64,000 bases of DNA from Acidobacteriota bacterium. Its GTDB lineage: Bacteria; Acidobacteriota; Blastocatellia; Pyrinomonadales; Pyrinomonadaceae. The notes beneath the pieces are model-generated. The model was not told the origin of the DNA, made no database searches, and worked only from the letters and a program-made list of their open reading frames with translations. Every line of letters begins with the position of its first letter. Positions within the stretch are counted from its first letter, which is position 1. The translations under genes and the position numbers were made by a program. Where the stretch lies: the NCBI GenBank assembly GCA_025463135.1, contig JAOAPY010000013.1, positions 124,001 to 188,000 of the forward strand, written 5' to 3'. Positions 1 to 64,000 of this stretch are shown in pieces.

Positions 1-1100
1 ACTCCGGCCACTTTCAAAAATTGCCGCGCCTGCTCCAAACCATTCTGCCCGGTGACCGCATCGACGACCAGCAGTGTTTCATGTGGCGCGCTTTCAACTT
101 CGCGAGCGGCGACACGCTTCATCTTTTCCAGTTCGGACATCAGATTGGACTTCGTATGCAGCCGGCCGGCGGTATCGACTATTAACACATCCGAGCCGCG
201 CGCCTTGGCTGCCTTCAATGAATCAAATAACACAGCCGCGGGATCCGTTCCCTGCTTCTGTTGAATCAGCGGTACGCCGGTGCGTTCAGCCCAAATCGCC
301 AACTGCTCAGACGCGGCCGCGCGAAAAGTGTCTGCGGCACAAATCAAAACGTCGTTGCCTTCGGCCTTGATTCGCTGGGCGAGTTTACCGATGGTGGTTG
401 TCTTGCCGACACCATTTACGCCAACGATCATCATCACATAAGGCGACACGTTTTCAGGAATACTGGTTTCAGAAGCAATGCCCTGCGCTTCGGCAGCGTG
501 CAGGATCTTCAAGAGCTCATCTTTGATGGCCTGCTTGAGAGCCTCGATATCGTTAATCGATTTTCGCGCGATGCCCCGCCGCACGTTATCCAGAATTTCC
601 AGCGTTGTGGTGACACCGATGTCAGTCGCAATCAGGGCCTCTTCCAGTTCATCGAGCAATTCCTCGTCGATCTGCTTTCGTCCCTGAAAAACAGTATCCA
701 GCTTTTCCGAAAGTGATTCCCGCGTCGCCGCCACTGCACGACGAAAGCGTGCCGAAAATTCCTGCTCCAGCGCCGCCTCCTGCGCCTGCAGTTCTTCGAT
801 CGAAAGATTGAGCCCCAGAACTGAGGTCTGGAACGGCGATCGCGACGGAGCCGGTTTCGGGGCTTGCGGCACTTCACTCGCGGCGCGTTTTATGCCGCCG
901 CCGGAGGTGGCAGATGCCGGCGCTCGAGGGGTCGCTTCGATCCTGGCCTCGACCTTCGCCGGCGCTACTGGAACCGGAGTGCTGACCGCCGCCGGTGCAA
1001 CCTGCGAAGGTTCCGGAGCGGGCGTCGCTGCCGTCCGCGGCTCATTCAGGCCAAGCGTTACAAACTGATCCTTGCTCTTGCGTTTCCAAAAAAGTCCCAT
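1..1100 (-). CDS. ftsY: FtsY, signal recognition particle receptor GTPase (3' end cut by window edge)
   Basis: The reading frame is open from the ATG at 1100 to the window edge (366 codons). FtsY docks ribosome-SRP complexes at the inner membrane and hydrolyses GTP during co-translational targeting. Seen: a Pro/Ala-rich linker (residues about 15-95), the helical N domain (about 100-200), the P-loop [10 protein letters not shown] from residue 227, the DTAGR switch near 309 and the TGQ motif near 352. The final G-domain helices lie beyond base 1. The short N-terminal acidic A domain seen in E. coli is replaced by the Pro/Ala linker, as in many non-proteobacteria. There is no strong Shine-Dalgarno. 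Identity is certain from the SRP-GTPase motifs; the FtsY N-terminal extension and lack of an M domain separate it from Ffh. Confidence 0.96.
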
Positions 1101-1324
1101 ATCTGGTCCACTAAGCCCGATGATTGCTAATTCAGGGATGAATGAAAGCGTCGATTATAAGCAGAACAACCGCATCCCCACAAAAAGGGTGCGGTTATGA
1201 GGACTGCTTCAGTTTAATCTGGTGAGGAAATCCTGGTTTGGGGGAGCGAGTAGTGACTATAGCCAGCGATTGAAACCGCGCGAGAATGAGAGGACCCTGG
1301 CTATTAAGTCGTCTGCCGCTCGTG

Positions 1325-3169
1325 CTACGAAACTGAAACAGCTTCAAGTGCGGACGGAATTTTAGGAGGCGAAGCTGAGGGCACGTCGCCGTTTCCACTG
1401 GCAGGTTTCTTCAGGCGCACCGACCCGGGTCGTATCTGTCCTTCCTCACATGCGGCCACGAACGCGGCAACCACACGCTCATCGTAGCGGGTGCCCACAA
1501 AACTCTTGATCCGTTCGATCGCATCCTCGAACTTCAGAGCCTGTTGATAAGGACGATCCGTGGTCATGGCATCAAAGGTGTCAGCAACGGAAACGATGCG
1601 CGCCATGAGTGGAATCTCGTCACCTTTGAGACCTTGCGGGTATCCTTGCCCGTTGATCATTTCATGGTGCATGTACATGCCGGGCAGAAACTCTTTCATC
1701 GCCGGGATTTGTGACATGATCTTGTAGCCCTTCTGCGGATGCTGCTTCATGATCGTAAACTCTTCATCCGTCAGCGCTGAAGGCTTCTTGAGGATCACAT
1801 CGTCAATACCGATCTTGCCTACGTCATGCAGCACCGCGCTGATGCGGATCTTTTCAACTTCGTCGTCAGGCAAGCCGAGACGCTGAGCGATAGCAATTGA
1901 GAAACGTGAGACTCGCTCGGAATGGCCGCGTGTATATGGATCCTTGCCGTCAATCGCCGCTGCCAGGCTCTTAACTGTTCCCAGGAACAACTGACGGTTC
2001 TCCGCCGCTGAAGCTTGCAGATCTTTAATGTAACGTTCGACTTGATCGGTCATAACGTTGAACGACTGACCCAGCTCGCCAAGCTCCGTGCGACTGCGCA
2101 CTTCAATGCGCTGGGAGAAATCTCCTGAGGCGATGCGATGAGCGGCGGCCGCCAATTGCTGAACCGGCTGCGTCAACTTCCTGGCAAAAAAGAAACCGAC
2201 CAGAATCGTCAGGATGGACACAACCAAACTTATCCAGAAAGTTTGCCGCCGCATATCCGCCACTGAAGCAAGCGCAGCGGACTCGTCCTGAATGGCAATA
2301 ACGCCCAGTCGCGAATTCTTATCCAGTTCCGCCGTGGCGTATGAGCCCAGCATTTCCACAGAGTGGCCGTTGCGCACAGCGACGAACGGCGCCAGCGCCG
2401 ATTGCACCTGCGCTCCGGTTTCCTGCCAATCCTGGACCACCTTGAGATCGGTCATGGGCTTTTCAGAGAAAGCAACGCTTGGATCGGGATGAGCAACGGC
2501 GCGGCCATTCTGATCGACAACGAAAACCACCGGCAGTCCCGCGTCCAGCATTTCTCGTTCGTTTCTGGGGGTGAGTTGATGAACAGCTTTGAAGACTTCC
2601 TGGAAAGAAACAATTGCGATTACCGCCCCGACAACATCACTATTTCCCACGCCGCCCATTATCGGAGCGGCAACCGTCAATCCCATCTCCTGACCTGAGC
2701 GAATAATCTGCGGCCGGCTAACCACCAGGCCTTTACCACTCATCCGCGCCAGCACCGCGGCGACTCGTTCATCCACTTCTTCCCGTTTTATGATGTCGAA
2801 CTGAAAGGCCCGGCGAAGTTCGCCGTCTACGGGCCAGATGGCCAGGGCGATGAGGTTCGGGTCATCCTGAAGAACTCGTTGCAGGCGATGTTCATAGCCC
2901 TGCTCGTTCAATGTTTTTATGCCGCCGGCAATCTCGAAGGCGCGTGCCAGTCCCGAGACAACGTCACGGTATCGCTGACCGTAGAGCTCGATCTGTCGCG
3001 CCTTGTCCTGCACCAATTGCGCCTGGTAACGTCCTTCTACCGAACGCAGCTCATCCGCGCTGCGACTCGACAAGAGCGTACCCGCCAACGCCAAAGGCAA
3101 AAGGCCGACGAGCAATAAGACGCCCAAAACAATGTAAAGAAGGCGAACTCGCCTCACATTCTCGAACAT
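1325..3169 (-). CDS. Membrane sensor with Cache-like, HAMP and HD-GYP domains (c-di-GMP phosphodiesterase type)
   Basis: 614 residues. TM1 is at about 8-30, followed by an extracytoplasmic double-Cache-like sensor (about 35-300), TM2 (about 308-328), HAMP (about 329-381) and a C-terminal HD-GYP domain. The metal-binding HD pair is H448-D449 inside HDVGKIG. The signature HHE (501-503) and GYP (509-511) are intact, so cyclic di-GMP hydrolysis to pGpG/GMP is expected from the family. The C-terminal tail is Pro/Ser-rich and probably disordered. It stands alone; a good minus-strand promoter (TTGACA, 17 nt, TAAGAT) lies about 100 bp upstream. The ligand cannot be told from sequence. Confidence 0.92.
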   Translation of the reverse strand: MFENVRRVRLLYIVLGVLLLVGLLPLALAGTLLSSRSADELRSVEGRYQAQLVQDKARQIELYGQRYRDVVSGLARAFEIAGGIKTLNEQGYEHRLQRVLQDDPNLIALAIWPVDGELRRAFQFDIIKREEVDERVAAVLARMSGKGLVVSRPQIIRSGQEMGLTVAAPIMGGVGNSDVVGAVIAIVSFQEVFKAVHQLTPRNEREMLDAGLPVVFVVDQNGRAVAHPDPSVAFSEKPMTDLKVVQDWQETGAQVQSALAPFVAVRNGHSVEMLGSYATAELDKNSRLGVIAIQDESAALASVADMRRQTFWISLVVSILTILVGFFFARKLTQPVQQLAAAAHRIASGDFSQRIEVRSRTELGELGQSFNVMTDQVERYIKDLQASAAENRQLFLGTVKSLAAAIDGKDPYTRGHSERVSRFSIAIAQRLGLPDDEVEKIRISAVLHDVGKIGIDDVILKKPSALTDEEFTIMKQHPQKGYKIMSQIPAMKEFLPGMYMHHEMINGQGYPQGLKGDEIPLMARIVSVADTFDAMTTDRPYQQALKFEDAIERIKSFVGTRYDERVVAAFVAACEEGQIRPGSVRLKKPASGNGDVPSASPPKIPSALEAVSVS

Positions 3170-3269
3170 AAGTGTAAATGAAAGCTTCGGACCAAAGTGT
3201 CGGCGAGAGTCGCGCTGGGGCAGGTCGTCCTAAAACGGGGGGAAATCGGCTGGCTTCAGCCCGCAGTTC

Positions 3270-3298
3270 ATCTTATCGGGCCGAAAGTGGAGTGTCAA
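3270..3298 (-). promoter_or_regulatory. Sigma70-type promoter for the HD-GYP sensor gene
   Basis: Read on the minus strand: TTGACA at 3298-3293, a 17-nt spacer, TAAGAT at 3275-3270. It is about 100 bp before the HD-GYP start, correctly oriented. Both hexamers are close to consensus. Not experimentally supported. Confidence 0.6.
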
Positions 3299-3395
3299 CG
3301 TGTTTTGTCCTTTTAAAACATTGTAAGGCTGTGTACTTAGCAGTGTTTCGGGGTGTATTCTTCCTGCGCATATCCAAATGGTGACGAATAGGTGG

Positions 3396-3427
3396 CGAGA
3401 ATCAGGTAGGGACCGAGCTGATTCTCG
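3396..3427. repeat. Hairpin in the 3170-3580 intergenic space
   Basis: Ten-base arms (CGAGAATCAG / CTGATTCTCG) around a 12-nt loop. No T-run follows, so it is not a classic terminator. It lies between the divergent HD-GYP and sigma-factor genes. Apart from this and the HD-GYP promoter I see nothing else in this roughly 400-bp gap. Confidence 0.5.
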
Positions 3428-3583
3428 TTGATCTTAATAGACTTATCCGCTAATTGCTGCGTCTAAATGGTCGAGCGGCAGAATTGCAGCGCCCGCTTTT
3501 GAAATTCGAACGCGTGGCCGCCAGGGCCAGCGCAGCGAGGAACCGAAACGGCTACGAGCGACGAGCAAATCGTAGAGCTGGCA

Positions 3584-4120
3584 TTGACCGGAGATGCGGA
3601 CGCTTTCGGCGAGATTGTTCGTCGTTGGGAGCGGCGTATCTTTGCGCTTGCGTTCGGGATGCTGGGCCGTGAAGAAGATGCGCGCGATGCGACACAGGAG
3701 ACCTTCATGGCCGCCTTTCGCAACCTGCGCAATTTTCGTGGCGAGGCAAAGGTTTCATCATGGTTGCATCGGATCGCAATAAATCAATGCATCACGCGAC
3801 AGCGCAGAGCAAAAGTCCGCAGTGAAGCGCCGCTTGATGACGAAACAGAGAAGGATGCCGCGAGTTTTGCAACACCTGTCGAGGTTTCACCGGCACGCGT
3901 GGTCGAGGGTCTGGAGAGAACCGTGGCCGTCAGATTGGCAGTTAACAGTCTGCCCCTCGAGTTGCGCCAGGTAATCGTAATGAAGGAGTTCGAAGAATTA
4001 ACTTTTCGAGAGATAGCCGATGCTCTCGGATTGCCGCTGAGCACAGTCAAGAGCCGTTTGTACACGGCGCTGCGGCAACTGCAGATGCGATTGCAGAAAT
4101 TCGGCAATGAGGCTGCCTGA
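3584..4120 (+). CDS. ECF-type RNA polymerase sigma factor
   Basis: 178 residues from a TTG. Region 2 (about residues 5-66) includes ...DATQETFMAAFRNL..., and region 4 (about 120-172) carries LPLELRQVIVMKEFEELTF then the HTH ...GLPLSTVKSRLYTALRQL. It should direct core polymerase to a small regulon and be held by the anti-sigma factor encoded 24 bp downstream. The start is uncertain. Homology-like sequence continues upstream in frame (TSDEQIVELAL, a typical sigma N-terminus) to a stop at 3500, but that segment has no ATG, GTG or TTG. A GAGGA-type ribosome site at 3537-3542 precedes ACG codons at 3548 and 3554. Either a rare start codon is used or the protein begins at TTG 3584. Confidence 0.88.
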   Translation: MTGDADAFGEIVRRWERRIFALAFGMLGREEDARDATQETFMAAFRNLRNFRGEAKVSSWLHRIAINQCITRQRRAKVRSEAPLDDETEKDAASFATPVEVSPARVVEGLERTVAVRLAVNSLPLELRQVIVMKEFEELTFREIADALGLPLSTVKSRLYTALRQLQMRLQKFGNEAA

Positions 4121-4144
4121 TCCCCGGGCAGGTGGGAGTCAAAG

Positions 4145-4888
4145 ATGAAAGACACGACTGAAACAATTTGTGACCGCAATGATGACCTGATTGCCTTTCT
4201 CTATCACGAATTAGACGAGAAAGGCGCTCGCAACTTCCAGCGACACCTGCTGGAGTGCGTTCGTTGCGAAAGAGACCTTGCATCGTTTGGCGAGATTCGC
4301 GAGTCAATCTTGACTTGGCGCGAAGCCTCGCTGGGGGCGGCCAGTTCGATTGAAGCCATGAACGGTCGCCAGTCGGCGTTTGCTGAAGCAGTTGTGGCAA
4401 GAGCGCCGAGGCACCCTTCCGCCCTGGCAGCGATTCGCGAATTTTTCAGCCTTTCACCGATGTGGATGAAGGGCGCCGCCGTCTTTGCCTCACTGTTGTT
4501 CTGTCTCTGTGCCGCGTTGGCAATCGTGTACGTGAAAGGTCGGGACTCGGTTGTGGTGCAATCGCCGAGTGATAAGATTTATTCCAGGCAGGAACTGGAC
4601 ACTGAGGTGGCCAGGGCGCTGCAGATCAAGACCGAGGAGTCAAGGAACGCGCAGAATGATCAGGCGGCAAAGGCGCCGGTGAAGGCTGTGGATAGCGCGC
4701 TCCCGAAAAAACGAAGTAGTGGTAGCCGCCATTTGGAGCCGGCAGGATATGCTGTGACCACAAAGGGTTTGCGCAAACCGCTGACGCGACAGGAAAGGCG
4801 TGAACTGGCTGCCGATCTTGGCTTGCTGGTTTCGCTGGATGACGAGGATCTGGATCTCGTGACTGATAGGATCACTCGGGCGCCATAG
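4145..4888 (+). CDS. Zinc-finger anti-sigma factor, single-pass membrane protein
   Basis: 247 residues. The N-terminal anti-sigma zinc finger carries HLLECVRC (the HxxxCxxC motif, about residues 35-42), which in this family (ZAS) clamps the sigma factor. One TM helix lies near 113-132 (FASLLFCLCAALAIVYV), followed by a Lys/Ala-rich extracytoplasmic part. It begins 24 bp after the sigma gene stop, the usual sigma/anti-sigma arrangement, and is followed by a Spy-like periplasmic protein. I infer that envelope stress releases the sigma factor. The first helix and ligands are seen; the partner assignment rests on gene order. Confidence 0.85.
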   Translation: MKDTTETICDRNDDLIAFLYHELDEKGARNFQRHLLECVRCERDLASFGEIRESILTWREASLGAASSIEAMNGRQSAFAEAVVARAPRHPSALAAIREFFSLSPMWMKGAAVFASLLFCLCAALAIVYVKGRDSVVVQSPSDKIYSRQELDTEVARALQIKTEESRNAQNDQAAKAPVKAVDSALPKKRSSGSRHLEPAGYAVTTKGLRKPLTRQERRELAADLGLLVSLDDEDLDLVTDRITRAP

Positions 4889-4970
4889 GAACACCCAGCC
4901 CTTTGCCCCATAAGGTGCTCGCGCCGGCGTTTTGGCGCCGCGAACGAAATGGAATTGATGAGAGGTAAAC

Positions 4971-5561
4971 ATGAAGAAGATCATTAACAGAGGAATTTGG
5001 TCACTGCCTGTACTTGCACTGGGCCTGGCCTTCATTGCTCCCTCCTCCTTATTGGCATCGCCTGTGTGCGGCATGCCTCAGCAACCTCAGGAGGCTAATG
5101 CTCAACCAGCCGTCGCTCCGCAGGATCCGATTGCGCAGCTCAATCTGAGCCCTGAGCAGCGACAGGCAATACGAGCGATTCGCGAACAAAACAAGGAAGA
5201 GAGAGCAGCGATTAACAGGCGCGTACGCGAAACGCAGCTGGCGCTGGATCAGGCTCTGGATTCCGAAAACCCTAATGAGTCCCTGATTGAACAACGGGCG
5301 CGCGAAAATGGTGAAGCCCAGGCTGCGTCGATCCGTTTGCGCGCCTTGACCGAAACCAGAATTCGGCGGGTTCTCACGCCGGAGCAGGTCAAAACCTTAC
5401 GGCAGTTGCGGGCGCAGGCGCAGTTACTGAGAAGAGAGCAGCGGCTTGAGAATCGGGCCAATGAGGGCCGAGGCATGAACGGACGCGCGCTACCCAATCA
5501 GCGCAATGGCATATTGCCGGGAAGCCGTCGCGACAACCTGTTGCGCAGGCCGAGGCAGTAA
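4971..5561 (+). CDS. Spy/CpxP-like periplasmic protein (LTXXQ family)
   Basis: 196 residues: signal peptide (about 1-30, ending near LLASPVCG), then a long helical, Arg/Gln/Glu-rich body. Two copies of the family hallmark are visible, LSPEQRQAIRAI near residue 60 and LTPEQVKTLRQL near 136, as in Spy/CpxP/ZraP proteins, which are periplasmic chaperones or stress sensors. The basic C-terminal tail (about 150-196, Arg/Asn-rich) is low in complexity. A GAGG-type ribosome site precedes the ATG. As third gene after sigma and anti-sigma it is probably the output of that envelope-stress circuit. Confidence 0.8.
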   Translation: MKKIINRGIWSLPVLALGLAFIAPSSLLASPVCGMPQQPQEANAQPAVAPQDPIAQLNLSPEQRQAIRAIREQNKEERAAINRRVRETQLALDQALDSENPNESLIEQRARENGEAQAASIRLRALTETRIRRVLTPEQVKTLRQLRAQAQLLRREQRLENRANEGRGMNGRALPNQRNGILPGSRRDNLLRRPRQ

Positions 5562-5569
5562 GCCGTGTT

Positions 5570-5672
5570 TGTTCTTTGTTCTTAGCTCTTTGTTTTTTGG
5601 TGCCTGGTTCTTTTGTCAATGATTCTGTGGCCCTGAGCCAGGAGTCCAAGAACTAAGTACAAAGTACTGATC
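5570..5672. repeat. Imperfect inverted repeat after the Spy-like gene
   Basis: Left arm includes TTTGTTCTTTGTTCTTAGCT, right arm AAGAACTAAGTACAAAGTAC, separated by about 55 bp. This is an extended, skewed palindrome of the kind found in many intergenic gaps here. The rest of the 5562-5879 gap holds no gene I can support. Confidence 0.55.
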
Positions 5673-5879
5673 ATAAACTCCAGCATCACCCTCCCTTCAC
5701 ACCCTCTTTTTCAGATTGCGCTTGACGCATCAAGCCCGTTTTGCGCATGATAAGCCGCTCTATAAATCGCAGCCCGACAAAGAATTCTCAGCAAGCATTC
5801 AGCGGGATCAAAAGGGCGCATCCGGCGCCGGCAAGTTGATATTCGATACCCGCTGACAGCAAGCTCGCCTAATCCATAA

Positions 5880-6644
5880 ATGAATATAGTTGCGCGCAAG
5901 CTGCTGGAATTGCAGGAAACCACCATTTTGGCGGCTCGCGCGATGGGCGGTGTCTTCAAACGTCCCCGCTACATTCCGGAATTGATTGCACAGATGGATG
6001 CGATCGGGGTCGGCTCGTTGACGATCATCATCCTAACCGGGTTTTTCACGGGCGGCGTTTTGACGGTGCAGACCTTTCCCACTCTCAAGTTGTACGGCGC
6101 CCAAAGTCAAACCGGATACCTTGTCGCGATTTCGCTCGTGCGCGAGCTGGGCCCGGTGTTGTGTGCATTGATGGTGACCGGACGAGTGGGCTCCGCCATA
6201 TCCGCGGAACTGGGGTCGATGGTCGTTTCGCAACAGATCGACGCGATGCGGGCACTCGGCACCGATCCGATACGCAAGTTGGTAGCGCCGCGACTCTTTG
6301 CACTGATTATTTCGCTGCCTCTATTGACTGTCATCGCCGATATGTTTGGCATCGGTGGCGGCTGGGTAACCGCTACAGCGCTTTATGACATTCCTTCAAG
6401 CGTCTTTATCAATTCAGTGCGCGATGGCATAACCTCAGACGATCTTATTGGAGGCATGGTAAAACCTCTTGTTTTTGCCTTTATCATCGGCACCGTGGCC
6501 TGCCGCCAGGGGCTTGGCACAGAGGGTGGAACTGTGGGCGTCGGTCGATCCACTACGCGGGCGGTAGTAACCGCCTCAATCATAGTCATCATCGCCGACT
6601 ATTTCCTCGCCAAAGCCCTTCAGGTTATTCTAGGCACTACATAA
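5880..6644 (+). CDS. mlaE: MlaE-family lipid ABC transporter permease
   Basis: 254 residues, the usual length of MlaE/Ttg2B permeases. Five to six hydrophobic helices; the N-terminal interfacial helix precedes the conserved region around LVRELGPVLCALMVTGRVGS and the EIGSM-like AELGSMVVSQQIDAM segment (about 90-120). With MlaF and MlaD it forms the inner-membrane complex that moves phospholipids or other hydrophobic molecules between inner and outer membrane. First gene of the permease-ATPase-MCE set, all on the plus strand. The native substrate is unknown in this phylum. Confidence 0.92.
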   Translation: MNIVARKLLELQETTILAARAMGGVFKRPRYIPELIAQMDAIGVGSLTIIILTGFFTGGVLTVQTFPTLKLYGAQSQTGYLVAISLVRELGPVLCALMVTGRVGSAISAELGSMVVSQQIDAMRALGTDPIRKLVAPRLFALIISLPLLTVIADMFGIGGGWVTATALYDIPSSVFINSVRDGITSDDLIGGMVKPLVFAFIIGTVACRQGLGTEGGTVGVGRSTTRAVVTASIIVIIADYFLAKALQVILGTT

Positions 6645-6654
6645 TTCGTATGCG

Positions 6655-6755
6655 AGTGGCACGGGCGTCTCGCTCGTGTGTGGCTGGCGGGACTTATTTT
6701 GAAGTAAATGATGATTGATGTTCCACACGCAAATGGGCAGGATGCCCATGCCACG
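6655..6755. repeat. Palindromic repeat of the GTGGCACGGGCGTCTCGC family between mlaE and mlaF
   Basis: Outer arms GTGGCACGGGCG... and ...GGGCAGGATGCCCATGCCAC are inverted copies about 100 bp apart. The same core (cggGCGtcccGCccg) occurs at 12383, 33691-33772 and 40314. It separates two genes that should be co-transcribed. Confidence 0.65.
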
Positions 6756-6777
6756 TTGACCCTTGGTTGACCTTTTT

Positions 6778-7677
6778 ATGTCTTCGCAAATCTCTTCCCC
6801 GGAACATCTCCACGGTCAGGTAAGCGCCGCCGCCGCCGAGTCCACCTTCCACGAGATCGATGATCGCGATCGGGCCATACCGGCGATCGAATTCCGCGAC
6901 GTCCGTCTTGCCTTTGATGAACGCACCGTCCTGAACGGATTGAGCTTTAAGGTGATGAAGGGCGAGACAAAGATAATCCTGGGAGGGTCGGGCGGCGGCA
7001 AATCCACCATCATCAAGATCGTTCTGGGACTCCTGAAGCCTGATGCCGGGCAGGTGCTGGTCGACGGCGAGGACGTCACCAACTACAGCGAGATGGAGAT
7101 GATGAGCGTGCGCAAGAAGATCGGCATGGTCTTTCAGGAGGGCGCGCTGTTTGACTCGCTTTCGGTTTACGATAACGTCGCGTACCGCCTGCACGAACAA
7201 AATGTCCCCGAAGACGAAGTTGAAAAGGAAGTAAGACGCATGCTTCGCTTCGTCAATCTCGAAGACGCAATCGATAAGATGCCGGCCGAATTGTCAGGGG
7301 GCATGCGGCGCCGCGTGGGCATTGCACGCGCCTTGATTGGCGATCCGAAGATTGTTCTTTTTGACGAACCCACAGCCGGCCTTGATCCGCCTACAGCGCG
7401 CACTATTTGCGAACTGGCGATGAAGCTGCGCGACCTCGAGGACGTGTCGTCAATTTTTGTGACGCACGAAATGAACAATCTCGATTATCTCTGCTCGGAA
7501 TACGCCGTCGTAAACGAAAAGGGCGAGGTCGTCTTTGAAAAAGAAGGCGAACGTCTTTGTCTGATTAACAGCAAGGTTTTGATGATGCGCGAGGGAAATA
7601 TTATCTTCAGCGGCACAGACGAGAGGTTGCGAAAGGCCGACGACCAGTACATTCGAAAGTTCCTGCGGGGACATTGA
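6778..7677 (+). CDS. mlaF: MlaF-family ABC transporter ATPase
   Basis: 299 residues from the ATG at 6778; a TTG 15 bp upstream is also in frame. Walker [10 protein letters not shown] (about residue 72), the Q-loop (MVFQEGALF), signature LSGGMRRR (about 174) and Walker [14 protein letters not shown] (about 195) are intact, with the H-loop in VTHEM. It powers the MlaE permease. An N-terminal stretch of about 40 residues before the first beta strand is longer than in E. coli MlaF. It is separated from mlaE by a 130-bp gap that holds a palindromic repeat. Confidence 0.93.
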
Positions 7678-7845
7678 GAAGAAAGGGTGAAGGATGAGGG
7701 TCGAGGGATGAAAGACTGACACGGGAACAGGGACGCGGATACACGGGGAGGTCTGGCATTAGTTTTTCTTTTATTCTCCGCGGCTCCGTGTCGCCAACTC
7801 CGAGTCTATTATTGATTCTTCATACTTCATCCTTTATTAAACGTT
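7678..7845. repeat. Extended palindromic/low-complexity element between mlaF and mlaD
   Basis: Left part GGTGAAGGATGAGGG..., right part ...CTTCATACTTCATCCTTTA, with an inner pair ACACGGGAACAGGGACGCGG / CCGCGGCTCCGTGTC. The whole gap reads as a long imperfect hairpin. No gene seen. Confidence 0.5.
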
Positions 7846-8991
7846 ATGCCAAAAACAAGAAAATCTGTAAGCCTTAGCGAATTACGCGTGGGACTACTCG
7901 TGTTGGTCTCAATCGTGATCCTGGTCCTGCTTATTCTCAACGCCTCGGGTGACATCAATCCCTTCGCCAAAAAACTTCATCTGAAGGCGCGCTTTGGCGA
8001 TGCAAATGGCTTGCGTGAAGGTTCTGAAGTGCGTCTGGCCGGCGTGCGGGTTGGCAAGGTGGATAAGATCACGCTGTTGCCACCCTCCGATGTTCCTAAC
8101 GCTCCCCGAGTCGAGGCGTCGCTGGTAATTAGCAGTACGATCGATGGCCGGCCCGCGACCGAACGAATTCGCACGGACTCGACGGCGCAGCAAGGTTCAC
8201 CCAGTTTGCTGGGGAACGAGATGCTGATCAACATCACACCCGGCACTGCCCTGGGCCAACCGGTCAAGGACTACGCGATTCTTCCCTCTTCATCGTCGAA
8301 CACCGTCAACGACTTTGCTACGTCGGGAACCGACCTGGCCCAACGGCTGAGCAAGCTCTCTGATGAAATCAGTATCATCGTCCGCAATGTAAAGGAAGGC
8401 AAAGGTACGGTTGGGCATCTGTTCAATGATGAATCGCTCTACAACAATCTCAACACAACGATTCGCGAGACGGAAGACCTGATGGTCCAGATCAGATCCG
8501 GCCAGGGCTCTGCGGGTAAGTTCGTCAACGACCCGGCCCTCTACAACAACGCGAACGAAATCGCGAAGAATCTAAAGTTGCTTTCGGATGATTTGCGCAG
8601 CGGCAAGGGAACGGCGGGCAAGCTGCTCAACGACGACGAATTCTATAACCGGATAAATCATATTGCCGATCGGGTCGACACCTCGGTAGATCAAATCAAC
8701 GACATCGTGGCCGATATTAATGCCGGACGCGGCACGGCCGGGAAACTTCTCAAAGACGAGCAACTCTATAACGATGCCCGCGCCGCAATCGCCAAATTCA
8801 ACACGGCCGCCGAGCGCATTGACAATGTCGTCGCCTCCGCGCAGCGCGGCGAAGGCACCGTCGGCAAACTGCTGACTGACGAAACCCTCTATTCAAACGT
8901 CAACCAACTCTCATCCGAAAGCGTCAAGCTCCTGTACGACTTTCGCCAAAACCCAAAGAAGTACCTGACGATCAAGTTCCAGCTGTTTTAG
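7846..8991 (+). CDS. mlaD: MlaD/MCE-family substrate-binding protein
   Basis: 381 residues. A single N-terminal TM anchor (about 17-35) is followed by the MCE domain (about 40-130, with ANGLREGSEVRLAGVRVGKV). After it come five copies of a G-x-G-[TS]-[AV]-GKL-x-x-D-x-x-[LF]-Y motif, starting near residues 184, 220, 253, 295 and 335, in a mainly helical region. The protein should hang in the periplasm and pass lipid to or from the MlaEF core. The repeated motif is typical of long MCE tails in Acidobacteria and Bacteroidetes; by analogy with other MCE proteins it could build a needle or spacer. Last gene of the set. Confidence 0.9.
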   Translation: MPKTRKSVSLSELRVGLLVLVSIVILVLLILNASGDINPFAKKLHLKARFGDANGLREGSEVRLAGVRVGKVDKITLLPPSDVPNAPRVEASLVISSTIDGRPATERIRTDSTAQQGSPSLLGNEMLINITPGTALGQPVKDYAILPSSSSNTVNDFATSGTDLAQRLSKLSDEISIIVRNVKEGKGTVGHLFNDESLYNNLNTTIRETEDLMVQIRSGQGSAGKFVNDPALYNNANEIAKNLKLLSDDLRSGKGTAGKLLNDDEFYNRINHIADRVDTSVDQINDIVADINAGRGTAGKLLKDEQLYNDARAAIAKFNTAAERIDNVVASAQRGEGTVGKLLTDETLYSNVNQLSSESVKLLYDFRQNPKKYLTIKFQLF

Positions 8992-9096
8992 GCATCAGCT
9001 TCCCGATGCCAAGATCACCTCTGGTGGGGCGGCTTCTGTCTCGTAGGTGCCATCTCAGCACCAACCGCCGCGAGGGGTAGTAACACAGGGGGAAGG

Positions 9097-9735
9097 TCAT
9101 TGCTCTTCAATCGTGAAAGGCATTGGCTGTGAAGTCATGTTCTGAAACTGCAGTTGGCCTTTGTTGCGCCATTTCTCAGAGTAAATCCTCGGATCGGCAT
9201 CGTAGTACCACGGGTTAACTCTTAACTCTAAAAAATAATTCCCCGGTCGTAACCCGTCAGTGGCTTTCATGCGATCATAAGGTTTTTCCAAGTAGTCTTT
9301 CTGGACACTATAGGATTCGCCTTGCTTCAAGGTGAGAAATGCATCTTCCTGGGGATCGCCATCTCGGAATCCCGCTTTTCTCATATTCTCCACTGTGATA
9401 AATGAGGCAATCGCATCATATTCGTATTCTTGTTGGCCGCCGCCTTCAGGCTGCGGATAGCCATTGATCGGTAAATGAGCGAGCTCTTTCTATCAAGTAG
9501 GACCGGTTCATTCCCGGTATTCGTGTAGGTAAGGTCCAAAGTCCAATGCAGCATTCTCACTCCGTATTAAATCGTGTATCGCTGATCCACAATGCTTGTT
9601 GTCAGTTGCAATTGCATTTTGTTGCCTTCGACTAACTGTGGTTGCCGCACCAGGTTCGCGCGCAACAAAAGTATTTGTCTGCGAATAATCTACCCCAAAA
9701 CCAACAAACAAACACAAGACTAGTTTCAGCGTCGT
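9097..9735 (-). pseudogene. Frameshifted remnant of a secreted protein
   Basis: Three consecutive minus-strand frames each carry protein-like sequence. Near 9735-9650 a signal-like LVLCLFVGFGVDYS. From about 9650 to 9500 another frame has LVEGNKMQLQLTTSIVDQRY, broken by a TAA, then LDLTYTNTGNEPVLLD. Below about 9480 a third frame has QQEYEYDAIASFITVENMRK to the stop at 9097. Joining them would give one secreted protein with an Ig/CARDB-like 'TNTGNEPV' strand. At least two frameshifts and one stop are needed, so it is called a pseudogene. The longest intact piece is GTG 9393 to 9097 (98 residues), which could be mistaken for a gene. Confidence 0.6.
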
Positions 9736-9813
9736 CAGCAGTTACTCCAAACCCGCTTGTTGAGGTTCGTGAAAGCCCCGGCTGACGGTTAGACCATCGC
9801 TGCACTTGCGCTA

Positions 9814-10386
9814 TTATTTCTTGTCCCCGCTCAGAAGGAGTTTCCTTGCCCTCCGATAAGCAGCTTCAATCCGCTTGGGCCACGGTGCATTTGCCGGGAT
9901 GGGTTCGGCGCTTTCCACATCGTCAACTGCAAACAACAAATCTAACTCGCCCAGATGGCCATATCCTCCCTTTCTGAACCCGCTCAACGTGCCTGACATA
10001 ACAACACTCGCGCGGCTGACCTGAAACTCATCTGAATGTTTTCGAATGTCTCGCAACGATTCCGCCGCCGTGCTGTTATCGTACGACTTACTTGACCAGT
10101 CGATCCCGACTATGCGTTTCCTGTTGGGACAGTCTGGACCATAAAGAGTCGGGCCGCCCCCGTCCACCAACATCGTATTATTATTCTCGACGAGGACAGC
10201 TTTTATCCGAATCGCGCGGCCGGGGTATTGGGTGGGATGATCAATTAGCTCGCAAACACTGACAACATCATTCCGAGCACCTACTTGTTGAGAGAACCTT
10301 GGCTGGCCTCTCATAGCTTCGGAAGATTCCGTTAGCAATGAGCCGAAACTGAGCCATAGAACTAAAGACAGTAGTGTTGTTGGCAT
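9814..10386 (-). CDS. Secreted protein of unknown function, OB-like motif
   Basis: 190 residues from the ATG at 10386, chosen because GAGG lies six bases upstream; two in-frame upstream starts exist. Signal peptide about 1-24 (MPTTLLSLVLWLSF...). The mature part begins VVSVCELIDHPTQYPGRAIR, the 'x-x-hxxhxDPxxYxGxxVxVxGxV' pattern of small secreted OB-fold-like proteins. The rest has no family I recognise. It lies between the pseudogene and the RHS gene, in the accessory region, so it may belong to the same mobile neighbourhood. Confidence 0.65.
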   Translation of the reverse strand: MPTTLLSLVLWLSFGSLLTESSEAMRGQPRFSQQVGARNDVVSVCELIDHPTQYPGRAIRIKAVLVENNNTMLVDGGGPTLYGPDCPNRKRIVGIDWSSKSYDNSTAAESLRDIRKHSDEFQVSRASVVMSGTLSGFRKGGYGHLGELDLLFAVDDVESAEPIPANAPWPKRIEAAYRRARKLLLSGDKK

Positions 10387-10519
10387 TTTAGACCTCATAG
10401 AAATAATCAACGCGTTCTTAAATCACTTATCCCACCCAAGCAATGAGCATATGTCTTAGGCATGTTGACGTTTTGAAACGCGAATGACATTGCAAGGCTA
10501 CCCTTAACAGCCCGGCGAG

Positions 10520-11893
10520 TCATTTTGCAAATGGCTTTAGTTCCGGGAAGCAAGCCTGACGCACCGTACCATTGTTCATAATGCTCAACGCGCCGGTTGG
10601 ATCGCGACCCGGACCATCAGGTGTCAGCTTACCAGTGCGATGGCCAAGTTCGTGAGCTAACATTAATGTGGCTATCTCCAAATCAGTACCCTGTATGTAC
10701 GAGGGTGCGCGTGGATTCACTCCGACCTGTATGGTTTGGTTGCCGCTGGTACCAAAGAATCCATTATTGGGATTGATGGTGACATTCTTGCCTTCTGTTT
10801 CGGCGTAAGCGCCGGCAATTTTCGTCGGTCCAACCGAGAACTTGCTATCCTTCAACGCCTTTTCTGCTTTCTCGAGTCCGCCAAAAAGCTCGGCGCAGGG
10901 ATTCTTACCACCCTTCGCATGAATTCGTTTTTCTAAATCATTGAAAGCATCATTGAATCGGCTTTGTTGGTCCGCGTCAGCACCTGCAAGAGTCGGCGAC
11001 TGAATCCCCTGGAAGCCAATAAGCCAGTAGTAATTATCGCCTATATGGACCGCAAAGAACCGCGAGAAGCCTGGCGCTGCAAACAACTCCCGGGTGTATT
11101 GGTCATATAGCGAATCACGACTAGCAAATCCTCCATGTCGCCCAAAGCCGACATCTCCCGGTGATGACGGACTCGAATCAGCATATATAGCCGTGAAACT
11201 ACCGTCCGAATTCCACCTAACGCCGACAAGCTCCATCATCAATCCCTGAGGATCAATAAAGTTGACGGGATCGTTTCCGGAGTAGTTGTAGCTGCTATCA
11301 TAAGGATCGGGCTGCGAGAAGCGCGCCTTGTTGGTACTGTATTGCCGGTTGAGCGCATAGTCATTCCCCGTCTCGCCATCGCGCTCGTAAGAGGTGAACT
11401 TGAACTTAGTTTGACCCGGGCTGGAATCGGTCATCACTTCACCGAATGGCGCCGTTTGCTGTCTGACGTTGACGCTGCCCGAATTGTTGGTTAGCAGTCT
11501 AGTCGAGGTTCTGTCCTTGTGATGGTAAACCGTATCGCTGCTGGTAGCCTCGGCAATTAGCTGCGATCCAAAGTAGATGAAATCACGCAAACTATTGTCG
11601 GGCTGCTTTTCACATAGAACGATCCCGCTATTGTTTACGAAGTAGGTGGTGCCACCGGCATAAGAACGACTAACACGCAGCCGTTCTGAATTGTAGGCGT
11701 AGGTCGCAGTGCCGGCTTGAGTCGTGCGATTCTCTGCGTCATAAACATAACTATCGACGCCATCGTTGGTCATATTGCCGGCATTGTCGTACGCATACCC
11801 GGCATTGTTAATACGATTATTTGCGTTGAATCCAAAGCTTGCTGTTGGACCGCTGCCGCCGCTGCCGAGACTTCCGTCACTGCCGCCAGTCAA
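10520..11893 (-). CDS. RHS repeat-associated core protein, truncated, with HELGH metalloprotease-like C-terminus
   Basis: 457 residues from a TTG; the frame stays open to about 12120 without a convincing start (LNNSASPVVASVSGSTI..., a typical RHS-side segment), so this is the back end of a larger RHS protein. YD-repeats are seen (YAYDNAGNM, YVYDAENRT), then the RHS core (GEVMTDSSPGQTKFKFTSYE, NDYALNRQYS, FSQPDPYDSSYNYSGNDPV, FIDPQGL). Past the core, residues about 220-457 are the variable tip, carrying HELGH at 414-418. This HExxH zinc-peptidase motif suggests a toxin-like metalloprotease tip. The N-terminal RHS barrel is missing, so it may not be functional. Confidence 0.75.
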   Translation of the reverse strand: MTGGSDGSLGSGGSGPTASFGFNANNRINNAGYAYDNAGNMTNDGVDSYVYDAENRTTQAGTATYAYNSERLRVSRSYAGGTTYFVNNSGIVLCEKQPDNSLRDFIYFGSQLIAEATSSDTVYHHKDRTSTRLLTNNSGSVNVRQQTAPFGEVMTDSSPGQTKFKFTSYERDGETGNDYALNRQYSTNKARFSQPDPYDSSYNYSGNDPVNFIDPQGLMMELVGVRWNSDGSFTAIYADSSPSSPGDVGFGRHGGFASRDSLYDQYTRELFAAPGFSRFFAVHIGDNYYWLIGFQGIQSPTLAGADADQQSRFNDAFNDLEKRIHAKGGKNPCAELFGGLEKAEKALKDSKFSVGPTKIAGAYAETEGKNVTINPNNGFFGTSGNQTIQVGVNPRAPSYIQGTDLEIATLMLAHELGHRTGKLTPDGPGRDPTGALSIMNNGTVRQACFPELKPFAK

Positions 11894-12060
11894 TGAACTT
11901 CCGGAAGGTGTCGCGGGAAAAGAGGTTCCAGTAAATGTGCTATCGGGATCGGTTTGGGAAGTTGTGGATAAGGAATAGTTGGCTGCGACACCAACGTCCT
12001 TTGCCGTTAGCGTTATGGTCGAACCTGAAACGCTGGCAACTACCGGAGAAGCTGAATTGT

Positions 12061-12258
12061 TTAGAGCCGCCGCTGTCGCCCAACCTGATCGGTCACCTTC
12101 GTGTACTGTCCGCTGTAAGCCGCCTTAATTTTCTGGGGACACGTCGTCGTCGCCATGAGATAAATGCGCACAAATGAGTAAAGTTTTGAATCGAACTCTC
12201 TTTGCGTGCTTTCCATCTTTGCGCGAAATTCTTCGGTGCCCCTGAAATCATCCCGCAA
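12061..12258 (-). pseudogene. Upstream RHS fragment, out of frame with the RHS core gene
   Basis: The segment KAAYSGQYTKVTDQVGRQRR (about 12130-12065) is RHS-like, matching the '..YSGQYTKVTDQxGRxRR' stretch that precedes the core in acidobacterial RHS proteins. It ends at a TAA and is in a different frame from the core ORF, which begins to match at the same place. Its first about 30 codons are encoded by a palindromic repeat (12196-12291). So the gene has been cut by a deletion or insertion here. Confidence 0.5.
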
Positions 12259-12291
12259 AGACGCTAAGCACGCACAGGAATCTTGTCGGTC
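12196..12291. repeat. CTTTGCG-family palindromic element, copy 1
   Basis: Left arm CTCTTTGCGTGCTTTCCATC, right arm CCCGCAAAGACGCTAAGCAC, followed by GGAATCTTGTCGGTCTGA. The same arms and tail recur at 17811-17896; a third member is at 58651-58776. The element marks the point where the RHS gene is broken. Confidence 0.7.
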
Positions 12292-12382
12292 TGATCAAGG
12301 TCAATGAATACGAACTGCCGCTACAGGATCTCGATCACTTAGCTCCACGAGCGGTGTTGCTGCCCACCGCGCCTTGAGCGAG

Positions 12383-12408
12383 CATCACGGGCGGGACGCG
12401 CGTGCCAC
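12383..12408. repeat. CACGGGCGGGACGCCCGTG-family palindrome overlapping the midA-like stop
   Basis: The sequence CACGGGCGGGACGCGCGTG covers the last seven codons and stop of the methyltransferase gene. It is the same core as at 33691-33772, 40314 and 6655-6755. Confidence 0.65.
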
Positions 12409-13551
12409 TTTCTGCTGCACCAGCACCTGAAAGCTGTTGGCCATACCGGTAGGCAAGATCATCTCGCGCGCGCCGGCTCTTAGACTGGCCTTTTCCGCCT
12501 CATTTGCAGCCTGCTCGGTCATCAACTCCAACTCCTCAAGCAACCCTGCATGCAAGAGGAACTGATCCTGTCTTTGAAAATCCTTTGTTTCCAAACCGAG
12601 GTCGACACCAAGTCTTTTTATGTACGTCCAATCAACAGTGGTTGTAAGATCATTCTTGCCCGGATCTTCAAGTGGGTCGCGAAATTCATGACCGCGAAAA
12701 GCACGCAGTGTTCCCTGCCGGCGCTCAGGTGCGGTGTAGAGTTCAGTCGCTTCCGCTCCGTAATCGACGGTTATCAGGTACCCTCGCGAAAGCTTTGCGG
12801 CCGCCGCGGTTACCCAACTCGCAGCGGCGAGATTGACCTCAGCGATCTGGCCTTCGCTCCTGAGTTCAGCGCCAACAACCTTGAAGTAGGCGGCGAGTTC
12901 CGGCGTCGACAATGGACCAGTAACCCAACAGAATTCCTCCGCCTGGTCAATTTTTGAGTGATCATTTTTTGGTGGATAGGTCGCCACATACAACTCCTGC
13001 AGCTCTCCGTCCTTCAGCGTCACCCGATGCACCGGCAAAGCATCCAGAAGCTCATTGGCAAAGATCACTGCCGCACCCTTTATCTGAAGTTCCTGTAGAT
13101 GAGCAAACTCCACACGGTCACCGAATCTGGCCAACCTGATCGCGGCAGCCGCAACCGAGGCAGGACTCACTTCGTCGATGACATAATTGGTTGCCGCAAA
13201 GACCTCGGGAAAGCGTCGCTGCAATGTGTCCAGCACAACTTCGGCAAATTGCCCTGCACCGGCCCCTGCCTCCACGATGGTCCAACGTTCGGGACAGTTC
13301 AATGATTGATAAAGTGTGACGAAAAAGCGCGCGAAGGTCGCAGCAAAGAGTGGACTGCGCTCGGGACTGGTGCGGTAATCCCCTGCCCTGCCCCAACGAT
13401 CAAGAGGCTGAAAATAATAGCCGTGCTGCGGATCGTAAAGGGCCGCTTCCATCCAATCACGAAAAGCCATTGGACCATCGTGTTTGATTCGCTGTCGCAG
13501 ACGATTGGCCAGGTTGAAACCTTCGAAAATAGACCTCTCGGAAAGATTCAT
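12385..13551 (-). CDS. MidA/NDUFAF7-like SAM-dependent methyltransferase (DUF185)
   Basis: 388 residues. N-terminal MAFRDWMEAALYDPQHGYY is the MidA family signature. Motif I is seen as VEAGAGAGQFAEVVL (about 93-107), then YVIDEVSP, ANELLDALPVHR (about 165-176) and ITVDYGA (about 262). Mitochondrial NDUFAF7 methylates an arginine of complex I subunit NDUFS2; the bacterial role is less clear, possibly respiratory complex assembly. The last seven residues (VARASRP) are encoded by an intergenic-type palindrome, so the original C-terminus has been replaced. Stands alone on the minus strand. Confidence 0.88.
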   Translation of the reverse strand: MNLSERSIFEGFNLANRLRQRIKHDGPMAFRDWMEAALYDPQHGYYFQPLDRWGRAGDYRTSPERSPLFAATFARFFVTLYQSLNCPERWTIVEAGAGAGQFAEVVLDTLQRRFPEVFAATNYVIDEVSPASVAAAAIRLARFGDRVEFAHLQELQIKGAAVIFANELLDALPVHRVTLKDGELQELYVATYPPKNDHSKIDQAEEFCWVTGPLSTPELAAYFKVVGAELRSEGQIAEVNLAAASWVTAAAAKLSRGYLITVDYGAEATELYTAPERRQGTLRAFRGHEFRDPLEDPGKNDLTTTVDWTYIKRLGVDLGLETKDFQRQDQFLLHAGLLEELELMTEQAANEAEKASLRAGAREMILPTGMANSFQVLVQQKVARASRP

Positions 13552-13608
13552 CTGGGTGCCAATTGACTGCGATGCCAGGGGCGCGGCTCGCTTTTGAGGG
13601 ACGAAGTT

Positions 13609-14181
13609 CTATCGGTCCGGTTCCTGATCTGTGTTGCGATCAAGCAGCCGCGTCGTGTTTTCAGTCACGCTCGGCCGGCCCACAAGCTCGGCGGTGTTGG
13701 GGCGGCGCCAGCCGCCGGCAGGATTGGCACTTGCGGGAGGCAATACGTTCATGCGAACCGGCGATGGTAATGAGTTTGCTGCCGGCGGCGCATAGTTCGT
13801 CGATGGTCTCATCATCCCGCGCGACGGCGCTGCTTCTTCAAAGAGTGCTGCATAGAGCATGCGGATAGGCCCACCAACAAAACACAACAGCGCGAAGAGG
13901 GCGGCCAGCATTTGAAACGCTTCACTTAAAAAGCCTCCGGTGAAGGCGCTGAATACACCCATAATGGGTACCAAGAGCACGCCGACCAGAAACAGGATCA
14001 TGCCTTGCCGCACGCCTTTCCACTTTGCGGACCTTTCGGATGTCCCTTCACCCTGCGGGTAAGAGGGAAACATTCCACCGGCCGCGAGCAGTTGAACTAC
14101 GCCATCGAGTTGAAAGCCACAGCGAGAACAGAATCTGGTTATTTCAGAAACTTGCTGCTGGCCACATTGTGGACAATGCAT
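13609..14181 (-). CDS. Zinc-ribbon membrane protein
   Basis: 190 residues. N-terminal zinc ribbon with CPQCG (3-7) and CSRCG (18-22), then two TM helices (about 60-80 and 90-112) and a Pro/Ala-rich tail. The C-terminus contains SVTENTTRLLD, nearly matching SVTEQTTRAFE at the end of another zinc-ribbon membrane protein at 16589-17050. Function unknown; the ribbon faces the cytoplasm by the usual topology of such proteins. Followed by an unknown gene 34 bp upstream on the same strand (14215-14739), so the two may be co-transcribed. Confidence 0.7.
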   Translation of the reverse strand: MHCPQCGQQQVSEITRFCSRCGFQLDGVVQLLAAGGMFPSYPQGEGTSERSAKWKGVRQGMILFLVGVLLVPIMGVFSAFTGGFLSEAFQMLAALFALLCFVGGPIRMLYAALFEEAAPSRGMMRPSTNYAPPAANSLPSPVRMNVLPPASANPAGGWRRPNTAELVGRPSVTENTTRLLDRNTDQEPDR

Positions 14182-14214
14182 CGGGAGACCTCACTTCATT
14201 ATCAAGGCTTACGA

Positions 14215-14739
14215 CTAGACTGCATTTGAGTTCGAACCAGCGGAGACATTCACGCTTCCGTCAGCGTGATCATTGGAAATAAATCCGAGCGTCGCAAGCG
14301 CTCGACCCTGATAGTCCGCCGCCTTCACCAGTGTCTCTGCCAACAGGTCAACCAGAGGTCGGGTATTGCCGGCGGGAACCAGAACTTCCTTGAGCAGATC
14401 CGAGTCATGCGCGAAGCGAGCAAACGCTCGTAGACGTGTTGCTTCGACCTCGGCAAGATATTCGAGCAAACGCTCAGTGGTGGCCAGGTTTTCCGGCAGA
14501 GTCCACTCAAACGGATCGTCCCACAGGTTTGCTGTTATCCCCCCGAACGTTTGCTCAATCGCCGCGGCGCTTCGCAACAGATTTTCGCCAATCGAGTTAC
14601 TTAGCGAAACCGCAGGTTTCAGGTAGAGCAACGCGATCGGGTTCTTGCTTACCAAAACGCAGGAATGTGAATAGAGGCGCGCGAATTGTCGATCGAAGGC
14701 TTTGATTAACTCTCGATCGGAATTCGTTTGCGCGCCCAC
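14215..14739 (-). CDS. Unknown cytoplasmic helical protein
   Basis: 174 residues from GTG. No signal peptide, TM segment or motif that I recognise. It is rich in amphipathic helices (for example RLLEYLAEVEATRLRAFARF), which could form a helical bundle. Probably co-transcribed with the downstream zinc-ribbon gene (34-bp gap, same strand). I do not assign a function. Confidence 0.55.
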   Translation of the reverse strand: MGAQTNSDRELIKAFDRQFARLYSHSCVLVSKNPIALLYLKPAVSLSNSIGENLLRSAAAIEQTFGGITANLWDDPFEWTLPENLATTERLLEYLAEVEATRLRAFARFAHDSDLLKEVLVPAGNTRPLVDLLAETLVKAADYQGRALATLGFISNDHADGSVNVSAGSNSNAV

Positions 14740-14851
14740 TTAATCAGCCTTACAAAGAGTGTTGAGTCAGTCGAACCTTGCAATTCAATCGGTCGCTGAA
14801 TTCAGCATTGAACCACTACTGTGCGCGATTCTGGAACAGCGCAGTAGACAT

Positions 14852-15205
14852 TTACCTGGTCTGAACGCGACGGTCCGTTTCTTCTATGATGGTTCCAAAA
14901 GTCCGGCCACTGATGGTCAAGCCACCATGCACGCGTCCTTTGACGCCGACTCTGGAGCCGCGGGCAGGCACACCGCGAGTGGCCGCCACCCATATCCTGC
15001 CGGTGCCGTCGTCTACTTCATAAGCACCGGTGCCCATCACCCCATAACTATCCGTCACCCTACCCGCCACTGCTACTTCCTTGTCTCGATACCGGCCCGG
15101 GTCTCCGTTAATCTTTGAAATCGTCGTCTGGCTTGGGCAAGCAGTTAGGAAAAGCGTCGCCGCCACCAGCGAGAAAAAACAGGCAAACTTACGAATGGAT
15201 TGCAT
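14852..15205 (-). CDS. Small lipoprotein with OB-fold-like domain
   Basis: 117 residues from the ATG at 15205, which has AAAGGAG five bases upstream; the open frame continues further but without a ribosome site. Signal peptide with lipobox LTAC (Cys about 23), then KINGDPGRYRDKEVAVAGRV and YEVDDGTGRIWV, the pattern of small secreted tRNA_anti/OB-like domains. Expected to be lipid-anchored in the periplasm. Its partner is unknown. A related short motif occurs in the secreted protein at 9814-10386. Confidence 0.72.
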   Translation of the reverse strand: MQSIRKFACFFSLVAATLFLTACPSQTTISKINGDPGRYRDKEVAVAGRVTDSYGVMGTGAYEVDDGTGRIWVAATRGVPARGSRVGVKGRVHGGLTISGRTFGTIIEETDRRVQTR

Positions 15206-15413
15206 TGCATCTCCTTTGACGTTGATTCTTTGACTACGGGAGAGCGCCACCATGATAGCACGCAGCGTGAACCTCGATAATAGTCCAGATGCCGGAGAAG
15301 TCGCAGTGGTTCGCAACGTCGACAGATTATCTCGCGACGAAAGGCATGACTGTGCCAACTTGAACCCGGTGGATTTAGGCGTGATTGCTGGGTGGATTGA
15401 GCTCTGGTGCGAC

Positions 15414-15761
15414 TTACTGCGCGAGGAATTCTCGGATCAGACGCTGCTCTTTCTCGTCCTTGATGCGTGTGAACAATTTCGTGCCCAGGAATTTGATCGT
15501 CTCGGCTCGATCAAAAGGTAAGTGGGCATACTGCTTACCGCCGTTGAAGTGACAGGGTTGGCAACGGGCCTCGAGGATGGGTCTGATTTGTGTAGCAAAG
15601 TCCACTTTTGGCGGGACCGTGGATGAAAAGGCAGCGATGGCGATCGTCTCACCCGCGTGGGCCGCTGCAAAAACAGTGCGCGGCCGCATATGACCGCAGC
15701 CGTTCAGACCGCTCGCAATGATGACCGCCAGGATTGGAAATGCCGCTCGCATGAGCCACAT
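15414..15761 (-). CDS. Lipoprotein with one c-type heme motif
   Basis: 115 residues from the ATG at 15761 (a TTG nine codons upstream is also open). Signal peptide and lipobox-like LNGC near residue 22. The mature region contains VDFATQIRPILEARCQPCHF, with CQPCH as a CxxCH heme-binding site, in the 'planctomycete-type cytochrome' context (I.PIL...C..CH). No obvious distal Met ligand can be pinned down. It may transfer electrons in the periplasm; no redox partner gene is adjacent. Confidence 0.7.
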   Translation of the reverse strand: MWLMRAAFPILAVIIASGLNGCGHMRPRTVFAAAHAGETIAIAAFSSTVPPKVDFATQIRPILEARCQPCHFNGGKQYAHLPFDRAETIKFLGTKLFTRIKDEKEQRLIREFLAQ

Positions 15762-15854
15762 CTTATTCCGCTCACACGCCACCCGCAATCAATTTGCAGC
15801 CAAGTGATGGATAGTTGCAGGGAACTGTGAATTGTGAGAACGGGTGCTTAGAGT

Positions 15855-15869
15855 CCCGACTTAGTCGGG
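15855..15869. repeat. CCCGAC-TTA-GTCGGG hairpin
   Basis: Perfect six-base stem with a three-base loop followed by CTTTG. The same CCCGAC/GTCGGG core forms the longer hairpin at 22724-22751. It may end transcription from the left. Confidence 0.5.
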
Positions 15870-15890
15870 CTTTGTCTATCCATCAATTTT

Positions 15891-16045
15891 TCATCCGGTT
15901 TCAACCGGATGATCAGTGGCCTCTTCATATTCTCAAACCGTTTCGAACGGTTTTACGTTCGGTCCCAGGAGTCGGACTCCGTTGAAACGGATCCTGATAT
16001 CAAAGGGAGCTCAATCACTCGGTTGAAACCGGTGAGAATGAGAGG
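15891..16045. repeat. CCGGTTTCAACCGG-family composite palindrome, copy 1
   Basis: Contains ATCCGGTTTCAACCGGAT, AAACCGTTTCGAACGGTTT, CCGTTGAAACGG and a closing GGTTGAAACCGGTGAGAATG. Order and spacing match the copy at 23315-23476. It fills most of the 15762-16173 gap. Confidence 0.75.
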
Positions 16046-16050
16046 TTAAG

Positions 16051-16078
16051 TTTTACTTCAGTGACGTCTGAAGTAAAA
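16051..16078. promoter_or_regulatory. Perfect 11-bp dyad upstream of the AhpD-like gene
   Basis: TTTTACTTCAG, six bases, CTGAAGTAAAA. It sits about 100 bp before the AhpD-like start. It could be an operator or a hairpin of the CTTCAG repeat families; I cannot decide between these. Confidence 0.35.
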
Positions 16079-16173
16079 AGAAAAGTCAGTGACAGATCAC
16101 CGCAGTAAAAAAGTGGTTCTTGACTGAGACATCACGATTGTTGTCTCATAAACTTCTCAGGAGGATTGAATCA

Positions 16174-16506
16174 ATGTCGGACCATTACCATGATGCAAGC
16201 GACCTTGGGTTGCTGAAACAGATGCAAAGCCTGGCGCCCGAGGATTTCAAGGCCTGGCTAAATCTAAACAACATAGTCGGCCGCGAAGACGGCGCCATTC
16301 CGGGAAAATATCGCGAACTCATCGCCGTAGCCGTGGCCTGCACAACGCAATGCCCTTATTGCATTGAGGCCCATGCAAAAGCAGCGAAGGCTGCGGGAGC
16401 AACGCGCGCAGAGTTGGTCGAGGCCTCGTTTGTGGCGGCAGCGTTACGGGCCGGAGGAGCTGCTACTCACGGAGCCATGGCGCTGAAGTTCTTCGATTCG
16501 GAATAG
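16174..16506 (+). CDS. Carboxymuconolactone decarboxylase / AhpD-like protein
   Basis: 110 residues from the ATG at 16174, which is preceded by AGGAGG; the longer open frame lacks such a site. The family's redox/catalytic motif is present as CPYCIEAH (CxxCxxxH) after a helical N-terminus. Members act as alkylhydroperoxidases or thiol-disulfide proteins, or as decarboxylases; the CxxC and downstream His favour the peroxidase-type group. Stands alone upstream of a zinc-ribbon gene 80 bp away on the same strand. Confidence 0.88.
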   Translation: MSDHYHDASDLGLLKQMQSLAPEDFKAWLNLNNIVGREDGAIPGKYRELIAVAVACTTQCPYCIEAHAKAAKAAGATRAELVEASFVAAALRAGGAATHGAMALKFFDSE

Positions 16507-16588
16507 ATTTACCGCCTCTTCGTCCACGGCTGAACTAATCGTCATCGACAAGCGTAATCTCGTTGACACTTCTGGAGGCGAAAGAAAG

Positions 16589-17050
16589 ATGTATTGTTCA
16601 TCCTGTGGCGGCGCAGTCGCGCGGTCCCTTACTTATTGTAATCACTGTGGCGCCAAGCTGGGGAGTTCGCAGGAAGATAAGATCCAAAGGCGCTCTGAGC
16701 AACATCACGAAAATCTTGTTTGGGCGATCGTGGGAGCGCTGGCCATAGGTCTCGGCGGCATCATCGGAATGATGGCCGTGATGAAAGAGGTGGTCCACTT
16801 TGACGTCGGCTTGATAATCGCGTTCACTTTGTTTTGTTTCACACTCGTGTTTGCGGTTGAGGGCGTGTTGATCTGGCAACTGCTGAGTCGTCGGACTCAG
16901 AAAAAAGACGCCGGCGACACCGCGCGGATCAGCCGGCAAACGACGAACGAACTGGACGGTGACATGGCGCGGGCGCTGCCAGAGCCGGTGGCCAGTGTCA
17001 CCGAACAAACGACCCGCGCGTTTGAACCCGTCTACAGCGATCGGAAGTAA
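16589..17050 (+). CDS. Zinc-ribbon membrane protein
   Basis: 153 residues. N-terminal zinc ribbon MYCSSCGG...YCNHCG (two CxxC pairs), then two TM helices (about 44-66 and 75-99) and a polar tail. It ends with SVTEQTTRAFEP, closely matching the tail of the zinc-ribbon protein at 13609-14181. A GGAGGCG ribosome site lies upstream. Function unknown. Confidence 0.7.
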   Translation: MYCSSCGGAVARSLTYCNHCGAKLGSSQEDKIQRRSEQHHENLVWAIVGALAIGLGGIIGMMAVMKEVVHFDVGLIIAFTLFCFTLVFAVEGVLIWQLLSRRTQKKDAGDTARISRQTTNELDGDMARALPEPVASVTEQTTRAFEPVYSDRK

Positions 17051-17186
17051 GAAGCATGACGGCGATGCAGGCGCCTCTTCGCATAGACGTAACGCCAGCT
17101 GCCAGCTTGCGTCCTGCTTTGAATTTCAGCTGCACACAGACTAACAGTTTGCGTTACGTCGGCCGCTGAGGCTTTGGAGGAAACAG

Positions 17187-17525
17187 GTGAAGGCAGAAAA
17201 GTTCCGCAAGCTGGCGCTCAGTCTCCCCGAAGCGTTGGAACAGTCGCATATGGACCATCCAGACTTTCGTGTCGGTGGCAAGATCTTTGCGACCCTCGGA
17301 CCGGACGAGGACTGGGGCATGGTCAAGCTTACGCCGAATCAGCAGGAGCCGCTGGTACGCAGCGACCCCGGCATCTTCCAACCGGCCAGTGGAGCCTGGG
17401 GCCGTCGCGGCGCCACGATCGTCCAACTTGCCGAAGCGGATGAGTCAACTGTCCGACAGGCCCTGCGCGACGCCTGGCGCAACACCGCGCCGAAGCGGCT
17501 GGTCAAACAATTTGATGAGCAGTAG
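17187..17525 (+). CDS. MmcQ/YjbR-family protein
   Basis: 112 residues, the full family length. Seen: LALSLPEALEQSHMDHPDFRVGGKIFATLG and a C-terminal helix ...LRDAWRNTAPKRLVKQF, both typical of the CyaY-like fold of MmcQ/YjbR proteins. Some members bind DNA; the biological role is not settled. AAAC-AGGTG precedes the start but no strong ribosome site. Single gene. Confidence 0.87.
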   Translation: MKAEKFRKLALSLPEALEQSHMDHPDFRVGGKIFATLGPDEDWGMVKLTPNQQEPLVRSDPGIFQPASGAWGRRGATIVQLAEADESTVRQALRDAWRNTAPKRLVKQFDEQ

Positions 17526-17596
17526 TCAGGAGTACAGATGCCGTCAGCAATCTGCGTTAGTACGCAAGTTGATGGTGTTAAGAATTACGCTGTTTT

Positions 17597-17760
17597 GGCT
17601 CCGTTAGGAGCCCAATGTTTATAGCGACCAGCGCACAACATAATCCTTCGCTCCGTTAGGAGCGAGACACTACTTCGCAGAATATTTCGCTCCTAACGGA
17701 GCTCTCATACAAATCTGAATATACTTGCGGGTCTATAAACATTTCGTCCCTAACGGGACT
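17597..17760. repeat. GCTCCGTTAGGAGC-family composite palindrome
   Basis: Four inverted units: GGCTCCGTTAGGAGCC, CGCTCCGTTAGGAGCG, GCTCCTAACGGAGC and CGTCCCTAACGGGAC. An outer pair ATGTTTATAGCGACC / GGGTCTATAAACAT makes the whole element a nested hairpin. It lies in the 17526-17911 gap. Confidence 0.75.
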
Positions 17761-17810
17761 AAATTCTGTACCTCAGGACCGTTGCAAGTGAGTCAACTTT
17801 TCCATTGAAC

Positions 17811-17896
17811 TTTCTTTGCGTGCTTTTGCGTCTTTGCGGGAAATTCGCCCTTGAGGATTCTGCCGCAAAGATGCAAAGGAATCTTGTCTGTCTGAG
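17811..17896. repeat. CTTTGCG-family palindromic element, copy 2
   Basis: Left arm TTCTTTGCGTGCTTTTGCGT, right arm CCGCAAAGATGCAAAGGAAT, then CTTGTCTGTCTGA. Closely matches copy 1 at 12196-12291. It lies just past the aldehyde dehydrogenase stop. Confidence 0.72.
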
Positions 17897-17911
17897 TTGT
17901 AGCATGTAATC

Positions 17912-19420
17912 TCACTTCCCGAACCACCCAATCGGCTTGCCCGAAAGATCAACCCACACGCTCTTCACTTGCGTATACATTTCCAGCGCGTGCTTGCCCA
18001 TTTCCCGTCCGTAGCCTGATTGCTTGTAGCCGCCAAACGGCGAAGCGGCATTGAACATGTTATAGGTATTGATCCAAACCACACCCGCATGAATCTCTTT
18101 CGCGAAGCGGTGCGCGCGCACGATGTCTCTGGTCCAAATACCGGCAGACAAACCATAGATCGTATCGTTCGCCTGCTTCAGCAAATCATCTTCGTCTTTG
18201 AAAGTAATCACCGAAACCACTGGTCCAAAGATCTCTTCCTGCGCAACGCGCATGCTATTGCTCACGTCGCTAAAGATTGTGGGTTGGAAGAAATAACCGT
18301 TCTTGAATCCCTCATCCAGTTGTGGCGACCCGCCGCCGCTCAGCACGGTCGCTCCCTCGTCGCGCGCGTACCCCACATAACTCTTGATGCGATCAAGCTG
18401 TTCGCAGGACACCTGTGGTCCCATCAAGGTCGCCTTGTCCAAAGGATCGCCGACTTTGATCTTTTCGGCTTTCTCTTTCAGGCTGGAAAGGAACTGGTCC
18501 TTCACTCGCTCTTCGACGAACAAACGCGAGCCGGCGCAGCACACCTGGCCCTGATTAAAAAAGATTCCCATCATCGCGCCGTTAACCGCCTGCTCAATGT
18601 CGGCGTCGGCAAAAACGATGTTCGGCGCCTTGCCTCCCAGCTCCAGTGAAACCTTGGTCAAATTATCAGCAGCGGCCCTGGCGATTAGTTTTCCCACTTC
18701 AGTTGAGCCGGTGAAGGCAATCTTGTCTATTCCGGGATGCGAAGCCAACGCCGCGCCTGCTGTTTCGCCGTAGCCGGGAAGAATATTCACCACGCCATCA
18801 GGAAACCCTGCCTCCTGAATCAGCTTGCCGAGTTCCATGGCGGTTGTTGGAGTCTGCTCCGCGGGCTTCAGGACTATCGTGTTCCCCGCGGCCAATGCGG
18901 GCGCGAGTTTCCACGCGGCCATGAGGAGCGGAAAGTTCCAGGGAATGATCTGACCGCACACGCCGACCGGCTCGCGCAATGTGTAGTTGAACATATCGCC
19001 CGGCACGGGAATCGTCTCGCCTTCGATCTTGGTGGCCCAGCCGGCGAAGTACTCGAAGTTTTCAGCTACTTGCGGCAGATCAACGAATAGCGATTCGCGA
19101 ATCGGTTTACCATTGTCCTGTGTTTCCAGCTGCGCCAGTTCAGTGGCGTGCTGTTCAATCAACTGTGAAAGTTTGTACAGCATGCGACCACGATCGCGGG
19201 CGCTGATTTTGGACCACTTGCCCTCCAGCGCCCGGCGCGCCGCGGCCACAGCTTTATCGATGTCGGCCTTGTCTGCCTCGGCGACTTCCGCCAACGTTTC
19301 ACCGGTTGAAGGGTTCGGCGTAGTAAACGTTTTGCCTGATTCCGCATCGACCCACTGACCATCGATAAATAACTGGTACTTGCGCATAGTGTTTGTTTCC
19401 GCTGGTTGAACTGATGACAT
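17912..19420 (-). CDS. NAD(P)-dependent aldehyde dehydrogenase
   Basis: 502 residues from the ATG at 19420, which has GAGAGGAG upstream. The longer open frame (to 19525) starts inside a repeat and has no ribosome site. Oxidises aldehydes to acids. Seen: IPWNFPLLMAAWKLAPAL, the catalytic base motif LELGGKAPNIV, the catalytic cysteine in FFNQGQVCCAGSRLFV (near residue 300) and EIFGPVVSV. Best fits the broad ALDH1/betaine-aldehyde group; the substrate cannot be told. Neighbouring aconitase is on the same strand about 110 bp upstream, but the gap holds a repeat. Confidence 0.93.
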   Translation of the reverse strand: MSSVQPAETNTMRKYQLFIDGQWVDAESGKTFTTPNPSTGETLAEVAEADKADIDKAVAAARRALEGKWSKISARDRGRMLYKLSQLIEQHATELAQLETQDNGKPIRESLFVDLPQVAENFEYFAGWATKIEGETIPVPGDMFNYTLREPVGVCGQIIPWNFPLLMAAWKLAPALAAGNTIVLKPAEQTPTTAMELGKLIQEAGFPDGVVNILPGYGETAGAALASHPGIDKIAFTGSTEVGKLIARAAADNLTKVSLELGGKAPNIVFADADIEQAVNGAMMGIFFNQGQVCCAGSRLFVEERVKDQFLSSLKEKAEKIKVGDPLDKATLMGPQVSCEQLDRIKSYVGYARDEGATVLSGGGSPQLDEGFKNGYFFQPTIFSDVSNSMRVAQEEIFGPVVSVITFKDEDDLLKQANDTIYGLSAGIWTRDIVRAHRFAKEIHAGVVWINTYNMFNAASPFGGYKQSGYGREMGKHALEMYTQVKSVWVDLSGKPIGWFGK

Positions 19421-19445
19421 GATGACTCCTCTCTTGAAATTAATA

Positions 19446-19523
19446 GTCCGACAAAACTTCCGTTTGTCGTTGTGTCCGCAGGAACATTTTGGGTAGATAA
19501 CGACAAACTGAAGTTTGTCGGAC
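19446..19523. repeat. GACAAACTTCAGTTTGTC-family palindrome, copy 1
   Basis: GTCCGACAAAacttccgTTTGTCG at the left and CGACAAACTGAAGTTTGTCG at the right. Related copies are at 44296-44395 and 55970-56080. It lies between aconitase and aldehyde dehydrogenase and produces a spurious in-frame N-terminal extension of the latter. Confidence 0.75.
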
Positions 19524-19529
19524 ATCTAC

Positions 19530-22424
19530 TTAAAAATCAGTAGTGCCGGCGAGCAATTGCCTGAGCACGTAGGGCAGAATTCCGCCGTGCTGGTAGTAAT
19601 CAATTTCTACGGGCGTATCTATGCGCAAGGTCACCGGCACACTCTCAGTCTCTCCTTTGACCCGATGGACCACCAGCGTAACGTCCTGTTGTGGTTTCAC
19701 ACCCTGCTCAAGTCCGATCAAATCGAATCTTTCGGTTCCGTCAAGACCCAGAGACGCGGCATTCACACCGTCCTTAAACTGGCAGGGCAACACGCCCATA
19801 CCCACCAGGTTACTCCGGTGAATACGTTCAAAGCTTTGCGCGATTACGGCCTTCACGCCAAGCAACCGCGTCCCTTTCGCGGCCCAGTCACGTGAACTTC
19901 CGGTCCCGTACTCCTGCCCGGCAATAACCATCAGCGGCACCCCTTCACTTTGATACCTCACGGCGGCGTCGTAAATGCTAAGGCGATCGCTGCTCGGTTG
20001 ATGTATGGTGACACCGCCTTCAACCCCGGGCACCATTAGATTCTTGATCCGCACATTGGCAAAGGTACCGCGCACCATCACTTCATGATTGCCGCGCCGC
20101 GAGCCATAGCTGTTAAAGTCTTCAATCTTCACACCTTTTTCCTGAAGATAAAGACCAGCGGGCGAGTTGGCCTTAATGGCGCCTGCCGGGCTGATGTGAT
20201 CGGTGGTAACTGAATCGCCAAAGATCGCGAGTGGGCGAGCAGTCCTGACGTCGCACCACTCTTCAACGGCATTACTAAAGCCTTCGAAGTAAGGTGGCTC
20301 CTGGATATAAGTTGACGCGGAATCCCACTCGTAAACATTTCCTGTGCTGGTGGGAATTTCGTTCCAGAGCGGATTCTGTTCAGCAAAGTCGCGGTACAGA
20401 GCTCGATATGTTTCCGGGTCCAAAGCCGTGCGCATCAACGCGCTAATCTCCTGCATGGTCGGCCAAATCTCCCGCAGATAGACGTCCTTGCCGTCGCTGT
20501 CCTGGCCCAGCGCGTCCTGCGAAAGATCAATGTCCACTCGACCGGCAATGGCAAAAGCCACCACCAACGGCGGACTCATCAAGAAGTTTGCCTTTATGCT
20601 TTGGTGAACGCGCGCTTCAAAGTTGCGATTGCCTGACAACACGCTGGCGCCGATCAGATCGTGTTCCGTCACCACGTGTTCGATGGCCGGATCCAACGGG
20701 CCCGAATTGCCAATGCAGGTGGTGCAACCATAGCCGACAAGATTAAAGCCCAGCGTGTCCAGATAAGTCTGCAAACCGGTCTTTTGGAGATAATCAGTCA
20801 CGACTCGCGAACCGGGGGCCAGCGAGTTCTTCACCGCGGATCGGACCGTTAAGCCGCGCTCAACCGCCTTCTTGGCCACCAATCCCGCCGCCAGCATCAC
20901 GCTCGGATTGGAAGTGTTGGTGCAGGATGTGATGGCAGCGATTAGGACATCGCCATGGCCCAGATCAACTTCGGCGTGGGGAAATTCTTCCGGGTGCATT
21001 TCTTCAAGACGATCAGGAGTGGGACGATTGTTGACCATCTCCGTTTCGCTCCACACACTCGTGTTATGTGGGGTGACGACACCAATGCCCCCAGCCGCGA
21101 CGGGAACGCTCGTGGGCCGTTGCTCTCCGCCGCCCGCTATCGCGGTTTGGGCCACATCAACCGTTCCTATGCGCGTAAAATACCGCGCCGCGATTTCATC
21201 GCTTGTTTTTCCATAACCGCCTTCAGAAATCGGTTTGCGCAGCAGGTCGCCAAACTGGCGCTTCAGGCTTGCTAACTCGATGCGATCCTGTGGCCGCTTG
21301 GGGCCGGCGACGCTGGGAGAGATGGTGGAGAGATCCAGATCAAGCACGATGCTGTAGTCACAGTCACCTTGCTGCGGAATTCCAAACAGCCCCTGCGCCT
21401 GGTAATAGCTGCGCACTGCGGCAATCTGACTCTCGGTCCGGCCCGTGGCTGTCAGGTAAAGGCAGGTCTCTTCGTCAACCGGGAAGAAACCCATGGTCGC
21501 GCCGTATTCCGGAGCCATGTTCGCAATAGTCGCGCGGTCGGTTACCGAGAGACTGGTCGCGCCCTCACCGTGAAACTCAACAAATTTTCCGACTACCTTG
21601 GCCTTGCGCAACATCTCGGTGACGCGTAACACCAGGTCCGTCGCCGTCACGCCTTCAGCCAGGCTACCGTACAAGTGAACGCCCACGACATCGGGCGTCA
21701 GAAAATAAACGGGCTGGCCCAACATGGCAGCTTCGGCTTCAATGCCGCCCACTCCCCAACCCACGATACCCAGGCCATTGATCATCGTCGTATGCGAATC
21801 GGTACCAACCAACGTATCTGGATACCAGAGGCCGTGCTTTTCCCAAACACTTCTGGCCAGATACTCGAGGTTCACCTGATGACAGATGCCGATGCCTGGC
21901 GGAATTACTCCGAAACCATCGAATGCCTGCGTACCCCACTTGAGGAATTGATAGCGCGAGTTGTTGCGTTTGAACTCCATCAAAATGTTTTTCTCAAACG
22001 CATCTTTCGTGCTGGAAAAATCAACCTGGACAGAGTGATCGATTACCAGATCCACCGGAACCAGAGGTTCAATCACGCCGGTATTCTTGTGCAAGCGGGC
22101 CACTGCAGATCGCATGGCGGCCAAATCGACAAGCAAGGGCACGCCCGTAAAATCCTGAAGCAGCACACGCGCTACGACAAAGGGAATCTCTTCCGTCCGC
22201 GGCCCATTCGCTTTCCAGTTTGCTAACTCACGGACGTCCTCTTCAGTTATCTTCGTCCCGTCAAAGTTGCGCAACACCGATTCCAGGACCACACGAATGC
22301 TGACAGGCAATCTGGAAACTGGTCCCACGCCTTCTTTTTCCAGCTGCGGCAATGAATAAAACTGTCCGGTCTTTCCCGGCTCCGACGCAAAAGTTTGCAG
22401 TGAATTGAATAGATTGTGTGGCAT
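19530..22424 (-). CDS. acnA: Aconitate hydratase (AcnA/IRP type)
   Basis: 964 residues. Converts citrate to isocitrate through cis-aconitate in the TCA cycle; a [4Fe-4S] enzyme. Seen: [29 protein letters not shown], the cluster cysteine in [10 protein letters not shown] and the pair in [14 protein letters not shown], and the swivel-domain motifs [14 protein letters not shown] and [16 protein letters not shown]. About 60-70 residues longer than E. coli AcnA: an extra segment around residues 430-490 (Gly/Ala/Pro-rich, then [20 protein letters not shown]) precedes the cluster loop. A good promoter lies 90 bp upstream. Confidence 0.95.
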
Positions 22425-22510
22425 AGAAACTCAGAATTCTCTCAGTGAAAGATGTTCGTTTTGTCTTTCATTGAAATCAGGGGGATGGGAGTTTTGTTTT
22501 AGCAAATTTC

Positions 22511-22539
22511 AGTTTAGGGTCGGCTCAGCGAATCGTCAA
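22511..22539 (-). promoter_or_regulatory. Sigma70-type promoter for aconitase
   Basis: Minus strand: TTGACG (22539-22534), 17-nt spacer, TAAACT (22516-22511), about 90 bp before the acnA start. The 22425-22859 gap otherwise holds the hairpin at 22724 and no gene. Confidence 0.5.
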
Positions 22540-22723
22540 GCAAGCGCCTGGTGAGGCTTTGAAAGAGTGCTCAGGGTGACACGCCCTTTGAAACGCGCGC
22601 CCAATAAGCGCAGCCCAACAGCGACCAGCGATGACTATTCGCGACCCCGGTTATTTGTTATAGTTCCCCTCACAAAACGTGAAGCAGTGAAGACATTGTT
22701 GTAGCGGTAAGCAAGAACTGGAA

Positions 22724-22751
22724 CGCAAACCCCGACTGGTCGGGGTTTGCG
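22724..22751. repeat. Perfect 13-bp hairpin upstream of the DUF6335-like gene
   Basis: CGCAAACCCCGAC, two bases, GTCGGGGTTTGCG. A very stable stem with a two-base loop, about 110 bp before the start at 22860. No T-run on either side; shares its core with the hairpin at 15855. Confidence 0.65.
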
Positions 22752-22859
22752 CTCAACCTTGAACACCCGGAGTGCTGACGCGAATTAACAGTTTGTGTTA
22801 CAGGTTGTTTCCGATGTTTTTGAAAATACAGGACCGACTTTAAAAGGGGGAATCTCATC

Positions 22860-23258
22860 ATGCCGACGCAGAAACCGGAAGAATTTGAATACATTAGTAA
22901 TAATCCAGACTATGTTCCTGATCCTGAGATCGAGGCAGTAATGGAAGAAGAGATTCTGCGCGCGCCAAAAGATCCGGAGTTGCTGGCCCAACGTCTGCGC
23001 AACAACACAGCGGCTTCGCCGGGTGACGCGGGGGGTGATTTGGACGCGTCGTGGGAAGACGTCAACGAAACCGGCTCGGAAACAGTAGCCGGCGACAATC
23101 CTACTCCCGATCAATCGAATGTTGAGGAGAATGCGTTGGCAGTCGGAGTCAGTTTTGAAGACAATGAAGAGTTGGAATTTGAAGAGAAGATCGAGAAGCG
23201 CGATCGCGATCGCTTTGAACTGGACGAGAATTCAAAAGGCGAAGGGGATATGATCTGA
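22860..23258 (+). CDS. Small acidic protein, DUF6335-like
   Basis: 132 residues, strongly acidic. A ribosome site AAAAGGGGG precedes the ATG. Recognised pattern: GGDLDASWEDVNETGSETV, then PTPDQSNVEE, a DNEELEFEEKIEKRDRDR stretch and ELDENSK. This resembles cyanobacterial DUF6335 proteins, whose function is unknown. No membrane segment or catalytic motif. Stands alone. Confidence 0.68.
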   Translation: MPTQKPEEFEYISNNPDYVPDPEIEAVMEEEILRAPKDPELLAQRLRNNTAASPGDAGGDLDASWEDVNETGSETVAGDNPTPDQSNVEENALAVGVSFEDNEELEFEEKIEKRDRDRFELDENSKGEGDMI

Positions 23259-23314
23259 TAGCCAGGCCGGGACTTCCTGCGGGTACAACCTGCTTTTACG
23301 GGTGGATTCTTTTA

Positions 23315-23476
23315 TCTCATTCTCGCCCGGTTTCAACCGGGTGGCCAACGGCATTCATTGGTCAAAGAACCGTTTCAACGGTTTACCTTTTCGATTCAGC
23401 AAGTCGGAAACCGTTGAAACGGTTCCAATATCGTTGCCAGTCGAAATCACCCGGTTGAAACCGGGTGTGAATGAGA
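23315..23476. repeat. CCGGTTTCAACCGG-family composite palindrome, copy 2
   Basis: Outer arms TCTCATTCTCGCCCGG... / ...CCGGGTGTGAATGAGA, with CCCGGTTTCAACCGGG, AACCGTTTCAACGGTT, AACCGTTGAAACGGTT and CCCGGTTGAAACCGGG inside. Same layout as 15891-16045, with better symmetry. Lies between convergent genes. Confidence 0.78.
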
Positions 23477-23539
23477 CAAATCACTGAAGTTCAAAGCAGA
23501 AATGATTCACTAAGTCTCAGCCAGGGATCACGATAAACC

Positions 23540-23989
23540 TCAAAACAGCTTGCGGCTGTCGAGGAGAATCGTCACTGGTCCATCGTCTACCAGTTCAACC
23601 TGCATCATGCTACGAAAGCTTCCGGTTGCTACCTGGACAACTTTCTTTCGGCAGTTCGCTACGAAATACTCATAAAGCGGCCCAGCATTTTCAGGTGCTG
23701 CGGCATGGATCCACGAAGGCCTAAGTCCGCGCCGCACATCTCCATAGAGTGTAAATTGAGAGACGACTAACAACGCGCCTGCGACGTCCCGCACGGAAAG
23801 ATTCATCTTCCCTTCGCTGTCGTCAAAGATTCGCAGGTCGGCGATCTTGTCGGCGAGATAATCAGCATCCGTCAGCTGATCATCCCCAGCGATACCCAGC
23901 AAAACGACGAGACCGCGTTCGATCTCGCCCATGACTACTCCATCAACAATTACCTTCGCGCGTGTCACGCGCTGAACTACGGCTCGCAT
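23540..23989 (-). CDS. dtd: D-aminoacyl-tRNA deacylase
   Basis: 149 residues, full length. Hydrolyses D-amino acids (and glycine mischarged on tRNA-Ala) from tRNA. Seen: N-terminal [33 protein letters not shown] (the SQFTL motif of the active site) and the C-terminal [11 protein letters not shown] (in place of the more common NDGPVT, one substitution). Stands alone, 94 bp after gatB on the same strand; co-transcription is possible. Confidence 0.95.
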
Positions 23990-24083
23990 TCTATTTCTTG
24001 CGCGGTCGCCGGGGGGTCGTTTAGAAATCGGACTTGTCCACCGGTGCGTCCGAGCGCAAGTGCCCTCTCTAAACGGGGAGCCC

Positions 24084-25556
24084 CTATGACAGCTTTGCCT
24101 TCAACCGTTCGTTCACAACTCGCGGGTTGGCCTTGCCTTTTGAAGCCTTCATTACCTGACCTACGAAAAAGCCAAAGAGCGTTTCTTTGCCGGATCGATA
24201 GCTTGTGACTTGTCCCGGATTTGCCGCGAGCACTTCATCAATTACGCCATCGATCTCGCCCGTGTCACTGACCTGGGCCAATCCCTGTTCTTCAACAATC
24301 GCCGCGGCAGTCCTGCCGGTCTTGAACATCTCGACCAGCACATCCTTGCCCTGCTTGCCGCTGATCTTGTCTTCGTCGACCAAGCGCAGGAGTTTACCCA
24401 ACTCCTGCGGCGGTATTGGCGAGGCACTGGCCGCCAGACCAGACGACTCCAACTCGCGTAACAACTCTGACCGGATCCAGTTTGCAGCCGTGCGAGCATT
24501 GCCCGAAGCTTCGACCGCGCTTTCGTAATAGTCCGCCAGGGTGCGCTCGGACGTCAGCTGGGAAGCATCACTGAAAGACAAGTCATACTGTTGCACAAAG
24601 CGCTGGCGTCGCTCTTCAGGCAACTCAGGCATCGAGGCTTTGACGCCGTCAATAAATTCGACCGAAACCTCCAACGGAGCAAGATCGGGTTCGGGAAAGT
24701 AGCGATAGTCATGCGCTTCTTCCTTTGAACGCATCACGCGCGTCTCTTGTGCTCGCTCGTCCCACAGACGTGTTTCCTGGTTTACCTTCCCTCCGGATTC
24801 CAACAGTGTGATCTGCCGCTCGATCTCGAACTCAATCGCCCGCTGCATAAAGCGCACCGAATTCAAGTTCTTCAACTCGACCTTCGTGCCAAATGTCTCG
24901 TTGCCGATACGCCGCACGGAAACGTTCGGCTCACAGCGCAGGTTGCCTTTTTCCATGTCCGCTTCCGATGCGCCGACCCAACGCAGAACGCGCCGCACGT
25001 GATTGACATAATCGTGCGCTTCCCAGGAAGAACGAAATTCAGGTTCGGTCACAATCTCAGCCAGCGGTGTGCCGGCGCGATTCAAATCGATGTAAGAGAA
25101 GCGATCAACGTCGGGCAGTCCCTCGTGAACGTTCTTGCCGGCATCCTCCTCGAGATGCAGCCGGGTGATGCGAATCCTCTTCGGAGCCCATTCCAGCGGG
25201 TGTCCCGCTTCGTCCCGCCGTGCGGTCATGATCTCCAGTTCGCCATTGGCTGAGAAGGGTTGATCGTACTGCGAAATCTGGTAGCCCTTGGGAAGGTCCG
25301 GATAAAAATAGTTCTTGCGAGCAAATATCGATCGCTCATTGATTTGCAGACCCAGCGCCAATGCCGCGCGCGCACCTAACTCAACGGCGCGACGATTCAA
25401 TACCGGTAACGCGCCCGGCAGCCCCAGGCATACCGGACAGGTGTTTGAGTTCGGCTCGTCGCCAAAGTGTGTGGAGCAGCCACAAAAGATCTTTGATTCG
25501 GTGCTCAACTGAGCATGAATCTCTAATCCGATTACTGTTTCCCAACCGTTCTTCAT
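24084..25556 (-). CDS. gatB: Aspartyl/glutamyl-tRNA amidotransferase subunit B
   Basis: 490 residues from the ATG at 25556; the open frame upstream is not GatB-like. Part of GatCAB, which amidates Glu-tRNA(Gln) and Asp-tRNA(Asn). Seen: [37 protein letters not shown] (zinc-binding Cys), [21 protein letters not shown] and RCEPNVSVR. The C-terminal YqeY-like tail domain (about 340-490) is complete and ends [14 protein letters not shown]. gatA and gatC are not in this window. Confidence 0.96.
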
Positions 25557-25650
25557 ATTCAACTCGAGTGGAAAGATTTTGAGGCGAAAGTATAGCATCG
25601 GCCGAAAACTGCTCCCAATGCGATCAGCGGGGGAGTTCAGCCAAAAAACT

Positions 25651-25680
25651 TTGCAAATAGGCGCTGGAGTTTGATATACA
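25651..25680 (+). promoter_or_regulatory. Possible sigma70-type promoter for the DUF4383-like gene
   Basis: TTGCAA at 25651, an 18-nt spacer, TATACA at 25675-25680. It points toward the gene at 25787 from the divergent gap with gatB. Confidence 0.35.
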
Positions 25681-25786
25681 TCCCGCCCATCAAAGGTTTT
25701 ACTCTCAAGGTTTAGAAACGTGGCTACTTTCTCGAGGAGCCACCCGACCGTTTTCCAACCTTTCACAAAGGAGAAAAAGAGTCACC

Positions 25787-26146
25787 ATGGCCAAGACAGT
25801 TTGCAAGCTGCTCGGAATTGTTCTTCTCATTGTCGGCTTGTTGGGCTTTACTCATATCCTGGATCCGCTGGGCGCCCACGTTGGTCCAGCGTATGCCTCG
25901 CATAACCTGGTTCACATCGTATCCGGGGTGCTGGCATTGTATTTCGGCTTTGCGGGCTCGATGTCGGGAGCCAAAGGCTTCTGCATTGTCTTTGGCGTGG
26001 TGTACCTGCTGCTGGGGGTGGTTGGCCTGGTAAAAGGTAACCTCGACATTCCGGCGCTCAAACTCATGCTCGGCCACGTTGACCATCTAATTCACGTGGT
26101 GTTGGGCGTCGGTTTTCTCGCAGGCGGACTGTTGACGAAGAAGTAG
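25787..26146 (+). CDS. Four-helix membrane protein, DUF4383-like
   Basis: 119 residues with four TM helices (about 5-24, 42-60, 64-82, 95-115) and AAAGGAG upstream. The pattern HNLVHIVSGVLAL... and ...HVDHLIHVVLGVGFLAGG matches DUF4383, small bacterial membrane proteins with paired His-containing helices. Function unknown. Confidence 0.78.
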   Translation: MAKTVCKLLGIVLLIVGLLGFTHILDPLGAHVGPAYASHNLVHIVSGVLALYFGFAGSMSGAKGFCIVFGVVYLLLGVVGLVKGNLDIPALKLMLGHVDHLIHVVLGVGFLAGGLLTKK

Positions 26147-26164
26147 TTTCCGTCGCTAAAACAT

Positions 26165-26234
26165 TTCAGGGTGCAAGCGTCTCTCAAATTCCTCCGGGTA
26201 TCAGCCCGAGGTCTGGTGAATCTTGCACCCTGAA
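26165..26234. repeat. 13-bp inverted repeat between convergent genes
   Basis: TTCAGGGTGCAAG and CTTGCACCCTGAA, 44 bp apart, with an inner CTCCGGG/CCCGAG pair. It lies between the DUF4383-like gene and the TonB receptor, which converge; it could slow both polymerases but lacks T-runs. Confidence 0.6.
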
Positions 26235-26258
26235 CGTGTCCTACGACCCACTCAAAAC

Positions 26259-28907
26259 TCAAAACTTGAGATTAACACCTGCGCGGGCCGCAATGCCGGC
26301 CGCACGAAAACCATTTTCAAAGTAAGTGCGATCGAATAGGTTGTCGGCGCCGGCGAACAGTACTGCAGTGATCCGCTCGTTTACGCGGCGTTCGTACGTA
26401 GCGAATAGATCTGCTTTGGTAAAGCCTCGAAATTTCAGATCTGCCTGTCGAAAAGGAAAGTCATTCTCGAAAACAAGACTGAGGTAGGAACCCGTGCGGT
26501 TCAGATCAAAGTTAAAACTCCAGGCACGATACCTTTGACTGAGGTTGAGGCCCAACATGTGTTTGGGAATGACGTATTCCTGCAGCAAACCGCGGCCGGG
26601 AACAAAGCGATCGCTATTTGTATAGCTGTAAGACGCGCGAATGCTGGTCGCGCGAAACGGCGTCATCTCGACCGAACTCTCGAGCCCGCGCGCGATCCCA
26701 CCCCTCCGATTAACATAGCCACTGAAGCGACCAGCTCCCAGCGGATCATTCGTAAAACCGGTAAAAGCAATCGCTCTTTGCAGCCGCGTGTAAAAGTAAG
26801 TGAAGCCAAGCAGCACGCGATCCTGGGCTAGTCGCTGGTCCACACCCGCGTCGACGCTGATCGATTGTTCTGCACGCAAAGTCGGATCACCAAAGTGGAC
26901 AAAACCCACGCCGGCGAATGTTCCCGCGCCGAAGCGTTCAAACAAAGCGGGCGCACGGAAGCCATTGCCCACATGACCGCGCAGTTTGGTATTTGTTGAG
27001 CGAATGAAATACGCAATCGAACCGTCACCCGTTACTGATGATTTGGCCGTAATGCTTCCCAGCGATGCCGGTCGGTCCGCTGCCCTGATGCGATAGAACT
27101 GTCCCCGAACTCCGCCTGAAAGTTGCAGCCGTCCTTCAAGGAGAAATATCTGGTCTTGACCGAAAATCGCAAAGGTGCGCTGCCGATCAGTGGTGCCGTT
27201 GAAAGCGCTGAAGGAGGGAATCGAATTCTGAAACAGGGACTCGTGTTCGTATTCGAAACCCGCGGTCGCCAGGTTCGTCGTTCTGAAGCTGGCATTCAGG
27301 CGAGCATCCAAGGTATCTGTGGTCCCCTCGTTGAAAGCAGTGAACGCAAAATCACCAAACGGATAGAACGAAGCGAAGCGAGGCTCGATCTTTGGTCCAT
27401 TGTAGTTTCGTCGTTTCGACGAAACGTGCTGATACGCCGCCGTGTACGAGAACGTATCGTTTATTCTTTGCGAGAACCTCACTGAACCTGCCAACACTCG
27501 ATTGCGACGACCCTCATCAGGATTATTGATGTCCGGATGAAACGTGACACCGGCAATCGCGTCCCGGAACTGCTGCCCACTGGCAAAGGCGGCCGGCAAG
27601 GTAAACGGACTGTCATTGAGGCGCGCGTTAGAAATCGTTGCGTACAAATTGCCCGCGACCATAATTGAAGGTGTGGCGTTGAATTGGAACCGACCACTAG
27701 CCGCAGTGTTGCCGTACTCGTCGTTGCCATCTACACCGCGACGCACATCAATACGATTCAGGCCAAACGTGAAACCGGCTCGCTTGCCGAGTCCGCCCGA
27801 GCCAACTGCATGCTCGCGATAGGTTGCCAGGCTGCCGCCTTCCCAACCGACTTCAAATCGCGGCCGGCCACTGGCCGTTGCCGGCACCATATTAATTACG
27901 CCGCCGATGGCGTTGGTGCCATAGATAGACGAACCTGAGCCTCTCAGCACTTCTACGCGATCCAGGCCAAGGGGCACAAGATCGGCCATCAAGACGAAAG
28001 CGGAGCCGTTCGGATCTGACGCATCTCGCAAACGCAACCCGTCCAAAAGAATTGCGGTGTCATAGTTGCGCTGGCCGCGAAGGCGCAACGACGTCAGCTC
28101 GCCGAGCGAGCCCTGTTGCTGAACACGCAAGCCGGGAATTCCCCGCAACGCCTCAGGCAGAGTCAGTTCATGCCGAGCTTCGATTTGTTGGCTGTCGATC
28201 AGCGACACTGCTTTCGAGATTTCGTCGGCGCGCTGGGGAGTGCCGGCGGCCGTTACCACCACGCTTTCATTGATGCCGGCGATCTTGAGATTTAGTTCAA
28301 GCTTCTCAGCCTGCCCCGGCGACAAATGTATTTCATTGGTTAGGGTGGCAAAGCCCGAGCCTTTCACTTCGATTAGATAAATCCCCGCGCCGAGCTTATC
28401 CAGGTGAAATAGTCCGTTCGCATCTGTCCTCGTGGACTGCTGCAAACCCTCGCGCGACCGCAGACGCACGTCCGCGCCGGAGATGTTTGCGCCTTGTTCA
28501 TCTCTGATGTGTCCGGAGATCGAGCCCTGAGTTTGCGCCAGGCTTGGAATCACGCAAAAAGCAAGGCACAGGACCATCGCCCAGATGATGCGGTGCCCTT
28601 TTAGGACTCCGAGTTTGGTAGATAGTCTTGCGCCACGTGGGCGCAAATAATTTCCCGGGCGACTCCGTTTCTCAACGGCTCTGCCGCCGCACAGTGCGAC
28701 AAGGCTCCTCCTTACCGGAGGATTCTCCTCAAAATCCTGCGAAGCTGCGCCTCGCCCAACCGAGGCATAGCCTCGACTATTATTTAAGTTGGCACAACGT
28801 TGAGGCAGAGCCTCACTGCACTGTGCGGCGGCAAAGCCGCAAGCGCTAAATTCATTTATCCTGTTTTCTCTTCGGCATGAACGATCAGTTTCGTGTTCTC
28901 TTTTCAT
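26259..28907 (-). CDS. btuB: TonB-dependent outer-membrane receptor, probably for cobalamin (BtuB-like)
   Basis: 882 residues from the ATG at 28907, which has AGGAG seven bases upstream. Residues about 105-125 form a late signal peptide (MVLCLAFCVIPSLAQ). Then a carboxypeptidase-regulatory-like domain (SISGHIRDEQGANISGADV, about 125-200), the plug (LPEALRGIPGLRVQQQG, LLDGLRLRD, GLDRVEVLRGSGSSIYGTNAIGGVINM) and a 22-strand barrel ending in an aromatic-poor LKF. B12 as substrate is inferred from the cobalamin riboswitch directly upstream and the btuFCD genes. The first about 100 residues are odd: part is encoded by a large palindromic element (28676-28839). Confidence 0.85.
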   Translation of the reverse strand: MKREHETDRSCRRENRINEFSACGFAAAQCSEALPQRCANLNNSRGYASVGRGAASQDFEENPPVRRSLVALCGGRAVEKRSRPGNYLRPRGARLSTKLGVLKGHRIIWAMVLCLAFCVIPSLAQTQGSISGHIRDEQGANISGADVRLRSREGLQQSTRTDANGLFHLDKLGAGIYLIEVKGSGFATLTNEIHLSPGQAEKLELNLKIAGINESVVVTAAGTPQRADEISKAVSLIDSQQIEARHELTLPEALRGIPGLRVQQQGSLGELTSLRLRGQRNYDTAILLDGLRLRDASDPNGSAFVLMADLVPLGLDRVEVLRGSGSSIYGTNAIGGVINMVPATASGRPRFEVGWEGGSLATYREHAVGSGGLGKRAGFTFGLNRIDVRRGVDGNDEYGNTAASGRFQFNATPSIMVAGNLYATISNARLNDSPFTLPAAFASGQQFRDAIAGVTFHPDINNPDEGRRNRVLAGSVRFSQRINDTFSYTAAYQHVSSKRRNYNGPKIEPRFASFYPFGDFAFTAFNEGTTDTLDARLNASFRTTNLATAGFEYEHESLFQNSIPSFSAFNGTTDRQRTFAIFGQDQIFLLEGRLQLSGGVRGQFYRIRAADRPASLGSITAKSSVTGDGSIAYFIRSTNTKLRGHVGNGFRAPALFERFGAGTFAGVGFVHFGDPTLRAEQSISVDAGVDQRLAQDRVLLGFTYFYTRLQRAIAFTGFTNDPLGAGRFSGYVNRRGGIARGLESSVEMTPFRATSIRASYSYTNSDRFVPGRGLLQEYVIPKHMLGLNLSQRYRAWSFNFDLNRTGSYLSLVFENDFPFRQADLKFRGFTKADLFATYERRVNERITAVLFAGADNLFDRTYFENGFRAAGIAARAGVNLKF
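28676..28839. repeat. Large palindromic element inside the 5' end of the TonB receptor gene
   Basis: Outer arms CGGCTCTGCCGCCGCACAGT and ACTGTGCGGCGGCAAAGCCG; inner hairpins include CTCCTTACCGGAGGATTC, GAGGCATAGCCTC and GAGGCAGAGCCTC. It lies between the well-placed start codon (28907) and the signal peptide, and the frame stays open across it. Exact ends are uncertain. Confidence 0.75.
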
Positions 28908-28947
28908 AGTAGCCTCTCCTGCCCGTCGCAGTGCGAGCTGAAAAGAG

Positions 28948-29175
28948 CGGTGTACAGGTTTCCTGACTCGCGATTGTGATTCAAGTAGCACCGACTTCAG
29001 TCTGCGGAGATCCTAGACTGAAGTCTGAGCTACCGAATCGCCTCGGCCCCCGCCTTCCCGGACGAATCCAGTGGCTAAGACGTTGGGAGCGTTGTCACCG
29101 CTTACAGTTGCGCGGGCAGTGGCGGTATTGAACCGCCTTCCCTTGCACTCCACTCGTTGGTTCAAAGATCACCGG
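28948..29175 (-). promoter_or_regulatory. Cobalamin riboswitch upstream of the TonB receptor
   Basis: Minus-strand reading: P1 half CGGTG, then GGGAAGGCGGTTCAATACCG, GCCACTG-like GCCCGCGCAACTGTAAGC, GCCACTGG, CGGGAAGGCG, the B12 box GAGTCAGGAAACCTG and the closing CACCG. These are the conserved elements of the AdoCbl/Cbl riboswitch in order. It overlaps the last bases of btuD. A ribosome site (GCAGGAGAGG) lies just downstream, so translation control is likely. A palindromic repeat (28985-29033) sits in the arm between CGGGAAGGCG and the B12 box. Confidence 0.9.
28985..29033. repeat. GACTTCAGTC-family palindrome inside the riboswitch
   Basis: GTAGCACCGACTTCAGTCTG, ten bases, AGACTGAAGTCTGAGCTAC. 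The same unit lies at 29971-30021 between btuD and btuC, within 55970-56080, and in related form at 60108-60176. As it is a self-contained hairpin it would extend the riboswitch arm without disturbing the core. Confidence 0.8.
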
Positions 29176-29957
29176 CGCAATTCATGCACCGGCGTTATGC
29201 GTGGCACACCCGTTACCGGATGCGCATCCACCAGGACCTTTACCTCGAAGACCTCCCCGACTAATTTCTCTGTCAGCACTTCCCGCGGTGCACCGAGCGC
29301 AACCGGCTCGCCCCCTTTCAAGAGCAACAGTCGATCGGCAAACTCAGCCGCGAGATTTATATCGTGCGTTACGACCGCAGCACTCGCGCCACGGCGGTCG
29401 CAGCGATCACGCACCAGAGCGAGAATCGCCGCCTGATGACCTAAGTCCAGATTCGCGGTCGGCTCGTCCAACAAGAGAATCGTTGCTTCAGTGGCCAGCG
29501 CCCGCGCCAGGACAGCTCGCTGTCTTTCACCGCCCGAAAGCTCGTTCATAAGCCGCCCGCTGAAGGCTTCCAGCTCAGTCTCGTGCAAGACGGCGAACGC
29601 CACTTCAAGATCGCGCTCAGTTTCCCAACCCCAGGCTCCGGTGCTGGCCCACGCATAGCGCGCGCCCAGAACGAATTCGAGTACCGTCACCGGGAAGCGC
29701 AGATCAGCTTCCTGGGCCACCGCCGCGATGCGCCGGCTAACGGCCCGTCGTGGGAACGTTCGCAATGGAAGTTCATCAAGCACGATCTCTCCCTTTGACG
29801 GCTTCAGAGCACCATTGAAGGCCCTTAACAGTGAGGACTTTCCTGCTCCGTTAGGTCCAAGGATCGCCGTGACCTCTCCCGCATTGAGTTTAAGAGACAC
29901 GCCCGTGATCGCCTGACGGGCACCATAACTGATGGTGATGTTTCGAGCTTCGAGCAT
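29169..29957 (-). CDS. btuD: Cobalamin ABC transporter ATPase
   Basis: 262 residues. Walker A GPNGAGKSS (about 34-42), signature LSGGERQR, Walker B ILLLDEPTANLD and the switch His in VVTHD are intact. Typical FecE/BtuD ATPase, powering BtuC. The sequence alone fits heme or siderophore import as well; the two cobalamin riboswitches decide for B12. Separated from btuC by a repeat of about 50 bp; the 3' end overlaps the second riboswitch by a few bases. Confidence 0.88.
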   Translation of the reverse strand: MLEARNITISYGARQAITGVSLKLNAGEVTAILGPNGAGKSSLLRAFNGALKPSKGEIVLDELPLRTFPRRAVSRRIAAVAQEADLRFPVTVLEFVLGARYAWASTGAWGWETERDLEVAFAVLHETELEAFSGRLMNELSGGERQRAVLARALATEATILLLDEPTANLDLGHQAAILALVRDRCDRRGASAAVVTHDINLAAEFADRLLLLKGGEPVALGAPREVLTEKLVGEVFEVKVLVDAHPVTGVPRITPVHELRR

Positions 29958-29970
29958 TATTTGTATAACA

Positions 29971-30021
29971 ACTTCAGTCTGTTATTTTCGCCACCAACAC
30001 ACAGACTGAAGTCTGTGCTAC
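29971..30021. repeat. GACTTCAGTC-family palindrome between btuC and btuD
   Basis: ACTTCAGTCTG and CAGACTGAAGTCTGTGCTAC around about 20 bp. It begins right after the btuC stop codon and fills the gap in the operon. Confidence 0.75.
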
Positions 30022-30023
30022 GG

Positions 30024-31052
30024 CTAGCCTCGCTTCAACAAATATATAAACAACGGCGCACCAATCAGTGCTGTGATGGCGCCCACCGGCAGTTCTCGCG
30101 GCGCAATCAGGGTGCGCGCCAGCATGTCGGCAACTATGACGAAAGCAGCCCCAGTTAACGCTGAGGCCGGGATCGTCAGCCGGTTGTCGCTGCCAAATGT
30201 CAGGCGGACCAAGTGCGGAACAACGAGTCCAACATAGCCGACCGAACCACTCGAGGCGACTGAAGTCCCCACCAACAACCCCGCGGCCAGAAATACGATC
30301 AAACGCACCCGCCCGACCTCGACGCCTAAATCAAATGCGTCGCGTTCACCGAGCATCAGTAAGTTGAGCGGGCGTGCGTAAGTCGTGAGCACTGCCGATC
30401 CCAGAATCGCCACAACCACGGCAATCGTCAGCAAGCTGCTGGTCGCGCCGGACAAGTCCCCGAGCAGCCAGAACGTGAACGATCGAATCCGCGTGGCGTC
30501 CATCAGGGTTGTGATAAAGACAATCGCCGACGAAAGAAATGTAGTTACGATTACGCCTGCCAAAATCAGTCTTTCAGGAGAGGCTCCGGCTCGACTGCGC
30601 GCCAGTTGATAGACTGCAAACGATGCAATCAATGCGCCCGCGAATGCCATTACCGGCCGGCTCCATTCGTGAGTTCCAAAGAAGACGAGTGCCACCATTG
30701 TGCCGACGGCAGCGCCGTTAGAAACACCAAGTAGATAAGGCTCAGCAAGCGGGTTACGCAACAACGCCTGATACGCTGCGCCTGCTGAGGCCAGACACAT
30801 TCCTACAGCGCCCGCCAGCAGAATGCGCGGCAGGCGAATATCGAAAAGAATGGCCTGCTGTTCGGAGGACAATCCGCATTTCGATCTCGAGATCAGGGCA
30901 CAAAGTGCGTTCGTAATCGGCAATCGCTGGCTGCCTACGACTGTAGCAATCACCAGCACCACAAATAAGATCAGCAGGAGCAGCCCACAGACAAAAAGCG
31001 TTCGGCGGAACGTAGCTCGTACGGTAGCGCGTAATTGCAAGGTACTACTCAT
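30024..31052 (-). CDS. btuC: Cobalamin ABC transporter permease
   Basis: 342 residues from the ATG at 31052; a start 22 codons earlier would overlap btuF. FecCD/BtuC family, with about ten TM helices. Conserved stretches: IRLPRILLAGAVGMCLASAGAAYQALLRNPLAEPYLLGVSNGA and GSVGYVGLVVPHLVRLTFG, the latter carrying the coupling-helix region that meets BtuD. Imports B12 across the inner membrane from BtuF. Second gene of the riboswitch-controlled operon. Confidence 0.9.
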   Translation of the reverse strand: MSSTLQLRATVRATFRRTLFVCGLLLLILFVVLVIATVVGSQRLPITNALCALISRSKCGLSSEQQAILFDIRLPRILLAGAVGMCLASAGAAYQALLRNPLAEPYLLGVSNGAAVGTMVALVFFGTHEWSRPVMAFAGALIASFAVYQLARSRAGASPERLILAGVIVTTFLSSAIVFITTLMDATRIRSFTFWLLGDLSGATSSLLTIAVVVAILGSAVLTTYARPLNLLMLGERDAFDLGVEVGRVRLIVFLAAGLLVGTSVASSGSVGYVGLVVPHLVRLTFGSDNRLTIPASALTGAAFVIVADMLARTLIAPRELPVGAITALIGAPLFIYLLKRG

Positions 31053-31065
31053 CTGCTCATCTACT

Positions 31066-32019
31066 TTACTTGAATGCCTCTGGATGCAGTGCTCGGGCCA
31101 TCTCTTCCAATCCATCAAGTAGTCGCGGACCCGGACGCGAGAGGTGATCGTCGTTGATCCTGTAAACTCGATTATTCAGCACTGCCGGAGAATTCTTTAA
31201 CGGCTGAGCCACCGTGGAATTCGCTGAGCCCATCGAGCCGCCCGTGGGCAGGATGATAGCGTCAGGCCGCGCGGCGAGTGCGGCTTCATCGCTGTAGCGA
31301 GGGAACGCGCCCGGCACATCGGCTGTCACCGAAACCCCACCCGCGTGTCGGACTAGATCAGTCAAGTATGCATCGCGACCAATCGTGTACAGCGGCTCAC
31401 CCGCGACCTGGTAAAAAACTGTGACCGGCCTGACCGGTTTGATAATTGATTCCAACCGGGCGGAGCGTCTGCGCAACTCTGCGACCAGGACAGACGTTCG
31501 CTCGCCCGTGCCAAACAAATCGCCAAGAGTTTCGATCGAATGAAAGACTTCTTCCAGGCTGCGAGGATTAGTGACATAGACGGCGATTCGCTGCTCGTCA
31601 AGTTGCTTTGTGAAAGCCTCGAGTTGCGAGGCCGTCGAAACCAGGACCACCTCCGGTCTCAACGCAATGATGCGCTCAATGCTGGGATGCATCGTGTCGC
31701 CAACTTTAGCGACCTGTTTGGCCTCCGCCGGAAAGTCGCAGTATTCAGTGTCTCCCACCAGTCGATCGCCCGCGCCAACTGCGTAAACGATCTCGGTTAA
31801 ATTGGGCGCCAGCGAAACGATCCTGTTCACGTGACGGGGAACACGAACCTTTCGACCCGCTTCATCAGTAAATTCTCTTTGCGCGCGTATGTCTGCGGTG
31901 TCCGCCGGCGGCGTAGATCGCCCTTTGCATGCTGAACTCAGCTCCAGCACGCACAGCACGAGCAGCGACGCAATGACCCATCGGACCTTCACGCTAAAAC
32001 AATTCCTCATCATAAACAC
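31066..32019 (-). CDS. btuF: Cobalamin-binding periplasmic lipoprotein
   Basis: 317 residues from GTG 32019 (ATG codons two and three positions later are also possible). Lipobox LSSAC (Cys about 31), so it is an anchored binding protein. Class III SBP (BtuF/TroA) fold: VNRIVSLAPNLTEIVYAVGAGDRLVGDTEYCDFP, IIALRPEVVL, then the second lobe ending in ...YRINDDHLSRPGPRLLDGLEEMARAL. Delivers B12 to BtuC. The start codon lies directly behind the T-run of an intrinsic terminator that belongs to the upstream riboswitch. Confidence 0.9.
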   Translation of the reverse strand: MFMMRNCFSVKVRWVIASLLVLCVLELSSACKGRSTPPADTADIRAQREFTDEAGRKVRVPRHVNRIVSLAPNLTEIVYAVGAGDRLVGDTEYCDFPAEAKQVAKVGDTMHPSIERIIALRPEVVLVSTASQLEAFTKQLDEQRIAVYVTNPRSLEEVFHSIETLGDLFGTGERTSVLVAELRRRSARLESIIKPVRPVTVFYQVAGEPLYTIGRDAYLTDLVRHAGGVSVTADVPGAFPRYSDEAALAARPDAIILPTGGSMGSANSTVAQPLKNSPAVLNNRVYRINDDHLSRPGPRLLDGLEEMARALHPEAFK

Positions 32020-32074
32020 AAAAATCCCGCCGACCTCCTGCCACCTTTAACAAAGGTACAGGCTGCCGGCGGGA
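32020..32074 (-). terminator. Intrinsic terminator in the btuF leader (riboswitch expression platform)
   Basis: Minus strand: TCCCGCCGGCAGCC ... GGTCGGCGGGA forms a GC-rich stem, directly followed by TTTTT and the btuF GTG. The right arm contains AGGAGG, a ribosome site, so folding would also hide it. Sits about 80 nt past the riboswitch. Confidence 0.75.
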
Positions 32075-32149
32075 CTCTCGAAATGTAGATATGAGACCCG
32101 CACGCCTGAACACCTTTGCGCGAGGGGTTCATAAATAAAGCTGCAAAAG

Positions 32150-32290
32150 CGTCAAGGGCAGGTCTCCTGACTTAGAGCTTTAAAGATCTTCAGCTCATCA
32201 CAGTGGCGCGACCGCGCAGGATTCTCACCTGCTTCCCTATTCTCCCCGCAAGCCGCGGGGCACCCTGACACTTCAGATTAAAAAGAACAA
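32150..32290 (-). promoter_or_regulatory. Cobalamin riboswitch upstream of btuF
   Basis: Minus strand in order: GTGCCCCGCGGCTTGCGGGG, GGGAAGCAGGTGAGAATCC, TGCGCGGTCGCGCCACTGTG, then the B12 box AAGTCAGGAGACCTGCC. These are the canonical core elements of the cobalamin riboswitch; it lacks the long variable arm of the second copy. Terminator and btuF follow. Confidence 0.93.
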
Positions 32291-32311
32291 TCAGCGTCTA
32301 TCAAGCGCGGA

Positions 32312-32340
32312 CGTTAACATGGGCAGGATTGGAGTGTCAA
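32312..32340 (-). promoter_or_regulatory. Sigma70-type promoter for the btu operon
   Basis: Minus strand: TTGACA (32340-32335), 17-nt spacer, TTAACG (32317-32312), ending about 20 bp before the riboswitch. It shares TTGACACTCCA with the HD-GYP promoter at 3270-3298. Confidence 0.5.
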
Positions 32341-32341
32341 T

Positions 32342-32590
32342 TTAAGCGTTGGTCTTGGGCCTTTGGTCTTGGGCCTTTGTTTGTGCTTTGTTTTTGCTCT
32401 TGCTCTTTGCTGTTCGTCCATCTGTGTCTGTTGTAGTGCCTCCTGCTCCTGCCCCCTGCCCCTGCCTCCTGCTCCTGCCTTCTGCTCCTGCCTCCTGCTC
32501 CTGCCTCCTTCCTTCTGCCTTCTGCCTTCTGCCTTCTGCTTTCTCCTTTTTGCCCTTTTTGCCTTTTTCCCTCTTCCTTAATAAGATGCC
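32342..32590. repeat. Pyrimidine-rich tandem low-complexity tract
   Basis: Plus strand is a run of degenerate CTCCTGC, CTTCTGC and TTTGCTCTTG units with strong strand skew. It lies between btu promoter and mtnA. A related CTCCTGC tract is at 50096-50177. Not protein-coding in my view. Confidence 0.8.
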
Positions 32591-32625
32591 TTGAATTCTA
32601 AATCGCTTCGGGAGCTTCCCAGTCA

Positions 32626-33675
32626 ATGATAAAAACCGTCGAGTGGACAGATGAAGGTGTGCGCATGATTGATCAGCGCCTTTTGCCCACAGAAGAAAAA
32701 TACGTCACCCTGCGCTCCTGTGAAGAAGTAGCGGACGCGATCAAAACGATGATGGTGCGGGGAGCACCGGCCATCGGCGTTTCGGCCGCAATGGGTCTCG
32801 CGCTGGGCGCCAAGCAGATACCCGGAACCTCGGTTTCGAATCTCGAACGCAAATTCGATCAACTTTGCGAAATGATGAGTGGAACACGCCCCACGGCCGT
32901 TAATCTGTTTTGGGCCATCGAAAAAATGCGGCAGGAATTCAAGCGGGTAAAATCGCAAAGTGAGTCAACCGCTGACATCCAGCGAGCGCTTACTGATATG
33001 GCGTTGAGAATATTTCGCGAAGATATTGAGGCGAATCGCGCTCTCGGGCGCTTTGGCGCGGAGCTAATCCCCGATGGGGCCACGGTGCTCACGCATTGCA
33101 ACGCCGGCGCCTTGGCAACAGCGGGTGATTATGGCACTGCGTTGGGAGTAATTCGCGGAGCACGTGATGCCGGCAAACGCATTGCCGTGATCGCCGACGA
33201 GACGCGACCATTCCTCCAGGGTTTGCGTTTGACTGCCTGGGAGCTGGCCAAGGACGACATTCCCGTTACTGTAATCACAGATAACATGGCGGGGCACGTC
33301 ATGAAGGGCGGCAAGGTCGATGCAGTCGTTGTCGGCGCCGATCGCATTGCCGCAAATGGTGACGCCGCCAACAAGATTGGGACCTACATGGTCGCGGTCC
33401 TGGCACAACGACACAACATTCCCTTCTATGTGGCGGCGCCCATCACCACGCTGGACTTGTCTATTCCATCCGGCATGGAAATTCCCATTGAGGAACGCGC
33501 GTCAAGAGAGATCACGCATATAGGCGATCAGCAACTGGGCCCTGACGGCGTAGAGGTTCACAATCCGGCCTTCGACGTGACACCGAACGACTTGATTACC
33601 GCCATTATCACTGATAAGGGAGTGGCGCGAGCGCCTTTTGTAGAGAGTCTGCGGCGGCTGGCTGAGGGAAAGTAA
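32626..33675 (+). CDS. mtnA: S-methyl-5-thioribose-1-phosphate isomerase
   Basis: 349 residues. Converts MTR-1-P to MTRu-1-P in the methionine salvage pathway. Seen: [37 protein letters not shown] with the catalytic Cys158, and [23 protein letters not shown] with the catalytic Asp239. Related eIF2B-alpha and ribose-1,5-bisphosphate isomerases lack this combination, so the assignment is firm. No other mtn gene is in the window; the gene stands alone on the plus strand. Confidence 0.95.
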
Positions 33676-33690
33676 ACCGGAAACCATAAC

Positions 33691-33772
33691 GCACACGGGC
33701 GTCCCGCCAGATGAATCGTTCCACTTAAGAGTGTATCTTACCAAGCCCCACGGGCGAGACGCCCGTGCCACT
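33691..33772. repeat. CACGGGCGTCCCGCC-family palindrome between convergent genes
   Basis: CACACGGGCGTCCCGCC at the left and CGGGCGAGACGCCCGTGCCA at the right. Lies between mtnA and the epimerase gene; same family as 6655, 12383 and 40314. Confidence 0.7.
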
Positions 33773-33778
33773 CTCTCA

Positions 33779-34735
33779 TCACCGCACAAAGCGGCTCTGT
33801 TTCCACCAATCAATTGTCAGCTGTAACCCTTCGCGCAAACCGATTCGCGGTTCAAAACCTAGTAACTCCTGCGCTCGCTTCGTATCCGCCAAACTGTGAC
33901 GAACGTCGCCACTTCGCGTCGGCCGGTAGTCGACCTCAATTTCGTTCTTACCGGTCAGAGCCTTCAGTTCGCGCAACAGCTCATTCAAGGTTGTTTGCCG
34001 GCCGTTGCCGATATTGATCACCTGACCAACTCCCGTTTGCGTTTCCGCGGCGCGAAGGTTTGCCTGCACCACATTCTCAATGTAGGTAAAGTCGCGCGAT
34101 TGCTCGCCGTCGCCGAAAATGACTGGACGCTCATTGCGTGTTAGCGAGTCGATGAACCGAGAGATTACGCCGGAGTATTGCGAACCGGGGTCCTGACGCG
34201 GACCAAAAACATTGAAATAGCGGAGCGACACTGTTTCCAACCCATAAACCCTGGTGAAGACCTGGCAGTAATATTCTCCTACCAACTTCGCCACAGCGTA
34301 GGGAGATAAGGGATCTGGCGACATTCCTTCTGTCTTGGGCAGGGTAGGCTGATCACCATACGCCGAACTCGAAGCCGCGTAGACCAGCCGGCGCACCTTG
34401 TTATCCCGGGCAGCAAGCAGTAGGGAAAAGGTAGCATCGACACAGGCAACGTGAGTCTCGCGAGGCTTTTCAACAGAGCGTGGGACGGATGGAATTGCAG
34501 CCTCATGAAAGACCAATTCGACATCTTCAAGCGCGCGCACAAGCGCAGTCTCGTCAGCCACACTCGCTTGAATGAAATCCCAATCGCCCTTTATCTCATC
34601 CAGATTTTCCTGGTCACCCGTCGACAAGTCATCGATCACCCGCACTCGAGCACCGCTCGCCGCCAAGGTCGTGGCGATGTGCGAGCCGATAAATCCTGCT
34701 CCACCGGTGACTAATGCTATACCCGAAAGACTCAT
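33779..34735 (-). CDS. NAD-dependent nucleotide-sugar epimerase (extended SDR)
   Basis: 318 residues. Rossmann motif GGAGFIGSH (12-20), active-site S/T in YAASSSAYGD and YxxxK in SPYAVAKLVGEYY. Interconverts UDP-hexoses or UDP-GlcNAc/GalNAc at C4; the sequence resembles the WbpP/Gne-type group, but GalE-type activity cannot be ruled out. 110 bp downstream of the UDP-sugar dehydrogenase gene on the same strand, so both may feed cell-surface polysaccharide synthesis; a repeat lies between them. Confidence 0.88.
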   Translation of the reverse strand: MSLSGIALVTGGAGFIGSHIATTLAASGARVRVIDDLSTGDQENLDEIKGDWDFIQASVADETALVRALEDVELVFHEAAIPSVPRSVEKPRETHVACVDATFSLLLAARDNKVRRLVYAASSSAYGDQPTLPKTEGMSPDPLSPYAVAKLVGEYYCQVFTRVYGLETVSLRYFNVFGPRQDPGSQYSGVISRFIDSLTRNERPVIFGDGEQSRDFTYIENVVQANLRAAETQTGVGQVINIGNGRQTTLNELLRELKALTGKNEIEVDYRPTRSGDVRHSLADTKRAQELLGFEPRIGLREGLQLTIDWWKQSRFVR

Positions 34736-34740
34736 AGTCG

Positions 34741-34845
34741 ATTTCCGATTGATGATTTCAGATTGATGATTTTAGATCTCAAGCTTGCGCAACTCCAGGA
34801 TCTGAGATGCGAAAATCTGAGATCCGAAATCCGCAATTGAAATCT
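34741..34845. repeat. Imperfect inverted repeat between epimerase and UDP-sugar dehydrogenase genes
   Basis: GATTTCAGATTGATGATTTT / GAAAATCTGAGATCCGAAAT with further ATTTCCGATT / AATCCGCAATTGAAAT arms. Skewed, A/T-rich palindrome distinct from the GC-rich families. Confidence 0.5.
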
Positions 34846-34847
34846 CC

Positions 34848-36146
34848 CTACCGGCCCACCCCGACGTAGGCAAAGCCTAGTTCTCTCATGTCCGAGGGAT
34901 CGTAAATATTTCTCAAATCGGCAATGCGGGGATTCTTCATCAGATCGCGAATGCGCGACATATCGAGGGCCCGAAACTGATTCCATTCAGTCACAAATAC
35001 CAGAGCATCGGCATCCTTGACCGCGGCGTACTCGTCCTCAGCATACTCGATTCCGGGCAGAATCTTTTCTGCTTCAGACATGGCCACAGGATCATAAGCA
35101 CAAACACGGGCACCCTGCTCTCTTAAGCCGCGAATGATTTCCACCGAGGGCGCCTCTCGCATGTCATCCGTCTCGGGTTTGAATGCCAGCCCCAGCACTG
35201 CAATCTTCTTCCCGCTCAGTTCCCCCACCAGCTTCTCAATTTTTGCCAACATCGAGTGCTGCTGGCGCCGGTTCACTTCTATTACAGAATCCACAATAAG
35301 ACAATCACTGCCAAACTGGCGTGCTACTGAGGCCAAAGCCCGCGTGTCCTTTGGAAAACAGGAGCCGCCAAAACCTGGCCCGGGGTGCAGGAACTTGCCG
35401 CCGATGCGCCGGTCCATACCCATAGCTCGAGCGACGTCATGCACATCGCAGCCAATCTTTTCGCAAAGGTTGGCAACCTCGTTGATGAAAGAAATCTTTG
35501 TGGCAAGGAATGCGTTGGCCGCATACTTTGTCAGTTCCGCCGCTTCAAGAGAAGTGACCACGAAGGGCGCTTCGATCAAATAGAGCGGCCGATATAAATC
35601 TCGCATGATTGCAATGGCTTCGTCGTCGCGACTCCCCAAGACCACGCGATCAGGCCGCATGAAGTCGTTGATCGCGGCGCCTTCGCGGAGAAACTCCGGA
35701 TTCGACACGATACCAAAGTTGACCTTGGCAGTCTGATGTTCGCGGATCAGTTCACGCAGACGTTCGCCGGTACCGATGGGAACGGTCGACTTGGTTACTA
35801 TTACTTTGTAGCCATTCATGTGCTGCGCCACGGATCTGGCCGCTGACTCAACGAAACTCAAATCAGGTGAGCCATCATCTTTAGGCGGGGTGCCGACGGC
35901 GAGAAAGATCACGAGCGACTGCTCGATTGCCTGTCGAGCGTCGGTTGTGAATCGCAAACGGCCGGCGTTGGTGTTTTTCGCCACCAACTGTTCCAAGCCT
36001 GGTTCATAGATGGGCATGACGCCGGCGCCGAGCCGGTCAATCTTTTCAGCGTCCACGTCCACGCACGTGACGTCAACGCCAAACTCGGCGAAGCAGGCAC
36101 CGGTAACCAGACCCACATAGCCAGTGCCAATTACGGCAATTTGCAT
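34848..36146 (-). CDS. UDP-glucose/UDP-sugar 6-dehydrogenase
   Basis: 432 residues from the ATG at 36146, where the NAD-binding strand begins (MQIAVIGTGYVGLVTG); the longer open frame starts in a terminator hairpin. Oxidises a UDP-hexose to the uronate. Catalytic cysteine in GPGFGGSCFPKD (near residue 255), NAD domain at 1-180, and the C-terminal UDP-binding domain with LGLAFKPETDDMREAPS. Standard UGD length; UDP-glucose is the likeliest substrate. Confidence 0.93.
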   Translation of the reverse strand: MQIAVIGTGYVGLVTGACFAEFGVDVTCVDVDAEKIDRLGAGVMPIYEPGLEQLVAKNTNAGRLRFTTDARQAIEQSLVIFLAVGTPPKDDGSPDLSFVESAARSVAQHMNGYKVIVTKSTVPIGTGERLRELIREHQTAKVNFGIVSNPEFLREGAAINDFMRPDRVVLGSRDDEAIAIMRDLYRPLYLIEAPFVVTSLEAAELTKYAANAFLATKISFINEVANLCEKIGCDVHDVARAMGMDRRIGGKFLHPGPGFGGSCFPKDTRALASVARQFGSDCLIVDSVIEVNRRQQHSMLAKIEKLVGELSGKKIAVLGLAFKPETDDMREAPSVEIIRGLREQGARVCAYDPVAMSEAEKILPGIEYAEDEYAAVKDADALVFVTEWNQFRALDMSRIRDLMKNPRIADLRNIYDPSDMRELGFAYVGVGR

Positions 36147-36189
36147 TGGAAAGCGACCTTTGGAAAGAAATCCAGGAAGCGGATTGGGT

Positions 36190-36240
36190 GAACACAAAAC
36201 TTTGCGGGTCACGCGCGAGCTATTCTCGCGTGACCCGCAA
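36190..36240 (-). terminator. GC-rich terminator after the FecR-like gene
   Basis: Minus strand: TTGCGGGTCACGCGAG ... CTCGCGCGTGACCCGCAA followed by AGTTTTGTGTT. A stem of about 16 bp with one bulge. It should end transcription of the upstream gene (36320-37012) before the UDP-sugar dehydrogenase start. Confidence 0.65.
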
Positions 36241-36319
36241 TACTACGTATTTATGGACCGTGCGCTCAACAAACGCGCAGCAGTGTTTTTTGAGGAACGA
36301 GCCAATCTAAGTGAGCCTG

Positions 36320-37012
36320 TTACTTCGTCGGGCTGACTACGATTACGGTTCCACCGAAGCTCAAAGTGTCTTTCCTGTGGATGGACCAGAGGATCGCAGC
36401 GACTGCACCGCCGGTAGCCAACAAAATCGCCGCCAACGCACCACCACTGAGTTTGTGGTCGTCGTCGTCGTCTTTCTTAGCCTGTGGCGTGCCGGCAACT
36501 CCGCTTTCGCCAGCTGCAATCTTCGTCACCGTTGTACCTGATCGCAACTCCGCGATGCCAGCCTCCGTGTTCACCATCGTATTACCATTCTCAATATTCG
36601 CGGTAAACGAGGTGGCCTGGCTTCCATCAATCATCACCGATCCATCTTTGGTAGTGAGATTAACCGAAACTCCAGCCGGAGTTGAAATGCGCGCGCGACC
36701 CGAATCCAACAGACCCGAAATGCTCTTATCTGTGAAATTCAGTTTGACACTCGTATTGGCCATCAGTTCGACACGACCGAGCTTGCCCAAACTCACAGTA
36801 GCGCTGCTGTCCTTGGCGGTAACAATGACGCTATCAGAAAAAATCGTTCCGCCAGAAATCGCTTTCTGACCGTTGACGGTTACATCGCCGCTCGCCGACA
36901 GCTCACCAGAGCGCGCTCCAGGCGACGCCAACGTGAGCATTGATGAGACACTTAGAACGGCCGCTGCGACAGACATCGCCAGAAACTTGCGGCTCCAAGT
37001 TTTGTTAATCAT
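36320..37012 (-). CDS. FecR-like secreted/membrane protein of unknown function
   Basis: 230 residues from the ATG at 37012, with GGGAGGAAGG upstream. Signal peptide about 1-30 (AMSVAAAVLSVSSMLTLAS). The middle has a FecR-type beta region (VTVNGQKAISGGTIFSDSVIVTA, then GRVELMANTSVKLNF). A KKDDDDDHK linker leads to a C-terminal TM helix (about 195-212, GGALAAILLATGGAVAAILW). Not a typical FecR anti-sigma protein; no sigma gene is adjacent. It might sense or scaffold at the envelope. Confidence 0.7.
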   Translation of the reverse strand: MINKTWSRKFLAMSVAAAVLSVSSMLTLASPGARSGELSASGDVTVNGQKAISGGTIFSDSVIVTAKDSSATVSLGKLGRVELMANTSVKLNFTDKSISGLLDSGRARISTPAGVSVNLTTKDGSVMIDGSQATSFTANIENGNTMVNTEAGIAELRSGTTVTKIAAGESGVAGTPQAKKDDDDDHKLSGGALAAILLATGGAVAAILWSIHRKDTLSFGGTVIVVSPTK

Positions 37013-37172
37013 TAACCTTCCTCCCGTATAGTGAAAACAAATTCCATTGCGCTTCGCCACGGCTGGATATTATCCGGAGACTAAACGTCTCCTGCTTTTT
37101 CCCGCCTCAGCTACCCGTGCGAAACGCCCAAAACTGTACAATGGCGAGCCACAAAGGCTAAAACACTTGGCT

Positions 37173-37201
37173 TTTTTACACGATTACTAGCCTTGTGTCA
37201 A
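37173..37201 (-). promoter_or_regulatory. Sigma70-type promoter for the FecR-like gene
   Basis: Minus strand: TTGACA (37201-37196), 17-nt spacer, TAAAAA (37178-37173), about 160 bp before the start. Otherwise the 37013-37408 gap shows no gene. Confidence 0.45.
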
Positions 37202-37408
37202 CAACCATTTAGCCGAAGTTTTACACAAAATTGTGCTTTTTTAGATCAGCCGCGAAAGGTTAGCATGCATGCTGGTCCCAGTCCAGAAAATTTCTGCTAA
37301 AAGCAGGGGTTTGGTCCAGCATTAGGCGGGCAACAAGGTAGCAAACCCACCCCAACCAGTGACCTTGCGGTATCCGGGTCATGGCCGCGTGATGGCTTAG
37401 GGCAGATG

Positions 37409-37969
37409 CTAGCGCCAGGGGTTGCCCACTTTCCGCGGACGCGTAGCAGTCTGCGCAGGCTTCGCGTTCACGTGACCCGCCCCTCCTTCGGAATCGGTAC
37501 TGCCCAATCTTTTGAGTTCAGATTGTTCATATGGATCGAGCCGAGCAAATACGTAAAAAACCTCAGCAGAACGCACCGGCCCGAGGAAGCGGAAGGTATT
37601 ATTGACCACTCTGCCAATCGGCAGACTCGTGATATTGGGCGGGTGTTCAAACAGAGTGCGCAACTCATCTCCGGTGACGGCTTCCAATTCCGGTAAATAA
37701 TCATTGCCGCTGTCTCGAGCAATGCGGATCGCCACCTCCCGCAATGCCCTGATGCGATTTGAGTTACGTCGATAGTAAACACGGCTAATCTCGCGCCGGC
37801 TGACACGATCATCGACCACTTCCTGCTCATTTCGAAGATATCCCAGGTAAGCAGTCACCACTGGACCAAAATGTTCATCTTCCGTAGTCGGGCGAGCTTG
37901 AGCCAAAGTCTGTCTGGCCAACAGAGCCAGCATCAGGAGGAAGAGCAAGTAACGCAGTTTGGATTTCAT
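37409..37969 (-). CDS. Secreted protein of unknown function
   Basis: 186 residues from the ATG at 37969 (an upstream in-frame start adds 26 residues before the signal peptide). Signal peptide MKSKLRYLLFLLMLALLARQTLAQ. The mature part is helical and charged, with VTAYLGYLRNEQEVVDDRVSRREISRVYY and a Lys/Arg/Thr tail. I do not recognise a family. It lies divergent from coaBC. Confidence 0.6.
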   Translation of the reverse strand: MKSKLRYLLFLLMLALLARQTLAQARPTTEDEHFGPVVTAYLGYLRNEQEVVDDRVSRREISRVYYRRNSNRIRALREVAIRIARDSGNDYLPELEAVTGDELRTLFEHPPNITSLPIGRVVNNTFRFLGPVRSAEVFYVFARLDPYEQSELKRLGSTDSEGGAGHVNAKPAQTATRPRKVGNPWR

Positions 37970-38124
37970 AGCCAGCGGTCTTTCACGGTGTCGACGCGAA
38001 TGCGGTCCCTTGAGTTCATGATAACCTGTTACGTGCCTATCAGCCATATAGGTAATATTGCGCCTCGGTGTCCCCGATGTTACATTGATCTTCCAATCGA
38101 GTTAAGCTCGAAAGATTCAAGTCT

Positions 38125-39399
38125 ATGGCGAACTACCCTCCCGATCAGAACTTTTCCGATAAGAAAGTAGCGCTGGGGATATCGGGCGGCATTGCCTGCT
38201 ACAAGGCGGCCGAGGTCTTGCGCGGGCTACAGCGAGCCGGGTGCGCGGTGCGGGTTGCCATGACCAAACGGGCGTGCGAATTCGTGCAGCCTCTGACCTT
38301 TCGCGCGCTCTCGGGCTCGCACGTTATTGTTGACGACTATGCACCGGACAATCCGGATCCGATTGCTCATATCACTTTCTCCCAGACTGTTGATCTCCTC
38401 CTGATAGCTCCAGCCACGGCTAATATCATAGCCAAGTTTGCCAACGGTGTGGCTGATGATTTTCTGACTTCCACTTACCTCGCTGCTACCGCGCCGGTTT
38501 TGATTGCGCCGGCGATGAATACGACCATGTGGCAGCACCCCGCCACACAGCGAAATCTCGAGATACTGCGCAGCGATGGGGTCCGCATATTGGAACCTGA
38601 TGCCGGTGAGATGGCTTGCGGCACAATCGGTCCGGGACGTTTGAGCGAGCCGGAGAGAATTGTGTCAATGGCCCTCGATATCTTAAGCACGCAATCGGTC
38701 GCGAGAGACCTGGTGGGTGAGCGTCTTCTGATCACGGTCGGCGCCACACGCGAAGAGATCGATCCAGTGCGGTTTATCTCGAACCGCTCATCCGGCCGGA
38801 TGGGATTTGCGCTGGCAGCGGCTGCTCAACAACGCGGCGCTGAGGTCACTGTCGTAGCAGGTGTGACTACTGTCGACCCTCCTCCCAAGGTCACCCTGGT
38901 GTCGGGCCATTCAGCAGCAGAAATGCACGCCGCCGTGCTGACAGAGATCCCCAAAGCGTCTATCTTCATTGCCGCTGCCGCTGTGGCTGACTATCGCCCG
39001 GCGACACGCGTCGTCAATAAGATAAAAAAGTCGGATGAGCAATTAGTTCTAACTCTCGAGCGCACTGCGGACATACTCGGCGAAGTAGCTGCAAACCGTC
39101 ACGACAAACTGCTGGTGATAGGATTTGCCGCTGAGACCAACGATGTGTTGCATCATGCGCGTGAGAAACTGCGCCAGAAGAATCTCGATCTGCTGGTAGC
39201 CAACGACGTGACTCAGGATGGCGCCGGCTTCGATACACAAACTAATGTCATAACCATCCTTAGCCGGGCCAGTGATGAGGCTCTTGAGTTGCCCCGAATG
39301 TCAAAGCTCGACGCTGCCCATCGGATTCTTGATGAGATAGTGCGTCTTCGAAGACAACAGACGAACTCACTTTCAGCCACATCACGGGGCCAACAATAA
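38125..39399 (+). CDS. coaBC: Bifunctional phosphopantothenoylcysteine decarboxylase / synthetase
   Basis: 424 residues. Makes 4'-phosphopantetheine for coenzyme A in two steps. The CoaC half (about 12-185, flavoprotein) shows GISGGIACYKA, APAMNTTMWQHPATQRNLE and the active-site Cys in AGEMACGTIGPGRL. The CoaB half (about 195-405) shows VTVGATREEIDPVRFISNRSSGRMG and NKIKKSDEQL. TTGCGC, 17 nt, TACATT at 38058-38086 is a possible promoter. Followed at four bases by a uracil-DNA glycosylase gene: co-transcribed. Confidence 0.95.
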   Translation: MANYPPDQNFSDKKVALGISGGIACYKAAEVLRGLQRAGCAVRVAMTKRACEFVQPLTFRALSGSHVIVDDYAPDNPDPIAHITFSQTVDLLLIAPATANIIAKFANGVADDFLTSTYLAATAPVLIAPAMNTTMWQHPATQRNLEILRSDGVRILEPDAGEMACGTIGPGRLSEPERIVSMALDILSTQSVARDLVGERLLITVGATREEIDPVRFISNRSSGRMGFALAAAAQQRGAEVTVVAGVTTVDPPPKVTLVSGHSAAEMHAAVLTEIPKASIFIAAAAVADYRPATRVVNKIKKSDEQLVLTLERTADILGEVAANRHDKLLVIGFAAETNDVLHHAREKLRQKNLDLLVANDVTQDGAGFDTQTNVITILSRASDEALELPRMSKLDAAHRILDEIVRLRRQQTNSLSATSRGQQ

Positions 39400-39402
39400 T
39401 CA

Positions 39403-40284
39403 ATGACGTTTGAGTCCATATCAGATGAGCTGGCTTTATTAGCCGCAGCAGCCCGGCAACACACTGTCTATCTTCAGGAGCTTGGAGTAGAGACTTTCCA
39501 GGGTCAGGTCGTGAGCAAACGAACGCCGTCGACGCTCCGCGTCAGCTCGCCTAAAACTCGAGCTGAAAGCGTATTCGATCAGCCGCCAAAACAGATTTTC
39601 GAGAGAGCTCCTCAACCTGTGCCAACCGCGCGCACTCCGGCGCCTGGGGTAATTGCCGCGGCCCCCAAGCCCGATACTTTGTTTAGCAGCATTTTCCAAA
39701 CTCCGCAGGAACCTTTGCCGAAATCGCACGAGACCTTCGAACAGATCTGGGCCGATGTAGGAGCCTGCACGCGCTGTCCTTTGTCAGCGGGCCGAACTCA
39801 TATCGTCCATACGGAAGGAAATCGCAAAGCTCGCCTGATGTTTGTCGGCGAAGCTCCCGGGGCCGATGAGGACGCTCAGGCGCGACCTTTTGTCGGGCGC
39901 GCCGGTCAATTATTAACAAAGATTATTGAAGCCATTGGCTTCAAACGCGAAGACGTGCTGATCGGCAATATTAACCGCTGTCGTCCTCCGGCAAATCGCG
40001 CGCCCCTGCCTGATGAAGTGGCGGCCTGCAAGCCCTTCATGCTGCGCGAAATTGCCTCTGCCCGACCGGAAGTGATAGTTGTCATGGGCAACACCGCCAT
40101 GAAAAACCTGCTTGATATCAAGGAAGGCATTACGCGCGTGCGCGGCCAGTTCCAGGACTACAAGGGCATCAAAGTCATGCCTACTTTTCATCCCGCTTAT
40201 TTGTTGCGCGACCCCTCAAAGAAACGCGAGACCTGGGAAGACCTAAAAAAGGTGCGCGACTACCTTGACAACAACGAGTCTTGA
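39403..40284 (+). CDS. Uracil-DNA glycosylase, family 4 ([4Fe-4S])
   Basis: 293 residues. Removes uracil from DNA. Cluster cysteines in CTRCP (122, 125) plus two later (CRPP and CKPF); the active-site loop GEAPGADEDAQARPFVGRAG runs from 150, and the second loop is THPAY-like FHPAYLLRDP. An N-terminal Pro-rich extension of about 110 residues, with no known domain, precedes the catalytic part and is often seen in acidobacterial UDGs. Second gene of the coaBC-udg-priA run. Confidence 0.92.
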   Translation: MTFESISDELALLAAAARQHTVYLQELGVETFQGQVVSKRTPSTLRVSSPKTRAESVFDQPPKQIFERAPQPVPTARTPAPGVIAAAPKPDTLFSSIFQTPQEPLPKSHETFEQIWADVGACTRCPLSAGRTHIVHTEGNRKARLMFVGEAPGADEDAQARPFVGRAGQLLTKIIEAIGFKREDVLIGNINRCRPPANRAPLPDEVAACKPFMLREIASARPEVIVVMGNTAMKNLLDIKEGITRVRGQFQDYKGIKVMPTFHPAYLLRDPSKKRETWEDLKKVRDYLDNNES

Positions 40285-40313
40285 GTCTTCTACAGCACAG
40301 CCCTCTTGCGCAT

Positions 40314-40345
40314 GATTCACGGGCGGGACGCCCGTAGCCCCACCC
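40314..40345. repeat. CACGGGCGGGACGCCCGTAG palindrome before priA
   Basis: Core TTCACGGGCGGGACGCCCGT. Same family as 6655, 12383 and 33691. In the 100-bp gap between udg and priA. Confidence 0.6.
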
Positions 40346-40384
40346 CTGCTTTCCCAATTCCCTAAATCGCGGTAACTTTCACCA

Positions 40385-42901
40385 GTGCAGGAAACTTCTT
40401 TAGCTCTCCAGGCCACGGTAAGATCCAAACAGTTTCAATCCGCGTTTCCCCAATACGCAGACGTTGCGCTCCCGCTGCACGTTGACCAGACCTTCACATA
40501 TCGCCTGCCGGAGTTGATGCGCGAGGTGGCCCAACCAGGTGCGCGCATCGTTGTGCCCTTCGGACGCAAACTCCTTACCGGCTATGTCGTGGACTTGCGC
40601 AACAGCCTGAAAGAGGACTCGACCCTGCATGAGTCTGAAATCAAAGAGGCGGAAGAGCTGATCGATGCCGTTCCTTTGATCGCACCGGACGTACTCGCGT
40701 TAACACGCTGGGTCTCTGAATACTACGCCGCGCCCTGGGGCGAGGTACTGAAAGCCGCGTTACCGCCTGGAATCACCGAAAGCGTTGAGCAATTGCTGTC
40801 ACTTACCGCCAAGGGTATTGAAGCAACCAGGCAGATACCGGAAACGGGAGTGCAGACGAACAAGGCTCAGCTGCTGACACTACTTGCCGCCAGGGGTCAA
40901 CTTAGCTTGCGCGCCGCGGCAAGCGCGCTGGGCCAGATGCAAGTAGTGAATGCGGCGCGCGCACTCGAACGGGCGGGCGCGGTTGTGATAACACAAGCGA
41001 CCCGGGGAGCGCTCGCGAAAGAAAAAGTTCAACGCGCTGTGAGATTGATTTCCAAAATGGATCCTGGTGACACCTCAATTACCGCAGCACAGAGACGTGT
41101 TGTTCAGTCGCTCGAAATCGCTAATGGCCTGCTGCCTTTGAGAGCCTTGCTGCGAACCGCCCAGGTAAGTGAATCGACAATCAAGACTCTGCAGAAAAAG
41201 GCGTATGTCGAAATATTCAGCGAGCCAGTGCGCCGAGACCCTTTGGCCAAAGCGGCATTGCCGCCGCCCGAAACACACCAGCTCACCGAGTCGCAAACAT
41301 TCGTGTTGAATGAAATAGAAGCGCAATTGATGCAAAAGACTTACGGGACCTTCCTGCTACATGGCGTCACCGGCAGTGGAAAAACCGAAGTCTACATACG
41401 CGCCATGCGCACTGCGCTGGAACTTGGACGATCCGCGATGATGCTGGTCCCCGAGATTGCCTTAACGCCGGTCTTCTCGCGGCGTCTGCGCGCGCAGTTC
41501 GGTGATCAGGTTGCGATTTTTCATTCGTCGCTTTCAACGGGTGAACGTTTTGACGAATGGACCAGGGTGAAGAACGGTCAGGCACAAATTGTAATCGGTA
41601 CTCGCTCGGCCGTATTTGCTCCGGTAAGAAAGCTGGGTCTGGTAATCGTTGACGAGGAGCATGAGTCGACCTATAGACAGCAGGACTCGCCGCATTACAA
41701 CGCCCGCGATACCGCCATCGTGCGCGCACAGAAAGCCGACGCTGTAGTGGTGCTGGGTTCGGCCACGCCGTCGCTGGAATCCTTTCACAATGCGCGCGGC
41801 GAAAAATATCACTACCTGAACTTACCCGAGCGGATTGGTAAGCGGCCGATGGCCAGCGCGCGCATTATCGACATGCGTGAGGCCTTTGCGCAGCACGGAA
41901 AGCCGAGGGTCTTTTCCGACGAACTGCTACAGGCAATCGAGGAAACCCAGGCCCGCGGCGAACAATCGATCATCATGCTGAACCGGCGTGGCTACTCGAG
42001 CTTTGTCTTGTGTCGCTCTTGCGGCGAATCGATTCAGTGTCCCAATTGCGATGTAACGTTGACGTATCACCAAAGCGAGCGAGTCATAGTCTGTCATTAC
42101 TGCAACCACCGGCGAGCGGCGCCAAAGGAATGTCCCAACTGTTTTGGAAAATATATCTACTATGTAGGCGAGGGCACAGAGCAACTTGAAGAAATATTGG
42201 GCAAACAGTTTCCGGCCCTACGCATTGCCCGCATCGATCGCGACACGACAGCGCGCCGCAGCGTCTTTGAAAAATCTCTGTTTGATTTCAGTGATGGTGC
42301 GCTGGATATGCTCGTCGGTACTCAGATGCTGGCCAAGGGTCACGACTTTCCCAACGTGACGCTGGTAGGCGTGGTGTCCGTCGATGCCGGCCTGGCGCTG
42401 CCCGATTTTCGCGCCGCTGAGCGCACGTTTCAACTAATCACCCAGGTTGCCGGTCGCGCCGGCCGCGGCGATCGGCCCGGACAAGTTTTGATTCAAACCT
42501 ATCATCCGGATCATTATGCGCTGCGCCATGCCTGCGCTCAGGACTACAGCGGGTTTTATGAAGAGGAGATCCGCTACCGGCAGAACCATTCTTATCCGCC
42601 GTTTGTGGCGCTGGCATCCCTGCTGGTCCATGGAACGGATTATGAGAAAGCCAGAACCACCGCGTTGGAGTTGCGCAAAGAGCTGGATCAGGCCAATGAA
42701 GACCGCGCCTGCCGCGTGCTCGGTCCGGCGCCGGCGCCCCTCGCGCGTCTCAAGGGCGAGCATCGCATTCAACTCCTGATAAAGTCGCGCAGCCGGCGTC
42801 GTCTGCGCCAGGTTATCGATGCGGGAGTGGCAGGAGTGGCCCGCCGCGGTCACGCTTCGCGGTCAATAAATATCGAGATCGATCCGATTTCAATCATGTG
42901 A
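40385..42901 (+). CDS. priA: Primosomal replication restart helicase PriA
   Basis: 838 residues from GTG; no strong ribosome site. A 3'-5' superfamily 2 helicase that reloads the replisome at stalled forks. Seen: N-terminal 3'BD (VALPLHVDQTFTYRLPE), winged helix, Walker A GVTGSGKTEVY from 327, DEEHESTY near 422, ATPSLES, the zinc-binding insertion (CRSCGESIQCPNC ... CHYCNHRR ... CPNC, about 540-580) and VAGRAGRGDRPGQVLIQT. Complete. Confidence 0.95.
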   Translation: MQETSLALQATVRSKQFQSAFPQYADVALPLHVDQTFTYRLPELMREVAQPGARIVVPFGRKLLTGYVVDLRNSLKEDSTLHESEIKEAEELIDAVPLIAPDVLALTRWVSEYYAAPWGEVLKAALPPGITESVEQLLSLTAKGIEATRQIPETGVQTNKAQLLTLLAARGQLSLRAAASALGQMQVVNAARALERAGAVVITQATRGALAKEKVQRAVRLISKMDPGDTSITAAQRRVVQSLEIANGLLPLRALLRTAQVSESTIKTLQKKAYVEIFSEPVRRDPLAKAALPPPETHQLTESQTFVLNEIEAQLMQKTYGTFLLHGVTGSGKTEVYIRAMRTALELGRSAMMLVPEIALTPVFSRRLRAQFGDQVAIFHSSLSTGERFDEWTRVKNGQAQIVIGTRSAVFAPVRKLGLVIVDEEHESTYRQQDSPHYNARDTAIVRAQKADAVVVLGSATPSLESFHNARGEKYHYLNLPERIGKRPMASARIIDMREAFAQHGKPRVFSDELLQAIEETQARGEQSIIMLNRRGYSSFVLCRSCGESIQCPNCDVTLTYHQSERVIVCHYCNHRRAAPKECPNCFGKYIYYVGEGTEQLEEILGKQFPALRIARIDRDTTARRSVFEKSLFDFSDGALDMLVGTQMLAKGHDFPNVTLVGVVSVDAGLALPDFRAAERTFQLITQVAGRAGRGDRPGQVLIQTYHPDHYALRHACAQDYSGFYEEEIRYRQNHSYPPFVALASLLVHGTDYEKARTTALELRKELDQANEDRACRVLGPAPAPLARLKGEHRIQLLIKSRSRRRLRQVIDAGVAGVARRGHASRSINIEIDPISIM

Positions 42902-42910
42902 TCGCACCGC

Positions 42911-43015
42911 CCAGGAACCGCACGCTTCCAGCGTGCCGAGGTTGTCAGAGTGGCTCCTTGCAATGCAGCAAGCCAGTGTCCCAACTTCAGCACGCAGGAT
43001 GCGTGCGGTCCCAGG
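42911..43015. repeat. GGACCGCACGC-family inverted repeat, copy 1
   Basis: Left AGGAACCGCACGCTTCCAGC, right GCACGCAGGATGCGTGCGGT. Same family as 52567-52670. Lies between priA and lpxD. Confidence 0.65.
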
Positions 43016-43035
43016 GCTCATGCTAAACTGCCCTC

Positions 43036-44079
43036 ATGAAACTCTCTGAGCTTGCGGCCCGCACCGGAGCACGCCTTGATGGGGTGGCGGCAACAAATGT
43101 CGAAATATCCGGAGCGGCTGGACTGGACGAGGCCGCCGCCGGTCAGGTCACCTTTCTCGCAAATCCACGTTACACGCCGCGCTTGAAAACAACACAAGCT
43201 TCCGCGGTTTATGCGGCCGAAGACGTTGCCGTCGATCGCCACGACATCATTGTACTGCGCGCAAAGGATCCCTATCTGGCGTATACGCGAGCGCTCAGGC
43301 TGTTCCATCCGGATGCTTCCTTCGAAGCATTTATCCACCCCACTGCAGTAATCGATCCCAGTGCGACGATAGCCGGCAACGTCTGGATTGGAGCATCCGC
43401 GGTGATTGGCCGCGAAGTGCGAATCAGCGAAGGCGTGCGGATATATCCGAACGCGACAATCTATGACGAGGTAGTGATTGGCAACGATTCGGTAATTCAT
43501 TCGGGAGTGGCCATACGCGAGCGAACTCAAATCGGAGCACGCGTCATCATTCACAACAATTCCGTCGTTGGTTGTGACGGGTTCGGTTACGCGAAAGACG
43601 AAGATCGGCACTGGCTGAAGATTCCACAAAGCGGCCGGGTGGTGATTGAAGACGATGTTGAGATTGGCGCGGGAACTACTATTGATCGCGCGTCAGTCGG
43701 CGAAACACGCATTGGCCGCGGCACAAAGATCGACAACCTCGTGCAGATAGGACACTCATGCACTATTGGCGAAGATTCTCTGCTCTGCGCACAGGTTGGA
43801 CTGGCCGGCAGTTCGCGCATCGGCAATCGCGTGATCCTCGCGGGCCAGGCCGGAGTCGCGGGGCACAACACGCTGGGAGATGATGTCGTACTCACGGCAA
43901 AGAGTGCTACCAGCCACGACGTGCCCGCGGGAAAAATGATTTCGGGAATCCCTGCTTTCGACAATCGCGACTGGCTCCGCTCGACCGCCGCGTTCAGACG
44001 ATTAGGAGAGATGCAGAGGACGATTCGAGCCCTCGAGAAACGACTGGCTGAGATTGAAGGACCACTTACGGATGAATAG
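43036..44079 (+). CDS. lpxD: UDP-3-O-acylglucosamine N-acyltransferase
   Basis: 347 residues. Adds the second acyl chain in lipid A synthesis. N-terminal uridine-binding domain (about 1-95), then left-handed beta-helix of hexapeptide repeats (IDPSATIAGNVWIGASAVIGREVRI...), with the catalytic His in NNSVVGCDGFGY...GRVVIEDDVEIGAGTTIDRA and a C-terminal helix. Supports a lipid A-type outer membrane, like the Mla genes. Other lpx genes are not in this window. Confidence 0.94.
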   Translation: MKLSELAARTGARLDGVAATNVEISGAAGLDEAAAGQVTFLANPRYTPRLKTTQASAVYAAEDVAVDRHDIIVLRAKDPYLAYTRALRLFHPDASFEAFIHPTAVIDPSATIAGNVWIGASAVIGREVRISEGVRIYPNATIYDEVVIGNDSVIHSGVAIRERTQIGARVIIHNNSVVGCDGFGYAKDEDRHWLKIPQSGRVVIEDDVEIGAGTTIDRASVGETRIGRGTKIDNLVQIGHSCTIGEDSLLCAQVGLAGSSRIGNRVILAGQAGVAGHNTLGDDVVLTAKSATSHDVPAGKMISGIPAFDNRDWLRSTAAFRRLGEMQRTIRALEKRLAEIEGPLTDE

Positions 44080-44100
44080 CAGTGGGAGCCTGGAGTTGTC

Positions 44101-44274
44101 ATGGCAACAGACGCAAAGGACGGCAATCGACTAGACTTCGATGAAAAGCTTCGTTGCGCGCTGCTGGTGTTAGTTTGGTTCCTATACGCTGCTCTATCGA
44201 TCCTCTTGATCATCGCGCTTTTGACTGACTGGCCCGAGATCCTGCACCGGTATGGAACGCAATTGGGTCGTTGA
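44101..44274 (+). CDS. Small single-helix membrane protein
   Basis: 57 codons, ATG to TGA, 21 bp after the lpxD stop. Polar, charged N-terminus (MATDAKDGNRLDFDEKL) then one TM helix (ALLVLVWFLYAALSILLIIAL), then WPEILHRYGTQLGR. No family recognised. Codon use and position behind lpxD make it plausible; no clear ribosome site. Confidence 0.45.
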   Translation: MATDAKDGNRLDFDEKLRCALLVLVWFLYAALSILLIIALLTDWPEILHRYGTQLGR

Positions 44275-44295
44275 TAGCCGCGAGCGTGACGGGAA

Positions 44296-44395
44296 TGTCC
44301 GACAAACTTCAGTTTGTCGTGGTAAGCGGAGGCATTCCTCTAAGACGGAACAAAATTCTATGCGGGAGCTAACGACAAACTGAAGTTTGTCGGAC
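44296..44395. repeat. GACAAACTTCAGTTTGTC-family palindrome, copy 2
   Basis: TGTCCGACAAACTTCAGTTT... and ...AAACTGAAGTTTGTCGGAC, about 100 bp apart outer to outer. Between convergent lpxD-side genes and the FabG-like gene. Confidence 0.78.
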
Positions 44396-44403
44396 TGTCG
44401 CGA

Positions 44404-45153
44404 TCAAGTGATCGCGCCGCCGTCGACGATCACCACTTCACCGTTCATGAAGCTGTTGCGATCGCTGACCATGAAAGCGGCGTATTCGGCCAACTCTTCG
44501 GGCCGACCCAGACGGCCGGCTGAAGCCCAGAAGGCGTGCATTTGCAGCAACCGCTCAGGCAGTGCCTGCGCTAACTCGGTATCAAAAATGCCCGCCGCGA
44601 TGGCGTTTACCTTGACGCCAAAAGTACCCGCCTCGCGCGACAAACATTTCGTGAAACCAATCATCGCTGCTTTGCTGGTCGCGTAGTGGACCGCGGTAGG
44701 CAGGGCGCGCAGCGCGCCGATGGAAGTAATGTTCAGAATACTTCCTTTGCGCTGTCGGATCATCTTCTTGTAGATGGGTTTGGTGACAGCAAACAGACTG
44801 TCGATATTGGTATGGATTACTTCGTCCCAGGCGCGGTCCGTGGTTGTGGCAAAGTTATCGCCACGGTTGATCGCCGCGTTGTTGACGAGGACATCAATGC
44901 TGCCCCACAGCTCGACGATCTCACGCGTCACCTTCTTCATGCCCAGACGATCGGTTACCGAAACTTTAAATGAGAGCGCGCGCCGGCCCAGGGCCTCGAT
45001 CTTGCCGCGCACTTCCGCAGCCAAATCGTCGCGCGAATTATAATTGAAGGCCACGTCGGCCCCTTCACGCGCGAACACTTCGCAAAGCGCGGCCCCAATA
45101 CCGCGCGTGCCGCCCGTAATAAAGGCCCGCTTACCCTCAAGCAATAGACTCAC
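44404..45153 (-). CDS. FabG-like 3-oxoacyl-ACP reductase / SDR
   Basis: 249 residues from GTG 45153. SDR signatures: TGGTRGIG (13-20), NNAA, catalytic Ser in ITSIGAL and YxxxK in HYATSKAAM, and VNAIAAGIFDTE. Could be FabG of fatty-acid synthesis or another ketoreductase. AGGAG ten bases upstream is joined directly to the T-run of a terminator-like hairpin (45169-45199), which suggests attenuation. Confidence 0.88.
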   Translation of the reverse strand: MSLLLEGKRAFITGGTRGIGAALCEVFAREGADVAFNYNSRDDLAAEVRGKIEALGRRALSFKVSVTDRLGMKKVTREIVELWGSIDVLVNNAAINRGDNFATTTDRAWDEVIHTNIDSLFAVTKPIYKKMIRQRKGSILNITSIGALRALPTAVHYATSKAAMIGFTKCLSREAGTFGVKVNAIAAGIFDTELAQALPERLLQMHAFWASAGRLGRPEELAEYAAFMVSDRNSFMNGEVVIVDGGAIT

Positions 45154-45168
45154 CGGCTATGTTCTCCT

Positions 45169-45199
45169 AAAAAAACCCGCTTCGACGAACGCAAGCGGG
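45169..45199 (-). terminator. Intrinsic terminator abutting the FabG-like ribosome site
   Basis: Minus strand: CCCGCTT, nine or ten-base loop, AAGCGGG, TTTTTTT, then AGGAG of the next gene. Either it ends messages from the gene at 45509-46711, or it attenuates the downstream gene. Confidence 0.7.
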
Positions 45200-45235
45200 C
45201 GACAAAATTAAATGTGGCCGTTGCCAAGAGATTAC

Positions 45236-45350
45236 AGAACCGGGAGCGGTAGCCGCCGGATCGCACATTCAACCTTCACTCAATGATTTCGCAGCAGAAA
45301 CCTCGTGGGCCTTGGTGTGCCTGGATGCGGTCGCTACCGCTCCCGGTTCT
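45236..45350. repeat. AGAACCGGGAGCGGTAGC-family inverted repeat
   Basis: Left AGAACCGGGAGCGGTAGCCG, right CGGTCGCTACCGCTCCCGGT, about 75 bp between. It fills much of the 45154-45508 gap, which otherwise holds no gene; from 45355 a short CACGGGGGGACGCC remnant follows at 45481. Confidence 0.75.
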
Positions 45351-45508
45351 CTAACCACTCAGCCAACTTAAGTAGTGTCGTCAAGTCAATAACCGCACTC
45401 GGACTGTCTTGATCGAATTAAATCCCGAAACACACTACCCGTCAATAAGCTGACGTGGTACGCAAATCCCGCGCGCGGTTCACGGGGGGACGCCTGTGAC
45501 ACATCAAA

Positions 45509-46711
45509 TCACGCGGAGACTACCTCAGCCAGGCGCGCTTCTTCTTCTACCTGAGCGGGCGCGGGTAAGAGCGCGGCGATCTCTTCCACGATGCGGCGTG
45601 TGGCATTCGGAAATCCAACGGTCAGCGTGGCAGCGCGCATGGCTGAATAGTGGGCCGTGTCCTCGACCATGCGCCGCACTACCGGGACGATATCTTTTGC
45701 CTGTTTCAAAAGGATCCCGGCGCCGCGTTTTATGATTAGGTTTGCGGTGCCGATTTCCTGCGGCATAGGGGTAGTGGTAGCGTCGGCGATAATCGGGACG
45801 CGACAGGCCAGGGCTTCGAAAGTTGTCAGCCCTCCCAGCTTGGAGATCATGACATTGGCCGCGCTCATTAACTGCTCGACGTGATCAGAGTAGCCAATGA
45901 CTTTGATGGGAAACGCCGCCTGCAAAGCCATGGTCTCAGCGGTCAGCCGCAACTCCTCATTGCGTCCGGCCAAAAAGATTGCCTGAACATCCAATTCGCC
46001 GCTGATCAATTCGCGGAAAATCTCCGGAATATTACCGCCGCCCTCCCAGCCGGCGTTGACAAAGACCGTGAACTTTTCCGGATCCAGTCCCAGGGCGCGA
46101 CGCGCTGCCTGGGCGGCGGCTTCGTCCGGGAAAGTAAACTTCGGGTGGATAGGCATGCCGGAAATCTTGATACGCTCTGCAGGCACGCCATAGTCGAGCA
46201 ATTGGCGGCGCGCTTCTTCACTGGCCACCAGGTATAGAGTTACGTCGTCGCAGGCCCAACCTCTCCAGAATCCATAACAAGGATCGGTGACTACGGATAC
46301 GAGTGGAATCCGATCCGCCAGTTTCAATTCCTTGAGGACCCGCGCAAAGATGTGCTGCGTCAGCGGGTGCACACTGACGACTATGTGTGGGCACCAGCGC
46401 TCAAACAACTCACGCACATAACCGATACAACGCGAATGAAAAAACTCTCGTGTTTCGGGTCGCACGCGGTTCATGGCCCAGTAGAAGTACTTCATCCAAT
46501 GCTGCCGGTTGCGCAGCATCCAATTGTAAAAACGGACCAGCTTGGCGCTCAGGTGGTGGGATTCCTCAACCGCCCTCACCACTCGCACGGCATAGGACTC
46601 ACCCTCAAAAAAATTCTGTACCCCGGCCACGATCGCGGCCGCCGCCGAGCGGTGACCACCGCCCGTGTCGGATGAAATGATTAGAATCTTGGGAACCTTT
46701 GATTCAGTCAT
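45509..46711 (-). CDS. GT28-type glycosyltransferase (MGDG-synthase/UgtP-like)
   Basis: 400 residues. N-terminal ISSDTGGGHRSAAAAI is the acceptor-binding start of MGDG synthases and diacylglycerol glucosyltransferases; C-terminal GYSDHVEQLMSAANVMISKLGGLTTFEALACRVPII is the nucleotide-sugar donor site. Likely adds a sugar to a membrane lipid at the cytoplasmic face. 23 bp downstream of a radical SAM gene on the same strand, so the two are probably co-transcribed; acceptor unknown. Confidence 0.88.
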   Translation of the reverse strand: MTESKVPKILIISSDTGGGHRSAAAAIVAGVQNFFEGESYAVRVVRAVEESHHLSAKLVRFYNWMLRNRQHWMKYFYWAMNRVRPETREFFHSRCIGYVRELFERWCPHIVVSVHPLTQHIFARVLKELKLADRIPLVSVVTDPCYGFWRGWACDDVTLYLVASEEARRQLLDYGVPAERIKISGMPIHPKFTFPDEAAAQAARRALGLDPEKFTVFVNAGWEGGGNIPEIFRELISGELDVQAIFLAGRNEELRLTAETMALQAAFPIKVIGYSDHVEQLMSAANVMISKLGGLTTFEALACRVPIIADATTTPMPQEIGTANLIIKRGAGILLKQAKDIVPVVRRMVEDTAHYSAMRAATLTVGFPNATRRIVEEIAALLPAPAQVEEEARLAEVVSA

Positions 46712-46734
46712 CGTCGTTGCGTCTTTTGATTTGG

Positions 46735-47898
46735 TCAGACGCGCACCGTCGCGCCGTCGAGCGTCTCTTCGGCAAGGTCCATGTCCCGGCGGGCCTTTTT
46801 CATTTCACGTTCAAGCCTCTTGATCTTGATCAAGTGCCCCGGATTAAAAGGCAACGACGGGTAATAGCTGTTTGATTCGTGCGTGCAGAAGCAACCGTCG
46901 GCCGCTTTCTTGCGGCGTTCGGCCATGGCCGGCGAGGCCCAGAGCTTTTGAAAGTTCCAATCGTAATCCCGCAGGTTGGCGATGGGCGCCAGGTTTTCGC
47001 ACGACGACACTGTGCCCTCGTCATAGATAACACCGCCGGCTGTTCCCGCATAACAAGTCATCTGTGCCTGTTGCGTCTCCTGCGTCTTGGCGATCAGCCC
47101 ATGCATGTAAATATCAATCGCCGCCTTGAAGAACCCGGCGTCGCCGCCGTAGTTATTCTTGATTGCCGCATGCCGCGAATCGTCGTCAATCATGTGTGCC
47201 AGTTGTGCATAACGCGAGTGATCGATCTCCAACTCCTTTGGATCCGCTGAAGGCGGGCGGATGTAGTTGAAGTTCACTTTGTCGGGCTTGAGGTCATACT
47301 TCAGGAAATCATACCAGTCGAAAATCGTGTCCTGATTTGTGTTCATAAAACAGGTACACGTTTGCACGTCCAGTCGCTGGTATTCCTTCTTGATCGCCTG
47401 CAATTGCCGCGCAGTGTCAATCGCGATATCCCACGAACCCGGTTTCTGGCGAATCTTCTCATGCTGATCTTTCAGACCATCGATGCCCAGGGCCACGGTT
47501 ACGTTGAGTCCCGGACACTCTGCGAGGATGCGCGTCACGTCGGGAAAGATTCGTTTCTGAATCTGTCCGTTGGACATGATATAGATTGATTCCAGTTTAT
47601 TGTTCTCGTAGAAAGCCCGCGCGATCTCCGGCAGGTCTTTGCGCGTGAAGGGTTCGCCCCCGGCGAGAATCAGTACGCCCAGATTACCACCCAAGGTCTC
47701 AGAGATCTTCTGAATCTCGTGCGTCTTCATTTGCAGCTTCTTCCGCGGCCGGTCGTCCAACTCCTCCGTAAAGAAGCAATGAGTGCAACGCATATCGCAT
47801 ACGGAAGTAACGAGAATATTAAGTAGTATCGGCGAGAACGGTTTGCCGACCGCGAGGTGTGCATACCGTCTCAGCAATTCTTTCGTAGTGAAATCCAT
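46735..47898 (-). CDS. Radical SAM protein with C-terminal Cys-rich region
   Basis: 387 residues. Radical SAM CxxxCxxC at C34, C38 and C41 (CDMRCTHC), then ILAGGEPFTRKDLPEIA (GGEP). C-terminal cysteines in MTCYAGTAGGVIYDEGTVSSCENLAPIANL and DGCFCTHE resemble a SPASM-type auxiliary cluster site. Members mature peptides or build head groups; the substrate is unknown. Directly upstream of the GT28 glycosyltransferase, suggesting a lipid-modification pair. Confidence 0.87.
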   Translation of the reverse strand: MDFTTKELLRRYAHLAVGKPFSPILLNILVTSVCDMRCTHCFFTEELDDRPRKKLQMKTHEIQKISETLGGNLGVLILAGGEPFTRKDLPEIARAFYENNKLESIYIMSNGQIQKRIFPDVTRILAECPGLNVTVALGIDGLKDQHEKIRQKPGSWDIAIDTARQLQAIKKEYQRLDVQTCTCFMNTNQDTIFDWYDFLKYDLKPDKVNFNYIRPPSADPKELEIDHSRYAQLAHMIDDDSRHAAIKNNYGGDAGFFKAAIDIYMHGLIAKTQETQQAQMTCYAGTAGGVIYDEGTVSSCENLAPIANLRDYDWNFQKLWASPAMAERRKKAADGCFCTHESNSYYPSLPFNPGHLIKIKRLEREMKKARRDMDLAEETLDGATVRV

Positions 47899-47968
47899 TT
47901 ATTACCTCTAACAAATGTACAACTCAGTCTGTTTATGTCCAATTGAGAGCTTCAATCGGAGCCGCCGG

Positions 47969-48529
47969 CTAGCAGCCTGCGGTATGTATAAAAAGATCAT
48001 CCACCGCCATCGACCAATCGGCCAATGCGGGTTCGGCTTCCGCGATAACCCCGCGCCGATAGATGATGGGCTTATCAGGTTCAGTCGTTCGGTATCCTTT
48101 GATGACATCGTCGCTCAACAAGTCTACATCCCAAATCACAAGTGTTCCGGCGGCAAAGTAGTCTGCGCGCTTCTTAGCCATCTGTCGCTCGGCGGCGGGA
48201 CCATAATCGCGCTCACTTCTTACTTCAACCGCGAACACGGGAGCGCCTTCGAAAAACTTCATTCCGGTCCACTTGCCCGTGTAAAAGGCCGCGTCCGGAC
48301 TGAACGACTTACGGTTAGGCAGCTCGACTCTGAAAGCAGCGTTGTCGCCGACGGCGTGACCCGATCTGGTCTTACGAGCATATTCGCGAAGACTAACGAA
48401 GATCTCGCCGGCCGCATAATTCGGAGCAGCTCCAGTAGGAGACATAAGCACGATTCCTCCATCGACAAGTTCGGCTTTACCCGGTACCTGATATAAATCT
48501 TCGATGGTGGCTTTTATGTTAGTACTCAT
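47969..48529 (-). CDS. Uma2-family putative endonuclease (DUF820)
   Basis: 186 residues. PD-(D/E)xK-like core: DAAFYTGKW ... PVFAVEVRSERDYGPAAERQMAKKRADYFAAGTLVIWDVD, i.e. the Asp, the E-V-R/x-S and the downstream Lys region of Uma2 proteins. Such genes are plentiful in cyanobacteria and many acidobacteria; their role is unproven. Flanked by the radical SAM gene and the response regulator, not clearly related to either. Confidence 0.88.
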   Translation of the reverse strand: MSTNIKATIEDLYQVPGKAELVDGGIVLMSPTGAAPNYAAGEIFVSLREYARKTRSGHAVGDNAAFRVELPNRKSFSPDAAFYTGKWTGMKFFEGAPVFAVEVRSERDYGPAAERQMAKKRADYFAAGTLVIWDVDLLSDDVIKGYRTTEPDKPIIYRRGVIAEAEPALADWSMAVDDLFIHTAGC

Positions 48530-48584
48530 GTCTACTCCGCCCGGTGAATCTTATCACACCGCATCGCGCCGCCGCAGTTGGATG

Positions 48585-49952
48585 TCAGGATGCGCCTGAA
48601 CGCTCGCCGCGATTGGGAATTCCCAGGGCCCGCATGCGGCGATAGAGGTGGCTGCGGTCGACACCCATCAACTCTGCCGCGCGCGATACATTGCCCTCGG
48701 CTTCGGTGATTTTTTTCTGAATAAACTCGCGATGATAGGCGTCCGTGGCTTCTTTAAACGAAGGGAATCTGAATGATGCTGCCGGCGGTTCTTCTTTGCC
48801 GTGCGGCGGCAAGTCGCCGGCGTTTACACTCCTGGCCGGATGCATAATGACGACGCGCTCGATGGTGTTGCGCAGCTCGCGCACATTTCCCGGCCAGGAA
48901 TAGTTCTGCAGGTCCGCCAGCGCTTCAGCAGAAAACAGCTTGGGCTCTTTGCCGTAAGCCTGTGAAAATTTTAGATTGAAGTGTTCCACGAGCAAGGGAA
49001 TATCTTCGTAGCGTTCTCGCAACGGCGGCAGCTCAAAAGGAATGACATTCAACCGATAGTAAAGATCGGCGCGAAACTTCCCCTGCTCGATTTCGAGGTC
49101 CAGCCGCTTGTTCGTGGCCGCAATGATGCGGACGTCGACATCAATCGCGGCGCTGCTGCCCACCGGTTCGAACCTTTGTTCTTCCAGCACGCGCAAGACT
49201 TTTGCTTGCAGGCTGCCGCTCATATCTCCTACTTCGTCCAGAAACAAAGTGGCACCGTCAGCCAGCTCAAACTTTCCCTTCTTGGGGGAGGTCGCACCGG
49301 TAAAAGCACCTTTCACATGTCCGAATAATTCGGACTCAATAAGTTCTTCGGGAATCGCCGCCGAGTTGACTTCGACAAAGGGCGCCCCTGATCGTCTTGA
49401 CTGCGAATGAATCGCGCGCGCCACTAACTCTTTGCCGGTGCCGGATTCACCAGAGATCAAAATGCGACCATCGGTCGGGGCCGCTACGGCGATCTGTTGC
49501 CGCAAGGCGCGCATGGCAACCGACTCGCCGACCATCACATATTCTTCCGCCAGCTCAGCCGTGAGGTCGGCGTTCATGAGTTCCAGCTGGCGCTGACGCA
49601 AAGCGTTGCGAACCACCAAAACTGTCTTTTCGATCGAGAGAGGTTTTTCGATGAAATCAAAGGCGCCCAACTTGGTGGCCCGAACCGCCGTTTCCACATT
49701 GCCATGACCAGAGATGATGACGACGGCTGCATCAGATCCGGCGGCGCGCAACTGCTTCAAAGTTTCGAGCCCATCGATCCCCGGCAACCAAACATCGAGC
49801 AGCACGCAGCCATAGGGTTTTCGATCCAATGCCTTCAGACAGTCTTCGCCGGTAGCGACGGCGTCCGCTGTGAAGCCCTCGTCTTCCATGACGCCCCGCA
49901 GTGTTTCGCGTATGCCGCGCTCGTCGTCGACTATGAGTATTGAATCAGACAT
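48585..49952 (-). CDS. Sigma54-dependent response regulator (NtrX/NtrC-like)
   Basis: 455 residues. Receiver domain with phospho-acceptor D53 (VLLDVWLPGID); AAA+ domain with Walker A GESGTGKE (168-175), the sigma54-contact motif GAFTGA (215-220) and LFLDEVGDM; C-terminal Fis-type HTH (AEGNVSRAAELMGVDRSHLYRRM). Paired with the histidine kinase gene about 220 bp upstream on the same strand. Activates sigma54 promoters on phosphorylation; signal unknown (NtrX regulators often respond to redox or envelope state). Confidence 0.94.
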   Translation of the reverse strand: MSDSILIVDDERGIRETLRGVMEDEGFTADAVATGEDCLKALDRKPYGCVLLDVWLPGIDGLETLKQLRAAGSDAAVVIISGHGNVETAVRATKLGAFDFIEKPLSIEKTVLVVRNALRQRQLELMNADLTAELAEEYVMVGESVAMRALRQQIAVAAPTDGRILISGESGTGKELVARAIHSQSRRSGAPFVEVNSAAIPEELIESELFGHVKGAFTGATSPKKGKFELADGATLFLDEVGDMSGSLQAKVLRVLEEQRFEPVGSSAAIDVDVRIIAATNKRLDLEIEQGKFRADLYYRLNVIPFELPPLRERYEDIPLLVEHFNLKFSQAYGKEPKLFSAEALADLQNYSWPGNVRELRNTIERVVIMHPARSVNAGDLPPHGKEEPPAASFRFPSFKEATDAYHREFIQKKITEAEGNVSRAAELMGVDRSHLYRRMRALGIPNRGERSGAS

Positions 49953-50095
49953 GTCTAATCGGGAGGCAGCCGGCGAAAGAAAGTAAGCAGAAGGCAGTCG
50001 GCAGTAGGCAGTCGAAGGTTAGCCTGGCTTCTGAATTCCGTGAATAAGGTTCCTCAATAAGTACCCGACAGAAATCTCTAATACCTGAAACATCT

Positions 50096-50174
<79 letters not shown>

Positions 50175-50177
<3 letters not shown>

Positions 50178-52454
50178 TGTATTCCCCGCCGGCAGTTCGA
50201 TTACAAATCTGGCTCCGTGCGGGTAATTCGCCTGTGCTTGTATTCTTCCACGATGCTCCATCACGATCCTTTGGACGATTGCCAATCCCAGTCCGGTCCC
50301 GGTGCCGCGCGTAGAAAAATACGGTTGAAACAATCGTCGAAAAGCCGGGGGATGGATGCCGTGACCGGTGTCGGCCACCTCAGCCACCAGCAAACTGCTC
50401 TCGCTTTTGTGGCTCGTTGAGATTGTGATCAACCGCTCGCCATCCTGGTCCGAAAGGGCATCAAGCGCGTTATCGATCAGGTTAACGAAGACGCGCCGGA
50501 ACTGTTCGCTGTCGAGCAGCGCCGCGGGCAATTCCGGATCAAGCTCCAACCGGATCTTGACGCCGGCTAGTCGCTCTTCATATAGCCCTACCGCCTGTCG
50601 CACCACTTCATTCAGATCGCCTGGTTCCAGCCGGGCAATCGGCAAACGAGCAAAGCGCGAAAACTCATCAACCATGGCTTTCAGGCCGGCAACTTCGCGC
50701 GTGATAGTTTCCGTGCATTCATCTATCACCGCGCCGACGTGCGCTGCTTCGGCGCTATCTGATAAGCCCGATAGCGAATGCCGGTCGGCCTTGCCGTTGC
50801 TGCCATTGCGGGTCCCGTTGCCGTCCAACCGGTGAAAACTTTTGGCGATGCGTTCGGCGGACAATTGAATCGGTGTCAGCGGATTCTTGATCTCGTGCGC
50901 CATGCGTCGCGCCACTTCCGACCAGGCGGCCGCCCTTTGCGCTGCCAGCAATTCAGAAAGATCCTCAATCACCAGTACCACTCCGGCTCCCTGGCCCGGC
51001 GGACCATGCAGGGCCGTCGCTGTCAAAGCCACTGGAATCGCACCGCCCTTCTCCGGCGAGGCTGTTCCCAGTTGCGTCTGTTCCGTAGTCTGTCCCGTGC
51101 GTCGTGCCCTCCTGAGAAGCCGGCTTAGCACAACTTCGTCATCATCAGAGATCAAATCTTCGAAGCGTGCTTGTCCAGTCGCGATTGCTCCCACCGACAG
51201 CATGCGCGCGGCCGCGGCATTGATGGTCGTCACACGATTATTCTCGTCCAGTGAAATCACGCCCGTCGACAGGGACTCGAGCACAGTCTCGATATAGTTG
51301 CGCCGTTCCTCCAGTGCCAGGTTCTTCTCGCGCAATTCGGCGGCGCCGGCTTCGATCCGTTTGCGATTCTCTTCCAGTTGCGCCGTCATTTGATTGAACG
51401 AATGGGCCAGAAGGGCCAACTCATCTTCGGCGAACGTGGTCACCCGATACGATAGATTGCCGCGCGCAATCTCGTTCGAGGCTTCGGCCAAAGCTTTGAT
51501 AGGAGTGGCGATGCCCCGCGCCAGGTAAATGGCAACCCAACTGGAGACGAACAGCAGGATCAAGGTCAAAAGCCCGAGCGTGGAAAGTCCCAGCCAGCGA
51601 ACTTTCTTTTGGCGGCGCACCAGATTTTGATATTCGCTTTGCGAGCCCGTTATCTTGTCGTTCAGATCCGTATCACTGCGTTTTGCCGGCGAGATCAGCA
51701 GATTTTTATTTTCCGAGAGCGGCACTGAAATCACATCAAAGCCTTTGCCGTCCGCCAAACTCTCGCCGGCGCCAACCCCGGTTTGTCGTGCCTTTTCCAA
51801 CAGCGGCTCCAACACCGCACGGTCGCCCTCCGACAAATTGGCTTCGCTTTTCAGACGCACTTCACCCTGATCAGTAACAATCTCCACCGCGGAGAAGTGA
51901 CCAGCGACAACAACCTGATCGAGTATTTGTTGCCAGTCGGACTCGGGTTGTTTATTGAGCATGACGACAACCAGGGCGCCGGTATCGCGCAGGTTCCGAA
52001 TCTCAGTGGCCACTGCCTCGCGCTGGACCTCGCGTGCCTCGCGCACCACGGCCTGGGGAAACGGATTGAACCATTTTTCCAGGGAGCGATTCAGAAACAG
52101 GTAAGAGAACACTGCCATAGCGGTGATGGGCAGGAAGCTGATGGCGATGAAATAGACCAGCAACCGCGTCTTGATCTTTGATCCCAGCTCTCGCTCACGT
52201 CGTTCGCGGCGCAACTTCAAGAGGCTGCGAATGAAGATGAAGGAAAAGACGACAAAGGCGACAAAATTCAACGTCGACAGGGCGTACAACGCCAAAGTAT
52301 CAGAGGCCGTGTCGGGCCGGATCACGGTCCACAGCCAAAGCTGCTGCGAGGCAATGACTGAGAGCAACAGGACCACGACCCCGCCAAATACCCACGGCAC
52401 CCAGGGTCGCCGGCGTTTCGGTCTTTCTCGTTCACTGTTTGAGGTTTTTGCCAT
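50175..52454 (-). CDS. Sensor histidine kinase (NtrY-like) with TM sensor, HAMP and PAS
   Basis: 759 residues from the ATG at 52454 (a GTG eight codons earlier is also open). TM helices about 20-42, 54-76 and 105-125, then an extracytoplasmic loop, a fourth helix (about 290-310), HAMP (GIATPIKALAEASNEIARG), PAS (about 385-490), HisKA with MAHEIKNPLTPIQLSAERI (His of HE) and HATPase with NLIDNALDAL, DTGHGI and GTGLGLAI. NtrY-type layout. The response regulator gene follows; together they form the two-component system. Confidence 0.93.
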
Positions 52455-52566
52455 GAAATGCGTTCGAAAGTCTATCACAGGGCGGGCAACTACCTCTTTA
52501 CCATTAAGCTTTCAACTTCAAATTCTGGGCGATTGGCTGTCCGGCTTTATTCAACACGGGCGTCAC

Positions 52567-52670
52567 TGGGACCGCGCGCATCTGCGTGCTGGAGTCTCGC
52601 CAACACCCTCCTGCATCGAAAGAGTCAGTACCGGATCTTAGGCACGAAGGATGGGTGCGGTCCCAGCAGG
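52567..52670. repeat. GGACCGCACGC-family inverted repeat, copy 2
   Basis: Left TGGGACCGCGCGCATCTGCG, right GGCACGAAGGATGGGTGCGG. Same family as 42911-43015. In the 52455-52868 gap, which otherwise holds the promoter at 52751. Confidence 0.6.
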
Positions 52671-52750
52671 CGTCAGAGCTTCTTAGCCGCACGGATTTCT
52701 GCTGCGCGCGACTTCTGCGTTGCTTCCCATTAGCTTCCCGTTCCTGGCTA

Positions 52751-52779
52751 TTGACACCACATTCAAACAGGAGTAGATT
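52751..52779 (+). promoter_or_regulatory. Sigma70-type promoter for the three-gene membrane/secreted operon
   Basis: TTGACA (52751-52756), 17-nt spacer, TAGATT (52774-52779), about 90 bp before the first gene. Strong -35 match and right spacing. Confidence 0.6.
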
Positions 52780-52868
52780 CCGCCTCGCATCACCGGATCC
52801 GTCGTCGACTCGATCACATCACTCGCAAATCGAGCCGAAACAAGCTTCTAATTTCCAGACCCGCAGCA

Positions 52869-53222
52869 ATGGCATTCACTCGCTTAATGTGGTTTGCGCG
52901 CTTCGAAGTTGTCCTTTTCCTGGGCGGCTTCGCCGCGATCATTTTTTATAGAATGCTGACTGGTAGCATTAACACGCACTACTTGCTATACGGAACGAAC
53001 AAAGACGGGACGAAATACTTCAGTCCAGAGCGGGTTCAGCTGCTCCTTTTTACTCTCTGGACCGCTGTCTCCTATGTAATGCAAATAGGGGAAACACGGG
53101 AAGCCGGTGTGCTTCCGGACATACCAATCAAAACCCTGGCCCTGCTGGGGGGTAGTCAGGCGATCTACCTCGGCGGCAAGGCCTATTCCATGTTGTTAAA
53201 GAAGACAGCGAAAGGAGAATAG
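52869..53222 (+). CDS. Unknown three-helix membrane protein (first gene of operon)
   Basis: 117 residues; TM helices about 8-27, 51-68 and 85-103. Residues about 57-110 (FSPERVQLLLFTLW ... PDIPIKTLALLGGSQAIYLGGK) match in layout the second gene's residues about 65-118: S-x-x-R-x-QLL-x-FT ... IP ... L-x-LLG-x-S ... YL-x-x-K. So the two proteins share a two-helix module. Function unknown. Co-transcribed with the next two genes. Confidence 0.7.
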   Translation: MAFTRLMWFARFEVVLFLGGFAAIIFYRMLTGSINTHYLLYGTNKDGTKYFSPERVQLLLFTLWTAVSYVMQIGETREAGVLPDIPIKTLALLGGSQAIYLGGKAYSMLLKKTAKGE

Positions 53223-53224
53223 CA

Positions 53225-53887
53225 ATGCTCATAATGCAGGTTGCGCAGACCGCTCTAACACAAGCCGAAAAAACCCAAAGCTGGCTGACCTTTTCGGCCG
53301 GTTGGGTTGCGTTGGGTTTTTTGGGGGCATTCGGACTCTTGATTCTCTGGTACGTGTTTACAGAAAGAATCGATCTCAGCGGTCTAATCAACGAACCGAC
53401 CGGCGAGGCCAGCATGTCTCGCTTTCAACTGCTTATCTTTACGTTCGTGATTGCGGCAAGTTTATTCCTGATCGTTTCCTCTGGAACGCCTCCCAACTTC
53501 CCCCCGTTAATCCCACAGGGCATCCTGGTCCTGTTGGGAATCAGCTCCAGTTCCTACCTGGTCAGCAAGGGCATTCAGGCCAGCTCACCACAGGGACTCT
53601 CACGGCCAAATCCACAAGTCACCATTAAGGCCGGAAGTAATAGCGCAACCGTTGGCGGGAAACCGGTCCAATTCCAGGTCGATGTCGTTGGCTTGACCGA
53701 CGAAACTGTTACCTGGTCCATCGATCCGCTAAAGGGCGCAGGAATTATTGATGTCAATGGCCTCTATACTCCGCCGGCGCCGACCGAGCCTGGGCTGAAG
53801 ACCGGGAAGGTCACCATCAAAGCAACCAGCGCTGAAGATGTCAGCTTGACGGATATCAGAAACATCCAACTGGTACTGCCACAATGA
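53225..53887 (+). CDS. Unknown membrane protein with Ig-like C-terminal domain (second gene of operon)
   Basis: 220 residues; AAAGGAG overlaps the previous stop. Three TM helices (about 24-44, 67-85, 97-112); the second and third repeat the first gene's helix pair (SMSRFQLLIFTFVIAASLF ... IPQGILVLLGISSSSYLVSKG). Residues about 128-220 look like a bacterial Ig-like domain (VTIKAGSNSATVGGKPVQFQ, VTWSIDPLKGAGIIDVNGLYTPP, KVTIKATS). The domain probably lies outside the cytoplasm. Not a known family. Confidence 0.7.
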   Translation: MLIMQVAQTALTQAEKTQSWLTFSAGWVALGFLGAFGLLILWYVFTERIDLSGLINEPTGEASMSRFQLLIFTFVIAASLFLIVSSGTPPNFPPLIPQGILVLLGISSSSYLVSKGIQASSPQGLSRPNPQVTIKAGSNSATVGGKPVQFQVDVVGLTDETVTWSIDPLKGAGIIDVNGLYTPPAPTEPGLKTGKVTIKATSAEDVSLTDIRNIQLVLPQ

Positions 53888-54801
53888 CAAGGAAACGCGT
53901 AGCAAAACCCACCGGCAAGGGTCGCACCGGCGTCGCCGCTACCGTCGCCGCAGGGTTGCCTCTTTTACTCTCATTCATCTCCACTGGTGGCGCTCCACAA
54001 CCGGCGCCCGCCGAACCACCATCACACGTTGTCGTCTCAGGAAAACCAGTTTTTAAGGTTGGCTGCCAGCTTCCCTTTGACAGCATCAAGTCCGAAGGTC
54101 TCGAGATTGACGCGAAATGTACCAGTGATGGTACTGCCACGGCCGATGATCTTAAAGACCGGCTTGAGTTCAATGCGAAGAACAACTTCTGCGCTGAGGG
54201 TACCCCGAGGGCCATTACTTATGACGATCTCAAGGGGCTGCAAGTAGCAGCGGACGCCATCGATGGCCTGAGAGATAACCTGACAAAAAGCCGTAAGGAC
54301 TTGCTTGGAATTTTTAGCCCCAGCGGCCAGCCCAAGCTCGGCGAAGGTACTTTGGTGCAACTTGTAGCCTTTGTTAAGGACGCTCACAACTCAAATGTGG
54401 GAGCAGGCGAAAAAGTAAATTGCAAGCTAACCAAGAAGGAGGAAAACGATATCCACATTGAACTCATGCCGGATCAGACCGAAGACGATCCCTGCAAGAG
54501 TGTTACCGCTGAAATGTCACCGCACTTTCGTCCGGAAGGATGGAACGATCTTGTAAGACTCAAACTCGAGCGCCCAGTGCGCATCACCGGATCGCTCTTC
54601 TTTGACAACAGTCATCAACCCTGCCGAGGTGACAAGCGTCCCAATCCAAAAAGAATTTCTCTTTGGGAGATTCATCCCGTATACCAATTCGAAATCTGCA
54701 AAGTTAAGCCTAAGAGCCCAACTGAGTGCGACGTGAAAACGGATTCGCAGTGGATACCTCTCGATCAGTGGCATACGGAAGACAGCGACGTTGAGCCTTA
54801 A
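53884..54801 (+). CDS. Unknown secreted or anchored protein (third gene of operon)
   Basis: 305 residues; overlaps the previous stop by four bases, so coupled. Basic N-terminus with a signal anchor (about 14-34, TGVAATVAAGLPLLLSFIS), a Pro-rich linker, then a folded part with several Cys. Two stretches look conserved: RLKLERPVRITGSLFFDNSH and RISLWEIHPVYQFEIC, the latter like the C-terminal 'WEIHPV' strand of some extracytoplasmic OB-like domains. Function unknown; it should meet the Ig-like domain of the preceding protein outside the membrane. Confidence 0.68.
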   Translation: MTRKRVAKPTGKGRTGVAATVAAGLPLLLSFISTGGAPQPAPAEPPSHVVVSGKPVFKVGCQLPFDSIKSEGLEIDAKCTSDGTATADDLKDRLEFNAKNNFCAEGTPRAITYDDLKGLQVAADAIDGLRDNLTKSRKDLLGIFSPSGQPKLGEGTLVQLVAFVKDAHNSNVGAGEKVNCKLTKKEENDIHIELMPDQTEDDPCKSVTAEMSPHFRPEGWNDLVRLKLERPVRITGSLFFDNSHQPCRGDKRPNPKRISLWEIHPVYQFEICKVKPKSPTECDVKTDSQWIPLDQWHTEDSDVEP

Positions 54802-54858
54802 CGATCGAGACGCAACCAGGCAATTTCATTCGCGGTAGATGCCGCCATCATTTACAGC

Positions 54859-54928
54859 TGTTTAGAGTACCGCCTTTTAGGCGGGCTTTAGGCTGGGCGA
54901 AAAACCTGACTGGAGTCTGAACCTTCGC
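54859..54928. repeat. Diverged TTTAGAGTACCGCC-family palindrome
   Basis: GTTTAGAGTACCGCCTTTTA ... AACCTGACTGGAGTCTGAAC. Matches the layout of 60108-60176 (GTTCAGAGTACCGACTTCAG ...) with several changes. Lies after the three-gene operon. Confidence 0.5.
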
Positions 54929-55033
54929 CCTTTCTAAAACTGTTTTACTGCCTGAGCGTTTCGCCGTTCGCCAATCCAAGCCCATCTCGTTTAGAATGCC
55001 CGCGCACTTTCTGCTCTCCTCTTTTGCATCTTA

Positions 55034-56002
55034 ATGGAACCCTACGCGGCTTTCTTGAACAAAGCAGGTCGACTGCGCAGCGGTTGGCGCCTTGGACTCT
55101 ATGCGCTCGCCTTCGCGGCTTCGATGTTTCTTTTCGGATCGCTGGTGCGCGTGGCCTTTGTTATTAGTGAACGTCTGCACCTGACCATTGGCAGTTTTCT
55201 CGAAAACATTGTCTATCGCCTGGTCCTGCTTGCTGCGGCGCTGCTCGCGGGTTGGGTCTGCAATCGTTGGCTGGAAGGGTTGCCCTGGCGAGCGCTCGGT
55301 CTTGCTTTCCATGCAGGATGGATCAGAGATCTGTTGATTGGCTCAATTATCGGCGCTACGTCCCTGGCAATCGCAGCGCTCGCTGCATTCGCCGGCGGGG
55401 GTTTGCGATTCTCGCTCTCGGGCCGAGAATTTCTTCAGTCCACACTTCAGACGCTGGCTATCACGGCGGCTTTGTTTATCGTGGCAGCACTGGCTGAGGA
55501 AGCAGTTTTCAGGGGGTACCCGCTACAAACCTTAACGCGGGCCGGCCTGGCCTGGCTTGGCGTGCTGCTCACTTCCATCCCTTTTGCGCTGGGGCATTTA
55601 CAAAACCCAAACGTGGTGGCGGGCTTCACGTTTATTAATACGGCGCTCGCGGGAGTATGGCTGGCCGCGGCTTATTTGAAGACTCGGAGTCTCTGGTTTC
55701 CGCTGGGTGTTCATTGGGCCTGGAACTGGGCCTTGGGGTCTCTCTTTGGTTTGCCCGTCAGCGGAATGAAACTATCGGCCTATCCGGTATTACAAGCCGC
55801 GGACCGAGGGCCGGCGTGGCTGACTGGTGGAAGCTATGGCATCGAAGGCGGATTGGCCTGCACCATCGCGTTGGTTATCTCCACACTTTTTATTTGGCGC
55901 AGCGGTGTGGTGACGGCAACTCCGGAATTGATGAAGCTTACCTCTGAAGAGAACCCGGTGCAGCGTGTGCCCGACAAACTTCAATTTGTCGATTTGCAGT
56001 AG
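55034..56002 (+). CDS. CPBP-family intramembrane protease (CAAX-like)
   Basis: 322 residues, about eight TM helices. Catalytic motifs: EEAVFRG (E155-E156), H188 in LGHLQNP and the later His in LGVHWAWNW (about 226). Such glutamic proteases cleave or process membrane proteins, or serve bacteriocin immunity. The C-terminal VPDKLQFVDLQ is encoded by a palindromic repeat (55970-56080), so the natural C-terminus has been replaced. Confidence 0.9.
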   Translation: MEPYAAFLNKAGRLRSGWRLGLYALAFAASMFLFGSLVRVAFVISERLHLTIGSFLENIVYRLVLLAAALLAGWVCNRWLEGLPWRALGLAFHAGWIRDLLIGSIIGATSLAIAALAAFAGGGLRFSLSGREFLQSTLQTLAITAALFIVAALAEEAVFRGYPLQTLTRAGLAWLGVLLTSIPFALGHLQNPNVVAGFTFINTALAGVWLAAAYLKTRSLWFPLGVHWAWNWALGSLFGLPVSGMKLSAYPVLQAADRGPAWLTGGSYGIEGGLACTIALVISTLFIWRSGVVTATPELMKLTSEENPVQRVPDKLQFVDLQ

Positions 56003-56080
56003 CACAGACTCTGATCGATTCCCTGGAATCACAGACTGAAGTCTGTCTTACGGTGGCGACAAACTGAAGTTTGTCGGACA
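55970..56080. repeat. GACAAACTTCAGTTTGTC-family palindrome, copy 3, with nested GACTTCAGTC unit
   Basis: Outer CCGACAAACTTCAATTTGTC / CGACAAACTGAAGTTTGTCGG; inside lies AGCACAGACTCTGATC ... CACAGACTGAAGTCTG, a member of the second family. The CPBP gene ends within the left arm. Confidence 0.78.
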
Positions 56081-56208
56081 CCCGGTTAACACTCTTCCCT
56101 TCTCTCCCGTCTTAAACGGTGTCAGGAAACGTTTGATAAAACGAATCCCGGCGCAGTTTGACTTGCACGAATTCCCTTTAACCAGCGATCAACGAATGAG
56201 GCGCCGCG

Positions 56209-56814
56209 ATGTACGAGGCTGAAGCGACCGCAGACATGCTTCTGATGACCGCTCAAAGTGCACCCGCTCCGGCCCATCGAGAGGCGCCGAGTTCGCCCGA
56301 AGCGCTCCTGATAAGAGCCGTATTGGCCGGCAATCGCGATTCATTCGCCAGCCTGTACGAGCTTTACGCGCCGATGGTGCACGGAATTTTGCTGGCGCGG
56401 GTGCCTCGGACCGAAGTTGAAGATTTGGTACAGGATATTTTTCTTCATGCCTTTAAGAAGCTGGCCACCCTGCGCGACGCGAACGCGTTTGGCGGCTGGC
56501 TGGCGATGATTACGCGCAATCGGGCCATGGATTTTCACCGTTATGCGCGCGCAACTATCGAAGTGAAAGAAGAGCATGCGATCGGCGACCGCCGAAAAAA
56601 AGCAAAGGCTGAAGAGATTCTGAACGTGATTCGCAGTTTGCCCGACGCTTATCGGGAAACCCTGGTATTAAGATTGGTCGAAGGTATGACTGGTCCCGAG
56701 ATCGCCTCGCGCACAGGTTTGACCGCCGCTTCCGTGAGAGTAAACCTGCACCGCGGCATGAAGCTTTTGCGCGCCAAACTCGGCATGCAAGAAGAAGCAG
56801 AGACGCGAGCGTGA
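56209..56814 (+). CDS. ECF-type RNA polymerase sigma factor
   Basis: 201 residues; GAGG upstream of the ATG. Region 2: FASLYELYAPMVHGILLARVPRTEVEDLVQDIFLHAFKKLATLRD, with WLAMITRNRAMD; region 4: LPDAYRETLVLRLVEGMTGPEIASRTGLTAASVRVNLHRGM. An N-terminal extension of about 40 residues. First gene of a six-gene run; overlaps the next gene by four bases. Confidence 0.92.
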   Translation: MYEAEATADMLLMTAQSAPAPAHREAPSSPEALLIRAVLAGNRDSFASLYELYAPMVHGILLARVPRTEVEDLVQDIFLHAFKKLATLRDANAFGGWLAMITRNRAMDFHRYARATIEVKEEHAIGDRRKKAKAEEILNVIRSLPDAYRETLVLRLVEGMTGPEIASRTGLTAASVRVNLHRGMKLLRAKLGMQEEAETRA

Positions 56815-57422
56815 ATAAGGATCCTGAAGAGGTTTGGATTATGAATAACGATTACTTGTGGGACCGAACAGGTGAACCTGACGCGGAGGTCCAGCAACTC
56901 GAAGATGTCCTCGAAACGCTGCGCTACCAGCCGCTACCCTTCGAGTTGCCGGCGGCAGTAAAGCCGGCACACCGAAGCTGGTTGGTTCCGGCTCTCGCAA
57001 TTGCGGCGGCGATTGCGTTCATGATCCTGGCGGGCGGCATCTGGCTTCGGCTTCAGCAGCAGTCACGCTCGAACCGCCGCGACCTCGCTAAAGTTTCTCG
57101 AGAGAGTCGGACTACTAGGCCAGCCGCGCCGGATTCACCCGTTGTCGAGAACGTCAGCGCTCCTGACAGGGATCCGGACGGACCGGCTGCGCAACGAAAT
57201 TCCCTGCCGCGAAGAAACAGGATGGTGCGCATCTCGAATAGAAATCAGTTCCCTAGGTTGCGGAATGAGATGTCAGCCACTGAGCGAGTTGAAGCCGAGG
57301 CCGCCAAGGACCAATTGATGCTTGCCTTGCGGGTCGTCAGCGCGAAACTGAATCTCGCACAGCGCAAGACCCAATCAATCCCCGCAACCAATAACATTCG
57401 CAACCAACACAAACTCGGATGA
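56811..57422 (+). CDS. Putative membrane anti-sigma-like protein
   Basis: 203 residues from GTG, coupled to the sigma gene. N-terminal acidic helix (EVQQLEDVLETLRYQPLPFE), one TM helix (about 64-83, LAIAAAIAFMILAGGIWLRL), then a basic, disordered extracytoplasmic part. No zinc-finger cysteines, so it is a divergent anti-sigma factor if one at all. Position alone supports that role. Confidence 0.68.
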   Translation: MNKDPEEVWIMNNDYLWDRTGEPDAEVQQLEDVLETLRYQPLPFELPAAVKPAHRSWLVPALAIAAAIAFMILAGGIWLRLQQQSRSNRRDLAKVSRESRTTRPAAPDSPVVENVSAPDRDPDGPAAQRNSLPRRNRMVRISNRNQFPRLRNEMSATERVEAEAAKDQLMLALRVVSAKLNLAQRKTQSIPATNNIRNQHKLG

Positions 57423-57433
57423 ACGGAGTAATT

Positions 57434-58009
57434 ATGAAAACACTCTTCCTGTCGGTACTGAAACCAGCCGCACTCTCGTTGCTGCTGATCCTGTTGGCGG
57501 CGGTAGCGACAACGGCCCAGAGCGCGCGAATACAGACCAACAACCTTGATTATCTGGCGGCCAAGGCAAGCGAAACCGTCGACGTGAACATTGACGAGCA
57601 CTTAATGCAGATGACGGCCAAGTTCTTTTCCAGCACCGATCCCGATGAGAAGAAAATCAAGGAATTGGTGAGTGGGCTGAAAGGAATCTACGTCAAGGTT
57701 TTTGAGTTCGAGCATGAAGGCGAGTATTCAGCCGCGGACGTGGAATCGATTCGCTCGCAGCTGCGCGGCGGCGCCTGGACGAAAATCGTGAATGTGACCA
57801 GCAGGAAAGACGGGTCGGTCGAAGTTTACCTGATGACTGTGGGCGATCAAATTAGCGGACTGGCGGTGCTGGCTGCCGATCCAAAAGAGCTCACTATTGT
57901 GAACATCATCGGGCCCGTCGATCTCACCAAGCTCAGCGAACTGGAAGGACAATTTGGCGTACCTGTTTTAGATATCGAACAACCGGCAAAAACTAAAGCA
58001 AAGAATTGA
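57434..58009 (+). CDS. DUF4252-family secreted protein
   Basis: 191 residues from the ATG at 57434 (GGAG seven bases upstream; the ATG at 57419 overlaps the previous stop). Signal peptide about 1-29 (LLLILLAAVATTAQS). Body: LKGIYVKVFEFEHEGEY ... DGSVEVYLMTVGDQISGLAVLAADPKELTIVNIIGPVDL, the DUF4252 signature. In Acidobacteria and Bacteroidetes these lie beside ECF sigma genes; function unknown. Confidence 0.85.
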   Translation: MKTLFLSVLKPAALSLLLILLAAVATTAQSARIQTNNLDYLAAKASETVDVNIDEHLMQMTAKFFSSTDPDEKKIKELVSGLKGIYVKVFEFEHEGEYSAADVESIRSQLRGGAWTKIVNVTSRKDGSVEVYLMTVGDQISGLAVLAADPKELTIVNIIGPVDLTKLSELEGQFGVPVLDIEQPAKTKAKN

Positions 58010-58016
58010 GCCCACA

Positions 58017-58586
58017 ATGAAGACGATCAAGTTCAATATCACCAGGCTGTCGCTGCTCGGAATTGTCTGCCTCGCTTTGATTTCGCCGGACTCAACTTCC
58101 GCGGGCGCGAAACGTGACGAGTTCGGCGCGGTAGTCCAGGCTATCGAGCAGTACTACCACGTCAAGCATCAAAGCATACCTTTTCTGGCGCGGGCCGGCA
58201 TGAAAACCACGACCACGGCCATGCGAATCAGGGGCGGACAATACAAGAGGCTGGCTGAGGCAGGCAGTATCAGGATCGCTTTCTTTGAAGACCAGGATTT
58301 CGACTCGCGCGGCGGACTCATCACTTTCAAAACCTCTTTGGTCAGCGCCGTCGGCGAAACCTGGAGCCCGCTGATCCAAACGCTCTCGCCTAAGGACGAA
58401 TCGCAAACATATATCTTCATCAGAAATTCCGGCGAGAAGGTCAACGTGCTGGTGGTCACCCTGGAACGCCGCGAAGGGACAGTGGTCCAGGTCAGTTTGT
58501 CCCCGCACAATCTGGCGATCCTGATGCAGAGCCCCGAGGATATGGGCAAAGCAATAACCAATGACGCAACCCGGGACGACAATTAG
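58017..58586 (+). CDS. Secreted protein, DUF4252-like paralogue
   Basis: 189 residues, seven bases after the previous stop. Signal peptide about 1-29, then VQAIEQYYHVKHQSIPFLARAGMKTTTTAMR ... IRIAFFEDQDF ... ESQTYIFIRNSGEKVNVLVVTLERREGTVVQVSLSPHNLAILMQSPE. The layout (helix, then EVY/VLVV-like sheet) follows the preceding DUF4252 protein but without close identity. Function unknown. Confidence 0.65.
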   Translation: MKTIKFNITRLSLLGIVCLALISPDSTSAGAKRDEFGAVVQAIEQYYHVKHQSIPFLARAGMKTTTTAMRIRGGQYKRLAEAGSIRIAFFEDQDFDSRGGLITFKTSLVSAVGETWSPLIQTLSPKDESQTYIFIRNSGEKVNVLVVTLERREGTVVQVSLSPHNLAILMQSPEDMGKAITNDATRDDN

Positions 58587-58632
58587 AAATCGCGGACCCT
58601 CCAGAAGAGAGATCAAATCAGGAGCTAATACG

Positions 58633-60096
58633 ATGAACACTCAAATACCGTGTCCCGCAAAGACGCAAAGGCGCAAAGCCAATAACCTGCCGCGACAAAC
58701 GCTGCTTGTTTGCGCTCGATCACGCTCTCTCAGCACCCTGCGCTCTGGCTTTGCGCCTTTGCGCTTTCGCGGGACACTTCTCCTAATGACGTTGGTGCTC
58801 GTCCTTACCGCTTTGACGAACACGATTCACGTCAGCGCGCAAGAACCGGCGGACACCATACGCGTGGATACTCGCGTCGTATTCCTCGATGCCCTGGTGA
58901 AAGAAAAACGTGCCGGCATTCCCATCTCTGATCTCAAGCTGGAAAACTTTCAGGTCCTTGACAACGGACAGCCACGTTCGATCTCGTATTTCAGCCGCGA
59001 AGGGCAAGCGCGCAAGCCACTCGCGCTGGTGATCATTCTGGATTGCCGCGAGGATGGCGCCGGCAGGTTCCTGAAACGTCCCGAAATCCTGAAAGCAATG
59101 ACCGACGAACTCGCGAAACTCCCACCCGGAGATGAGGTCGCGATTGTCGCCATGAATATCAATGGCGAAGACGAAAAACGAATCTGGCTCACTGAATTCA
59201 CGCGTGACCGAAACCAGATCGCCGCGGCGCTGGCTAAGGTCCCGGGATTTGTCGATGTCCCCCAGGAAATCGCCGACGCTCGGGCCGCCCGGGAAAAGCA
59301 AATGGCGGCTGAGCGGGAAAAGGCTATCAAGCAGGAGCAACAGGAAAAGCAGAGCAAAGGCAGCTTGACGATCAATAGCGACAGCCAAAAATCCGCCGCC
59401 CAGCCAACTGCCACTCCTGCCGACGTCGTCGAGACGGAGACGATCAAGGGAAAGAACGGCTCGACCCTCGTGCGCACGATAAAAAAAGACGGGTCGGCAT
59501 CGGTCAAGCGAACCAACAGGAGCGGCCACGTGACTATTGAATTAGACGACATCTATGACATGGCTGGGGCCGTGCGCGATTCATCGCGCTCGGTCGCAAA
59601 GCAACGACCCAACTCGCAAGCCGCAATCGTTTGGGTATCCGACGGTATTGCTCCAATCTTCTTTGAAGACCGCGACGCGACCGAAAAAATTTTGATTCGC
59701 GACAACGTTATCTTTAATTCACTGACCGTCGATCTGCGCACCCTTTTCAAATTCCTGATGCCGATCGGACGCCCGGTCGCCGGTTGGATGGGTATTAGTC
59801 TCTACGGCAGCGCCAAGCGCCTGGCCCAGCAATCCGGCGGCGAAGCGGTACGCGTTAATCGCGTAAGCGACTACGGCTCGGGCCTGGCCAAAGTGATTGG
59901 GAACCTGACTGCGCGTTACAGCCTGGGGTTCTCACTAGCGGAAGGTGAAAAGGACGACGGCCGTTTACACAACCTCGAGGTGCGTGTTAAGGCCGAAGAT
60001 AGTAAAGGCAAGCTGCGCAAGCTTATCGTCAGCTCGCGACAGGGTTACTACCTCCCCGGTGAAGGAAAAGAAACCACCGCGTCAAGAGCTCAGTGA
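58633..60096 (+). CDS. VWFA-related secreted protein (acidobacterial family)
   Basis: 487 residues from ATG 58633, with AGGAG eight bases upstream. The signal peptide is MTLVLVLTALTNTIHVSAQ from residue 52 (ATG 58788). Then an N-terminal beta domain (RVDTRVVFLDALV ... LKLENFQVLDNGQPRSI) and a von Willebrand A domain starting LALVIILDCREDGAG, with a long charged insert (about 220-300, KQEQQEKQSKGS...) before the C-terminal half (AIVWVSDGI). Fits the VWFA-related acidobacterial family (TIGR03436-type). The segment 58651-58776 is a palindromic insert in the N-terminus. Confidence 0.85.
   Translation: MNTQIPCPAKTQRRKANNLPRQTLLVCARSRSLSTLRSGFAPLRFRGTLLLMTLVLVLTALTNTIHVSAQEPADTIRVDTRVVFLDALVKEKRAGIPISDLKLENFQVLDNGQPRSISYFSREGQARKPLALVIILDCREDGAGRFLKRPEILKAMTDELAKLPPGDEVAIVAMNINGEDEKRIWLTEFTRDRNQIAAALAKVPGFVDVPQEIADARAAREKQMAAEREKAIKQEQQEKQSKGSLTINSDSQKSAAQPTATPADVVETETIKGKNGSTLVRTIKKDGSASVKRTNRSGHVTIELDDIYDMAGAVRDSSRSVAKQRPNSQAAIVWVSDGIAPIFFEDRDATEKILIRDNVIFNSLTVDLRTLFKFLMPIGRPVAGWMGISLYGSAKRLAQQSGGEAVRVNRVSDYGSGLAKVIGNLTARYSLGFSLAEGEKDDGRLHNLEVRVKAEDSKGKLRKLIVSSRQGYYLPGEGKETTASRAQ
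58651..58776. repeat. CTTTGCG-family palindrome inserted in frame in the VWFA gene
   Basis: Left TGTCCCGCAAAGACGCAAAG, right CTTTGCGCTTTCGCGGGACA; the 30-base outer arms differ at only a few sites. Length 126 bp, exactly 42 codons, between codon 6 and the signal peptide. Related to 12196-12291 and 17811-17896. Confidence 0.8.
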
Positions 60097-60107
60097 TTTC
60101 ATCAGCC

Positions 60108-60176
60108 GTTCAGAGTACCGACTTCAGTAAGCTTTATTCGATCGCAAAAAACCCGACTGAAGTCGGTATTCTGAAC
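60108..60176. repeat. GTTCAGAGTACCGACTTCAG palindrome after the VWFA gene
   Basis: GTTCAGAGTACCGACTTCAG ... CTGAAGTCGGTATTCTGAAC, nearly perfect 20-base arms. A diverged copy lies at 54859-54928. Confidence 0.75.
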
Positions 60177-60313
60177 ACCTGTTGCCCAGTCGCATTCATT
60201 ACGAGCTACCGCCCTTCCTTCCAATAATCCGTGAGTAATACGAGTTTTCGTATGCAAGTACGATTCTTTTCTAGTAGTATGCGCACCTCAAACCATTTGC
60301 CGGAGGATGAGAG

Positions 60314-61459
60314 GTGCGCCGTCTATTTACGACAGTCGGGGTCTTCATGGCACTAACGTGCGCAGCGAGCGGGCAGGACTTGCCGCGCGGCTCGGCGAAA
60401 GTGAATTTACCGGATACTATCCGGCAGCCATTTCGCGGAGCGACGAATAAGGATCAAGGTCACTCAGCTCGCGCCGAATTCGAGCAGGGCAATCAGTTTT
60501 TCAGAAGCGCCAATTACTCAAGAGCAATTGATTCCTACAAACTGGCAATCCGTCTCGAGCCCACACTCTTTCAGGCCCACTACAATCTGGGAGTCGCTTT
60601 TGTCGACACGCGCGAGTATCGCGAGGCGGCCCGCGCTTTCGAACAGGCGCTCGCTCTGCTCCCAAGCTCGACAGCCGTCTTGAGATACCTTGGTCAGATT
60701 CATCACAAGCTAAACGAATTCGAGATTGCCGCCGGCCACTATCTGAAGTTACTGGCCCTGGAGCCTGATTCAACAGTCGCGCTGTGCGGACTCGGGGCCG
60801 CACAGGTTCGTTTGGGCAAATATGCCGAGGCCGAGGCAAGCTTTGAAAATGCAGTGAAGCTGGAACCAACTTCCACCGAGGCTGTCGCCGGCCTGTGCCT
60901 GGTTTCCACAACCTCACGTCAGGACGACAAGGCCCTGCGATACTGCACCAGTGCCACGCAACTCACACCTAACGCAGAGGTGGTGCATTACCTGTTGGGT
61001 GAGACTTATTTGAATCTGCATCGTTATCAGGATGCTCTGGGACCACTGACGAGAGCGACGGAATTGGCGCCACGCGATGGCTTCGCCTACAACAGCCTTG
61101 GTCTGGCCCACTATGGGTTGGAGCGGTATGACAAGGCGGCTGACAGTTTTCAGCGATCAGCGCAACTGGAGCCAGGTTTTGCTGAAGCCTACACGGGTAT
61201 TGGGTCAGTTTTTCTCAAGCAGAAAAAGTATCGAGAGGCGAAAGAAGCATTCAACCAGGCTTTGGCACGCGATGCTGCTTCAACCGTTGCGCACATGAAC
61301 CTGGCCATCGCCTGCCTGGATCTCAAACAGCGCGACTGCGCGCTTGAGCAATACAACATTCTGCAGCAGCTCGATTCAACCATGGCCCAGGGCCTTTTTG
61401 CGCAGATTTATCGCAATCATGTTGTGTCGCTGCCGCATTCATCCAAGAGACTACCGTAA
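60314..61459 (+). CDS. Secreted TPR-repeat protein
   Basis: 381 residues from GTG with GGAGG eight bases upstream. Signal peptide about 1-20. About eight to nine TPRs from residue 55 (for example QGNQFFRSANYSRAIDSYKL, ALDPRDGFAYNSLGLAHYGL-like GLAHYGLERYDKAADSFQR). Likely a periplasmic scaffold. Lies 200 bp after the VWFA gene; these and the sigma cluster share orientation, though the gap suggests a separate unit. Confidence 0.85.
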   Translation: MRRLFTTVGVFMALTCAASGQDLPRGSAKVNLPDTIRQPFRGATNKDQGHSARAEFEQGNQFFRSANYSRAIDSYKLAIRLEPTLFQAHYNLGVAFVDTREYREAARAFEQALALLPSSTAVLRYLGQIHHKLNEFEIAAGHYLKLLALEPDSTVALCGLGAAQVRLGKYAEAEASFENAVKLEPTSTEAVAGLCLVSTTSRQDDKALRYCTSATQLTPNAEVVHYLLGETYLNLHRYQDALGPLTRATELAPRDGFAYNSLGLAHYGLERYDKAADSFQRSAQLEPGFAEAYTGIGSVFLKQKKYREAKEAFNQALARDAASTVAHMNLAIACLDLKQRDCALEQYNILQQLDSTMAQGLFAQIYRNHVVSLPHSSKRLP

Positions 61460-61597
61460 CCGCGCAAAGGCGCCCGCAATAAACCTCTGGAATACTGATA
61501 AAAAATTATAACGCGCCCTGGCGAGGAAAAGGCTGGGGAGCTGTGCGATGTCTGCTGTTAAATTTCCTTGGATTATGAGGGGCGTGGCAATTGATAC

Positions 61598-62989
61598 TCA
61601 GGCTACAACGCGTACGCGAAAACGGATGAATATGCTTGACTGCCACTTCGGAGGCAAGTCTCCCAACAAGACTGTGGCGTTGCCAACATCAAGTCCCTTA
61701 GAAATCAGCGATCCAATATAACTATATGTTTCCCCACTCATAGGCATGACTTCTAATCGCGCGCCTTCAGGCGTGATGATCTTGAATTGGTTGACCACTG
61801 TGTTTGTGTTACTACCGGCGAACTCTACTCTCACATTGTGATTATTTCCCGGATGCGCATCTACTGAGGTGGTAAGCCGCACATCCCTGGCGATTCCATA
61901 GCCGGGGTTCTCTTGCTCCGCATTATCGCCGGCACCGTTGTTGATGTATACAAGCACATAGATTTCGTCTCCAAGGTGAGCGGTCAGTCCACCTTCCCAT
62001 TCTTCGCGATTTCGAGAGTAGTGATCAGAATTGACTAGCCTAGCATCAACCGAGGGGTAGTCGTGGCAGGGTTCGCTCGAGCCGGAGTACATGACCGCCC
62101 AGTAATTCAGTCGTGCCGTGCTCGGCGGATTCTCACAAAACAGTGGTTTCGGAAACTTTCGTGCAAAGAGCCATAAGCCAAAACACGTCGTTCCGAACAC
62201 TATTGCGCAAACTAAGCCCAGAAATAGCCGCCTTTTAAGAGTCCCGGCCCAAGAGAATATTTGGTACAGACGTTTCCTGATGTTTGTTTTCAGCCCGATC
62301 CAAGTACCAAACGCTGCAAACAAGTAGCCTGGAGAAGTGGCTAAGATGATGTAACCAATTTCCTTAGTTGAAGGTGGATCAGCTTCCCCAGTTATCATCG
62401 CAAGTGGTACCAGCAAACTGTAACTAATTAAGTTATAGATTATTACTGCGGCGACCGCGTTGCGATAAGGAAAGGAAGGTTTCGTTCGCGCCAACTTACT
62501 AGACACCCATCCGCCTATGATATAGGAGATCAATGCAACTAAGATCAAGACAGCAACGGTTAAGGGATCGTTCGTCAATGTATCGAGCGCCCCTACGAGA
62601 TTCTTAGGAACTGAATAGAAGAGTTCCGGGTCAGTTCGTTCTTGAAGAAAGGCGAAAATAAATCCTGCGATCCCCTGAACAAAAACTACTACAACTGTAA
62701 TCAAGAATATGTGCGAGTAGTTGAGTTTAGGAAAAGTCAACAATTGTCGCCACGGCCGAAATTCCAACCTACCGCGTTCTTGGCTCCATTTAGAGAATAT
62801 GAGATATAAGAAGGCCCAGATGGGGGTGGAAACGAACGTTGCGAAGGTGGTGCCGAAAAGCAGAGCTAGGAGAGCTACGAGCGCAGCATATGCTAGAGTG
62901 ATCGCAACAAACGATTTTATCCGGGGAGTATCGAGTATTTCTTTTCTTCGGTTGTTCGCCTTTTTTTTGTTGGCCTTTTTCGCGACCAT
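61598..62989 (-). CDS. Unknown multi-pass membrane protein with extracytoplasmic C-terminal domain
   Basis: 463 residues. Basic N-terminus (KKANKKKANNRRKE), then about seven TM helices (27-45, 48-65, 90-112, 140-160, 178-198, 208-230, 252-275). After 280 comes a soluble part with GGLTAHLGDEIYVLVYINNGAGDNAE and ARDVRLTTSVDAHPGNNHNVRVEF, which reads like a beta-sandwich of CARDB/DUF11 type. No family recognised. Its neighbour is a large surface protein on the same strand. Confidence 0.62.
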   Translation of the reverse strand: MVAKKANKKKANNRRKEILDTPRIKSFVAITLAYAALVALLALLFGTTFATFVSTPIWAFLYLIFSKWSQERGRLEFRPWRQLLTFPKLNYSHIFLITVVVVFVQGIAGFIFAFLQERTDPELFYSVPKNLVGALDTLTNDPLTVAVLILVALISYIIGGWVSSKLARTKPSFPYRNAVAAVIIYNLISYSLLVPLAMITGEADPPSTKEIGYIILATSPGYLFAAFGTWIGLKTNIRKRLYQIFSWAGTLKRRLFLGLVCAIVFGTTCFGLWLFARKFPKPLFCENPPSTARLNYWAVMYSGSSEPCHDYPSVDARLVNSDHYSRNREEWEGGLTAHLGDEIYVLVYINNGAGDNAEQENPGYGIARDVRLTTSVDAHPGNNHNVRVEFAGSNTNTVVNQFKIITPEGARLEVMPMSGETYSYIGSLISKGLDVGNATVLLGDLPPKWQSSIFIRFRVRVVA

Positions 62990-63034
62990 TTGTTTCCCTT
63001 CCCATAGTGAGTTACGCGCGGGAAGCCCATCGGA

Positions 63035-64000
63035 TCATTTTGTTTTCTGTGTACTGCCGGCTGGGACAATGCGGATGACTGCCTTGTTACTGACGCTACC
63101 TCTCACCGTAATGCTTAGCGACACCGTAGCGGCGTTCGTCAACTCATCAGGTAGTTTGACCGTCACCTGTGTCAACCAGTCATAGTTGGGAACCTTCCCA
63201 AAGTATTCCACGGGCAGCGCATAAACATGCTGCGCGGGATCTTCTGCTTGCACGTTGATCGCCGCAGCATTCTCTCCCGCGAGCAAATTCAAATTGTCGA
63301 CAAAGAGCGTCACGCGCGTGCGCTGATCCGCGCTGAAATTTCTCCTGTTAATTATCGGGAAAGGATCGCGTGTCAAATTCACCGAGTCCAATGCAATCAG
63401 GTTAGTCGTCTGTGGCTCGGTCACGAGAGTTGGCGCCACACTCGGATCAGTTACCAGAAAAAGCGAGCGACCAATCGTCACATACCAATGTCCATCGCGA
63501 GCAAAACTCACGCCCAGATCACTCGCGATATTCGCGGGCGATTGATTGGCCCGAGCCAGGTATGTACGTCCGCCATTGAGGAAGGTCAATTCCCCTGCCG
63601 GACCGAGTGCGCCAATGGTGCTTGTCGTACCGAAAAAGCTTAACTGGTTTTCAATGCCATCCGGGGAACGGGTCCAGACCTGTCGTTGACCTCCGGTTCC
63701 CAGGCGCGTAAAAGCAGCCCAACCTTCATTAACTTGATAGTCAGTTCCCGGATTGGGTTCAGTCGATCGCGGCGGCGCTAAGATGATTTCACCAGAGGTC
63801 GCTTTCATCACGATAGAGAAAGTCTGGTTACTACAGCAAGGGTCGCCTTTGCGATAGATCACGTTAATGCCATCGGTCAAAGTATAGGTATTCCACAGAA
63901 CCGAATCGCTGGTTAACTGAGTGGTCGAGCCGGCGCTATAGCGGTAAATATTGAAATTGGTCGGTGACTGACTACTCCAAAAAACTACGTCACCGGCGGC
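63035..64000 (-). CDS. C-terminal part of a large secreted beta-propeller-like protein (start beyond window)
   Basis: The frame is open from the right edge to the stop at 63035 (321 codons). Repeating blade-like strands are seen: DVVFWSSQSPTNFNIYRYSAGSTTQLTSD, NEGWAAFTRLGTGGQRQVWTRSPDG, ELTFLNGGRTYLARA, similar to TolB/WD40-type propellers of secreted acidobacterial proteins. The C-terminal about 110 residues (DPFPIINRRNF ... VTVKLPDELTNAATVSLSITVRGSVSN) look like Ig-fold modules. The start and full domain set lie outside the window. Confidence 0.7.
   Translation of the reverse strand, partial: AAGDVVFWSSQSPTNFNIYRYSAGSTTQLTSDSVLWNTYTLTDGINVIYRKGDPCCSNQTFSIVMKATSGEIILAPPRSTEPNPGTDYQVNEGWAAFTRLGTGGQRQVWTRSPDGIENQLSFFGTTSTIGALGPAGELTFLNGGRTYLARANQSPANIASDLGVSFARDGHWYVTIGRSLFLVTDPSVAPTLVTEPQTTNLIALDSVNLTRDPFPIINRRNFSADQRTRVTLFVDNLNLLAGENAAAINVQAEDPAQHVYALPVEYFGKVPNYDWLTQVTVKLPDELTNAATVSLSITVRGSVSNKAVIRIVPAGSTQKTK

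Follow-up and report, generated by a model that had tools for sequence, protein, structure and literature searches.

A GTAG REP pair at a hairpin tip of a cobalamin riboswitch from an acidobacterial genome, with palindromic repeats in related accessory arms

An inverted, BIME-like pair of GTAG-type REPs, 49 bp long, lies inside a cobalamin riboswitch at positions 28985-29033 of the window (the whole 64,000-nt stretch of acidobacterial DNA that was analysed). Relatives carry the same hairpin without the pair, one relative carries a REP pair at the same hairpin tip, and unrelated palindromic repeats are found in the corresponding arm of other riboswitches of the family. Taken as a whole, we consider it quite probable that a REP pair was inserted at the tip of the P6 hairpin, that it is a tolerated passenger, and that the region has been filled repeatedly across lineages.

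In the mechanism that we propose, the pair would be a miniature element, moved by a RAYT and inserted in the apical loop of a P6 accessory hairpin that already existed. Because its two REPs are mutually complementary, the RNA would simply lengthen the host hairpin, and since the insert would only extend that hairpin, the aptamer core, the L5 loop, the B12 box and the ribosome-binding-site hairpin would be left unchanged. In other lineages palindromic repeats, some of the same kind and some unrelated, appear to have filled this outer region, perhaps repeatedly because it is among the few harmless places for a self-pairing insert in a structured mRNA leader.

The host riboswitch and its REP pair

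The source genome comprises 6.48 Mb in 56 contigs, and its closest BtuD relatives belong to Pyrinomonadaceae, Blastocatellia and Acidobacteria MAGs. The riboswitch (28935-29188, minus strand) is of the btuB type and matches RF00174 across the entire model (positions 1-189) with 77.5 bits and an E-value of 2.3e-17, exceeding the curated cut-off of 31.5 bits. The Infernal alignment bears out the first-pass annotation, which held that all core blocks are kept; the B12 box AGUCAGGAAACCU is intact (28956-28968, minus strand), and the sole large insertion contains the REP pair, flanked by the CGGGAAGGCGGGGGC arm and on the 3' side by CGCGAGUCAGGA. From this match we predict that the leader responds to adenosylcobalamin or another corrinoid. 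Its first 20 nt are shared with the end of a btuD-like ABC ATPase gene (29169-29957, minus strand; ORF and domain match). Downstream lies a btuB-like TonB-dependent receptor gene with a Plug domain (26259-28907, minus strand), the start of which was placed at the ATG at 28907 from its ribosome-binding site, and upstream lie genes for the ABC ATPase, a FecCD permease and a periplasmic binding protein. A second, compact cobalamin riboswitch without REP (32139-32282, minus strand; 86.0 bits) precedes the btuF-like gene for the periplasmic binding protein; the earlier annotation had overlooked it. These transport protein families also serve iron-siderophore uptake, and the cobalamin specificity of the locus rests on the riboswitches.

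A candidate P13/L13 hairpin, CUGCGACGGGCAGGAG, overlaps the likely ribosome-binding site (28916-28931, minus strand) and is identical in all six of the aligned riboswitch leaders. Since an L5-L13 kissing loop is described in the account of PMC9600662, its position suggests translational control through L13. The receptor ORF shows a long gap between the ATG that follows the riboswitch and a signal-peptide-like segment, and translation may begin further downstream, in which case the leader would be long. Further palindromes (GAGGCATAGCCTC, GAGGCAGAGCCTC and GCGGCAAAGCCGC) occur at 28762-28840, in the leader or gene start of the receptor, and a somewhat similar palindrome, GGAAAGGCTCTGCCTTTCC, flanks the RAYT gene on contig C1 of the same genome. 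As a repeat family these GAGGC-type palindromes were not established: 273 kb gave six strand-wise matches, four of which are two leader palindromes counted on both strands, against two in the control.

The complete palindrome previously noted in the arm at 28985-29033 proved to be the inverted REP pair. Arm 1, GTAGCACCGACTTCAGTCTG, runs on the plus strand (28985-29004) and arm 2, GTAGCTCAGACTTCAGTCTA, on the minus strand (29014-29033); as an inverted repeat (28985-29003 and 29015-29033) they form 19-nt arms, complementary at 17 of 19 positions (89%) and spaced by 11 nt. The pair occupies the apical loop of the hairpin GGCGATTC...TGAATCAC in the P6 accessory region. The 5' strand of this hairpin, GGCGAUUC (29035-29042, minus strand), is also found at loci L080, L091, L083 and L079; its 3' strand is UGAAUCAC (28976-28983, minus strand).

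Copies of the unit recur in the window. Exact matches to GTAGCNNNGACTTCAGTC lie at 28985-29002 (plus strand), 29016-29033 (minus) and 30004-30021 (minus), and GACTTCAGTC with at most one mismatch gave 12 matches where 3.7 were expected, a number reached in none of 100 shuffles. The earlier annotation had placed a copy between the transporter genes, at 29971-30021; a repeat is there, in the permease-ATPase interval, and reading of the elements makes it a partly decayed pair with the better limits 29962-30021. At 55970-56080 its GTAG unit is likewise present as a pair, nested (55970-56079) within an inverted pair that belongs to a second REP type, CGACAAACTTCAGTTTGTCG. Such Russian-doll nesting of GTAG pairs within inverted CGACAAACTTCAGTTTGTCG-type pairs was also seen at loci L019, L029 and L030. 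A pair of a third subtype (CAGAGTACCGACTTCAGT...), likewise absent from the earlier annotation, lies at about 60110-60174, and the same subtype flanks a RAYT gene elsewhere in the genome.

Genome-wide, the 20-mer GTAGCNNNGACTTCAGTCTG with at most two mismatches has 114 matches (reversed control, 4). Copies were sampled in 70 loci of this genome, mostly of 3 kb, two of which overlap others, and which hold a subset of the REP copies. The common form among 73 elements is GTAGCACAGACTTCAGTCTGTG, an imperfect palindrome made of GTAG plus CACAGACTTCAGTCTGTG with the GTAG outermost; 50 of the 73 have an inverted partner within 130 nt at up to six mismatches, some of them by chance, and a stricter rule (up to three mismatches, within 100 nt) leaves 31 pairs. 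The elements are imperfect palindromes of 20-40 bp with a GTAG end, interspersed at high copy number and paired in opposite orientation, and their anatomy is that of REPs and BIMEs. A stricter REP pattern is present in 13 of 79 genomes, the window's included, with a control of zero in all: 102 matches in G009, 78 in the window's genome, 76 in G002, 69 in G029, 47 in G056, 37 in G033 and one to eight in seven others. In 60 scanned loci out of the 70 (L241-L248 and the overlapping L012 and L022 set aside), the REP lay within no other Rfam RNA.

Three genes of the window's genome match the RAYT model NF047646 (cut-off 80 bits). The one on contig C32, at about 76 bits (75.5-76), is below the cut-off and is flanked by a sister subtype, GAGTACCGACTTCAGTCGGG, with the inverted 23-mer TTAGAGTACCGACTTCAGTCGGG, the subtype also seen at 60110-60174; the remaining two have other inverted repeats on their flanks. 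In G029 a RAYT gene (L278; 61.3 bits, again below the cut-off of 80, with one in-frame stop) carries GAGTAGCATAGACTTTAGTCTGTG, two letters from the common REP unit, on both flanks. From these associations mobilisation by a RAYT is likely, and for the window's own genome and REP subtype it is presumed. An IS200/IS605 transposase distinct from the RAYTs was also observed there (L033, G000:C29; NF033573, 79.5 bits).

Palindromic repeats in other accessory arms

To the 86 of 111 RF00174 matches that we used, namely all 70 of the window's family (two of them its own) and 16 of 41 at the class level picked partly for length, scanning of 28 of the 80 BtuD-relative loci added 18 riboswitches, for a total of 104. 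The L080 riboswitch was included because its REP had already been seen, and at least one entry is a duplicate (L086 of L193). Nine, all from the family set, were without landmarks and were dropped; of the 95 parsed, 52 have the full accessory domain and 43 are compact. Among those 52, the stretch in which the REP pair is housed ranges from 14 to 146 nt (median 38), and palindromes from families unrelated to the GTAG REP make up many of the long arms. GGATTTTAGATTTTGG arrays are found in the arms of G005, G031, G045, G019, G039 and L092 (in G005 and G031 in both riboswitches of the genome), the AAAGGTAAAAGGCAAAAG type in G015, G012 and G036, and GGATGAGGGATGAAGG-like palindromes in G012, L075 and G047. 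Others are GGACTGAGGACTGAG (G054), a TTTCAAATTTGAG-like palindrome (G068), and ATTTATC and AATTACG arrays (G023, G024 and G037).

Genome-wide counts cover the first three types, with overlaps in tandem arrays counted more than once. The GGATTTTAGATTTTGG type has 149 matches in G005, 43 in G031, 35 in G045, 15 in G039, 8 in G019 and none in G000 or G009; the AAAGGTAAAAGGCAAAAG type 435 in G015, 153 in G012, 11 in G006, 5 in G036 and 2 each in G000 and G009; the GGATGAGGGATGAAGG type 138 in G012, 16 in G000, 14 in G047, 6 in G006, 4 in G003 and 1 in G009. Reversed controls gave 0 or 1, except for 4 in G009 with the AAAGGTAAAAGGCAAAAG type. The arms of other cobalamin riboswitches of the family also hold unrelated palindromic repeats, which supports recurrence and extends the first reading. 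Separately, L077 and L152 (G006) have more than 80 extra palindromic nucleotides in the L5 loop, for which a kissing contact with L13 is expected, and still score 53.3 to 57.8 bits.

Density was compared in the family set, which is less biased than the wider one; 61 of its 70 riboswitches could be parsed, and 59 had arms of at least 20 nt. Accessory arms contain 12 inverted repeats of at least 16 nt in 5.1 kb, where the intergenic density (81 in 89 kb) predicts 4.6 (Poisson 0.003), an excess of about 2.6-fold that supports recurrence and is not proof of a hot spot, because several hosts are congeneric (G005, G031 and G045; G019 and G039), the extent of intergenic DNA is an ORF-based estimate, and an accessory arm is a hairpin in any case. 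In the wider set the arms held 16 repeats over 7.2 kb, versus 99 in 112 kb of intergenic DNA, 38 in 757 kb of coding DNA and 10 in the other riboswitch sequence with its margins (14.6 kb), densities inflated by sample choice (class-level members picked partly for length, and L080). Furthermore, for 11 of the 59 family-set arms a match of at least 40 bits exists in DNA that is not part of a riboswitch, and for none of the 59 reversed arms. This reversed-arm control took the place of a test for matches in an arm's own context, in which 1 of 91 arm repeats was best matched in its own surroundings of about 16 kb, a figure confounded by repeat families common to relatives. Sharing of 11-mers between riboswitch and surroundings was no more than suggestive.

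Might hairpin tips attract insertion, through target choice on single-stranded DNA, beyond merely tolerating it? The 2.6-fold density would fit, as would the GTAG pairs nested in pairs of another REP type (L019, L029 and 55970-56079 of the window) and the complementarity of the flanks of the 31 strict pairs, which averages 3.97 versus 3.28 after shuffling (sd 0.26; a level reached in 1 of 200 shuffles). Much of the flank signal comes from a few nested cases, however, and density cannot separate target choice from survival, as the arms are naturally hairpins and insertions elsewhere would be purged by selection. We give attraction about one chance in a few, as the strongest of the competing readings and still an unlikely one.

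Whether mobile palindromes have built and rebuilt the P6 accessory domain of cobalamin riboswitches in Blastocatellia, several unrelated families being captured in turn and the accessory helix of several compact versions itself being a repeated palindrome, we regard as an evenly balanced question; if so, mobile DNA would be a main source of riboswitch peripheral architecture in this class.

We also asked what the insert might do. Imposing the aptamer costs 31.7 kcal/mol with the REP pair, 33.6 with the pair cut out and 34.1 (sd 3.4) with shuffled inserts, the penalty being as low for 23 of the 100 shuffles, and better tolerance of the REP than of random sequence was not seen in this comparison. 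The host stem has a predicted probability of 0.97-0.99 with the REP and 0.03 with the REP cut out, where the loop left behind differs from any true ancestral one; free folding did not recover the aptamer, and P7 and P13 formed neither with nor without the insert. Thermodynamic modelling of this kind is neither for nor against tolerance of the REP.

A functional insert might tune the switch, stabilise or terminate the btu transcript, or insulate btuD from btuB. That would suit a stable leader hairpin between neighbouring genes of an operon-like array, as would the further REP in the btuC-btuD interval and the long hairpins that many relatives have in this region. On the other hand, the arms at this site range from 14 to 146 nt and have no common sequence, suggesting that neither length nor sequence is constrained, and we consider a function improbable. 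Most likely the insertion is tolerated as a passenger and hardly affects control by cobalamin, its neutrality being our reading of the sequences. The earlier proposal that a self-complementary element can enter a peripheral helix of a structured RNA and leave the core intact is likewise supported at the sequence level.

Filled and empty hairpins in relatives

At locus L091 (genome G029) the same hairpin lacks the REP and reads GGCGAATC-GAGA-GGATTCAC, with one compensatory change from the window (third pair A-U for U-A), in a genome that holds 69 REP arms. L083 (G015) is likewise REP-free, with GGCGATTC-ATTTGGT-TGAATCA. These two empty sites and the genome-wide interspersion of the REP agree with the first reading of the element as a repeat found elsewhere and not an ancient part of the riboswitch. 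L079 (G033) has a different, degenerate loop at this hairpin, with a hairpin that contains TTTCAG, and the riboswitch alignment of L070-L072 and L074 shows no host hairpin. At L080 a REP pair occupies the same tip, with a middle unrelated to the window's. Among the REP-rich genomes, the window's and that of L080 are filled, and no equivalent insert was found in G029 (empty), G033 (other loop) or G009 (L074, without the hairpin); G002 has a single RF00174 match, a compact riboswitch. A possible missed riboswitch in G002 (L149, near 14913) was not riboswitch-like on inspection, and RF00174 has just the one match in that genome. Within the genus, a search for related genomes yielded the window's own and no other. 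An Acido-Lenti-1 RNA (RF01687) was also noted at L080 (1977-2024), L086 (2099-2146) and L091 (2505-2552), in each case on the opposite strand and about 155-165 nt beyond the first cobalamin riboswitch.

The pairs in the window and at L080 could descend from one ancestral insertion that was lost or eroded in all other relatives. They share a REP superfamily and a hairpin tip, and the degenerate TTTCAG-containing loop of L079 could be a remnant. Yet their middles differ, the near relative L091 is empty, and the L080 arms match the subtype of their host genome: the variable triplet is ATA or GTA in all 14 exact arms there (the riboswitch's own two included), versus none of 44 in the loci of the window's genome, where 30 of 44 have ACA. 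Since the window's riboswitch arms (ACC and TCA) are themselves rare at home (2 and 1 of 44 exact arms) and the L080 genome, too, has ACA in 3 of its 23 one-mismatch arms, the subtype argument holds for L080 alone.

A BtuD tree of 26 rows, using 25 of the 80 BtuD-relative loci, groups the window with L070, L073, L075, L079, L085 and others (82/95) and L080 with L091, L082 and L086-L088 (85/96), both with moderate support. Mapping the REP onto it takes two changes, and a single change is enough in 0% of 200 bootstrap trees; if just the strongly supported branches are considered, only one change is required, as the ancestral reading would allow. At least eight rows (L081, L082, L084 and L086-L090) have no second riboswitch in the DNA examined, that is, no site rather than an empty one, and are therefore uninformative on loss of the REP. 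We judge a single ancestral insertion to be slightly less probable still than a function for the insert, and conclude that the two pairs are best read as two independent insertions. Finally, an ordinary riboswitch helix that resembles a REP by chance would also be a hairpin in a riboswitch, but is practically discounted by two 20-nt arms that fit a GTAG-ended family of 114 copies and by the absence of the repeat from relatives.

Altogether, cobalamin riboswitches look like sites where mobile DNA can safely remodel RNA. They offer natural pairs with and without an insert, across several repeat families and lineages, for probing the tolerance of a riboswitch periphery, and they point to a concrete source of length variation in the P6 accessory region that ties REP/RAYT biology to the evolution of structured RNAs.

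Relation to known systems

STRR heptanucleotide repeats were reportedly found by Vioque in 1997 in cyanobacterial RNase P RNA, and they also occur in the P6b loop of the tRNA-Leu intron. As short genomic repeats that form a peripheral helix of a structured RNA, they are very like the GGATTTTAGATTTTGG arms of the compact riboswitches; unlike the window's REP, they sit in ribozymes and are simple tandem repeats without a GTAG REP.

The window's family resembles the GTAG REP/RAYT systems, in which short GTAG-tagged palindromes in inverted pairs flank a RAYT gene (PMC3733652). As far as the parts of that 2013 survey available to us go, the groups that it lists for GTAG repeats are Proteobacteria, Cyanobacteria, Chloroflexi and PVC, and its one mention of Acidobacteria concerns TIR-flanked transposases, unlike the Acidobacteriota GTAG REPs described here. 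The account of the P6 accessory region in PMC9600662, in the portion consulted, makes no mention of mobile repeats as a source of variation.

Two further cases place mobile repeats near or within structured RNAs. In the pneumococcal trp operon two T-box riboswitches are separated by a BOX element, which is cotranscribed and with which regulation is apparently kept (PMC3049150); like the REP it is a mobile repeat in a riboswitch leader and, unlike the REP, it lies, according to the excerpt consulted, between riboswitches and outside any aptamer. The other case is that of the Rickettsia palindromic elements found in the genes for tmRNA and for RNase P (M1) RNA (Ogata et al. 2002, via PMC2229807), which like the window's REP are mobile palindromes in a structured RNA gene, and perhaps neutral. 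They differ in repeat family, in host phylum and in that no metabolite-sensing mRNA leader is involved, and in the portion of PMC2229807 available their account has no single region filled repeatedly by several repeat families, unlike the cobalamin arms. In the accessible parts of the open-licence literature on riboswitches together with REPs, miniature inverted repeats or the cobalamin periphery (including PMC10969869 and PMC3049150), we found no mobile palindrome within a riboswitch interior. Within the literature searched, then, a REP in the interior of a riboswitch is new, and it joins the mobile palindromes already known from tmRNA and RNase P RNA.
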